Source: Actinomycetota bacterium
Lineage (GTDB): Bacteria; Actinomycetota; Acidimicrobiia; Acidimicrobiales; Ilumatobacteraceae
Direction: 5' to 3'
DNA: 38,744 nucleotides
Assembly: GCA_007279905.1 (NCBI GenBank)
Contig: QYPH01000026.1
Coordinates: 1 to 38,744 of the forward strand
In this document: positions 1 through 38,744 of the stretch, in pieces
Position numbering within the stretch: position 1 is the first letter of the stretch
Layout of the letters: each line of letters begins with the position of its first letter
Notes under the pieces: model-generated
The model's input: only the letters and a program-made list of their open reading frames with translations
Database searches by the model: none
Told to the model about the DNA's origin: nothing
Program-made: the position numbers and the translations under genes

Positions 1-228
1 CCGCTCGCACTCGACTTGGTGTTGTTTACCGACCTCGCACAACGCGCAGGCATCGGTGGCATTCAAGAGTGGTTGTCGTTCTATTACAAGAGCCCACAAG
101 TTGCACCTGGCCTCAAGCCAGAGCACGACTTGTTTGTGCAGTTGGCAAAGCTCAAGAACACACTTCGTTGGATGATGGGCGAAGACCAGATCACGCACCT
201 GGGTCGCGAGTATTACGACGAGGCCTAA
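1..228 (+). CDS. ino1: Inositol-3-phosphate synthase, C-terminal fragment (5' end outside window)
   Basis: The frame is open from the first base and ends at TAA 226-228, so only the last 75 residues are visible. The fragment carries LALDLVLFTDLAQR, then a KSP motif followed by APG, then an FVQLAKLKNTLR helix. This order resembles the C-terminal end of myo-inositol-1-phosphate synthases of the longer, eukaryote-like type, where a LALDLVLL-type helix is followed by a K-(A/S)-P-x-x-PPG segment. That enzyme converts glucose 6-phosphate to inositol 3-phosphate with NAD, feeding phosphatidylinositol and, in many actinobacteria, mycothiol. The catalytic core and Rossmann domain lie outside the window. 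The identification rests on motif memory from a short piece and is good rather than certain. Confidence 0.7.
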   Translation, partial: PLALDLVLFTDLAQRAGIGGIQEWLSFYYKSPQVAPGLKPEHDLFVQLAKLKNTLRWMMGEDQITHLGREYYDEA

Positions 229-271
229 CAACCGTCACGCTGTATATGCAGCGTGTGTCGACATCATTGCG

Positions 272-583
272 GTGGTGATGTTCGTTGCTATTGGAAGACG
301 TAACCACGACGAGGGCACGGCCATTGATGGCATTGCCATCGTCGCCGCGCCATTTCTCATTGCACTTGTTGTTGCATGGCTTTCGTCTCGGGCGTGGCGC
401 ACACCTGGCTCAATGCGCACAGGTGTGATCGTGTGGCTTGTGACAGTTTTTGCTGGGCTCGAGTTGCGTTATTTTGTGTTTGATCGCGGCACTGCCACTC
501 CATTTGTGATTGTGGCAACGCTTGTGCTTGGCGCGTTTATTGTTGGCGGCCGCTACGTTCTCAACTTGCGACTTAAGCGCTAA
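272..583 (+). CDS. DUF3054-type small membrane protein (start codon uncertain)
   Basis: Hydrophobic protein of about 103 residues from GTG 272, with the FVAIGRRNHDEG motif typical of DUF3054 and about three to four predicted membrane segments. Function is unknown. The start is odd. The frame codes upstream for a convincing first helix (AVYAACVDIIAVVMFVAIG, from about 239), but between the in-frame stop at 173-175 and GTG 272 there is no ATG, GTG or TTG; only ATT 212 could start there. Beginning at GTG 272 or 275 would cut the first membrane helix almost in half. An ATT start overlapping the end of the upstream gene, a frameshift in the assembly, or real truncation are the options. The gene ends tail-to-tail with vapC, overlapping by 4 bases. 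Confidence 0.75.
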   Translation: MVMFVAIGRRNHDEGTAIDGIAIVAAPFLIALVVAWLSSRAWRTPGSMRTGVIVWLVTVFAGLELRYFVFDRGTATPFVIVATLVLGAFIVGGRYVLNLRLKR

Positions 584-963
584 CGAACAACCACAAACTC
601 GACGCCGAGATCTTTACGTCGCATCAGTTTTTCATCAAGCGTGATAATTGGCTGCCCAAGGCTCTTTGCCAAAACTACATAGTGCGCGTCATAGCTACTG
701 ATCTTGGTTGCTTCATCCCATAATTGAGACTGAAAATTGGAGACTGTGAGAAATGTGAGTGGCATCTGGCCAACCAGTGCTGCTGAAATTTTTGCATCAC
801 GAGAAGTAATTTGGTTGAGCGCAGCCATCCGTTTGAGTACATGGAATACCTCTGCTAAAAAGATGTCCGGAGCATGAAGATTGTCATCAAGTAGTTGGAT
901 TGCCCGCTGACCCAAGGGTGTTTTTCTTACGATTTCTACCCCAACACTCGCATCAACAATCAC
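580..963 (-). CDS. vapC: PIN-domain ribonuclease toxin, VapC family
   Basis: A 127-residue PIN-domain protein. Conserved acidic residues are in place: Asp4 in MIVDAS, Glu38 in LAEVFHVL, Asp92 in SYDAHYVVLA and Asp110 in ITLDEKL. These bind Mg2+/Mn2+ in VapC toxins, which cleave tRNA or rRNA to stop growth. The start is GTG 963 and overlaps the TGA of the upstream antitoxin (GTGA), a translationally coupled order of antitoxin then toxin that is usual for this class. The actual RNA target cannot be read from sequence. Length and motifs are complete, so the toxin looks intact. Confidence 0.88.
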   Translation of the reverse strand: MIVDASVGVEIVRKTPLGQRAIQLLDDNLHAPDIFLAEVFHVLKRMAALNQITSRDAKISAALVGQMPLTFLTVSNFQSQLWDEATKISSYDAHYVVLAKSLGQPIITLDEKLMRRKDLGVEFVVVR

Positions 964-1193
964 TTGGCGGTGTCCCGCATTCGCCTAATCTCATCAATCA
1001 CAAATTGGGTATCGATTGCTACGCCCGGCTTCCCCAGCATGTCCGACTTCCACTTGGCGACTGATGGTCTGAGCAGATCGGCGCGAATCAGTCTCAATAC
1101 GTATTCACCAAGAGTGCAATTTGATTCTTTGGCTCGTTCTCGTATTTGCTCGTGAATTTCCTCAGAGACATCTTTGATTTGAATTGCAGACAT
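960..1193 (-). CDS. vapB: Ribbon-helix-helix antitoxin, VapB/FitA-like
   Basis: A 77-residue protein starting MSAIQIKDVSEEIHEQIRER. A short beta strand (AIQIKDV) followed by two helices (EEIHEQIRERAKE and LGEYVLRLIRADL) matches the ribbon-helix-helix fold of FitA/VapB antitoxins, which dimerise on operator DNA. The C-terminal half, with KSDMLGKPG, would wrap the toxin. I chose ATG 1193 because it begins directly at the RHH strand and lies 6 nt after a TACGAT -10-like box; a longer frame to 1250 adds non-family sequence. It is coupled to vapC by a 4-base overlap. Two 8-bp palindromes just upstream are the likely autoregulatory operator. Confidence 0.85.
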   Translation of the reverse strand: MSAIQIKDVSEEIHEQIRERAKESNCTLGEYVLRLIRADLLRPSVAKWKSDMLGKPGVAIDTQFVIDEIRRMRDTAK

Positions 1194-1199
1194 GGGAAA

Positions 1200-1205
1200 A
1201 TCGTA
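1200..1205 (-). promoter_or_regulatory. -10-like box TACGAT of vapBC
   Basis: Read on the minus strand, TACGAT ends 6 nt before the vapB ATG. It fits the TANNNT pattern seen before many genes in this window and implies a very short or absent leader. The first AGCATGCT operator repeat abuts it, sharing base 1205. Confidence 0.5.
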
Positions 1206-1223
1206 GCATGCTAACAGCATGCT
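1205..1223. promoter_or_regulatory. Putative vapBC operator: two AGCATGCT palindromes
   Basis: AGCATGCT occurs at 1205-1212 and again at 1216-1223. Each copy is itself a perfect palindrome, and the two are 11 bp apart centre to centre, about one helical turn, so two RHH dimers could sit side by side on the same face. The pair lies 12-30 bases upstream of the vapB start and touches the -10-like box, the place expected for an autorepressor site. Confidence 0.65.
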
Positions 1224-1300
1224 TGATTCGGGTTGCCGAGCGGTCGTCATTGGTTGGATGTGTACCTACCCCTGCAATAAATGCCGCGAAGTGCGAGAAA

Positions 1301-3010
1301 TTATTCGATGATGTTGGTGATCGCGCCGGTCTCGGCACCCTGCACCAATTTGGCGTATTTAGCCAACACGCCACTCGTGTAACGCGCAGGGTTTGGTTTC
1401 CAACCCTTGCGTCGTTCGGCCAACACTTTTTCATCGACAACTAAGTCAAGAGTTTTTGTCGGCACATTGATGCGCACGATGTCGCCGTCGTGTGCAAATG
1501 CAATTGGTCCACCATCGGTTGCTTCTGGAGCAACGTGACCAATACAAAAACCCCACGTGCCACCACTAAAGCGACCGTCGGTGATGAGTGCGCAATCTGA
1601 TCCACGACCAACGCCTTTGAGTGCGCCAGTAATAGCGAGCATCTCGCGCATACCAGGGCCGCCTTTTGGACCTTCGTAACGAATGATGATCACCGTGCCG
1701 GGCTTGATGTCGCCCGCCATCACAGCAGCCATCGCACCGTCTTCGCCGTCGAACACGCGAGCAGGACCTTCAAATGTCATCTGATCTTTTGTGAGACCAG
1801 CAACTTTGACAACGGCACCGCGAGGTGCAAGCGAACCAGTGAGCACATTGATGCCACCCTCTGCGTGAATTGGATTGCTCAATGGATGCACGACGTCGCC
1901 GTCTGGTGCTGGCGGATTGATCTCGGCCAAGTTTTCGGCAAGCGTTTTACCTGTGCATGTCATTACATCGCCATGCATCAAACCTGCATCGAGCAAGTGC
2001 TTCATCACGACTGGCACTCCGCCGATGCGATCGATATCGGTCATGTGATACTTGCCGCCCGGTTTGGTGTCGGCAATATGCGGCACTTTTGCTGCAACGC
2101 GATTGAAGTCGTCGAGATCGAGTGCAACGCCTGCTTCGTTGGCAATAGCCAACAAGTGCAACACCGCATTCGTTGATCCGCCAAGTGCGTTGACCATCGC
2201 GATCGCGTTTTCGAAAGCCTTTTTGGTCATGATGTCGCGCGGGTAGATGCCGAGGCGAACAAGATTCATCACGGCCGCTCCTGCAAGCTCGGCGTCAGAC
2301 TCGCGGCGCTTGTCGATTGCTGGTGGCGATGCAGTGCCAGGAAGGCTCATGCCAAGTGCTTCGGCAATCGAGCTCATGGTGTTGGCAGTAAACATGCCGC
2401 CGCATGCGCCTTCGCCGGGGCACGCAGCACGTTCGATCTCGCCGAGTTCTTCTTGGCTCATGTTGCCCGCCGCGCATGCACCGATCGCTTCGAAGACTGT
2501 AGTGATGTCAATGTTTTTGCCATTGTGCACACCTGGCAATGTGCTGCCGTTGTATACAAACACGCTTGGCAAATTCAGACGGGCAGCGGCCATCAGCATG
2601 CCGGGAATGCTCTTGTCGCAGCCAGCAAGCCCAACGAAGCCATCGAAGCGCTCTGCGTGCACGACTGTTTCGACCGAGTCGCAAATAACTTCACGACTCA
2701 CGAGTGATGCACGCATGCCTTCATGACCCATCGAGATGCCGTCACTGACCGTGATAGTGCCGAACTCGAGAGCGACACCACCATTTGCACGCACGCCAAC
2801 TTTTGCCGAGTCGGCAAGACGACGCAGCGATGCGTTGCAGGGTGTTACTTCGTTCCACGATGAAGCAATGCCAATTTGCGGTTTTTTCCAGTCGTCGTCG
2901 GTTAAACCAACGGCACGCAACATCGCGCGGGCTGCAGCTTTTTGATTGCCATCGGTAACGTCACGACTGCGGGGCTTGATGTCAACTGGTGTTTCTGATG
3001 GCCTTGTCAT
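1301..3010 (-). CDS. ilvD: Dihydroxy-acid dehydratase
   Basis: A full-length IlvD of 569 residues. It dehydrates 2,3-dihydroxy-isovalerate and 2,3-dihydroxy-3-methylvalerate to the 2-keto acids, the third common step of valine and isoleucine synthesis, in the cytoplasm. Cysteines expected to hold the Fe-S cluster are at about 58 (TPCNASL), 131 ([13 protein letters not shown]) and 203 ([16 protein letters not shown]). I placed the start at ATG 3010 rather than TTG 3019 because TAGCCT lies exactly 8 nt before it, matching the promoter spacing of other genes here. It follows the iron permease gene on the same strand with a 24-base gap, but has its own promoter-like box. No other branched-chain gene is in the window. 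Confidence 0.97.
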
Positions 3011-3018
3011 ATCGATCA

Positions 3019-3034
3019 AGGCTACTTGCGCAAG
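3019..3034 (-). promoter_or_regulatory. ilvD promoter region: -10 TAGCCT and adjacent palindrome
   Basis: On the minus strand TAGCCT (3024-3019) ends 8 nt before the ATG of ilvD. Immediately upstream of it is the perfect 10-bp palindrome CTTGCGCAAG (3025-3034), which fills the space up to the stop codon of the iron permease gene. The position would suit an operator, but a 10-bp palindrome alone is weak evidence. Confidence 0.45.
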
Positions 3035-3841
3035 CTATGCGGCTGACTTCCCCGGCTTACGTAGGTAGAAATAGAGCGTTGGGGCAAGGAATGCGAAGTA
3101 CGTGATGACACGAATGTTCTCGGCAGCCTTGTGCCAGCCGAAGAAGCCTTTCATGAAATCGTAGAAGGTTCCCGACGACCACATGCCTGAGTCAATGGTC
3201 CAAGCAGATTGCACAAGCCAACCATTTTCCCAACCAATCAGTTCGCGATATTCGTGAATTGACTTGCCGGCGAGACCCGCAGCAAACATGATCAGCAACA
3301 CTGCAGTCACCGTAAAGAATAATTTCAAATCAATTTTGCGACCACCGACAAAGATTGCGATGCCCAATGCAACCGCTGCAACGAGCCCAAGCAACCCACC
3401 AACTACAACTGAGCTACCGGAAGATGAAGTGGTCTCGGCACTGAGCAAAAAGAGAACCGTTTCTAGACCTTCACGCACTACAGCAACAAATGCGATGGCG
3501 AAAAGTGCTGTCTTTGCCGACTTGTCTACTTTGGCTCGCAGTTCAACACTGAGGTTTTGCGAATTCTTGCGCATCCAGAAAATCATTTGTGTGAGCACTG
3601 CGGCTGCAACGAGAGCAATCGTGCCTTCGGTTGCCATCTCAACTTTTCCGTTGAGCCCATCAACTGCAAGATAAATGCCAGTGCCAACAATCAGACACGC
3701 AACAATGGCTATGGCCGTACCCCACCACACGTACCGAGCATCTGCTTTCCGATTCGTTTTAGACAGATACGTGAGCAAGATGGCAACAATGAGTGAGGCC
3801 TCGAGGCCTTCGCGAAGCGTGATGAGGAATGAAGCAGTCAT
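3035..3841 (-). CDS. efeU: FTR1/EfeU-family iron permease
   Basis: A 268-residue polytopic membrane protein with about seven membrane helices. It has both diagnostic REGLE motifs: REGLEASL near residue 10 and REGLETVL near residue 123. In FTR1 and EfeU these glutamates and arginines carry iron through the membrane. No efeO or efeB gene is adjacent, so the usual EfeUOB operon is not present here. Expression is very probably iron-controlled, because a 16-of-19 match to the DtxR/IdeR box overlaps its -10 region. ATG 3841 is preceded 6 nt upstream by TAACAT. The gene lies downstream of gatB on the same strand, separated by 55 bases. Confidence 0.93.
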   Translation of the reverse strand: MTASFLITLREGLEASLIVAILLTYLSKTNRKADARYVWWGTAIAIVACLIVGTGIYLAVDGLNGKVEMATEGTIALVAAAVLTQMIFWMRKNSQNLSVELRAKVDKSAKTALFAIAFVAVVREGLETVLFLLSAETTSSSGSSVVVGGLLGLVAAVALGIAIFVGGRKIDLKLFFTVTAVLLIMFAAGLAGKSIHEYRELIGWENGWLVQSAWTIDSGMWSSGTFYDFMKGFFGWHKAAENIRVITYFAFLAPTLYFYLRKPGKSAA

Positions 3842-3845
3842 GGCA

Positions 3846-3864
3846 TGATGTTAGCCGAACCTAA
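3846..3864 (-). promoter_or_regulatory. DtxR/IdeR-type iron box before the iron permease
   Basis: The minus strand reads TTAGGTTCGGCTAACATCA. Against the DtxR/IdeR consensus TTAGGTTAGGCTAACCTAA it agrees at 16 of 19 positions, including both TTAGGTT and GGCTAAC half-sites. It covers the -10 hexamer, so a metal-loaded repressor bound here would block transcription of the permease when iron is plentiful. Confidence 0.8.
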
Positions 3865-3877
3865 CACCCTTCGTCAA
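3848..3877 (-). promoter_or_regulatory. Promoter of the iron permease gene
   Basis: On the minus strand, TTGACG (3877-3872) is followed after 18 bases by TAACAT (3853-3848), then 6 bases later by the ATG. This is one of the few places in the window where a recognisable -35 and -10 pair both appear. Confidence 0.6.
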
Positions 3878-3896
3878 ATCGAAACTACAGCCAGAC

Positions 3897-5357
3897 CTAT
3901 CCACGTTTTGCCTGCAATATGGCAGTCACAACCTTGCCGTCGGCCTTGCCCTGAGAAGACTTCATGATCGCTCCAACCATAGCACCCATTGCCTTTTCTT
4001 CGCCTGCGCAATACTTGGCCCACGCATCTGGCTGAGCCGCAATTGCAGCATCGACCATTGCTTCAACAGCAGATGTGTCGAGGGCCTCAAAACCTTTTGC
4101 CGCAGCAATTGCTACTGCATCGCCACCACCGTTGGCAACTATCTCGGCGAGAATCGTTTTGGCTTGCGTTGCAGTGACCTTTGCATCGCGTTCAAGCAGC
4201 GTGAGTGCAGCCAAATCTTTGGCTGGCACTGAAGGGTTTGCACCCGCTTCGGCAAACGCCTGTTGCACATAGACAAGTGCGCGAGCAGGCTCACCGCCTG
4301 CATCGGCAACGAGTTGCACGAAGTCATCTTGGCCGCGCTCGACAATGACGTACACGGCTTCGCTTTCTTTGTCGGCGCCAGTCAGTTGCGCTAATCGTGC
4401 ACGACGAGCAGCAGGCAACATCGGCAATGACGCGCGAATTGATTCGACCCACTCGGTGCCCGGATCGAGCAGCACTAGATCGGGCTCAAGAAAATATCTG
4501 TAATCGTCAGCGTCTTCTTTGACACGAAGTGTGTGCGTGCGCCCCTCCGAGTCGTCCCAGTGACGGGTCTCTTGGCGGATTGTGCCGCCGGACTCGAGCA
4601 CATCTACTTGGCGACGAGCTTCGTAATCAATGGCCTTGCCAACTGCACGAATGGAGTTGACGTTTTTGATTTCGCAACGAGTACCAAATGGCTCGTCCGC
4701 TTTGCGCACCGAGACGTTGACGTCGCAGCGCATCGAACCCTCTTCCATCTTTGCATCGCTTGCACCAACCGCGAGCAAGATGCTGCGCAACTCAGAAACG
4801 TATTGACGCGCCTGATCGGCGTTGCGAATGTCGGGACGAGAAACAATTTCGACAAGCGGAACACCAGCGCGGTTGAAGTCGACAAGTGAGTAGTCGCTGC
4901 CATGAATACGGCCGCTCGTGCCACCGAAGTGCGTCGACTTGCCGGTGTCTTCTTCGAGATGCGCGCGCTCGATACCAATGCGCACGTCGCCCGGCAACAT
5001 CATGTATCCATCGATGTTGATCGGCTGGTCGTACTGCGTGATTTGATACGCCTTAGCGAGGTCTTGATAAAAGTAGTTTTTGCGATGAAATGTGCTTGCC
5101 TGCACGGTGCAATTGAGCGCAAGGCCAAGGCGTATTGCAAGCTCGACAGCGCGTCGGTTGATGACTGGCAGCGCGCCTGGCAAACCGAGTGTGACGGGAT
5201 CGATGTTGGTGTTTGGCTCGTCACCGAAATGGTTTGGGCTTGCCGAGAACAATTTGGTTTTGGTGTCTAACTCGACGTGAACTTCGAGACCAATCACCAT
5301 TTCCCAGCCGTTGGGAAGAACTGTTGCGTGCGATGGAGCAGACGATGCGTTGCTCAT
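3897..5357 (-). CDS. gatB: Aspartyl/glutamyl-tRNA amidotransferase subunit B
   Basis: A 486-residue GatB. The N-terminal kinase-like cradle domain begins at about residue 19 with GLEVHVELDTKTKLFS and contains the conserved EDTGKSTH (about 136) and DFNRAGVPLVEIVS segments. The C-terminal helical and tail YqeY-like region (about 330-486) binds tRNA. With GatA and GatC it phosphorylates and amidates Glu-tRNA(Gln) and/or Asp-tRNA(Asn). ATG 5357 overlaps the gatA stop (ATGA), so translation is coupled. It is the last gene of a gatC-gatA-gatB operon. Confidence 0.97.
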   Translation of the reverse strand: MSNASSAPSHATVLPNGWEMVIGLEVHVELDTKTKLFSASPNHFGDEPNTNIDPVTLGLPGALPVINRRAVELAIRLGLALNCTVQASTFHRKNYFYQDLAKAYQITQYDQPINIDGYMMLPGDVRIGIERAHLEEDTGKSTHFGGTSGRIHGSDYSLVDFNRAGVPLVEIVSRPDIRNADQARQYVSELRSILLAVGASDAKMEEGSMRCDVNVSVRKADEPFGTRCEIKNVNSIRAVGKAIDYEARRQVDVLESGGTIRQETRHWDDSEGRTHTLRVKEDADDYRYFLEPDLVLLDPGTEWVESIRASLPMLPAARRARLAQLTGADKESEAVYVIVERGQDDFVQLVADAGGEPARALVYVQQAFAEAGANPSVPAKDLAALTLLERDAKVTATQAKTILAEIVANGGGDAVAIAAAKGFEALDTSAVEAMVDAAIAAQPDAWAKYCAGEEKAMGAMVGAIMKSSQGKADGKVVTAILQAKRG

Positions 5358-6781
5358 GATGCGCGCTCCAACTCGGCAGCAACCCTAAACATGGTTGGTT
5401 CTCCAAGCGCTGGCGCAAGAATCTGCACGCCAACTGGCATCGAATGCGCGCCAGTTCCAAACGGCACGCTCATTGCTGCGTGACCAGCAAGGTTTGTGGG
5501 AATCGTAAAGATGTCGCACAGATACATGGTCAGTGGGTCGCTCGTTTTTTCACCGATCGGAAACGCAACTGTTGGAGATGTTGGCGTCAAGATCACATCG
5601 CACGATTGGTATGCGACAGCAAAGTCATTGGCAATCAGCCTGCGAACTTTGAGCGCCTTGCCGTAGTACGCGTCGTAATAGCCGGCCGACAATGCATAGG
5701 TTCCCAACATGATGCGTCGTTTTACTTCTGCGCCAAAACCTGCTGCGCGAGTGGCGCCATACATGCTGATGAGATCTGCTGATTCGACTCGCAAGCCGTA
5801 ACGCACGCCGTCGTATCGGGCAAGATTGCTCGACGCCTCTGCAGGGGCAACCAAGTAATACGCGGTGAGACAATACGAAAGCGATGGCAGTGCAATGTCG
5901 ACAATGGTTGCGCCTGCGGCCTGGAGCGCTACGAATGCTGCATCAAGTCGAGCAAGCACTTCTGGTTCGCAGCCATCAGGCATGTCGGCGAGCCTGCCGA
6001 TGCGCATTCCCTTCACGCCTTGACCGAGCACCGCTGTGAGCGAAGCCATGGGTTGATCGAGCGATGTTGAGTCGAGTGGGTCGTGCCCGCCGATGACTTC
6101 CATCATGAGCGCGGCATCGGCGACAGTATGTGTGAACGGACCAATTTGATCGAGACTGCTGGCAAACGCAACGAGACCTTGGCGGCTCACCATGCCATAG
6201 GTGGGCTTGACACCAACGACTCCGCACAGCGCTGCCGGTTGACGAATGCTGCCGCCCGTGTCGCTACCCAAACTTGCTGCTGCAAAACCTGCTGCAACTG
6301 CTGCAGCACTGCCGCCGCTTGAGCCACCAGGTACGCGCGATGTGTCGAGCGGATTGCGCGTTGTACCAAACGCAGAGTTTTCGGTGGATGAGCCCATGGC
6401 AAATTCGTCCAAGTTGGTTTTGCCAACAATGACAGCACCCGCTTGCTGTAAACGCGTCACGACTGTTGCGTCGTACGGTGGCTTCCAACCTTCCAATATT
6501 TTTGACGAACACGTGGTTGGCACGCCGCGTGTGCACATGTTGTCTTTGAGTGCGATTGGCACACCAGCGAGCGGACCACGCTCTTTGCCGGCCTTCAAGT
6601 CGGCATCGATGCTTGCAGCATTGGCGCGTGCAGACTCGGACATAATGTGATTGAACGCGTGAATTTCGGTTTCGCGTTTGTCAATGCGCGCTAGATGTTG
6701 TTCGAGCACTGCGGATGCAGTTGTTTTGCCCGCACGGATTGAGTCGACGATGTTGACAACTGAAACGAATTCGGATTCCAC
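5354..6781 (-). CDS. gatA: Aspartyl/glutamyl-tRNA amidotransferase subunit A
   Basis: A 475-residue amidase-signature protein. The Lys-Ser-Ser catalytic triad is visible: Lys79 in ALKDNMCTRG, Ser154 in PGGSSGGSAAAVAAG and Ser178 in GSDTGGSIRQPAA. These positions match well-studied bacterial GatA enzymes. It releases ammonia from glutamine or asparagine, which is channelled to GatB for amidation of the mischarged tRNA. ATG 6781 follows the gatC stop by two bases and the gene ends in a 4-base overlap with gatB, so the three subunits are made together. Confidence 0.98.
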   Translation of the reverse strand: MESEFVSVVNIVDSIRAGKTTASAVLEQHLARIDKRETEIHAFNHIMSESARANAASIDADLKAGKERGPLAGVPIALKDNMCTRGVPTTCSSKILEGWKPPYDATVVTRLQQAGAVIVGKTNLDEFAMGSSTENSAFGTTRNPLDTSRVPGGSSGGSAAAVAAGFAAASLGSDTGGSIRQPAALCGVVGVKPTYGMVSRQGLVAFASSLDQIGPFTHTVADAALMMEVIGGHDPLDSTSLDQPMASLTAVLGQGVKGMRIGRLADMPDGCEPEVLARLDAAFVALQAAGATIVDIALPSLSYCLTAYYLVAPAEASSNLARYDGVRYGLRVESADLISMYGATRAAGFGAEVKRRIMLGTYALSAGYYDAYYGKALKVRRLIANDFAVAYQSCDVILTPTSPTVAFPIGEKTSDPLTMYLCDIFTIPTNLAGHAAMSVPFGTGAHSMPVGVQILAPALGEPTMFRVAAELERAS

Positions 6782-6783
6782 AG

Positions 6784-7110
6784 TTACGACTCCGAACCGT
6801 TCGATGGCGGAACGCGAAACCGGCCATCTTGCGGTGCAGGCGCGTTATCGAGAACTTCTTGACGGTCGAGACCAGGTACAACGACGTCTTCGCGATACAC
6901 ATTTTTAATTGGGAAAGGTTGCGCCATTGGTGTCACGGCAGACAAATCGAGTTTGTCGATGTCGCCAAAGTGGTCGAGCATCCCTGTCAACTGCGTGGTC
7001 ATGAGGGCCAGTTCTGCTTCGGTCAAGTCGAGTCTGGCCAAGTGCGCCACCTTGGCCACCACTTGGGCAGTGATTTTTGGTGTTGTCTTTGCGTCGGACG
7101 AAGGGCTCAC
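6784..7110 (-). CDS. gatC: Aspartyl/glutamyl-tRNA amidotransferase subunit C
   Basis: A 108-residue GatC. VAKVAHLARLDLTEAELA near the N-terminus and the TPMAQPFPIKNVYREDVV segment, followed by the tail DGRFRVPP, are typical. It wraps around GatA and stabilises the complex. The start is GTG 7110. TAGGCT ends 8 nt upstream and shares its first three bases with the TAG stop of the alpha-galactosidase gene, so the gat operon seems to have its own promoter although the gap to the upstream gene is only 11 bases. Confidence 0.95.
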   Translation of the reverse strand: MSPSSDAKTTPKITAQVVAKVAHLARLDLTEAELALMTTQLTGMLDHFGDIDKLDLSAVTPMAQPFPIKNVYREDVVVPGLDRQEVLDNAPAPQDGRFRVPPSNGSES

Positions 7111-7118
7111 AGCCCTTC

Positions 7119-7124
7119 AGCCTA
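7119..7124 (-). promoter_or_regulatory. -10-like box TAGGCT of the gatCAB operon
   Basis: On the minus strand TAGGCT lies 8 nt before the gatC GTG. Its first three bases are the stop codon of the upstream alpha-galactosidase gene. Confidence 0.5.
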
Positions 7125-9272
7125 TTGGCTCTTCAAGTAGATAAGAACTGCGGATTCGGGAAACAGCATTGGTGGTTGGATGCCAACGCGTCCAAGTTGA
7201 GCGCCAGTCATTGTGAATGATGCGTGTTCTTTCGAATCGCCGAGAGGGAGATATGTAACGGTGTATGCAGCATCGCTGAGCAGTCCATGGATTTTCCACA
7301 GCGATGGCACGAGGCCTTGAGATGTTGACAACTGCGCGTAACTCATCACAGCCTTGCGTTTGTCAGTCGAAATTACTCCGTGAGCAACCGCGCTGTTGTC
7401 GGAAGTTACGTCGTAGCGCACAAAGTCTCCGCTGTGCAACAACTCTCGATGTTGTTTGTACAAGCCAATGATGTGACGAAGCTGTTGTTGTTGGTCGTCG
7501 CGCAGGGTGAGCAAATTCCACTCAACACCCATGTGGCCAAACATGGCTGTTGCACCTCTAAACGACAGCGATTGCCTGCGACCAGTGGTGTGTGCGGTGG
7601 GTGGGCCAATGTGTGCACCCATTACTTCGAGCGGCACAAGCATTGATGTGCCACGTTGAATGATTTGTCGCTCAAGAGCGTCGTTGCAGTCGCTTGTCCA
7701 CACGCGCTCGGTTCGGCGCAATATTTCGTGATCAATGCGTCCACCACCCGATGCACAGCTTTCAATTTCCACATGTGGGTGCGCTGCACGCAGTTGGTCA
7801 ATCAATTGATACACCGCTCTAGTTTGATTGTGCGTACCTGGTGCCCCATCGCTTCCGGTTGCATGCACATGCGCTCGGTTCATGTCCCACTTCACATACG
7901 CAATGTCGTTTTCGCCAAGCAGCACATCTAACTGCCTATATATATGTGCGTACGCATCTGGGTGCACAAGATTGAGCACCAATTGGTTGCGTGCCAATAC
8001 GGGTTCATAACTAGGAGGCCCCAACACCCACTCGGGATGTGCACGAAAGAGGTCAGAGTCAGGATTGACCATTTCGGGTTCTACCCAGATTCCAAAATCC
8101 ATACCCAGTTTGCGCACATGCGAGATCAACGGAGCAAGTCCATCTGGATACACGTCTGGCGACACAAACCAATCACCGAGACCAGACTTGTCGTTGCGAC
8201 GCGAACCAAACCACCCGTCGTCTAATACAAAGCGCTCGACTCCCACTGCAGCGGCGGCATCGGCGAGAGCACTCAGTCGTTGTGTGTCGTGATCGAAGTA
8301 CACGGCCTCCCATGTATTGAGCATCACTTTTCGAGGGCGCTCAACCGTTGGATGATGGGAACGCGAACGCACATTGCGATGCAACGCATGAGTTGCACCA
8401 TTGAGACCATCGCCCGACCACGTGCCAATCACTTCGGGGGTTGCATACGACTCACCGGGCTCAAGGCACAACTCGCCCGCATGCAACAGTTCGCCCAACT
8501 GCATATATTTTCTGCCGTCTGGCAATACTTCGGCGAGCAACACCGAGTTGCCGCTCCACGCAAGATGTGCTCCCCACACTTGGCCATTCCATTCGTCTGC
8601 AAAACGTTCGGTTGCAAAGATCAACGGCAAGTGTTCATGAGATGTGCGGCCTGTGCGATTTTCTGCAGTCCATGCACCATCTACAAACTCTCGACGATGC
8701 AACTGTGCTTCACGCGCCCACCGACCACTAAATGTGAGCAACTGTGTTGCACTCTCGGCAACGGGCAACGTAATGGTGAGATTGGTCAGCAAGTATCGCG
8801 ACTCACCGATATTGCGCAAGATCGCGCTCGCGTGCAGTGTGCCCGCTGCACTGCACACAAGTTTGGTTTCAAGTTCGAGTTGCGCAACATCATCGCGCGC
8901 TATCGAAATCAATTGATGATCGACAACTTCGCAACTCACAAAGGAAAACCTTGGCGCCCAATGACGACCGCCAGGACGATGCCCGCCGATACCTGGCCGC
9001 ATTGTGGCACCGTCGCCATGACACGGCACCAATGAAATTGCATTGATCGCATCGGTAACGCCGGGCATGATTGGTCGCGCAGTTGCTGTCGCCATCGCAT
9101 CAAGATTGGCTAGCGAAGCCGCGTTCAACGCTTCACCCCAATACATAATTGTCGGCACTCCACCCGAAACGTCGCACACCACCGACTGGCGAGAATCGCC
9201 GATGTGCTTCAGGATTGGACGCTCTGGTTGAGTAGACACCACTGCGCACGGTACCGTCAGTTGCAGATCCAT
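7122..9272 (-). CDS. Alpha-galactosidase, glycoside hydrolase family 36
   Basis: A 716-residue GH36 enzyme. An N-terminal beta-supersandwich domain (to about 310) is followed by the catalytic barrel. Visible motifs are WEAVYFDH, VLDDGWFGSRRND, FGIWVEPEMVNPDSDL, YVKWDMNRAH with the likely nucleophile Asp463, and ESCASGGGRID followed by WTSDCNDA with the likely acid/base Asp528. It would remove terminal alpha-1,6-galactose from raffinose-type sugars or galactosides. There is no signal peptide, so the substrate must be imported or intracellular. ATG 9272 overlaps the divergent galT ATG. GTG 9239 is an alternative start (VSTQPERPILKHIGD), with TACCGT 8 nt before it, and would lose 11 non-conserved residues. 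Confidence 0.95.
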   Translation of the reverse strand: MDLQLTVPCAVVSTQPERPILKHIGDSRQSVVCDVSGGVPTIMYWGEALNAASLANLDAMATATARPIMPGVTDAINAISLVPCHGDGATMRPGIGGHRPGGRHWAPRFSFVSCEVVDHQLISIARDDVAQLELETKLVCSAAGTLHASAILRNIGESRYLLTNLTITLPVAESATQLLTFSGRWAREAQLHRREFVDGAWTAENRTGRTSHEHLPLIFATERFADEWNGQVWGAHLAWSGNSVLLAEVLPDGRKYMQLGELLHAGELCLEPGESYATPEVIGTWSGDGLNGATHALHRNVRSRSHHPTVERPRKVMLNTWEAVYFDHDTQRLSALADAAAAVGVERFVLDDGWFGSRRNDKSGLGDWFVSPDVYPDGLAPLISHVRKLGMDFGIWVEPEMVNPDSDLFRAHPEWVLGPPSYEPVLARNQLVLNLVHPDAYAHIYRQLDVLLGENDIAYVKWDMNRAHVHATGSDGAPGTHNQTRAVYQLIDQLRAAHPHVEIESCASGGGRIDHEILRRTERVWTSDCNDALERQIIQRGTSMLVPLEVMGAHIGPPTAHTTGRRQSLSFRGATAMFGHMGVEWNLLTLRDDQQQQLRHIIGLYKQHRELLHSGDFVRYDVTSDNSAVAHGVISTDKRKAVMSYAQLSTSQGLVPSLWKIHGLLSDAAYTVTYLPLGDSKEHASFTMTGAQLGRVGIQPPMLFPESAVLIYLKSQ

Positions 9273-9273
9273 G
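9270..9273. other. Overlapping divergent start codons (CATG) of alpha-galactosidase and galT
   Basis: CATG holds the ATG of galT on the plus strand (9271-9273) and, on the minus strand, the ATG of the alpha-galactosidase (9272-9270). There is no intergenic DNA between them if both are used. The galT start is firm, since a stop lies upstream at 9229-9231 and no other usual start codon is near. The alpha-galactosidase start could instead be GTG 9239. Confidence 0.6.
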
Positions 9274-10140
9274 GCTACTCAACACAACCTCACGCATGGT
9301 GGCTCGGGCAATGAACGCATTGATCCCAGCACGGGCACTGTCGTACACGTAGTTGGCTCGCGACAAAATCGCCCCAATTTGCCTGCTACCGATTGCCCAT
9401 TTTGTGTGGGTGGACTTGAGGCGCCTCAACCATACGAAACACATCACTTTGCAAATCGTTGGCCTCCAATGCCAAACGATCGCTGCGAGATCGTGTTGTA
9501 TTCGCCCGATCATGATCAATCTTTTGCGGGTCTAGGTGTAAAAGGAGTGCGAAGCGTTATTGATTTGTGGGCGCAACGAACAACCGAGCTCGGTGCGCGC
9601 GCAGACGTTGATGACGTATTGATCTTTGAAAATCGTGGTCGAGAAGTTGGTGCAACGATTGATCACCCGCATGGACAGATTTATGCGTTTGACCACATTC
9701 CGACACGCACGAGTGCGCGACTGAGCAATGGTTGGACGCCTGATCGATCGCAAGAGCGGCTTGTATACGAGCAGAATGGCTGGCGCACGTCGGTGCCCTA
9801 CGCATCTGCATATCCAATCGCACTCGAGATTTCTCCGTCACAGCAGATTGGAAGCTTGAGCGAACTCAGCTCTCAGCAGCGAGATGCATGTGCGGCAATG
9901 TTGGTGGACGCGCTCTCACGAATTGACGCACTATTCGGTGCGCGTGTGCCGTATATGTTGTGGCTCAATCAGCGACCAACAACAAACGAAATGAAACATG
10001 CAGACGCATGGCTCAATTTTGAAATCGTTTCACCATGGCGCGGCAATGGAGTAATGCGCTATATCGCAGCAGCCGAGGTATCGACCGGAGAATATTTCAA
10101 TCCGATGATTCCTGAAGATCTCGCTGCCGCATTGCGATAA
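9271..10140 (+). CDS. galT: Galactose-1-phosphate uridylyltransferase
   Basis: A 289-residue GalT, shorter than the roughly 350 of the E. coli enzyme. It has the zinc-site CPFC at Cys42/Cys45, the ENRGREVGATIDHPHGQ motif with the nucleophile His134 (HPH), and a second conserved stretch near GARVPYMLWLNQRP. It exchanges UMP between UDP-glucose and galactose 1-phosphate in the Leloir pathway. It is divergent from the alpha-galactosidase, which would supply galactose, and an aldose 1-epimerase lies 7.5 kb away. galK and galE are not in the window. The 3' end overlaps the end of lgt by 44 bases on the opposite strand. Confidence 0.93.
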   Translation: MATQHNLTHGGSGNERIDPSTGTVVHVVGSRQNRPNLPATDCPFCVGGLEAPQPYETHHFANRWPPMPNDRCEIVLYSPDHDQSFAGLGVKGVRSVIDLWAQRTTELGARADVDDVLIFENRGREVGATIDHPHGQIYAFDHIPTRTSARLSNGWTPDRSQERLVYEQNGWRTSVPYASAYPIALEISPSQQIGSLSELSSQQRDACAAMLVDALSRIDALFGARVPYMLWLNQRPTTNEMKHADAWLNFEIVSPWRGNGVMRYIAAAEVSTGEYFNPMIPEDLAAALR

Positions 10141-10909
10141 TCAACGACACCGACACGCCAAACACCACGAGTGAGACCCACTGATTGAGGCGCAGTCCAC
10201 CGACGTGATGTGCCTCGTCGATGCGAATGCCCTCGATAAAAAAACGAAACAGCGTGTAGCCGGCTGTATAAAAACAAAACAATCTGCCAGGTCGCATCGG
10301 CACTTTTTTGTCGAGGAAAATTAGTGCGACGCAGAGTGCGCCACATGCCAATGACTCATATAAAAAGGTTGGGTGGAATGTCGTGCCAGCCGCATAGCCA
10401 GCAGTCTTGGCTGTTGATGCAGAGACTTCAAGTGCCCACGGCAATGTTGTTGGGCGACCAAACAACTCTTGGTTGAACCAATTGCCCCATCGGCCAATCG
10501 CTTGTGCGAGCGGCAACGCCGGCGCAACGCAGGTGAGCAAGAGCCCCACCGAAAGACCTTTGCGCTTTGCGACCCACACTCCGGCAACCGTGCCGAATGC
10601 AATGCCGCCCCAAATACCGAGGCCGCCTTTCCACACCTGCACAATGCCACCGAGATTGTTTTCAAACCGTTGCCAGTCGGTGACAACGTGATACAGACGC
10701 GCACCAATAATGCCAACGGGCACGGCGATCATCGCGATTGCACCCATATCGTCACGCGTACCAACGCCACGTTCTTCCATGCGACGACCAGCGAGCCATA
10801 CTGATGCCATTACGCCGAGTGCGATCATTGCACCATACGCATTGAGTTGCAGTGGCCCGAGATGCACTGTCCCGCTAGGTGGGCTCGGAATACTGGCTAG
10901 ATAATTCAC
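10097..10909 (-). CDS. lgt: Prolipoprotein diacylglyceryl transferase
   Basis: A 270-residue inner-membrane protein with about seven membrane helices. It contains the Lgt signature GRWGNWFNQELFGRPT (from about residue 139) and the GARLYHVVTDW segment near 70. It transfers diacylglycerol from phosphatidylglycerol to the lipobox cysteine of prolipoproteins, the first step of lipoprotein maturation. lnt, which acts later, is at 16188-17639. ATG 10909 overlaps the stop of the upstream hydrolase by 4 bases, so the two are probably translated together. Its last 44 bases run antisense to the end of galT. Confidence 0.97.
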   Translation of the reverse strand: MNYLASIPSPPSGTVHLGPLQLNAYGAMIALGVMASVWLAGRRMEERGVGTRDDMGAIAMIAVPVGIIGARLYHVVTDWQRFENNLGGIVQVWKGGLGIWGGIAFGTVAGVWVAKRKGLSVGLLLTCVAPALPLAQAIGRWGNWFNQELFGRPTTLPWALEVSASTAKTAGYAAGTTFHPTFLYESLACGALCVALIFLDKKVPMRPGRLFCFYTAGYTLFRFFIEGIRIDEAHHVGGLRLNQWVSLVVFGVSVSLIIAMRQRDLQESSD

Positions 10910-11667
10910 GCGCTCGCGATCTTCTTGACAAAGTCCATCGATCTTGAGTTCACGATGTCCTTCTCGAAATCTTGTGTTGCTACGTGAAAACTGCGCTCGA
11001 GCATCACGCGCTCGATTGCGCCACCGTAATTGGCTACGAGAAACTCACCTTGTTCGGGTGCAACGACGTGATCGTTAATGGAGTTAATTAATAGCATCGG
11101 CATCTTGATACTCGAATATTTTGTTGCAAGTGGTGCCAAACCATCTACGAACAGCGAGAGCGCTGGTTGCAAGGGAGTTGCGTCATACGAACTTTCTTTG
11201 ACAGTGGGATCAGCAATATCGCTGCCGATAGATTCCATTGTCACTTGTCCACCATCGATCATCGACTGAATCATGGCAAGAACCTCGTCGGCCATCGGCT
11301 GTGCAGCAGGGTTAATGCAGACAATGCCCGCAATTTCTGGATGCTGCGCTGCCAACCACAATGTCAGTGCGCCGCCCATCGACAGACCCACAACCACAAC
11401 GTTGGCGCAACGAGAAGCAAGGGTTGTATATGCCAACTCTGCATCGCTGCTCCAATTCGACCAGCGGGTCGGAATCATGTCTTCTACGGTTGTTCCATGG
11501 CCGGACAGTCTTGGCAATTCAACGTGAAAATCTTCTGCAGCAAAAGTTTCGGCAAGTTCGCGCATAGATGATGGGTTGCCGGTAAAGCCATGGATCACCA
11601 ATACGCCAGTCGTGCGCGTGCCATTATGCGACCATGCCTCGGCTCCTGCCAGCACTGTTGTGTTCAT
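10906..11667 (-). CDS. Alpha/beta hydrolase, carboxylesterase/monoacylglycerol lipase type
   Basis: A 253-residue alpha/beta hydrolase. The oxyanion-loop motif VLVIHGFTGNPSSM, nucleophile Ser96 in VGLSMGGA, acid Asp199 in NSINDHVVAP and His228 in RSFHVATQD give a complete catalytic triad. The overall pattern resembles short-chain carboxylesterases and monoglyceride lipases. There is no signal peptide. A purine-rich GGGGGA lies 7 nt before ATG 11667 and looks like a ribosome binding site, so unlike many genes here it probably has a leader. It precedes lgt with a 4-base overlap. The substrate cannot be told from sequence. Confidence 0.88.
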   Translation of the reverse strand: MNTTVLAGAEAWSHNGTRTTGVLVIHGFTGNPSSMRELAETFAAEDFHVELPRLSGHGTTVEDMIPTRWSNWSSDAELAYTTLASRCANVVVVGLSMGGALTLWLAAQHPEIAGIVCINPAAQPMADEVLAMIQSMIDGGQVTMESIGSDIADPTVKESSYDATPLQPALSLFVDGLAPLATKYSSIKMPMLLINSINDHVVAPEQGEFLVANYGGAIERVMLERSFHVATQDFEKDIVNSRSMDFVKKIASA

Positions 11668-11699
11668 TTCATATTCCCCCGTTCTACGAAGTCATTTCA

Positions 11700-11758
11700 A
11701 TTTCAAACCATGATGTAGATCTATCATATAGAACCACCATATATACGAATTTGAAACC
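11700..11758. repeat. AT-rich divergent intergenic region with a 10-bp near-repeat
   Basis: The 120-base space between the hydrolase and the M48 protease is clearly richer in A+T than the genes around it. ATTTCAAACC at 11700-11709 recurs as ATTTGAAACC at 11749-11758 (9 of 10 bases), and the small inverted repeat CTATCATATAG lies between them at 11721-11731. The region should hold promoters for both genes, but I cannot assign -10 boxes with confidence. Confidence 0.4.
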
Positions 11759-11787
11759 CATTGAGCGTTGAGCGAGCCAAACCCTGA

Positions 11788-12717
11788 TTGACTGAATTCG
11801 TGAATCAATCGCGCCGGCATCTCGATACGACGGCCATTGCTGCAGTTGCACCAGTAGTCGCCCTACTCCCTGTTTGGCTGATTGCAATTGGGTTTTTTTG
11901 GCTGCCACTGTGGATGACATCAGACGTTTCATATTTATTTTTTGCCACTATGGCAATGCTTCTAGGCGTCGTGCTGTTTTCGCGCCCAGTCCAACGAATG
12001 GTTTTCGCTCGAATGCTTGGTGCAAGACCTCCAACATCGCGCGAACTTCTCGCATTGCAACCGGCATGGAACATCGTGTCGCAGGCAAATCATTTTTCAC
12101 CAAATCGATTTGTACTCACCGTCGTTGACAGCGATGAAACTAATGCGTTCGCATGCGGCGGGCATCTACTCGTCGTTTCTTCGTATGCGATCGATCACTT
12201 GCGACAAGACCAACTCACTGGTGTACTTGCCCACGAACTCAGTCATCACATGGGCGGTCACACAGTTGCTCTCACCATTGCGCAATGGATGAGCCTTCCG
12301 ATTATTGGTCTTGCGCGCCTGGGCATCTGGCTTCGCGATGTCAGTAGACGCGCTACGACACCATTTACCGAGCGATATGTGTTTGTGCGATTTATTGTGC
12401 AAACAATTGCCGCGCTGCTGACAGCGGTTTCGTATGTATTGCTTCTAGGCCTCAACACTGCACAGACTCTCAATAACCGCATTGGTCGGGCATCCGAATT
12501 TCGTGCGGATGCCAGAGCAATGGAGATGGGTTTTGGAAACGAATTATTAAGCGCACTGCGCAATACAACTCGTCAGGCAAACCTCATTGGCATGCGACTT
12601 ACGCCAACCATCTCAACTTTGACTCATCCGCCTGCTGGTACTCGAGTTGCGAAACTTGAAGCGTTGCTCAAGCGTGACGTTGCACACAAACCACAATCTG
12701 CTCGTCGTCACCAATAA
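11788..12717 (+). CDS. M48-family membrane metalloprotease (HtpX-like)
   Basis: A 309-residue membrane protein. Two hydrophobic helices lie near residues 16-40 and 45-66. The zinc motif HELSH is at His149-Glu150-His153, a third ligand is likely Glu237 in ASEFRADARAMEMG, and another hydrophobic stretch lies near 203-222. This order is that of HtpX/Ste24-type proteases, which degrade damaged or misfolded membrane proteins. The start may be TTG 11788 or GTG 11800; neither has a clear ribosome binding site. It lies upstream of hemE on the same strand, but hemE has its own promoter-like box. Confidence 0.9.
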   Translation: MTEFVNQSRRHLDTTAIAAVAPVVALLPVWLIAIGFFWLPLWMTSDVSYLFFATMAMLLGVVLFSRPVQRMVFARMLGARPPTSRELLALQPAWNIVSQANHFSPNRFVLTVVDSDETNAFACGGHLLVVSSYAIDHLRQDQLTGVLAHELSHHMGGHTVALTIAQWMSLPIIGLARLGIWLRDVSRRATTPFTERYVFVRFIVQTIAALLTAVSYVLLLGLNTAQTLNNRIGRASEFRADARAMEMGFGNELLSALRNTTRQANLIGMRLTPTISTLTHPPAGTRVAKLEALLKRDVAHKPQSARRHQ

Positions 12718-12726
12718 GGCTGGCGA

Positions 12727-12732
12727 TAGCGT
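12727..12732 (+). promoter_or_regulatory. -10-like box TAGCGT of hemE
   Basis: TAGCGT ends 8 nt before ATG 12741. The identical hexamer at the same spacing precedes the GH1 gene at 23495-23500. Confidence 0.5.
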
Positions 12733-12740
12733 TTCGTGGC

Positions 12741-13793
12741 ATGAACCCTGCAGTGCAAGACACGGCACTTGACCCATTTCTTGCTGCAGCATCTGGCCGA
12801 CGCGTTACCCATACACCCGTGTGGTTCATGCGCCAGGCAGGCAGAAGTTTGCCCGAGTACCGCGCAATTCGCGGTGAAGGCAGCATTCTGGATGCAATTA
12901 AGCAACCCCGACTTGCCGCAGATATCACTTTGCAACCTGTAACTCGCTACGGAGTTGATGCAGCAGTGTTGTATAGCGACATCGTTGTTCCTGCACACGC
13001 AGTTGGTTTTGGGATCGACGTTGCGCCGGGCACTGGCCCTGTGGCCGAGCAACCATTTCGCACGAGAGCAGACTTGCAGCGCCTTCGCGAATTTGAACCA
13101 GAGACCGACACGCCCTACGTTCTTGAAACCGTTCGCATGCTGGCTAGCGAACTCAAGGTGCCGCTCCTTGCATTTGCTGGTGCACCATTTACTGTTGGCA
13201 GTTATTTGGTTGAGGGCAAACCAAGTCGTGATCACCTGATTACCAAACAGATGATGACGAGCGAACCACAGTTGTGGCACGACTTGATGCAGCGACTCGC
13301 ACAACATGCTGTTGCATCCATACGCAGTCAGCTCGACGCGGGGGCGAGTGCGTACCAATTGTTTGATTCGTGGGCAGGAAACTTAACGCAAGAGCAATAT
13401 CGCGATGCAGTCTTGCCGTACTCTGCGAGCGTGATCAACGAATTGCGTGCATCGCATCCGCATGTGCCGTCAATTCACTTTGGTGTTGGCTGCGATCACC
13501 TGCTCGAGTTGATGCACTCTGCAACAGCAACGGTGATTGGTCTCGATTGGCGCACGTCAATTACAAATGCGCGAGCGCGTCTTGGCAAAGACACCGTTGT
13601 TCAAGGCAACCTCGATCCATCGCTTGTGCAAAGTGACGTCGCAACCGCACTGAACGGTGCCGATGCAGTGCTCGCCGACAATGCCAACCACCCCGGCCAC
13701 ATTTTCAATCTTGGTCATGGCGTCACTCCTGGAGTCAACCCAGATGTCTTGGAAGCAGTTGTGCAACACGTGCACGAAAAGACGCAAGTATGA
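12741..13793 (+). CDS. hemE: Uroporphyrinogen decarboxylase
   Basis: A 350-residue HemE of normal length. The N-terminal signature PVWFMRQAGRSLPEYR (about residue 26) and the APFTVGSYLVEG and YQLFDSWAGNLT segments are present. It decarboxylates uroporphyrinogen III to coproporphyrinogen III in the cytoplasm. It heads a hemE-hemH-hemY operon, with its stop overlapping the hemH start (ATGA). ATG 12741 is supported by the -10-like TAGCGT 8 nt upstream. Confidence 0.97.
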   Translation: MNPAVQDTALDPFLAAASGRRVTHTPVWFMRQAGRSLPEYRAIRGEGSILDAIKQPRLAADITLQPVTRYGVDAAVLYSDIVVPAHAVGFGIDVAPGTGPVAEQPFRTRADLQRLREFEPETDTPYVLETVRMLASELKVPLLAFAGAPFTVGSYLVEGKPSRDHLITKQMMTSEPQLWHDLMQRLAQHAVASIRSQLDAGASAYQLFDSWAGNLTQEQYRDAVLPYSASVINELRASHPHVPSIHFGVGCDHLLELMHSATATVIGLDWRTSITNARARLGKDTVVQGNLDPSLVQSDVATALNGADAVLADNANHPGHIFNLGHGVTPGVNPDVLEAVVQHVHEKTQV

Positions 13794-14734
13794 GCACTGC
13801 GTCGCCAAACACCCGTACTGCTGTTTTATTGATGGCCTATGGCACCCCGCGTAGTACGCAAGAAATACTTCCCTATTACACCGACATTCGACGCGGCCGC
13901 GCCCCAACCGACGAGCAACTCGCCGACTTGGTTGCCCGCTACGACGCGATTGGCGGCATTTCTCCGTTGGCAGCACGCACCGAAGCACAACGAGATGCAC
14001 TTCAACGCGCTTTGGACGCCCTGGCGCCCGGACAATTTCATGTGCAGTTGGGTCTTAAACACGCTGCACCAATGATTGAGACCGCGGTGAACGACTTGGC
14101 GCAACAGGGTTTCACCAAAATCGTTGCGCTCGTACTTGCGCCGCACTTTTCGTCGTATTCAATTGGACAATATGTTGGTCGTGCTGCCGAAGCGGCAAAG
14201 CCACACGGAGTGCAGGTAGTAGGCATTAATTCGTGGGCCGTCGAGCCTGCCTTTATCGACTTCATTGCGACAGACATGAAAGCAAAGTTGGCTGCAATGC
14301 CAACTCGCACTCGCGTGTTGTTTACTGCACACTCATTGCCACAGCGCATCATCGATGCAGGCGACCCATACCCAACCGAGTTGCATGCAACAGCAACGGC
14401 AGTTGCAAACAAACTTGGACTTGTCGAGCACCAAGATTGGGACATTGCGTGGCAATCGGCAGGTCGCACACCCGAGCCATGGATTGGGCCAGATATTTTG
14501 CTTGCTCTCGACGACATTGCTACACAACACAGTGCGAACGGAGTGTTGGTAAGTGCTGTTGGATTTGTGGCCGATCACTTAGAAGTGTTGTACGACCTCG
14601 ACATTGAAGCCGCGCGACACGCCGACAAGCTTGGGCTGAGCTTTAGTCGTACCGCATGTGTGAATGATGATTCGACAGTGATGAGCGCACTTGCTCAGCG
14701 CGTGTTGTCAGCAGCCTCGGAAGATCACTCGTAA
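13790..14734 (+). CDS. hemH: Ferrochelatase, probably coproporphyrin type
   Basis: A 314-residue ferrochelatase. The signature LFTAHSLPQRI with the catalytic His, and the C-terminal VGFVADHLEVLYDLD with the conserved Glu, are both present. It inserts Fe2+ into a porphyrin. In Actinomycetota the enzyme is generally coproporphyrin ferrochelatase (CpfC), working before the final decarboxylase HemQ/ChdC; assignment here to that route is from lineage, not from a residue I can point to. The start overlaps the hemE stop by 4 bases, and hemY follows after 11 bases. Confidence 0.95.
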   Translation: MSTASPNTRTAVLLMAYGTPRSTQEILPYYTDIRRGRAPTDEQLADLVARYDAIGGISPLAARTEAQRDALQRALDALAPGQFHVQLGLKHAAPMIETAVNDLAQQGFTKIVALVLAPHFSSYSIGQYVGRAAEAAKPHGVQVVGINSWAVEPAFIDFIATDMKAKLAAMPTRTRVLFTAHSLPQRIIDAGDPYPTELHATATAVANKLGLVEHQDWDIAWQSAGRTPEPWIGPDILLALDDIATQHSANGVLVSAVGFVADHLEVLYDLDIEAARHADKLGLSFSRTACVNDDSTVMSALAQRVLSAASEDHS

Positions 14735-14745
14735 AGGAAGTTTGC

Positions 14746-16161
14746 ATGTCAAGAGCCGAAGAAACCAGTAAAGGGAACTTCAGTGACAAGCATGTTGTAA
14801 TCGTTGGTGCAGGCATCACCGGCCTTGCTGCAGCACATCAGTTGCTCCAACATCCACACCCACCCCGAATCACGATCGTTGATGCAGCCGACCGCATCGG
14901 CGGCATTATTCAAGCGTCGCCCTTTGCTGGGCTTGACTCTGTTGACGAATCAGCAGACGCATTCTTGACTCGTACACCGAGTGCAATGAATCTTGCTGCA
15001 GCGGTTGGGCTTGATCAGCAACTCACTTCTCCGGCTGCAAACCATGCATACATCTGGAACCGTCACATACACGCCATCCCTACTGGGACGATGCTCGGCA
15101 TTCCTGCATCGCGCAAATCCATCTGGGGCACACCACTACTTTCGACTGGTGGCAAATTGCGAGCATCAGTCGAGCCGTTTATTCCTCGCTCAATAGGACG
15201 ATCCACGGATTCACTCGGTGCAGCAATACGAAGTCGGTGTGGCAACCAAGTTCTCGAGCGACTTGTCGACCCACTTGTTGGCAGCATCTATGCAACCGAC
15301 ACCGACAACTTCAGCGTGCACGGCATGCCACAGGTTGCCGAGCTATTGGCTCAGCCAACAAGTCTCATGACCGCCGCACACAATGCACTAGTGAATCGCA
15401 CGGGCAGTGGGGCCGTGTTTGCAACTCCGATTACAGGAATGAGCGCACTCACTCACGCAGTACACGAAAAGATTGTTGAAGATGGAGCACGCGTCGTGCT
15501 TTCGTCACCCGTGCACACAATCGATCTGCAAGGCGAGACCTATCTCGTGCACCTTGGTAACGAATCATTACAAGCCGACGCCGTCATTTTGGCTAGTCCT
15601 GCGCGCCATACCGCAAAACTGGTTGAACAAATGAGCAGCACTGCCTCGCACCAACTTTCCACATTTGAGCATGCGTCAGTAATCATGATTGCGATGACAA
15701 TCCCCCGCGCTCAGTGGCCACAACACCTCACTGGCACTGGCTATCTCGTACCCAAGCCAGTACAGACTGGTGTTACCGCTGTTTCGTTTGGCTCAAATAA
15801 GTGGGCTCATTGGAAAACAACTGCTGACGAAATGATCTTGCGTGTTTCTCTGGGCCGGGATGGTGCACCGATGCATCATCTTGACGACACAGCACTGCTC
15901 GAAGTTGCCCTACGCGACTTGCGCGCGCATCTAGGTTTTGATGCAACACCAACCAACATCCGCTTCACGAGATGGATCGAATCATTTCCCCAATACAGGC
16001 CTGGCCACGCAAGCAGGGTTGGCGAGATCGACAAACAATTACACGCAGCGTATCCAGGCATCGTTCTTGCCGGCGCCAGTTATCGCGGTATTGGTATTCC
16101 TGCATGCATTACCGATGCCCAACGAGCAGCATCTCATGCACTCGCATCGCTATTGTCGTAG
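14746..16161 (+). CDS. hemY: Protoporphyrinogen/coproporphyrinogen oxidase (HemY type)
   Basis: A 471-residue FAD-dependent oxidase. An N-terminal dinucleotide fold (VVIVGAGITGLAAAHQLL, from about residue 18) is followed by DESADAFLTR, RLVDPLVGSIYA and the C-terminal FAD-binding segment LAGASYRGIGIPACITD. In actinobacteria HemY proteins act mainly as coproporphyrinogen III oxidases (CgoX). A good ribosome binding site, AAAGGAAG, precedes ATG 14746. It is the third gene of the hemE-hemH-hemY unit. The hemQ/chdC gene needed for the last step of that pathway is not in this window. Confidence 0.94.
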   Translation: MSRAEETSKGNFSDKHVVIVGAGITGLAAAHQLLQHPHPPRITIVDAADRIGGIIQASPFAGLDSVDESADAFLTRTPSAMNLAAAVGLDQQLTSPAANHAYIWNRHIHAIPTGTMLGIPASRKSIWGTPLLSTGGKLRASVEPFIPRSIGRSTDSLGAAIRSRCGNQVLERLVDPLVGSIYATDTDNFSVHGMPQVAELLAQPTSLMTAAHNALVNRTGSGAVFATPITGMSALTHAVHEKIVEDGARVVLSSPVHTIDLQGETYLVHLGNESLQADAVILASPARHTAKLVEQMSSTASHQLSTFEHASVIMIAMTIPRAQWPQHLTGTGYLVPKPVQTGVTAVSFGSNKWAHWKTTADEMILRVSLGRDGAPMHHLDDTALLEVALRDLRAHLGFDATPTNIRFTRWIESFPQYRPGHASRVGEIDKQLHAAYPGIVLAGASYRGIGIPACITDAQRAASHALASLLS

Positions 16162-16187
16162 CTACGCAAACTGCACAATTTTCGCCC

Positions 16188-17639
16188 ATGAAGAAACCAA
16201 TAATCAAAGCCATTGTCGCCGGCATGATCGTTGCATTCAGTCTCCCTCCGTGGGGTTGGTGGCCCCTCACCTATGTTGGCGTTGCTCTGTTTGCAACATG
16301 TAAACCAAATAGCAATCGCGAACGATTCATGTTTGGCACAATGTTTGCGATCGCTTGGTTGGCGCCAGGCATGGCTTGGATGTGGTTTCTTACTTCACCC
16401 GGCTACATAATTTCGGCAATTTTATTTTCGGTGTTGCACGGCGTTGCCGCAATGATCACTGGTCTTCTTACCTCTCAACCTCGACACCGAACTTTCATTG
16501 GTCCGCTTGCACATACGTTGGCTGAGGCATTGCGATTTTCATTTCCATTCGGAGGTGTTCCACTTGCAACCTTGGCTATCTCGCAAGCTGCATCACCTAC
16601 GGCGCCACTTGTGCGCATTGGCGGACCACTCCTGCTCACGTACATGGTGTTTCAGATCGGCTTTGCTCTCTCATCCATTCGTTTGGCTCCGCGTGGCAAA
16701 CACATTGCGCTACTTGGCGTAGGCATTGTTGCGATTATTTTCTTCGGACAAATAGCGCCCAACGGACACGACATCGGTCGGTCGCTCAATATTGCTGCCG
16801 TTCAAGGCGGAGGTCCACAGGGCACATTGGCCATTCATACCAATAGTCGAGATGTTGTTGATCGACATCTGGCCGCAACTCGCACTATCGATGCATCGAT
16901 CGGTTACGACTTGGTTGTTTGGCCCGAGAACGTTATTGACGTCAACAGTTTTTCATCGAGTGTCGAGCGCAGCGAAGTGGGTGCTCAGGCTGCCCGACTC
17001 AACGCACCATTTCTTGTTGGCATTACCGAAGATGTTGATGATCGATTTTTTACTAATGCCCAAATTGTTGTCAACACCGAGGGTTCGCTTGGCGATCGTT
17101 ACGACAAAGTGCGTCGCGTACCATTTGGAGAATTTGTGCCGATGCGTGGACTGCTTGAAGCGGTGGGTGCTCCTGTTGACAGAATCCCTCGCGACGCACA
17201 AGCCGGCACTGGTCTGTCAATACTCCGAGCAGCAGACACCACAATTGCTGTTGTGATTTCATGGGAAGTCTTTTTTGCAGGTAGGGCCAACGAGGGCGTC
17301 GAGCGTGGTGCAACGTTGCTCGTAAACCCCACAAATGGCTCGAGTTACACGGGAACGATTTTGCAAACCCAACAAATTGCTTCATCAAGGTTGCGAGCAC
17401 TCGAGACTGGACGTTGGCTCGTACAAGTTTCGCCCACAGGTTTCTCTGCTTTCGTATCTCCCGATGGTCAAGTGTTTGACCGCACCGGTGTGAGCGAGCA
17501 ACGCGTGATCGAACGACAAGTGCAATTGCGTTCCGGCCGCACCATCTATTCGCGTCTTGGCGATCTGCCAATTATTGTCGCGATGAGTGCGTTGTTGCTC
17601 GCGCTCATGATCGTTGGCCGTCGCAAAACGCAAGCATGA
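16188..17639 (+). CDS. lnt: Apolipoprotein N-acyltransferase (Lnt) with Ser in place of catalytic Cys
   Basis: A 483-residue protein with membrane helices across about residues 5-190 and a nitrilase-like domain from about 200 to 450, then a last helix near 461-477. In E. coli Lnt the triad is Glu-Lys-Cys. Here Glu247 (VVWPENVID) and Lys307 (YDKVRRVPFGEFVP) are in place, but the Cys position in the ICYE-type motif reads ISWE, with Ser358 (codon TCA at 17259-17261). Lnt adds the third acyl chain to lipoproteins; with Ser the chemistry may be altered or lost. I start at ATG 16188, the first Met before a membrane helix. It follows hemY by 26 bases and overlaps the next gene by 4. Confidence 0.88.
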   Translation: MKKPIIKAIVAGMIVAFSLPPWGWWPLTYVGVALFATCKPNSNRERFMFGTMFAIAWLAPGMAWMWFLTSPGYIISAILFSVLHGVAAMITGLLTSQPRHRTFIGPLAHTLAEALRFSFPFGGVPLATLAISQAASPTAPLVRIGGPLLLTYMVFQIGFALSSIRLAPRGKHIALLGVGIVAIIFFGQIAPNGHDIGRSLNIAAVQGGGPQGTLAIHTNSRDVVDRHLAATRTIDASIGYDLVVWPENVIDVNSFSSSVERSEVGAQAARLNAPFLVGITEDVDDRFFTNAQIVVNTEGSLGDRYDKVRRVPFGEFVPMRGLLEAVGAPVDRIPRDAQAGTGLSILRAADTTIAVVISWEVFFAGRANEGVERGATLLVNPTNGSSYTGTILQTQQIASSRLRALETGRWLVQVSPTGFSAFVSPDGQVFDRTGVSEQRVIERQVQLRSGRTIYSRLGDLPIIVAMSALLLALMIVGRRKTQA

Positions 17640-18499
17640 CCTCCAATCCGGTCGTCACACTGTCAAGTGGCACCGTTGAAGCAGTGATCGATGCCGATCA
17701 CGGTGCACGTTTGTCAAGTTTGTGTTTTGATGGTCAGGAAATCTTGTTGCAACGCAGCGACAATGATTCACTTTCATGGGGCTGTTACCCAATGGTTCCG
17801 TGGGCGGGACGCATGCGAGACGCAACTTTTGTGCATCATGGCGTCACTCACCATGTGCCCGGAGATCGAGATCCATTGCTCGCACCACACGCAATTCATG
17901 GCCTTGTGTATAACGCACCATGGAAAATTATTGATGCGTCAGCAACAAGCGCAATATTGCGAATAGATTTTGATCATCGCTGGCCGTTTGCTGGATGGGT
18001 CGAACAGCTCGTCAGCGTTGATGCCTCATCAATTGAAATGCGGCTCACTGTATTTATGAATGATCCAGCTATGCAAAAAGTTGCACAAACAGCAATGCAC
18101 ACAGATATGCCCGCTCAAGTTGGCTGGCATCCGTGGTTTGTGCGACCGGTGCAACTTGAGGCCGCATTCAAATCGATGTATGTGCGTGATAGTGCTGGCA
18201 TCGCAACTACACAAGTCGTTACTCCAACAACACTGCAGTTGACTGGCCAAACTCCTTCACCACTCGACGACTGCTTTACCGATGCCGATGCACCGCCAAC
18301 GCTTACATTTGGCAACGGTCTCATCGTGCGTCTCGAAAGCGACTGCAGTCACTGGGTGGTCTACAACAAGCCTGCGCATGCAATCTGCGTCGAGCCACAA
18401 TCTGGACCACCAAACGGACTCAACTCCGAACCGCTGGCGGTACTGCCAAACCAACCCCTCACGCGCAACTTCCGGCTGACTGCACTTGGTTACCCCTAG
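17636..18499 (+). CDS. Aldose 1-epimerase (galactose mutarotase family)
   Basis: A 287-residue protein of the aldose 1-epimerase fold. Typical segments are GCYPMVPWAGRMRDA near residue 49, PHAIHGLVYN near 85 with a catalytic His, GWHPWFVRP near 162 with the second His, and CVEPQSGPPNGLN near the C-terminus with the likely catalytic Glu. It interconverts alpha and beta anomers of galactose, glucose or a related sugar. The start overlaps the lnt stop by 4 bases. The function fits the galactosidase and GalT upstream, though the gene is not in their unit. Confidence 0.9.
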   Translation: MTSNPVVTLSSGTVEAVIDADHGARLSSLCFDGQEILLQRSDNDSLSWGCYPMVPWAGRMRDATFVHHGVTHHVPGDRDPLLAPHAIHGLVYNAPWKIIDASATSAILRIDFDHRWPFAGWVEQLVSVDASSIEMRLTVFMNDPAMQKVAQTAMHTDMPAQVGWHPWFVRPVQLEAAFKSMYVRDSAGIATTQVVTPTTLQLTGQTPSPLDDCFTDADAPPTLTFGNGLIVRLESDCSHWVVYNKPAHAICVEPQSGPPNGLNSEPLAVLPNQPLTRNFRLTALGYP

Positions 18500-18500
18500 G

Positions 18501-18506
18501 TAGAGT
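18501..18506 (+). promoter_or_regulatory. -10-like box TAGAGT of the GT4 gene
   Basis: TAGAGT ends 9 nt before ATG 18516, in the 16-base gap after the aldose epimerase. It would start transcription of the three-gene GT4-methyltransferase-toroid unit. Confidence 0.5.
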
Positions 18507-18515
18507 GGTACGGCT

Positions 18516-19808
18516 ATGTCAACGCCGTTCGACCCCAACGGCCCGTTGCGTATTGCCTATCTCACCTACCGAGGCAAGCCCCACGTAGGTGGCCAAGGCG
18601 TGTACACGCGCCACCTGACCAAAGCGCTTGTCGACCTCGGTCACCATGTCGAAGTTTTTGGCGGACAGCCGTATCCGATTCTTGACCCGCGAGTGCAATT
18701 GCACCAACTGCCAAGCCTCGACATTTTTAACGATGCCCACCCCGGTCGATTTCCCGCATATTGGGAGATCAATGACTGGCCAAACTTTGTTGAGTCTGCG
18801 CAATTTCTTAAAGGCACATTTGGCGAGCCACGCTCGTTCAGTATCCGAGCACACCGTGCTCTCAAAACACGGATCAACGACTTCGACATCGTGCATGACA
18901 ACCAGTGTCTCGGTTATGGCATCCTCAAAATCGAAAAAATCATTCCAACCATCGTGACACTGCATCACCCCATCACCAAAGATCGCAAACTCGAGATGGA
19001 GCACACGCCAACATGGTGGAAGCGCAAAGCCATTGGCCGCTGGTACTCGTTTGTTGAGATGCAAGGCAAGGTTGCAAGCAAAATGCCACGCGTTGTCGTT
19101 GTGAGCAAAAACTCTATTGATGACATTCATACCGACATGAAGGTTTCACTTGACCGCATGCGCCTCGTGCCGGTTGGTGTCGACCACGAATTGTTTTCGC
19201 CAAAGCCCACCGTGCAGCGCAAGCCCGGGCACATGATCACCACTGCATCAGCCGATGTTGCACTCAAAGGTCTTTCCTACTTGCTCGAGGCACTTGCCAA
19301 GTTGCGTACCGAGCGCGATGTGCACCTCACCATTATCGGCAAGCCCCGTGAAGGTGCTAACGCCGACCTCATTCGTTCGCTCGGTCTCGAAGATTGCATC
19401 ACGCATGTCTCTGGGGTAACCGACGAGCGCATTGTCGAGTTGTATGCAGAAGCCGAGCTTGCAGTGGTGCCAAGTCTCTACGAGGGTTTTAGCCTTCCGG
19501 CAATTGAAGCGATGGCAACGGGAACATGTTTAGTTGCCACAACAGGTGGCGCGCTTCCCGAAGTAACCGGCACCGACAACGACACTGTGCTGTCGTGTCC
19601 GGCAGGTGACGCAGAAGCGCTGGCAGCAGCAATTCGTCGAGGACTCGACAGCAAAGAATTGCGTGACCGTATCGGTGCCGCTGGCAGAGCCCGCGTTGTC
19701 GAGCGCTGGAGTTGGCGCCATTGTGCTGCACTCACTGTCGATCAATACAAAGAAGTTCTTTCGATGCCGCATAACGTCAAAAAACTCCAACAACGAGACA
19801 GCAAATAA
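18516..19808 (+). CDS. Glycosyltransferase family 4 (GT-B fold)
   Basis: A 430-residue GT-B glycosyltransferase. The N-terminal acceptor domain begins with RIAYLTYRGKPHVGGQGVYT, a glycine-rich loop near residues 12-31. The C-terminal nucleotide-sugar domain has GVDHELFSPKP, then the GT4 signature VPSLYEGFSLPAIEAMATG with the E-x7-E pair. It would transfer a sugar from an activated donor to a lipid, glycan or small molecule; neither partner can be named. There is no signal peptide, so it acts at the cytoplasmic face. It leads a unit with the next two genes, 3 bases and then an 11-base overlap apart, which suggests one pathway. Confidence 0.93.
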   Translation: MSTPFDPNGPLRIAYLTYRGKPHVGGQGVYTRHLTKALVDLGHHVEVFGGQPYPILDPRVQLHQLPSLDIFNDAHPGRFPAYWEINDWPNFVESAQFLKGTFGEPRSFSIRAHRALKTRINDFDIVHDNQCLGYGILKIEKIIPTIVTLHHPITKDRKLEMEHTPTWWKRKAIGRWYSFVEMQGKVASKMPRVVVVSKNSIDDIHTDMKVSLDRMRLVPVGVDHELFSPKPTVQRKPGHMITTASADVALKGLSYLLEALAKLRTERDVHLTIIGKPREGANADLIRSLGLEDCITHVSGVTDERIVELYAEAELAVVPSLYEGFSLPAIEAMATGTCLVATTGGALPEVTGTDNDTVLSCPAGDAEALAAAIRRGLDSKELRDRIGAAGRARVVERWSWRHCAALTVDQYKEVLSMPHNVKKLQQRDSK

Positions 19809-19811
19809 CCA

Positions 19812-20543
19812 ATGCTGACCGTGCGCTTTAGCGAACTTTCTATAGGACCTGGCACGCTGTTTCTCGATGCCGGAGCAGGCTTTGGTCGTCATGCATTTGA
19901 GGCAGCACGCCTCGGAGCACACGTTGTTGCCCTCGACTATGCACACGACGAAGTGGTGGCAATGCGAGCCACGTTTAGTGCCATGTACGAAGCCGGCGAA
20001 ATTAGAGCTGAAAACCTCGTGGGTGTGTTGCGCGGAGACGCAACATGTTTGCCATTTGCCGACAATTCGTTTGACTGCATTGTTACTTCTGAAGTTCTCG
20101 AGCATATTCAAAACGATGTTGGGGCACTGAGCGAACTCGCTCGCGTGCTCAAGCCGGGTGGCACACTTGGGGCAACCGTGCCCTCGTGGTTTCCCGAAAA
20201 AATTAACTGGATGCTGTCGGATGAATACCACGCACCATTTGTTGCTGGTGGCCACGTGCGCATCTATAGCGGAACAGAGCTCAAAGCAAAATTGCGCGCT
20301 GCCGGCTTACGAATTGTTGGACAGCATCGCGCTCACGGTTTGCACTCTCCGTATTGGTGGCTGCGTTGTGCTGTAGGGCCGGCTCGCGAAGACAACAGAA
20401 TGGTCAATGCATATAAAAAGTTTTTGGAGTGGGACATCATCTCCAAACCAATGGTGACCAAAGTTGCCGAACAAGTATTGGCGCCTGTGCTCGGTAAGAG
20501 TTACATCGTCTATTCCATGAAGCCGGTTAACAATGCAAAATAA
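19812..20543 (+). CDS. Class I SAM-dependent methyltransferase
   Basis: A 243-residue Rossmann-type methyltransferase of the Methyltransf_11 kind. Motif I is FLDAGAGFGRHAFEAA (from about residue 17), the acidic end of strand 2 is VVALDYAH, motif II is LRGDATCLPFADNSFD and motif IV is CIVTSEVLEHI. These bind S-adenosylmethionine. The C-terminal part (about 150-243) is likely the substrate-binding cap. It starts 3 bases after the glycosyltransferase stop and overlaps the toroid gene by 11 bases. The acceptor is unknown; the context suggests a sugar or lipid made with the neighbouring enzymes. Confidence 0.9.
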   Translation: MLTVRFSELSIGPGTLFLDAGAGFGRHAFEAARLGAHVVALDYAHDEVVAMRATFSAMYEAGEIRAENLVGVLRGDATCLPFADNSFDCIVTSEVLEHIQNDVGALSELARVLKPGGTLGATVPSWFPEKINWMLSDEYHAPFVAGGHVRIYSGTELKAKLRAAGLRIVGQHRAHGLHSPYWWLRCAVGPAREDNRMVNAYKKFLEWDIISKPMVTKVAEQVLAPVLGKSYIVYSMKPVNNAK

Positions 20544-21573
20544 CCAACTCATCGGCAACCATCTGGATGACGTGATCACTCACGAAGAGTTGCTAGCAAC
20601 CGCCAACTCGATTGCTTCACTGCAACTTGCAAGCGGAATGATTCCGTGGTTTGTGGGTGGACACTGCGACCCATGGAACCATGTAGAGACCGCAATGGCG
20701 CTCGACGTGATGGGCCAGCATGATCAGGCTCAACGCGCGTACGAGTGGCTTACTTCGGTACAACGTGAAGACGGCAGTTGGTTTAACTACTACTTGCCAG
20801 ACGGATCGGTTGAAGAAACCAAACTCGACACCAATGTGTGCGCTTACATCGGCACTGGAGTGTGGCATCACTGGATGAGCACCAACGACAAACAATTTGT
20901 CGCGCGCATGTGGCCAGCGGTCAAGCGGGCGATGGAATGGGTCTTGGCAATGCGTCGCCCAGACGGAACTATTTTGTGGGCGCGCGAAGTGAACGCAAGC
21001 CCATGGGATTATGCGCTCCTCACGGGTTCGTCATCAATCCGTCACGCACTGCATTGTGCTGCAAACATCGGTGCCATCGTTGGCGATTCGCAACCCGAAT
21101 GGCGCGCTGCTGCCGACGCAATTGATGAAGTCATCAACACCAATCTGGATGCGTTTGAGCCAAAACTTCGTTGGGCAATGGACTGGTATTACCCCGTGCT
21201 CACGGGCGCGCTCACTGGCACCGAGGCAAAAACGCGCATTGCCATGCAGTGGGAAGAATTTGTCATTACTGGTCGTGGCGTGCGCTGCGTCAATGACGAA
21301 GATTGGGTGACTGCCGCAGAGACTGCAGAGTGTTCGCTTGCTCACTCTGCCATCGGTGATATCGACACCGCAAAGCAATTGTTGTCCTGGACAAGTGCAC
21401 ACCGCACAGAAAGCGGCGCATACCTCACCGGCATTGTTTACCCAGATCGGATCGTGTTTCCTGCCGACGAGTGCAGTGCATACACCGGTGCCGCAGTGAT
21501 CTTGGCAGCAAGTGCAATCAGCGGAGACACCGCTGCCAGCAAAATCTTTGGTGCATCTACTGTGCTTGACTAA
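20533..21573 (+). CDS. Alpha/alpha-toroid protein, 'prenyltransferase'-like, function unknown
   Basis: A 346-residue cytoplasmic protein rich in repeated helices with Trp and Gly at the turns, for example SGMIPWFVGGHCDPWN, LTSVQREDGSWFNYY and LAMRRPDGTILWAR. The Q-x-x-DG-(S/T)-x-W type repeats recall the alpha/alpha barrel of terpene cyclases, prenyltransferases and some glycoside hydrolases. I see no DxDD cyclase motif and no diagnostic prenyl-diphosphate site, so the usual automatic label of prenyltransferase is doubtful. Two conserved-looking segments, KLRWAMDWYYPVLTGAL and VYPDRIVFPADECSAYTG, are candidate active-site regions. It is the third gene of the GT4 unit and ends 18 bases from the converging methyltransferase. 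Confidence 0.75.
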   Translation: MQNNQLIGNHLDDVITHEELLATANSIASLQLASGMIPWFVGGHCDPWNHVETAMALDVMGQHDQAQRAYEWLTSVQREDGSWFNYYLPDGSVEETKLDTNVCAYIGTGVWHHWMSTNDKQFVARMWPAVKRAMEWVLAMRRPDGTILWAREVNASPWDYALLTGSSSIRHALHCAANIGAIVGDSQPEWRAAADAIDEVINTNLDAFEPKLRWAMDWYYPVLTGALTGTEAKTRIAMQWEEFVITGRGVRCVNDEDWVTAAETAECSLAHSAIGDIDTAKQLLSWTSAHRTESGAYLTGIVYPDRIVFPADECSAYTGAAVILAASAISGDTAASKIFGASTVLD

Positions 21574-21591
21574 TAAGTATGTAAGTGTTAT

Positions 21592-22251
21592 TTATTTCAC
21601 GCGCTTGAGCACTCGCAATGAGCCAGTTGCACTGACGTCTTCAAACTTGCCGCTGTTTTTAGCCGCCAAATAAATCTCCTCAAATGGAGCCTGGCCACCA
21701 AGATTCGGATCTGTGAATACATCGTGAATCACCAGTAGACCACCGCGCGCAATGTGCACACTCCAAGATGCATAGTCTTGTGCAGCGACATCTCGGGCAT
21801 GTCCGCCATCAATAAAGCACATCGCAATCTGTTGTGTCCAGGTGCTTGCAATTGTCGGCGAGTCTCCGACAACAGTTCGCACCGTCTCGGTAAGCCCTGC
21901 ACGACTCATTGTGTTTTCAAAGTGGGGCAACGTATTGAATCGTCCAGTGACAGCATCGACCAATGTTGGGTCGTGCCACTCCCAACCAATCTGGTTTTCC
22001 TCCGACCCACCGTGATGGTCGACCGCAAAAAGTATTACGTTGCAAGTTTCGGCTGCCGCACCAAACCACACAGTGCTTCGACCGCAGTATGAACCAATTT
22101 CAACCATTGGCAATCCGGGGCATGACGCCCCAGCAGCAAGCGCCGCTGTGTACAGCGCATCGCCCTCTTCTTCGGGCATAAAACCAGTCGCGGCTATCGC
22201 AACATCTCGGCGTTCGCCGCTCAGTCGGGTCACGCTGGTATTGCTACTCAC
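21592..22251 (-). CDS. Class I SAM-dependent methyltransferase (Methyltransf_24-like)
   Basis: A 219-residue methyltransferase from GTG 22251. The SAM motif is MVEIGSYCGRSTVWFGAAA, followed by FAVDHHGGSEEN, VVGDSPTIASTW, and the acidic CFIDGGHARDVAAQDYASW with the late strand GGLLVIHDVF. The FIDGGH and HDVF motifs are typical of the Methyltransf_24 type that methylates sugars or O-linked groups. The reading frame extends further upstream, but GTG 22251 begins inside the GH1 stop codon (TAGTG), which gives a coupled pair and a natural N-terminus. It converges with the toroid gene. Confidence 0.85.
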   Translation of the reverse strand: MSSNTSVTRLSGERRDVAIAATGFMPEEEGDALYTAALAAGASCPGLPMVEIGSYCGRSTVWFGAAAETCNVILFAVDHHGGSEENQIGWEWHDPTLVDAVTGRFNTLPHFENTMSRAGLTETVRTVVGDSPTIASTWTQQIAMCFIDGGHARDVAAQDYASWSVHIARGGLLVIHDVFTDPNLGGQAPFEEIYLAAKNSGKFEDVSATGSLRVLKRVK

Positions 22252-23486
22252 TACGCATTGCGCGGAAGCAAGGTGTTTCCTCGCGCAATTCGTCCGAGCC
22301 ACGATGCGCTTGGTCGCGGAGTGCGAACCTGTGTCTTCCAATCAACAGCAACGATTCCAAATGTTGGTCCATAGCCATACATCCACTCGAAGTTGTCCAT
22401 CAGGCTCCAATATGTGTAGCCGCGAATGTCGATCCCGTCGGCAATGCAACTCAACACTCCTTCGAGCGCACCGTGTACGTATTCAATTCGCTCAGCATCA
22501 TCACTTGTTGCAATTCCATTTTCGGTCACGATGATTGGCACGTGGCCTGTTTTTTCCCATGCTCGACGTATACACGCTTCGAGGGCTTGCGGCCTGAACT
22601 CATAGCCCATGATTGTCGTGCGCATGTCGGCGTCGGGCTGTATGCGCCCGTCTTGGTTGAAACGCTCTCGGGTATACGTTTGCACTCCAAAATAGTCGTC
22701 ACCTTTAGCAACTTCTAGAAAGCAGTCTTCTAGACCATCCCATGCCGCATCGCGCTTGCCTACTGCTGCTTCGCGATGAGATTCATCATCCACATTGATG
22801 GTGTATTCCTGCATCGCAAGTGTGATCCCCAAGGGAGCGCTTGAAATTGATTTCACTGCATCGCGCGCCTTCGAGTGCGCCAGACAAAATACTTCATTTA
22901 CTTTGGCACGAGAATCGCGAGACTTTATGCCGGGTGGAAACTCGCCGAGCAAATACCCAATAGTTGAAACCATGTTTGGCTCGTTGATTGTGCACCACTT
23001 GCCAACGCCGTCACCCAATGACTGTGCAACTTTTTCCGAAAATCTTGCAAACAAATCAGCGGTTGATTCATTGATCCAACCACCCTGCGCCGCAACCCAA
23101 CGTGGTGTGGTGAAGTGGTGCAATGTCACAACTGGTGTGACGTTGTGTCGGTGACATGCTTCCAAAACTTTTCGATAGTGATTAATCTCGGCTTGCGAAA
23201 ACTCTCCGTCTTCTGGCTCTATCCGGCTCCATTCAACGCTGAATCGGTAGTTGTCAAAACCCAACTTGGCAAGCATTGCAATATCTTGCTCATACAAGTT
23301 GTAGTGGTCACATGTGTCGCCACTTGGTTCTTTTACGCGAGTTCCAACACGGTGCTCCCACTCCCACCAATCGTTGTTCCAGTTATTGCCTTCCACTTGG
23401 TGGGCTGCCGTGGCAGTACCCCAAGTGAAGCCAGCAGGAAACGCAAGCGGGTTTGATGATGTTGAAGCAGTATTCGCACTTGTCAT
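22251..23486 (-). CDS. Glycoside hydrolase family 1 (beta-glucosidase type)
   Basis: A 411-residue GH1 enzyme. The N-terminal signature FPAGFTWGTATAAHQVEG (from about residue 16), acid/base Glu169 in CTINEPN, and nucleophile Glu322 in IIVTENGIA are all present, with the C-terminal YWSLMDNFEWMYGY binding-site motif. It hydrolyses beta-glucosides, beta-galactosides or related glycosides; it has no signal peptide. Its stop TAG shares a base with the GTG start of the next gene, a methyltransferase, so the two are likely co-translated. The start ATG 23486 lies 8 nt after the -10-like box TAGCGT. At 411 residues it is a little shorter than most GH1 enzymes. Confidence 0.95.
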   Translation of the reverse strand: MTSANTASTSSNPLAFPAGFTWGTATAAHQVEGNNWNNDWWEWEHRVGTRVKEPSGDTCDHYNLYEQDIAMLAKLGFDNYRFSVEWSRIEPEDGEFSQAEINHYRKVLEACHRHNVTPVVTLHHFTTPRWVAAQGGWINESTADLFARFSEKVAQSLGDGVGKWCTINEPNMVSTIGYLLGEFPPGIKSRDSRAKVNEVFCLAHSKARDAVKSISSAPLGITLAMQEYTINVDDESHREAAVGKRDAAWDGLEDCFLEVAKGDDYFGVQTYTRERFNQDGRIQPDADMRTTIMGYEFRPQALEACIRRAWEKTGHVPIIVTENGIATSDDAERIEYVHGALEGVLSCIADGIDIRGYTYWSLMDNFEWMYGYGPTFGIVAVDWKTQVRTPRPSASWLGRIARGNTLLPRNA

Positions 23487-23494
23487 AAAGATTC

Positions 23495-23500
23495 ACGCTA
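23495..23500 (-). promoter_or_regulatory. -10-like box TAGCGT of the GH1 gene
   Basis: On the minus strand TAGCGT ends 8 nt before the ATG at 23486, in the 55-base divergent gap with the thioesterase. A weaker CATTAT (23530-23535) faces the thioesterase, ending 6 nt before its GTG. Confidence 0.5.
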
Positions 23501-23541
23501 GTCGGGCACACACACCCGCCTATTGCTGGCATTATGAAAGG

Positions 23542-24393
23542 GTGAGTAAACCCCTTCAAGACCTGATTACGTTGCTCGATCTCGAAACCATTGAGGTCAA
23601 TATTTTTCGAGGGCAATCACCCGACGAAAATCGCCAACGAGTATTTGGTGGTCAAGTAGCTGGTCAGGCACTCGTTGCTGCTGCTCGCACGATTGACGAA
23701 CCGGGCCGCATGGTGCACTCGTTGCACGCTTATTTTTTGCGACCAGGCGACCCTGGTGTGCCGATTCTGTACGAAGTCGACCGCATTCGTGACGGCAAGA
23801 GTTTTTCAACACGCCGAGTTGTGGCGATTCAACACGGCAAAGCGATCTTTAATGTGCAGGCCAGTTTTCAAAAACCAGAAACTGGACTCGAATATCACAT
23901 TGCGATGCCAACCGATGTTCCATCCCCCGAATCACTTCCCGACTTCAAAGCGTTGATGGAACCGTATAGAGAAAAGCTCGGAGATTGGTACGACCGACCA
24001 CGACCAATTGACATGCGTTATGTAGATGGCAATCCATTTACGCGCAGAGGCAATCCGCAACCCGGCCAACGAGTATGGTTTCGCACCGACGGAAAACTTC
24101 CGGACGACAACGTGTTGCACGCTTGCATCGTTACCTATGCAAGCGACATGACGTTGCTCGACTCTGCGCTCTTGCCACATGGCCGATCACTTGCAGACGG
24201 ATCACTTCAACTTGCAAGCCTCGACCATGCGATGTGGTTTCATCGTGAGTTTCGCGCAGACGATTGGCTGCTGTATCAACAGTCTTCGATTTCGACTTCA
24301 AATTCTCGCGGAATGGCTGAGGGTCATATTTTTACCCAAGACGGAAAACTTGTTGTCACGGTGGTGCAAGAAGGACTTGCTCGCCTTATCTAG
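23542..24393 (+). CDS. tesB: Acyl-CoA thioesterase II
   Basis: A 283-residue TesB with two hot-dog domains. The N-terminal one holds RVFGGQVAGQALVAAART and SLHAYFLRPGDP; the C-terminal one holds TYASDMTLLDSALLPHG with the catalytic Asp, SLDHAMWFHREF and VVTVVQEGLAR with the conserved Gln. It hydrolyses medium- and long-chain acyl-CoA to free fatty acid and CoA. The frame is open further upstream, but homology begins at VSKPLQDLITLLDLE, so GTG 23542 is the start. It ends tail-to-tail with mreB, overlapping by 4 bases. Confidence 0.95.
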   Translation: MSKPLQDLITLLDLETIEVNIFRGQSPDENRQRVFGGQVAGQALVAAARTIDEPGRMVHSLHAYFLRPGDPGVPILYEVDRIRDGKSFSTRRVVAIQHGKAIFNVQASFQKPETGLEYHIAMPTDVPSPESLPDFKALMEPYREKLGDWYDRPRPIDMRYVDGNPFTRRGNPQPGQRVWFRTDGKLPDDNVLHACIVTYASDMTLLDSALLPHGRSLADGSLQLASLDHAMWFHREFRADDWLLYQQSSISTSNSRGMAEGHIFTQDGKLVVTVVQEGLARLI

Positions 24394-25394
24394 CGGCGTG
24401 AGTCCATGAACAACCCGCGAAGGGCTGCAAAGTTTTCGACGCAGTGACCAGCACCAAGCACAACTGCTTCAAGGGGTTCTGTCGACATATTGACTGGCAC
24501 TTGTGTGTCGCGCTCGATACGCCGTGCCAAACCGCGCAACATCGAACCACCGCCTACGAGGTACATTCCGCGAGTAAGAAAATCTTGCGACAGTTCCGGT
24601 GGAGCAGAGGCCAGACAACGAATCACCGAGTTGACCATCTGGGTCACAACATCATCAATCGCTACACGAATTTCGCTCGATGTCAGCACCACCGTCTTTG
24701 GCAATCCTGAAACAAGATCGCGACCACGCACCTCGGCATCGCGGTCTTCCGGCGTAGCCATTGCGCTACCAATCGAGATCTTGATCTCTTCTGCCGTGCG
24801 CTCGCCGATTGCAAGACCATGTTCGCGTCGCACATATGACTGAATCGCAGCATCAATGTCAAAACTCCCAACACGCACAGCCTCAAGTGCAACAATTCCA
24901 CCGAGGCTAATGACAGCAGTTTCGGTGGTACCGCCACCGATGTCAATGACGAGGTTGCCAACAGGCTCATTGATTGGCAAGTCGGCACCGATGGCAGCCG
25001 CCATTGGTTGTTCGAGCAATTGTGCATCGGCAGCGCCTGCGCGACGAGTCGCGTCGGTTACTGCGCGTCGCTCCACCTCGGTAATAGCCGACGGCACACA
25101 AATCAGCACCTTGGGTCGCGAAAATCGTGAAACACCGGCGCGTTGTAGCAACAGCCTGATCATCTTTTCAGTAATTTCAAAGTCGGTAATTGCGCCACCG
25201 CGGAGAGGGCGCACTGCAACGATGTACCCCGGTGTGCGACCGATCATGCTCCAGGCTTCTTGGCCAGTGGCGAGCACCTCGCCCGTGCGCTTATTGACAG
25301 CGATCACGGAAGGTTCGTTAATAACAATGCCGCGCCCCTCCATATACACAAGGGTGTTGGCAGTGCCGAGGTCGATTGCTAAGTCGCGTGCCAC
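24390..25394 (-). CDS. mreB: Rod-shape-determining protein MreB (actin-like)
   Basis: A 334-residue MreB/Mbl. ATPase motifs of the actin fold are clear: phosphate 1 DLGTANTLVYM near residue 7, phosphate 2 VIDIGGGTTETAVISLGGI near 148 and the adenosine motif YLVGGGSMLRGLARRI near 284. MreB filaments direct lateral cell-wall synthesis. No mreC, mreD or rodA gene is adjacent; instead it follows moaE and a small membrane protein on the same strand. GTG 25394 is preceded by AGAAGG, a good ribosome binding site lying in the end of the small gene. Confidence 0.95.
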   Translation of the reverse strand: MARDLAIDLGTANTLVYMEGRGIVINEPSVIAVNKRTGEVLATGQEAWSMIGRTPGYIVAVRPLRGGAITDFEITEKMIRLLLQRAGVSRFSRPKVLICVPSAITEVERRAVTDATRRAGAADAQLLEQPMAAAIGADLPINEPVGNLVIDIGGGTTETAVISLGGIVALEAVRVGSFDIDAAIQSYVRREHGLAIGERTAEEIKISIGSAMATPEDRDAEVRGRDLVSGLPKTVVLTSSEIRVAIDDVVTQMVNSVIRCLASAPPELSQDFLTRGMYLVGGGSMLRGLARRIERDTQVPVNMSTEPLEAVVLGAGHCVENFAALRGLFMDSRR

Positions 25395-25400
25395 TTTGGT

Positions 25401-25616
25401 CTACCTTCTGCCCTGTTTGGTCGAATGATCTTTTAATTGTTGACGCACATGAGCGCGCGAGTCATCGGAAAGAGCGTCCAAATGGCGACGAAATGCAACC
25501 ATTCCGTTATTGCGTGTTGCGTTGCGTGACTCTTGCAGCAGCATCACTACGAGAGTTGATGCAGAGACCACAGAGATTGCCGCAAACAGAAATGAAAAAC
25601 TTGAGAGCGCAATCAT
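25401..25616 (-). CDS. Small single-pass membrane protein, unknown function
   Basis: A 71-residue protein starting MIALSSFSFLFAAISVVSAS. The first 28 residues form one long hydrophobic helix, likely a membrane anchor, and the rest (RNATRNNGMVAFRRHLDALSDDSRAHVRQQLKDHS) is a charged, probably helical, tail. I do not recognise a family. Its ATG overlaps the moaE stop (TGATG), and it ends 6 bases before mreB, whose ribosome binding site lies in its last codons. That tight packing argues it is a real gene and may link to MreB function, for example as a membrane partner, but this is a guess. Confidence 0.7.
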   Translation of the reverse strand: MIALSSFSFLFAAISVVSASTLVVMLLQESRNATRNNGMVAFRRHLDALSDDSRAHVRQQLKDHSTKQGRR

Positions 25617-26125
25617 CAACCGGCGCTCGCTTTGTGCTGTGGGGCATTTGCAACTTGATCAACAGTTGTTACGTGTTGCGCACCGAGCGCCCAGTCACTT
25701 CCGGTTGCCCATGCTTCACGTTTCCAAATTGGCACTGTCGCTTTCAACGCGTCGATGCCAAATCGTGCTGCTTCAAATGCTTCGGGTCGATGCGGAGCAG
25801 AGACCACAACAAGCACCGATGACTCACCCAGCTTGAGGTCGCCAACTCGATGGATGAGAGCAATTCTGCCCAAGTCGCTCCACTGATTTTTCATCTCGGA
25901 GACAATTTCGCGACACTTTGGAATGACCTCTTCCTCAAATGCCTCGTAACTGAGTGTGTGCACGCCAGTGCGACCCTCAGAATAATTGCGCACAGTGCCC
26001 GAAAACAGCACCACTGCCCCGCATGTATCGGTCACTGACCAGTCATAGACCGCACCCACATCAAGTTTGGAAGCAGTGATTTCAAGCCACACGTTGCTGT
26101 CGGCAGAAAATTCTCGATGAAGCAT
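25616..26125 (-). CDS. moaE: Molybdopterin synthase catalytic subunit MoaE
   Basis: A 169-residue MoaE. GAVVLFSGTVRNYSEGR near residue 36, the IHRVGDLKLGE motif near 91, VSAPHRPEAFEA near 108 and the catalytic-lysine segment PIWKREAWATG (Lys135) are all present. With thiocarboxylated MoaD it inserts dithiolene sulfur into precursor Z to form molybdopterin. ATG 26125 begins at the family N-terminus and sits 7 nt after the -10-like TACGCT; the frame is open further upstream but without similarity. No other moa gene is in the window. It leads the moaE / small membrane protein / mreB unit. Confidence 0.93.
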   Translation of the reverse strand: MLHREFSADSNVWLEITASKLDVGAVYDWSVTDTCGAVVLFSGTVRNYSEGRTGVHTLSYEAFEEEVIPKCREIVSEMKNQWSDLGRIALIHRVGDLKLGESSVLVVVSAPHRPEAFEAARFGIDALKATVPIWKREAWATGSDWALGAQHVTTVDQVANAPQHKASAG

Positions 26126-26132
26126 CGCTTTC

Positions 26133-26138
26133 AGCGTA
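26133..26138 (-). promoter_or_regulatory. -10-like box TACGCT of the moaE unit
   Basis: On the minus strand TACGCT ends 7 nt before the moaE ATG, in the 66-base divergent gap with the DUF2342 gene. Confidence 0.5.
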
Positions 26139-26177
26139 CCCCAGGTTTGTGGATGGCCATTTAGTTTAAAGTTTTTA

Positions 26178-26183
26178 TAGGCT
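26178..26183 (+). promoter_or_regulatory. -10-like box TAGGCT of the DUF2342 gene
   Basis: TAGGCT ends 8 nt before GTG 26192. The same hexamer at the same spacing precedes gatC. Confidence 0.5.
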
Positions 26184-26191
26184 TTAGACCA

Positions 26192-27418
26192 GTGAGCAAC
26201 GACCCCGACGAACAACCATTTGCTGGAATCCCACTTTTTGGCGATCTTGCAAAGGCAATGGCTAGTCAAGGGCCACTGCAGTGGGACATTGCGCGTCAAG
26301 TAGCCATCTCGACTGCAACGAATGGCACCAACACCGAAGCAAATGTTGATCCATCGTCTCGAGTGAGCCTCGAGCAACTCGCACCAATTGCCGACATGCA
26401 TGTGCGCAATTACACCGGGTTAACTACCGGCAGTGGCAGCGATGCTGGCACCGCGCTTCCCAACATTGTTGTCACCAATCACTCGACATGGGTACACCAC
26501 ACGCTCGAGTCGTATAAGCCGCTCTTCACTCAACTGGCAACTGCCTTAAGCAATCCAAGCGTTGAAGCACCGCAGCCAGGCACCGAACTTGATAGAGACA
26601 CCGACGCAGACACCGACCAAATTGCTTCGATGCTGGCATCGCTCAACAAGATGATGGCACCAGCGATGATGGGCATGTCGATCGGGTCAATGATCGGGCA
26701 ACTCTCACTACGAGCTTTCGGACAATACGACTTACCGATCCCGCGCGAACCGAAAAACCAACTTCTTCTTGTCGCTAGCAATATTGAACAATTTGCAAAC
26801 GACTGGAGCATCGCGGTCGATGACATGCGCATGTGGGTGTTGGTGCACGAACTCACGTCGCATGCAGTTTTAAGTGTTGACCATGTTCGCACAACAATCA
26901 ACGAACAAATTGGAAAATACATCGCAGGTTTTCGCCCGAATCCAAATGCGCTGATGGACCGACTCACCACAATGGATCTTGGAACGAGCGATCCAATGGC
27001 GATGATGCAAAAAATGCTCACTGACCCCACCATTATTTTGGGTGCGGTGCGCTCGCCGGAACAGATGCGTCAAGCACCCGTACTAGACGCGATGATCGCT
27101 TCGATCATCGGCTACATAGACCACAGTGTGGACGCAATTTCGTCACTGGTTTTGGGTGGCGGTGCGCAGATTGCAGAAGCAGTGCGCAGACGGCGTGTTG
27201 AATCTGCTCCCCATGACTCATTTGTTGAGCAGCTGCTGGGCTTGAGGCTCACCCGAACACAGGTCGAGCGAGGACATGCTTTTGCCACGGGCGTCACCGA
27301 GCGAGCAGGACACGACGGACTCGTCCAACTCTTTTCACGGGCGGGCAACTTGCCAACACCAAACGAGCTAGATGCTCCTGGGCTTTGGCTTGCTCGCATT
27401 GAGCTGCAAGACAAATAG
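26192..27418 (+). CDS. DUF2342 / zincin-like protein with altered zinc motif
   Basis: A 408-residue protein that resembles the actinobacterial DUF2342 family, annotated as putative zinc-dependent metalloproteases or hydrolases. Family-like parts are the acidic, variable N-terminal third, a MMAPAMMGMSIGSMIGQLS segment near residue 154, FANDWSIAVDDMRMWVLVHELTSHAVL near 201-227 and the RRRRVESAPHDSFVEQLLGL region near 336. The metal motif is unusual: it reads His219-Glu-Leu-Thr-Ser-His224, so the second His is one place too far for a standard HExxH. The protein may therefore not bind zinc normally. GTG 26192 is supported by TAGGCT 8 nt upstream. The last 51 bases are antisense to the end of the MFS gene. 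Confidence 0.8.
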   Translation: MSNDPDEQPFAGIPLFGDLAKAMASQGPLQWDIARQVAISTATNGTNTEANVDPSSRVSLEQLAPIADMHVRNYTGLTTGSGSDAGTALPNIVVTNHSTWVHHTLESYKPLFTQLATALSNPSVEAPQPGTELDRDTDADTDQIASMLASLNKMMAPAMMGMSIGSMIGQLSLRAFGQYDLPIPREPKNQLLLVASNIEQFANDWSIAVDDMRMWVLVHELTSHAVLSVDHVRTTINEQIGKYIAGFRPNPNALMDRLTTMDLGTSDPMAMMQKMLTDPTIILGAVRSPEQMRQAPVLDAMIASIIGYIDHSVDAISSLVLGGGAQIAEAVRRRRVESAPHDSFVEQLLGLRLTRTQVERGHAFATGVTERAGHDGLVQLFSRAGNLPTPNELDAPGLWLARIELQDK

Positions 27419-28519
27419 CAGTGACGCGACTGCAGAACCAACACCGACAATCATAAAGCCAACAGCACCTGGCGGTGTTGCAATGACTGCAAGTAGTCCG
27501 GCAACGACCCAAGCGATTTGATTCCGAGTTTCATATCGCACAAATGCTCGTGCACGGTTGGCATCTGGTGCCTTCGCCTGCACAAAAGACTCAAATGCAA
27601 GTCGTCCGATGGCCCCGACGCCGTTGACGACACCAGCCAAAACAATTCCGGCCGTAATTCCACCAAAGTACCCCGCCACTAAACCGCCAAGACAAACACT
27701 TGCAACGCACAATTTAAGCATCATTTGTTCATGAATTCGTCGACGCAATAGCGGGCCAACCGCATTTCCAAGGAAGGTGCTCAACGAGCACACCGCAACC
27801 GCTAGACCAAACCATGCAGTACCAGCTTTCTGATCACGCAACCAGAAAGCAAGATGGAAAAACATAAATCCAACTGCTGCGCGAAGTGCAAGCATCACAA
27901 ATGCTGCCTGGACTATTTGCGGTGCGTGAAGCTCGTGTTTTTCAATCTCCTGCATCGTGTTTGGAACTGCTGCAACATGTCGTGGCAAAGCAAGTGCGGC
28001 TACGCCTGCACATGCAAATGCACAAGCCGACAATCCGAGCGACAGTCTTGTGTCTATAAGTTGCAACAACACAGCTGGTGCACCACCCAAAAAACCAACC
28101 ACGCTCGTGAGCCGACCAAGTTTGCCATTTGCAGCCATCAATTGTTCATCACTGTCTACAACAGTTGGCATGATTGCCGAGCGGGACACTCCGTACGTCT
28201 TGGCTAGCACGAGCGATAAAAATGCAAGCGGAAATAGTGCAAGTGAGTTCAGCCACTTCATCATCGCTATCAACACCAACGCGCGCATCACCCCCACGAG
28301 ACAAACGGTGATGCGTCGTCCTCCTGGTAAGCGATCGATGTATGGACCAATAATCGGAGCGAGCACCGCAAACGGAGCCAGACTGATCGCCAAAAACAAA
28401 ATGACTTTTGAGCGCGCCGCATCGGGGCTGATGGATAAGAACAGCGAGTCGGCAAGTGAAACAGCGAGTGCTGCTTCACCAACCACCATCAAGATGTGCA
28501 CACGAGACAGCCGCGTCAA
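27368..28519 (-). CDS. MFS-type transporter
   Basis: A 383-residue integral membrane protein with about 11-12 hydrophobic helices. It has the MFS loop 2-3 motif in the form IIGPYIDRLPGGRR near residue 55 and a similar conserved loop PLLRRRIHEQMM near 255. It looks like a drug or metabolite exporter family member; the substrate is unknown. It lies 41 bases after the regX3-like gene on the same strand, so it may be the last gene of the phoU-senX3-regX3 unit. The start is TTG 28519, with no clear ribosome binding site; ATG at residue 11 is possible. It overlaps the end of the DUF2342 gene by 51 bases. Confidence 0.88.
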   Translation of the reverse strand: MTRLSRVHILMVVGEAALAVSLADSLFLSISPDAARSKVILFLAISLAPFAVLAPIIGPYIDRLPGGRRITVCLVGVMRALVLIAMMKWLNSLALFPLAFLSLVLAKTYGVSRSAIMPTVVDSDEQLMAANGKLGRLTSVVGFLGGAPAVLLQLIDTRLSLGLSACAFACAGVAALALPRHVAAVPNTMQEIEKHELHAPQIVQAAFVMLALRAAVGFMFFHLAFWLRDQKAGTAWFGLAVAVCSLSTFLGNAVGPLLRRRIHEQMMLKLCVASVCLGGLVAGYFGGITAGIVLAGVVNGVGAIGRLAFESFVQAKAPDANRARAFVRYETRNQIAWVVAGLLAVIATPPGAVGFMIVGVGSAVASLLFVLQLNASKPKPRSI

Positions 28520-28560
28520 GGGACTCGACGGTGCGAGTCCGGTTTGTCGATTGTGTTTTG

Positions 28561-29280
28561 CTATGCGCTCATTTTCTCATATTTGTAGCCAAGGCCACGG
28601 ATGGTCACCAACCGAGTTGGATCTGCTGGCTGTGTTTCAATCTTGCTGCGCAAGCGCTTGATGTGCACATCGAGCGTCTTTGTGTCGCCGTAATAATCGG
28701 TGCCCCACACTCTGTCAATCAATGTTTCACGAGTCAGCACGCGTCCAGCATTGGCGATGAGCACGTAGAGCAACTCAAACTCTTTGAGTGGCAGTTTGGT
28801 CACTTCGCCACGTACCGTCACCACGTGTTGTTCTGGATCAATTGCAACATCACCAATCGAAACGGTCCCGATGCCAACTTCGTCGATTTCGGTAGGTGTG
28901 AGTGAGCTACGACGCAAGGCTGCACGGATGCGCGCAACGAGTTCTCGCAAACGATATGGCTTGACAATGTAGTCATCTGCTCCAACCTCAAGACCAATCA
29001 CTGTGTCAATTTCAGATCCCTTTGCCGAAACCATGATGATTGGCACTTGGCTCTTTTTGCGAATTTCGCGACACACATCGGTTCCCGAAACTTTTGGCAA
29101 CATCACGTCTAGCAAAATGATGTCTGGGTTTATTTTTTCAAACATCGATAGCGCCTCGGCACCATCGTGTGCAATGCTCACCCTAAATCCTTCGCGCTTC
29201 AAACCAATATCGAGTGCTTCGATGAATGACTCTTCGTCTTCGACTACCAATACCATTGGTAGTTCAGTTGGCTGGCTCAT
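28561..29280 (-). CDS. regX3: OmpR-family response regulator, RegX3/PhoB-like
   Basis: A 239-residue response regulator. The receiver domain (about 8-122) has the acidic pocket VVEDEE, phosphoacceptor Asp58 in ILLDVMLPK, and the switch Lys in YIVKPYRLREL. The C-terminal winged helix (about 140-236) includes LPLKEFELLYVLIANAGRVL and TKTLDVHIKRLRSKI, which contact DNA. It sits directly after a SenX3-like kinase and a phoU gene, the set that controls phosphate starvation in mycobacteria. Its start overlaps the end of the kinase gene by 17 bases, so the two are coupled. Confidence 0.92.
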   Translation of the reverse strand: MSQPTELPMVLVVEDEESFIEALDIGLKREGFRVSIAHDGAEALSMFEKINPDIILLDVMLPKVSGTDVCREIRKKSQVPIIMVSAKGSEIDTVIGLEVGADDYIVKPYRLRELVARIRAALRRSSLTPTEIDEVGIGTVSIGDVAIDPEQHVVTVRGEVTKLPLKEFELLYVLIANAGRVLTRETLIDRVWGTDYYGDTKTLDVHIKRLRSKIETQPADPTRLVTIRGLGYKYEKMSA

Positions 29281-30403
29281 GTGTCATTTCCTTTGGTCGG
29301 GGTAATACAACAGTAAAAGTGGCGCCTTCGCCTTCGTGTGAATGCACTTCGATTTTGCCGCCATGATTATCTACAACGTGTTTCACAATTGATAAACCCA
29401 GACCGGTGCCGCCCGTTGATCTGCTTCGCGCACGGTCGACGCGGTAAAACCGCTCAAAGATCCGCTCATGATCTTTTGGTGCAATGCCCAATCCTTGATC
29501 GACAACTGCGACAGAGACAAAATCTTGAGCCGCAGTCTCAACAATTTTTACTGAGTGATTTGGCTCACTGTATTTGATGGCATTCTCGACCAAGTTTGAA
29601 AAAGCCGAGACCAGCTGGCTCCGATCACCCAACACCTCTGCATCACTCTGTCCACTGATTAAGAGCTCAACATTGCGTCGATGCGCGTTGTCCTTGAGTA
29701 AAGCAACGACCTCTCGCACAACATTCGAGATGTTAACTCTGCCCCACTCAGATGAACTTCCAAACTCAATTCTCGAGAGATCCAGCAAGTCATCAACAAT
29801 TCCTGCCATCCGAAACGATTCGCGCACAATTCTTTCGGCAAGTTGTCTTATGACTAATGGGTCGGTTTCGTCCATCATCGTGTCACCGAGTGCAGCGATA
29901 CCACCGATTGGGGTTTTCAATTCGTGGCTGAGGTTTGCAACGAAATCTGTGCGCACGGTATCAATACGCACACGGTCGGTTGTGTCTTCGATGGTTACGA
30001 CAACCCCAACGTCATCCAACTTTTGTGAATGCAAGTTGAAGTAGCGCACTGGCGGCCCAGCAACTTGAAACGACTTACTCTGCTCTCCCGCCGCCAATGT
30101 CTCTTTCACCAGCACTTCAACGGCTTCGTCAACAAGCACGTCAACATGTCGAACACCTGTTATTTCTCGGGCGATTTTGTTTCGCAACAGGTTGTTTGAA
30201 CCCGTGCGACTGATCACTACTCCGATTGGCAGAAAATCAAATGCGCTCAACAACTGCGCGTCAACGACTGGCGTTGGTGCCTCAGTGGCCACAGTCTGCA
30301 ATGGCGAAACGGCGCCGCCTTGCGCACCGTATTTCTTGGCAATGATCGTCCCAATGAGCACTCCAACCAAGCTGCATACGACAATCCAGACGGCTGTCAT
30401 CAT
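29264..30403 (-). CDS. senX3: Sensor histidine kinase, SenX3/PhoR-like
   Basis: A 379-residue kinase. One membrane helix at about residues 4-22 is followed by a cytosolic PAS-like domain (about 50-145) and the dimerisation domain with phospho-His160 in NLSHELKTPIGG. The ATP-binding domain shows the N box LVENAIKYSE, G1 VDQGLGIAP, F box FERFYRV and G2 GGTGLGLSIV. A single N-terminal helix without a large extracellular sensor is like SenX3, which takes its signal through PhoU and the Pst system. The start is one of two tandem ATGs (30403 or 30400), 15 bases after phoU. Confidence 0.92.
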   Translation of the reverse strand: MMTAVWIVVCSLVGVLIGTIIAKKYGAQGGAVSPLQTVATEAPTPVVDAQLLSAFDFLPIGVVISRTGSNNLLRNKIAREITGVRHVDVLVDEAVEVLVKETLAAGEQSKSFQVAGPPVRYFNLHSQKLDDVGVVVTIEDTTDRVRIDTVRTDFVANLSHELKTPIGGIAALGDTMMDETDPLVIRQLAERIVRESFRMAGIVDDLLDLSRIEFGSSSEWGRVNISNVVREVVALLKDNAHRRNVELLISGQSDAEVLGDRSQLVSAFSNLVENAIKYSEPNHSVKIVETAAQDFVSVAVVDQGLGIAPKDHERIFERFYRVDRARSRSTGGTGLGLSIVKHVVDNHGGKIEVHSHEGEGATFTVVLPRPKEMTHEPAN

Positions 30404-30418
30404 GCCTTAATTCGGCTG

Positions 30419-31144
30419 CTATGCAGTGAGATCTGTTGAAGATTGCGAGTCATTTGCATGACGCGCCTTAAAGCGAGCAGCACCCCGGTGCTCTGGTACA
30501 AAACCAGTCAAAATAAATTGAGTTCGTTCTCCGACGTTTACTGCGTGGTCACCGATCCGCTCATAGAAGCGACCAATGATTGCCAACTGCACCGCAACCT
30601 GCACATCCATTTTGCCGCGCGCATGACACTCGAAGATCTCTTGAATGAATTGGCGATGGAGCCCATCCAAGAATGAATCCATGTCATCGATGGCCGCAGC
30701 CTTTGCCGCATCACTTGTTTCAAATGCATCGGTCGCCGAAATAAAGAGTTGCTGAGCCTGTTCGCTCATTTTAGTGATCAAGCCTCTGAGTACCGGATCG
30801 ATGTCATGACCGTAGATGCGTCGCGCACCCTTACAAATGTTGACAGCCAAATCTGCCGAACGCTCAAGCTCTCCCGTGATTTTGATAATCGAGACGAGTT
30901 GTCGCAGGTCGCCTGCAACTGGTGCTTGCAATGCCAAATGCCGAAAACATTGGTCTTCAATCTCTACTGCGCGCGCGTCAATTTCGTCATCGCTCTGCAC
31001 CAAATAGTCGGCGCCTTCAAGATCTCCAGAGAGCAATACACTTGTTGCTCGCGGAACAGCCTCAATAACTGAAGCGCCGAGTCGAATAACTTGATCGCGA
31101 ATGTGATCGAGTTCCTGGTGAAACGTCTTACGTAATTCGTCCAT
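30419..31144 (-). CDS. phoU: Phosphate signalling protein PhoU
   Basis: A 241-residue PhoU made of two three-helix repeats. Each carries the metal-binding acidic motif seen in PhoU: EGADYLVQSDDEIDARAVEIED near residue 40, and FYERIGDHAVNVGERTQF near 195. PhoU joins the phosphate transporter to the sensor kinase and keeps the pathway off when phosphate is plentiful. I chose ATG 31144 because AAGGAAG, a clear ribosome binding site, lies just upstream. It is the first gene of phoU-senX3-regX3. No pst transporter genes are in the window. Confidence 0.95.
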   Translation of the reverse strand: MDELRKTFHQELDHIRDQVIRLGASVIEAVPRATSVLLSGDLEGADYLVQSDDEIDARAVEIEDQCFRHLALQAPVAGDLRQLVSIIKITGELERSADLAVNICKGARRIYGHDIDPVLRGLITKMSEQAQQLFISATDAFETSDAAKAAAIDDMDSFLDGLHRQFIQEIFECHARGKMDVQVAVQLAIIGRFYERIGDHAVNVGERTQFILTGFVPEHRGAARFKARHANDSQSSTDLTA

Positions 31145-31266
31145 GTTCCAACTTCCTTGTCTGCACCCGCGTGACACCGTGGATTTGCACTAAAACTTAC
31201 ACGCATAAAGCAAAACTCTGCTGAACACGAGATTACGGCAGGGTAAATGACCCTATTTCGCAACCG
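31145..31266 (-). promoter_or_regulatory. Leader and promoter region between ppk1 and phoU
   Basis: This 122-base gap follows ppk1 and precedes phoU on the same strand. It contains the phoU ribosome binding site (AAGGAAG) and a small inverted repeat, AGGGT-aaatg-ACCCT (31240-31254). The repeat starts 13 bases past the ppk1 stop and is not followed by a U run, so it is a poor terminator and could equally be a protein site. A single GTTCAG lies at 31221-31226 (minus strand) but has no clear tandem partner. Confidence 0.4.
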
Positions 31267-33378
31267 TTATCGAACTTGAGTCTCCAAAACCCAGTCGTGG
31301 AGAGTTTTCTGGGCATCAACGGTCAGCCCAGTTGCGCCCTCGTGAGTCCATGAATTGTCTTCGTGGAGTTGGAAGTGAGAGATGTCGGGGGCGCTTAAAA
31401 AGCCGATCACCGTATCAAGCCACATGCGGTGCTTTGGGTGCGTTAATGGAACAAGAGTTTCTACTCTGCCGTCCAAATTGCGGCCCATCATGTCGGCAGA
31501 TCCAATGAGATGCAGTGGTTCGTCAGTGGTGAGACCATGTTCAAAGCGATAAATACGCGAGTGCTCGAGATACCTTCCAAGAATTGAGCGCACGTTGATG
31601 TTTTCGGACATGCCTTGTACTCCGGCACGCAAACAGCAGATGCCGCGAACAACAAGCATGATCTGCACGCCAGCATTGCTCGCTCGGTAGAGCGCCTCAA
31701 TCACGGCCTTGTCCGAGATCGAGTTGATCTTCATCGTGATCTGACCCTGTGCGCCAAATGTCGCCTCTTTGTCAATCAGCTCAACAATTCGTGAACGCAT
31801 CTTGTGTGGTGCAACAACCAGCTTTTTATAGTCTGGTTCGTGACCGTATCCAGTGAGGTAGTTAAACAATTCCGAGACGTCCGAACCGATGTCGTCCTCG
31901 CAGGTAAAGAATCCGATGTCTTCATAGATGCGCGCTGTTGTCGAGTTGTAGTTTCCGGTACCCATGTGCACGTAACGGCGCATCTTGTCCGGATCATTGC
32001 GCACAACCAAAATGCACTTTGCATGCGTCTTGAGTCCGACTAGTCCATATGTAACGTGCACGCCTGCATACTCGAGTTCTTTTGCCCACGACATGTTGCG
32101 TGCTTCATCAAAGCGAGCCTTCAACTCAATCACCACCGCTACCTGCTTGCCCATTTCCGCTGCCTTGATCAGGTGACGTGCGATCGAGCTGTCGCCCGAG
32201 GTGCGGTACAACGTCATCTTTATTGACTGCACAAGCGGATCGAGCGCAGATTGCTTGACGAATGATTCAACAGACGAAACAAACGACTCATGTGGATGAT
32301 GAAGGAGAAGTTGCCTCTCGCGAATCACACTAAAGATTGAACGACTCTCGTCTTCGGCCGCGGCCAAACGGCCAGCGGTGAGCGTCGGCCATGGCTTAAA
32401 ACGCAAATGTGGAAGGTCGAGACCAGAAATTTGCATCAAAGCGGTGAGCCCAAGAGGCGCATGATGGACAGTTACATCGGCTGGCTCAAGCTCTAATTCG
32501 TCAACCAGCAGATTGAGAACTTCTCGAGACATCCCGTTTGACACTTCAAGTCGGACTGCACGGCCAAACCTTCGTCGGCGCAACTCCATCTCGACAGCCG
32601 CAAGCAAATCTTCAGCGTCCTCGTCGTCTACCGACAAGTCGGCATTTCTTGTGACTCGAAATGTGTAGCACTGTTCGATCGTCATGCCTTGAAACAGTCG
32701 ACCGAGATTGGCGGTGACTACATCTTCAATGAGTACGAATCGCAAACTATCGGGAAGTTGTAAAAATCTAGGAAGAATTGGAGGCAATTTGACGCGAGCA
32801 AAGCGTTTCTCGTTGGTGCGTGGATTGACGGCAAGCACAGCCAGATTGAGCGCCAAGTTTGAAATGTAAGGAAACGGATGTGCTGGGTCTACGGCCAGCG
32901 GCGTCAACACGGGAAACAATTGTGTCTCAAACATCGTATTGAGATATTCGCGCTCCCCTTCCGTGGCGTCGACCCATTTGACAATACGTACATCGTTGGC
33001 GAGGAGTCGCGGGATGAGCTCATCGTTATAAATCTGTTCTTGCAACTCGACCTGTTGTGCCACGCGAACAAGAACTTCATGTAACTGCTGCTTTGGCGTG
33101 CGCCCGTCTGGAGTAACGGCAGTTACATCCGCTGCAATTTGATCTTTGAGCGCAGCAACACGAATCTGATAAAACTCGTCTAAGTTGCTGCAAAAAATTG
33201 CCATGAATTTGCAGCGCTCAAGTAACTCAATCTCATTGTCTTCGGCCAATGACAACACCCTGGAGTTGAAATCCAGCCAGCTCAATTCTCGATTGATGAT
33301 TCGCGCGTCTATGCCAGAATCGTAATTGTGCCCATCTCGCTTGATGGTCTGCGCAAGAAGTTGTCGCCAAGAAGTCAT
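31267..33378 (-). CDS. ppk1: Polyphosphate kinase
   Basis: A 703-residue PPK1 of normal size. The N-domain opens with INRELSWLDFNSRVL near 28; the phosphorylated His is His452 in GLKTHAKCILVVR, and the second phospholipase D-like half has ELKARFDEARN near 418, HMGTGNYNSTTARIYEDIG and GRNLDGRVETLVPLTHP. It polymerises the gamma-phosphate of ATP into polyphosphate and can run backwards. It follows a small unknown gene by 36 bases. The divergent ppx gene encodes the degrading enzyme, and phoU-senX3-regX3 lies downstream, so synthesis, breakdown and control sit together. Confidence 0.97.
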   Translation of the reverse strand: MTSWRQLLAQTIKRDGHNYDSGIDARIINRELSWLDFNSRVLSLAEDNEIELLERCKFMAIFCSNLDEFYQIRVAALKDQIAADVTAVTPDGRTPKQQLHEVLVRVAQQVELQEQIYNDELIPRLLANDVRIVKWVDATEGEREYLNTMFETQLFPVLTPLAVDPAHPFPYISNLALNLAVLAVNPRTNEKRFARVKLPPILPRFLQLPDSLRFVLIEDVVTANLGRLFQGMTIEQCYTFRVTRNADLSVDDEDAEDLLAAVEMELRRRRFGRAVRLEVSNGMSREVLNLLVDELELEPADVTVHHAPLGLTALMQISGLDLPHLRFKPWPTLTAGRLAAAEDESRSIFSVIRERQLLLHHPHESFVSSVESFVKQSALDPLVQSIKMTLYRTSGDSSIARHLIKAAEMGKQVAVVIELKARFDEARNMSWAKELEYAGVHVTYGLVGLKTHAKCILVVRNDPDKMRRYVHMGTGNYNSTTARIYEDIGFFTCEDDIGSDVSELFNYLTGYGHEPDYKKLVVAPHKMRSRIVELIDKEATFGAQGQITMKINSISDKAVIEALYRASNAGVQIMLVVRGICCLRAGVQGMSENINVRSILGRYLEHSRIYRFEHGLTTDEPLHLIGSADMMGRNLDGRVETLVPLTHPKHRMWLDTVIGFLSAPDISHFQLHEDNSWTHEGATGLTVDAQKTLHDWVLETQVR

Positions 33379-33414
33379 CGAGTGTTTACCCTTGCTTCAG
33401 ATTGGTTATGCAAA

Positions 33415-33681
33415 TTATTGAGCGTCGTTATAGCCGAGTTCCCACTCGACAGAAATGCGCTCACGCTCGGCATCACGGTTGACGCGCTCTTGATTACGAC
33501 GGAACTGTGGGTCGTTGCGTGGCAACAGCACCAAGCGCGCAAGCACGCGGGCACGAAACTCTTCGAGCAGGTTTGGGTCACCAAAGTCGCTGTAGACAGC
33601 CCAATGCGGCGACACTGCACCGGTATAGGTGATGCGAGCGTGGCCGCGGGATGGCTCGGTTGCTACTGGGGCTTCAGACAT
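33415..33681 (-). CDS. Small conserved-looking protein upstream of ppk1, unknown
   Basis: An 88-residue soluble protein with no signal peptide or membrane helix. The middle, HWAVYSDFGDPNLLEEFRAR, is followed by a highly charged helix (RNQERVNRDAERERISVEWE). I do not recognise a family. It is likely real: TATCGT sits 7 nt before its ATG, it precedes ppk1 by 36 bases on the same strand, and it occupies the divergent side of the ppx promoter. It could be a small partner or regulator of polyphosphate kinase, but nothing in the sequence shows this directly. Confidence 0.7.
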   Translation of the reverse strand: MSEAPVATEPSRGHARITYTGAVSPHWAVYSDFGDPNLLEEFRARVLARLVLLPRNDPQFRRNQERVNRDAERERISVEWELGYNDAQ

Positions 33682-33688
33682 GGTGTCA

Positions 33689-33694
33689 ACGATA
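33689..33694 (-). promoter_or_regulatory. -10-like box TATCGT of the small gene / ppk1 unit
   Basis: On the minus strand TATCGT ends 7 nt before the ATG at 33681. The 47-base divergent gap carries this box and the ppx box at 33716-33721 facing the other way. Confidence 0.5.
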
Positions 33695-33715
33695 TCGCCA
33701 GAAATAGCCCTTTAC

Positions 33716-33721
33716 TAGACT
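33716..33721 (+). promoter_or_regulatory. -10-like box TAGACT of ppx
   Basis: TAGACT ends 7 nt before GTG 33729 of the ppx gene, implying a leaderless message. Confidence 0.5.
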
Positions 33722-33728
33722 GACCCGC

Positions 33729-35276
33729 GTGTCAAACGGGGGAAACACAACAATTGCAGCGCTCGACATAGGTACCAATAGTTTCCATCTCATCATCGCC
33801 AAAGTGGTTGATGGTGGGTTTGAAGTTGCGGAGACCGAAAAAGAGACCGTGCGCATCGGACATGGTGCTGGTGATATGAACGAACTTTCCGCCGACGCGA
33901 TCGATCGAGGCATCGCGTGTTTGGTGCGGATGCAGAAAATTGCCACTTCGCACAATGCCGAGATTCGTGCAGTTGCAACGAGTGCCGTTCGCGAAGCCAA
34001 GAACCGCTTTGAGTTCATTCGCCGAGCAAAAAAAGAAGCACTCATAGACATCGAAGTCATTTCTGGTGTCGAAGAAGCTCGCTTGATTCATCTAGGTGCA
34101 TTACATGGTGTCGGCGAACACGATCGACCAATGCTGTTATGCGACATTGGCGGTGGATCAACCGAGATTGTGCTCGGCAACGACGACGAAGTTTTGCTTG
34201 CTCGCAGCTTCAAACTTGGCGCGGTTCGGCTTACCGACCGATTCTTCGGTTCTGCAGCCCAGCATCCCAGCGCAGTGAGCAGTTGCCGCTCGCATGTGCG
34301 CTCCACACTCATGGTGTTGCAATCCGAAGTGATCGAGTTTGGATTCGACGTTGCTGTCGCATCATCTGGAACTGCAGAAACCATTGCTCGACTCATCCAA
34401 GACAGGTCTGACATGCCGGCACCAAAGACCCTCAATCGCTTCGAGTTCACGCAGGCCCAAATTGCCCAGACAGTGACGATGCTGAGTTCGGTCAACACTG
34501 TTGACGAACGACGCGAAAAGTTTGGGCTCGAAAAGAGCAGGGCCGAAATCATCTTGGCCGGGGCAATCATTCTTGAGGGCATTGCGAGTGTCTACGGCGT
34601 CGAAACATTTATGTATAGCGACTATGCCTTGCGCGAAGGCGTCATTCTCGACACTCTGCAACGGCGCGGCCTTGGCCCGACTACTGGTGATACCGATGCT
34701 GCAATGCGCAGTGTGCAACTACTTGCCGACCGCTGTGATGACCGACCAGAGCATTCGCAGAACGTTGCACGTATTGCGCTCGACTTGTTTGATCAAGTGT
34801 GGGATGTGCTCGGCGTTGTGCAGTCAAACCGAAAACTTCTTGAAGCAGCAGCCTTGCTTGCCAACGTTGGTGTCGTTATTTCGCACTCCAAGCACCATCT
34901 GCATTCGTATTACGTAATTCGCAACTCAGAACTCGTTGGTCTCAATGATCGCGAGATTGAGATCATCGCTCAGGTCGCTCGTTACCACCGCAAAGGTTTG
35001 CCAAAACTCGGCCATCCAGAATTCGCGATGCTCTCACAAGAGGATCAAAAACTCGTGAGCGCACTCGCAGGAGTGTTGCGCATTGCAATTGGGCTCGATC
35101 GAACCCAGGATGGCCGTGTGAAGAAAATAACGACGAGCATCAGTGATGGCGAGTTGAAAATTTTCTTTACGACGACAAAGAAACTTGACGGCGACTTAAA
35201 TATTTATGCAGCTATGGAGCGTCGCACACTGTTGGCCGACATAACAGGCCTGAGAGTAAAAGTGCTGGCTAATTAA
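33729..35276 (+). CDS. ppx: Ppx/GppA phosphatase with C-terminal HD-type domain
   Basis: A 515-residue exopolyphosphatase or pppGpp phosphatase. The actin-like N-terminal half has ALDIGTNSFHLIIA near residue 10, VATSAVREAKNR near 81 and the LLCDIGGGSTEIVLG phosphate loop near 136. The C-terminal part (about 310-480) is helical with DDRPEHSQNVARIALDLFDQ and IAQVARYHRKGLPK, an HD-like domain as in E. coli-type Ppx/GppA. It shortens polyphosphate or converts pppGpp to ppGpp. It is divergent from the ppk1 unit, the enzyme with the opposite activity. GTG 33729 is the start. The end overlaps tatA by 4 bases, tail-to-tail. Confidence 0.93.
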   Translation: MSNGGNTTIAALDIGTNSFHLIIAKVVDGGFEVAETEKETVRIGHGAGDMNELSADAIDRGIACLVRMQKIATSHNAEIRAVATSAVREAKNRFEFIRRAKKEALIDIEVISGVEEARLIHLGALHGVGEHDRPMLLCDIGGGSTEIVLGNDDEVLLARSFKLGAVRLTDRFFGSAAQHPSAVSSCRSHVRSTLMVLQSEVIEFGFDVAVASSGTAETIARLIQDRSDMPAPKTLNRFEFTQAQIAQTVTMLSSVNTVDERREKFGLEKSRAEIILAGAIILEGIASVYGVETFMYSDYALREGVILDTLQRRGLGPTTGDTDAAMRSVQLLADRCDDRPEHSQNVARIALDLFDQVWDVLGVVQSNRKLLEAAALLANVGVVISHSKHHLHSYYVIRNSELVGLNDREIEIIAQVARYHRKGLPKLGHPEFAMLSQEDQKLVSALAGVLRIAIGLDRTQDGRVKKITTSISDGELKIFFTTTKKLDGDLNIYAAMERRTLLADITGLRVKVLAN

Positions 35277-35455
35277 TTGCTGGACGGAGGAGTGTCGCTC
35301 TTTGGAGCGTCGTCCTTGTTCGCACTTGCTTGACCCTTTTTGAACTCGTTTGTTGCTTGCCCAAGGTTGCGAGCAAGCTTTGGCAAACGCGATCCAAAGA
35401 GCAAAGCGACAATAATCAAACCAATAATAAGTTCTGGACCACCAATGCTTCCCAT
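35273..35455 (-). CDS. tatA: Sec-independent translocase TatA
   Basis: A 60-residue TatA/E. It has the usual pattern: a short N-terminal membrane helix (MGSIGGPELIIGLIIVALLFG), the FG-(S/A)-x-x-LP hinge, an amphipathic helix (KLARNLGQATNEFKKG) and a polar tail ending KSDTPPSSN. TatA forms the pore that exports folded proteins bearing twin-arginine signals. The frame is open far upstream, but homology begins at ATG 35455, and TATATT lies 6 nt before it. No tatC or tatB is in the window. It ends tail-to-tail with ppx. Confidence 0.93.
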   Translation of the reverse strand: MGSIGGPELIIGLIIVALLFGSRLPKLARNLGQATNEFKKGQASANKDDAPKSDTPPSSN

Positions 35456-35461
35456 GCGCCC

Positions 35462-35467
35462 AATATA
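35462..35467 (-). promoter_or_regulatory. -10-like box TATATT of tatA
   Basis: On the minus strand TATATT ends 6 nt before the tatA ATG, in the 57-base gap between tatA and the divergent ftcD. Confidence 0.5.
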
Positions 35468-35512
35468 CCACCCGGGTAGCAACCACTCCAAACCACCCGA
35501 TAGGCAGAAGGG

Positions 35513-36313
35513 GTGCTGGAATGCGTCATCAACATCAGTGAGGGCAAAGACCCGGAAAAGCTTGTGCTTCTCGCCGAAGCCTTGGGCGCCGATTTGCTCG
35601 ACCTGCATAGCGATGCCGACCACAATCGCAGTGTGTTCACTCTTGCCGGTACAGACTCTGCCCGCATACTGGCTCGCGAGGCACTCAACTTGTTCAACAT
35701 TGGCGCTCATGCCGGCGTGCATCCACGTGTAGGCATTGTCGATGTGGTTCCGTTTGTCGCTCTTGAGCCAAGCACGTTTGAAGATGCGTTGCAAGCGCGC
35801 AATGAGTTTGCGCACTTTGCAGCGAACGAACTTGGCGTGCCGTGTTTTGTCTACGGACCAGAGCGCACGCTGCCCTACATTCGCAAGCACGCATTTGTCG
35901 ACCTACTCCCCGACTTTGGTTCAGCAATGCCGCACCCCACAGCAGGTGCAATATGCGTTGGTGTCCGACCGATTTTGATTGCGTACAACATCTGGCTCAA
36001 AGATTCGACACTAGAAATGGCCAAGCAAATTTCGGCTCTATTGCGCAGTGATTCAGTGCGCGCACTCGGGTTGCAAGTCGGCTCAAGCGCTCAAGTGAGC
36101 ATGAACTTGATCGATTTTGCCGTCACCGGACCACAACAGGTATATGACATCGTTGCTCAACACGCACCAATCGAACGCGCAGAGTTGGTTGGTTTGGTGC
36201 CAGCCCGCGCTCTTGCCAACGTGCCACGCAGCAGATGGGATGAGCTCGACTTGAGTGCAGAAAAAACTATTGAGTCAGCATTGGCTGCGCGCAATCGCAA
36301 ACTAGCGAGTTAA
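35513..36313 (+). CDS. ftcD: Glutamate formimidoyltransferase (FtcD N-terminal type)
   Basis: A 266-residue stand-alone formiminotransferase domain, without the cyclodeaminase half found in animals. Typical parts are MLECVINISEGKDPEKL at the start, DADHNRSVFTLAG near 34, GAHAGVHPRVGIVDVVPFVAL near 64, VPCFVYGPER near 108 and AQVSMNLIDFAVT near 193. It moves the formimino group between formiminoglutamate and tetrahydrofolate in histidine breakdown, or has a related folate role. GTG 35513 is preceded by AGAAGG, and TAGGCA lies 6 nt upstream. It converges with whiB, the stops being directly adjacent. No hut genes are near. Confidence 0.88.
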   Translation: MLECVINISEGKDPEKLVLLAEALGADLLDLHSDADHNRSVFTLAGTDSARILAREALNLFNIGAHAGVHPRVGIVDVVPFVALEPSTFEDALQARNEFAHFAANELGVPCFVYGPERTLPYIRKHAFVDLLPDFGSAMPHPTAGAICVGVRPILIAYNIWLKDSTLEMAKQISALLRSDSVRALGLQVGSSAQVSMNLIDFAVTGPQQVYDIVAQHAPIERAELVGLVPARALANVPRSRWDELDLSAEKTIESALAARNRKLAS

Positions 36314-36589
36314 TTACGCAGTAGCGATAGTGCGACTTGACTGCGCGCGCTGACGACGCAAGCGACGACGCTCACGCTCTGACAGACCGCCCCAGATACC
36401 AAACTTCTCGCCGTTGTCAAGGGCGTATTCGAGGCAGTCATTGCGCACCACACAACCACGGCAGACCTCTTTGGCCTCGCGGGTTGATGCTCCACGTTCT
36501 GGGAAGAACAAGTCTGGGTCGACGCCGAGGCAGTTGGCTTGATCTTGCCAGGCTCGGTCTGCGCTCAGCGCTATTTGTTCGTCTTCCAC
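36314..36589 (-). CDS. whiB: WhiB-family transcription factor, WhiB2-like
   Basis: A 91-residue Wbl protein. Four cysteines for a [4Fe-4S] cluster are present: one in QANCLG, then CRGC and NDCLEY. These are followed by the GIWGGLSERERRRLRRQRA turn and basic tail that bind RNA polymerase sigma factor and DNA. The wording of the Cys region and GGLSERERRRL is closest to WhiB2/WhmD, which controls septation in actinobacteria; that sub-assignment is from memory. I chose GTG 36589 because GGGAGG lies 8 nt upstream, the best ribosome binding site in the window; a TTG at 36631 is also in frame. It has a long untranslated leader with two palindromes. Confidence 0.93.
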   Translation of the reverse strand: MEDEQIALSADRAWQDQANCLGVDPDLFFPERGASTREAKEVCRGCVVRNDCLEYALDNGEKFGIWGGLSERERRRLRRQRAQSSRTIATA

Positions 36590-36751
36590 TTGTACTGCCT
36601 CCCGATAGTTCTGATTTGAATCTCGATGCAATCGCGAGCACGCGTCTACATCGCTGTAATTACATCTGTGTCATTCTGCCAAATTTGGCGCAAAAATGCA
36701 AATATTTGGGGGATTTGTTCATTTTTAGATTTTTGATTGCATCTTCGGCGA
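36590..36751 (-). promoter_or_regulatory. whiB leader and control region with two perfect palindromes
   Basis: The 162 bases between the vWA gene and whiB hold GGGAGG (36598-36603), the 10-bp palindrome TGTAATTACA (36655-36664), and the 12-bp palindrome GCCAAATTTGGC (36678-36689). GACAC, the core bound by WhiA/WhiB in streptomycetes, is on the minus strand at 36668-36672 between them. The stretch from about 36678 to 36740 is A+T-rich. Unlike most genes here, whiB has a real leader, so regulated transcription and translation seem likely. Confidence 0.55.
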
Positions 36752-36760
36752 TCATCGCCG
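36746..36760. repeat. Palindrome spanning the stop codon of the vWA gene
   Basis: CGGCGAT-C-ATCGCCG is a perfect 7-bp inverted repeat with a one-base centre. The vWA gene stop (TGA, 36754-36752) falls at its centre. As RNA it could form a hairpin, but a one-base loop is too tight and no U run follows, so it is not a standard terminator. Confidence 0.35.
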
Positions 36761-38744
36761 AGTCGTTGCACTCGTCGATCGTCCACGAGAAATGTTGCGT
36801 TTGTGTTCCAAATAATCGACGAGGACATAGTCACCAAGGGTTTCAGGTGATGTGAAAAATGCACGCCCACCGTTGATTTTGGTCAATTGTTCAATGAAGT
36901 GTCGCAAACCATTGTCGGCATCAAGCATGAAGGTGTTAATACGAATTGCTTCTTTGGTGCATCGCAATGCCTCGCGAAGAGTGATTTCAACTGTCTCTCG
37001 CACCGCTGGATAATTAAAAAATATTTCACCAGATGGCATCACGTGTGCAGTTGGCTCACCATCAGTGATCATGATGATCTGCTTGTTGCCAGTCTGACGT
37101 GCAAGTAATTTTCTCGCCAAGGTAAATGCGTGGTGCATATTTGTGCCATACGAAAAGTCCCAACTGACCTCTGGAATGCGCTCGGCTTCGAGCTCACGAG
37201 CCATTGCTCCAAACCCGACAACGCCTAAGTAATCCCGAGGAAATTGCGACGAAATCAGATGATGTAAAGCCATCGCCACCTTCTTGGCAGGCAAGAAATT
37301 GTCGCGCATTGGCATCGACAACGAAAGATCGAGCAGAAGCACGGTCGACGATCGTGTTGAGTGCTCCATTCGCTCAATTTCAAAATCATCTTGCGAAAGT
37401 TTGATCGGCAATCCTGGCCCACCTCGCCGCAACGCATTGCGCAATGTGCCGTGAAGATCCAGCCGAAACGAATCACCAAACTCGTATGGCTTTGTATCGT
37501 TGGCACGTTCGTGACCGGTGCCAATCTTGTCAATCTGATGTTGACCGATCATGTCTTTCGACAGATTGCCAAACAGATCTTGCAAGGCCTTTGCACCAAG
37601 TTGTCTAATGCCCCGCGGTGTGAGTTGTAGGCGCCCATCCGACTGATCAATGAGCCCTGCATCCTTCATCATCTGGGTTAATTGCGAAAGTTTCTCGAGT
37701 GATTTTGCGGAGTCTTCGCCGAGCAATTCACGCACCCTGTCCAAATCAGCTTCGGCCAAAGCAGCAGGGTTTGCAGCGTTTTTCATGAGGTTTTCTAGTT
37801 GGTCCAGCTCGGATAGCTCTTGCATCGACTGCATTGCCTCGGCAAAACCGAGTGGGTCTTGGCCCGAAAAATCGTAACTTTTTTGCCATCCGGCCTGCGG
37901 AAACATCGATTGCAGATTCTTCGACAACTGATCCATCTGCCATCGCAGATCCATGTCTTCAAGCAGTTGGTCGGAGAGCTGTTGCAGCTGTGCGCGTTGT
38001 TCGGGAGTCATCGAGTTGAGCATGGCCTGGCCCGCAGCCATACGTTGCGCCATGATCTCAAGCAGTTCGTCCAGCGTTTCTGGGTTCTCAGGAAAAAAGT
38101 CACCAAATTTTTCCATGAAATCTTCAAACTTTGGGTCCTCACCCTGTTGACGCCGCTCAAGCATGGCGTTCAATTCGGCCATCATGTCTTTCATGCGCTG
38201 CATGTCGGCAGGGGTCAGTTTTTGCATCTCCCCAGACATCTGGTCGAGATGCTGTTGCATCAGCTGTTCACGCAACTTCTCGATCAACTGTTCAAATCGA
38301 AGTTGTGCTTGCTTGGATTGAAAGTCATAGTGCTGCAGTTCGGCAATTTTGCCCGCCAAGTCTGCAGGCAACATGTCAAGACGAAAATTGCGATCCATCG
38401 CCGACTGCTCTGCCATTTCTGCGCGACGCTGATCTCCAGAGTTCTTTGCTTCGGTGGTGTAGTTCTCAATCGCATGACGTTCTTCGTCAACTACGTCATT
38501 AAGTTCGTTTGCAATCTCCGAATACACGCCACCCAGATCTCCGCGTTCCTGAATCGACTCTCGCTTTTCGCGCAGTCGTTCCATCATTTCACGCATTCCC
38601 GCAATGCGGTCGCCGTTGATGTCGCGCATTCCATCTTGCATCAGCTTGCGCAGCGCACTGTTGACATCGCCGTGGTACAGCAAATCATCGGCCAGCTCGC
38701 CCAGGAGCGATTCGGCGTCGAGATCGAATCCTCGTTGCGAGCCG
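36752..38744 (-). CDS. vWA-domain protein with long helical N-terminal region (5' end outside window)
   Basis: At least 663 residues; the frame is open to the last base of the window, where it reads GFDLDAESLLGELADDLLYHGD, so the start lies beyond. Counted from the TTG at 38683, about 1-380 is helical and rich in Gln, Glu and Met (for example REMMERLREKRESIQERG), likely coiled-coil. About 440-630 is a von Willebrand A domain with a full metal site: Asp452-x-Ser454-x-Ser456 in DLSLSM, Thr514 in YGTN and Asp541 in ITDGEP. Such CoxE/VWA proteins usually work with a MoxR or Mg-chelatase-like AAA+ ATPase, often encoded next door; the upstream neighbour is not visible. Its target is unknown. Confidence 0.9.
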   Translation of the reverse strand, partial: GSQRGFDLDAESLLGELADDLLYHGDVNSALRKLMQDGMRDINGDRIAGMREMMERLREKRESIQERGDLGGVYSEIANELNDVVDEERHAIENYTTEAKNSGDQRRAEMAEQSAMDRNFRLDMLPADLAGKIAELQHYDFQSKQAQLRFEQLIEKLREQLMQQHLDQMSGEMQKLTPADMQRMKDMMAELNAMLERRQQGEDPKFEDFMEKFGDFFPENPETLDELLEIMAQRMAAGQAMLNSMTPEQRAQLQQLSDQLLEDMDLRWQMDQLSKNLQSMFPQAGWQKSYDFSGQDPLGFAEAMQSMQELSELDQLENLMKNAANPAALAEADLDRVRELLGEDSAKSLEKLSQLTQMMKDAGLIDQSDGRLQLTPRGIRQLGAKALQDLFGNLSKDMIGQHQIDKIGTGHERANDTKPYEFGDSFRLDLHGTLRNALRRGGPGLPIKLSQDDFEIERMEHSTRSSTVLLLDLSLSMPMRDNFLPAKKVAMALHHLISSQFPRDYLGVVGFGAMARELEAERIPEVSWDFSYGTNMHHAFTLARKLLARQTGNKQIIMITDGEPTAHVMPSGEIFFNYPAVRETVEITLREALRCTKEAIRINTFMLDADNGLRHFIEQLTKINGGRAFFTSPETLGDYVLVDYLEHKRNISRGRSTSATTRR

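What the first reader, a model, noticed from the sequence alone, without database searches (positions are those of the whole stretch)
18516..23486. GT4 / methyltransferase / toroid / methyltransferase / GH1 group: candidate undescribed glycan or glycolipid pathway
Three plus-strand genes overlapping or 3 bases apart (GT4, SAM methyltransferase, alpha/alpha-toroid) meet head-on with a coupled minus-strand pair (GH1 and a Methyltransf_24-type enzyme). Two methyltransferases, a sugar transferase, a glycosidase and a cyclase-like barrel suggest synthesis and trimming of a methylated glycoside. The toroid protein has W/G-rich repeats but lacks DxDD, so it may be a new glycan-acting enzyme and not a prenyltransferase. 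No known pathway I can name fits.
Basis: inference. Interest (0 to 1): 0.65.

Follow-up and report, generated by a model that had tools for sequence, protein, structure and literature searches.

The report
Methylmannose polysaccharide gene cluster in Acidimicrobiales
Four of these five genes are the known mycobacterial set for making and recycling a methylated mannose polymer, here in an uncultured bacterium from a group that appears to lack the large fatty-acid synthase this polymer was thought to regulate.

Summary
Four of the five genes are the methylmannose polysaccharide (MMP) cluster known from mycobacteria: manT (the GT4), pmeT3 (first methyltransferase), mmpH (the toroid, an endo-alpha-1,4-mannosidase) and, head-on, meT1 (Methyltransf_24). 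The toroid matches M. hassiacum MmpH (7qsj, E 1.1e-91; model Z 53.1, rmsd 1.5 A), the GT4 matches ManT (7qsg, E 8.7e-118), and the minus-strand methyltransferase matches 6g7d (MeT1, by recall; E 9.2e-59). In 80 chosen mmpH loci, pmeT3 is beside mmpH in 80, manT in 78, and meT1 within the stretch in 71. GH1 is a lineage-specific neighbour (11 of 23 genus genomes) and not part of the set. The host is an uncultured relative of Ilumatobacteraceae (Acidimicrobiales). mmpH is in 94 of 96 genomes sampled from its order. Two points look new: FAS-I, which MMP was proposed to regulate, is in 0 of 99 genomes of the order; and all 60 class loci examined carry Asn where M. hassiacum MmpH has Asp50, which favours Asp47 as the catalytic acid. 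Activities and product are inferred. Verdict: new member of a known kind.

The parts
18516..19808 (+). manT: GT4, alpha-(1->4)-mannosyltransferase homologue
   Evidence: phmmer 7qsg E 8.7e-118, next sequence 2.3e-20; paper gives 7QSG as ManT. H150, K251, E323, E331 (= H142, K240, E313, E321) invariant in 26 of 26 aligned
19812..20543 (+). pmeT3: class I SAM methyltransferase, putative 3-O-methyltransferase
   Evidence: directly upstream of mmpH in 80 of 80 loci; alignment of 26 with 43 invariant columns; model nearest to AtmM and RebM
20533..21573 (+). mmpH: (alpha/alpha)6 toroid, MMP hydrolase homologue
   Evidence: 7qsj E 1.1e-91; model Z 53.1, rmsd 1.5 A, 339 aligned; D46, E263, E266 invariant in 26 of 26
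21592..22251 (-). meT1: Methyltransf_24, 1-O-methyltransferase homologue; GTG start inside the GH1 stop
   Evidence: 6g7d E 9.2e-59, next sequence 0.0098 (that 6g7d is MeT1 is recalled); start read
22251..23486 (-). GH1 beta-glycosidase-type gene, coupled to meT1 here; neighbour, not judged part of the pathway
   Evidence: PF00232 290.9 bits; NEP at 168 and TENG at 321; in 11 of 23 genus genomes against mmpH in 22 of 23

Best explanation
This is an MMP cluster. By analogy with the M. hassiacum enzymes, ManT extends alpha-(1->4)-mannose chains from GDP-mannose, pMeT3 methylates the new units at O-3, MmpH cuts mature chains internally into oligomannosides that prime new chains, and MeT1 caps free reducing ends with a 1-O-methyl group: a self-recycling replication of a short methylmannan. 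Shown here: homology, conserved catalytic residues, the fold of MmpH, gene order and strands, and near-universal presence in the sampled order. Inferred: all activities, the product, and its role. GH1 is a passenger. Since the sampled order has no detectable FAS-I, the polymer's role there is probably not control of FAS-I; binding of acyl chains from another synthase, or growth in the cold as in M. smegmatis, are open options.
For: Three of four proteins have their mycobacterial counterpart as best solved match by a wide margin (7QSJ and 7QSG named in the paper). MmpH fold. Catalytic residues kept. Same order and strands in L095, whose MmpH matches 7qsj with 646 bits over 323 residues. In 80 chosen loci pmeT3 80, manT 78, meT1 71; the nine without a local meT1 have it elsewhere in the genome. 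mmpH in 94 of 96 order genomes. Tree of three proteins puts the window within its family. Candidate mannose-1-phosphate guanylyltransferase in the same genome.
Against: No chemistry has been done in this lineage. Identity to the mycobacterial relatives is moderate (45-50%). Two residues of the MmpH sugar site differ throughout the class loci examined: Asp50 to Asn and Phe102 mostly to Val; Asp50Ala cut activity sharply in M. hassiacum. pMeT3 is only putative even in mycobacteria. meT1 is not always linked (9 of 80 loci).
Confidence: 0.9

Rival explanations
1. An MMP-like pathway with a changed product: the same four steps, but a polymer of other length, methylation or decoration.
For: Asn for Asp50 and mostly Val for Phe102 in the sugar site of MmpH in 60 of 60 and 49 of 60 class loci, against Asp in 16 of 20 and Phe in 17 of 20 outside the class. 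Streptomyces griseus makes an acetylated form of MMP (paper).
Against: ManT, MeT1 and pMeT3 keep long invariant stretches, and the other named residues of that site are kept in all 60.
Confidence: 0.3
2. A five-gene pathway in which GH1 trims a methylated glycoside.
For: GH1 and meT1 share one base here; GH1 holds this place in several families of the order (5 of 80 and 9 of 80 loci).
Against: mmpH is in 22 of 23 genus genomes, GH1 in 11 of 23; among the 8 genus genomes of at least 90% completeness and at most 5% contamination, 8 have mmpH and 2 have GH1. The MMP backbone is alpha-linked (paper), while GH1 enzymes act on beta-glycosides (recalled).
Confidence: 0.04
3. The toroid is a terpene cyclase or prenyltransferase-type protein.
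For: Weak Pfam matches to squalene-hopene cyclase domains (20.1 bits, cut-off 26.1); a squalene-hopene cyclase at Foldseek rank 30 with TM-score 0.59.
Against: Below the cut-off, no DxDD, and 7qsj far ahead in sequence and fold.
Confidence: 0.01

Closest known systems
MMP cluster of nontuberculous mycobacteria (meT1, mmpH, pmeT3, manT; PMC9883506)
   Same: All four genes; manT-pmeT3-mmpH in one direction with meT1 convergent, as in L095; catalytic residues of ManT and MmpH
   Different: Another class of Actinomycetota; Asn for Asp50 and Val for Phe102 in MmpH; GH1 coupled to meT1 here; host order without detected FAS-I
Acetylated MMP of Streptomyces griseus (named in PMC9883506)
   Same: Genomes of about 6-10 Mb in one phylum family (f73; Streptomyces by inference) carry the same trio (L089-L093)
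   Different: MmpH keeps Asp50-type residue there; meT1 lies 3.5-8.3 kb from mmpH in 4 of these 5 loci and outside the stretch in the fifth
GH15/GH125 (alpha/alpha)6 glycoside hydrolases
   Same: Barrel fold; glucoamylases and other toroid glycosidases follow 7qsj in the fold comparison
   Different: Sequence below the GH15 cut-off (13.5 of 22 bits); Z 28-37 against 53.1 for MmpH

Membership tests
MMP cluster | ManT homologue with its catalytic residues | tested here: met
MMP cluster | MmpH homologue: fold and catalytic Asp47 and Glu262 | tested here: met
   D46 and E263 kept; 7qsj best in sequence and fold
MMP cluster | Asp50 of MmpH (Asp50Ala loses most activity in M. hassiacum) | tested here: not met
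   Asn49 in the window and in 60 of 60 class loci. A conserved change at one non-defining residue; the paper holds either Asp47 or Asp50 for the acid
MMP cluster | MeT1 homologue | tested here: met
   6g7d E 9.2e-59; identity of 6g7d recalled
MMP cluster | pMeT3 in place | tested here: met
   80 of 80 loci, aligns along its length with the Mycobacterium-type rows
MMP cluster | Production of 3-O-methylmannose polysaccharide | not testable with these tools
   needs chemistry
Squalene-hopene cyclase / prenyltransferase | Pfam cut-off; DxDD | tested here: not met
   20.1 of 26.1 bits; DxDD absent
GH15 | Pfam PF00723 cut-off | tested here: not met
   13.5 of 22 bits
GH1 (22251-23486) | PF00232 cut-off; NEP and TENG active-site motifs (motifs recalled) | tested here: met
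   290.9 of 22.6 bits; motifs at 168 and 321

The most novel reading that the evidence does not exclude
MMP, known as a mycobacterial speciality thought to regulate FAS-I, is an old and near-universal trait of Acidimicrobiales. It is kept there without FAS-I, perhaps in a chemically altered form set by the Asn/Val-type MmpH, so its basic role must be something else, such as handling acyl chains from a dissociated synthase or growth in the cold.
Probability: 0.4. Interest if true: 0.6.

Novelty: new member of a known kind. Interest (0 to 1): 0.4.

Why it matters
MMP and MGLP bind acyl chains and modulate FAS-I in vitro, but their role in the cell is unsettled (passages of PMC2674218 and PMC4555173). 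A group that carries the cluster (94 of 96 genomes) with no detected FAS-I (0 of 99; 38 genomes with mmpH are in both draws) separates the two and makes the question testable outside mycobacteria. The natural Asn at position 50 bears on which aspartate of MmpH is the catalytic acid. No paper in the library searched holds both 'methylmannose' and 'Acidimicrobi*'.

Tried and rejected
A five-gene pathway with GH1: rejected, as GH1 comes and goes while the other four stay.

Terpene cyclase or prenyltransferase: rejected.

A link to the acyl-CoA thioesterase (TesB type, 23524-24393) beyond GH1: a homologue is near in 26 of 80 loci, all within the 40 loci of the order, but Lnt upstream is kept about as often (25 of 80), so this may be plain synteny. 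Left open.

GDP-mannose supply with TIGR01479: 0 of 21 genomes over the cut-off. A weak match in the window's genome led to a 337-aa protein whose best solved matches are mannose-1-phosphate guanylyltransferases, E 3e-47.

Other widely kept neighbours that might prime MMP: ORF clustering in 81 stretches (80 loci and the window) gave mmpH in 81, manT in 80, meT1 in 71; pmeT3 fell into split clusters (50 in the largest); no other family exceeded 25. The manT count there includes the distant GT of L077 or similar and so differs from the 78.

The PNAS 2019 paper on MeT1 is not held. MGLP genes were not tested.

Full report
WHAT IS THERE. All five genes exist at the stated coordinates. On the + strand: GT4 18516-19808, methyltransferase 19812-20543, toroid 20533-21573. 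On the minus strand: GH1 22251-23486 and a Methyltransf_24 enzyme whose likely start is GTG 22251, sharing one base with the GH1 stop. Spacing: 3 bases, an 11-base overlap, and an 18-base convergent gap.

WHAT THEY ARE. The toroid's best solved match is M. hassiacum MmpH (7qsj, E 1.1e-91, residues 13-340). The GT4 matches 7qsg at E 8.7e-118 against 2.3e-20 for the next sequence. The PDB label of 7qsg is 'D-inositol 3-phosphate glycosyltransferase', but the paper gives 7QSG as ManT and 7QSJ as MmpH. The minus-strand methyltransferase matches 6g7d (with 6g80, 6h40) at E 9.2e-59 against 0.0098 for the next. That these entries are MeT1 is recalled; the label reads 'Methyltransferase domain protein'. 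The second methyltransferase has only distant solved relatives, best MitM at E 5e-14. Its model (pLDDT 90.7) is nearest to AtmM and RebM. 6uv6 (AtmM) is labelled 'D-glucose O-methyltransferase'; that RebM also methylates a sugar is recalled.

FOLD. The toroid model (pLDDT 93.3, pTM 0.92) matches 7qsj at Z 53.1, rmsd 1.5 A, 339 aligned. The next row is dextran dextrinase, Z 37.4, rmsd 2.8, 333 aligned. Foldseek gives 3.6e-33 for 7qsj and 1.6e-08 for the next entry; a squalene-hopene cyclase is at rank 30 with TM-score 0.59.

THE KNOWN PATHWAY. PMC9883506 (abstract and outline; sections 4, 6, 12, 14, 16 and 18 read; passages elsewhere) describes a four-gene cluster. MeT1 caps O-1, MmpH cuts MMP, ManT extends it, and pMeT3 probably methylates O-3. 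MmpH products serve ManT and MeT1, hence a self-recycling scheme. An MmpH-negative M. smegmatis mutant grew more slowly at 15 C but not at optimal or higher temperature. [quoted passage not shown] Two other papers (passages only) state that MMP and MGLP bind acyl chains and regulate FAS-I in vitro, with the role in the cell open (PMC2674218; PMC4555173).

NEIGHBOURHOOD. I fetched 80 stretches (L049-L128) out of the mmpH hits, chosen by me for contig length and spread: 40 in the window's order (20 of them in its family), 20 elsewhere in the class, 20 elsewhere in the phylum. mmpH is there by choice. pmeT3 lies upstream of mmpH on the same strand in 80. manT lies upstream of it in 78: L077 has only a distant GT far off, and L128 ends before manT. 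meT1 is within the stretch in 71, convergent in 68 and on the mmpH strand in 3. The nine genomes without it there (G114, G040, G317, G342, G071, G281, G275, G157, G027) all have it elsewhere, in G317, G342 and G027 on the same contig within about 15 kb. In 80 named loci pmeT3 is in 79, manT in 74, meT1 in 65; some gaps are at contig ends, others are not. The named loci all fall in or near this class, come from a scan whose patterns partly fix Glu263 and Glu266, and at least 3 of them (L134, L142, L153) are the same contigs as loci of the first set, so the two sets are not independent. L095, whose MmpH matches 7qsj with 646 bits over 323 residues, has the same order and strands as the window.

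DISTRIBUTION. In the class sample 147 of 296 genomes match: 94 of 96 in the window's order (own, genus and family included) and 53 of 200 outside it, three of these (G018, G038, G062) weak. The two misses in the order are G138, which also lacks manT and meT1, and G265, which has a meT1 match but no manT. In the phylum sample 83 of 396 match, 65 of them below E 1e-40; the other 18 are weak and may be other toroid glycosidases. Four genomes of family f2 have a divergent MmpH (32-38% identity) with manT and meT1 on the same contig. A quick tree of ManT+pMeT3+MmpH (81 rows) puts the window in its family with SH-aLRT 100 and needs 4 changes for four kinship groups, the least being 3, as mostly vertical descent would give.

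HOST. The nearest named records are MAGs titled Acidimicrobiaceae, Acidimicrobium, Acidimicrobiales and Ilumatobacteraceae, several with lake names; MmpH is 92% identical in Acidimicrobiaceae isolate RE-16jun15-108. Placement in Ilumatobacteraceae is inferred from these titles. The window's genome is 1.54 Mb in 93 contigs, 69% complete.

FAS-I. PF08354, one domain of the type I synthase, is in 0 of 99 genomes of the order, 78 of them at least 90% complete and at most 5% contaminated; of 14 control genomes Corynebacterium glutamicum rings. Forty of these 99 were also in the mmpH draw, and 38 of the 40 have mmpH. In the phylum draw of 396 the domain is in 16. By size and handles this is the draw: of its 65 genomes with strong mmpH, 12 have FAS-I and 53 do not; 4 of the 16 FAS-I genomes lack mmpH. 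The draw favours relatives of the window, so these are counts and not rates.

ACTIVE SITE. Paper numbering to window: Asp47 D46, Trp49 W48, Asp50 N49, Asn101 N101, Phe102 V102, Thr163 T164, Met215 M216, Tyr219 Y220, Glu262 E263, Glu265 E266 (offset read from the alignment). In the 60 class loci of the first set D46, E263 and E266 are kept in 60, and position 49 is Asn in 60. In the 20 loci outside the class, position 49 is Asp in 16 and Asn in 4. Position 102 is Val in 49 of 60 (else Thr 5, Cys 4, Gln 1, Ile 1) and Phe in 17 of 20 outside. The paper's mutants left Asp47 and Asp50 as candidate acids and its figure names Asp47; natural Asn at 50 supports Asp47, provided these enzymes are active.

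GH1. It is beside or near meT1 in 5 of 80 and 9 of 80 loci of the two sets. In the genus it is in 11 of 23 genomes at E below 1e-20, mmpH in 22 of 23. In the 10 genomes with both, they lie on one contig less than 1 kb apart. All 12 genus genomes without GH1 have an mmpH match. GH1 is an old neighbour kept in some lineages and not needed by the set.

MECHANISM, SHOWN AND INFERRED. Shown: homology, residues, fold of MmpH, gene order, distribution. Inferred: activities, product, recycling and role. A candidate mannose-1-phosphate guanylyltransferase on another contig of the same genome (best solved matches at E 3e-47) suggests a GDP-mannose supply.

LITERATURE. Searches. No paper in the library holds both 'methylmannose' and 'Acidimicrobi*'. 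Most subscription papers are not held, so earlier mention cannot be excluded.

VERDICT. A known pathway in a large lineage where I found no report of it. The call of a methylated-glycan pathway was good; the claim that it is undescribed does not stand.

Noticed in passing
7122-10140: A GH36 alpha-galactosidase gene (minus) and a GalT-type galactose-1-phosphate uridylyltransferase gene (plus) start back to back, sharing two bases at 9271-9272: a galactoside-use pair.
   Followed up: partly
17636-18499: An aldose 1-epimerase family gene ends 16 bases before manT on the same strand and may be co-transcribed; a homologue is in 12 of 80 loci.
   Followed up: partly
23524-24393: An acyl-CoA thioesterase (TesB type) is divergent from GH1 and syntenic with the cluster in 26 of the 40 order loci; it may be plain synteny, but MMP is known to bind acyl-CoA.
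   Followed up: partly
G014, G134, G214, G269 (family f2 of the order): A divergent MMP-type set (MmpH 32-38% identical to the window's); in G214 manT is about 8 kb away on the other strand.
   Followed up: partly
G138 (family f10 of the order): No match to MmpH, ManT (E below 1e-40) or MeT1 in a 97% complete genome: an apparent loss of the whole set.
   Followed up: no
L139, L146, L149, L175: MAG records titled Ferrithrix thermotolerans or Bifidobacterium breve carry Acidimicrobiia-type clusters; the titles look wrong.
   Followed up: no
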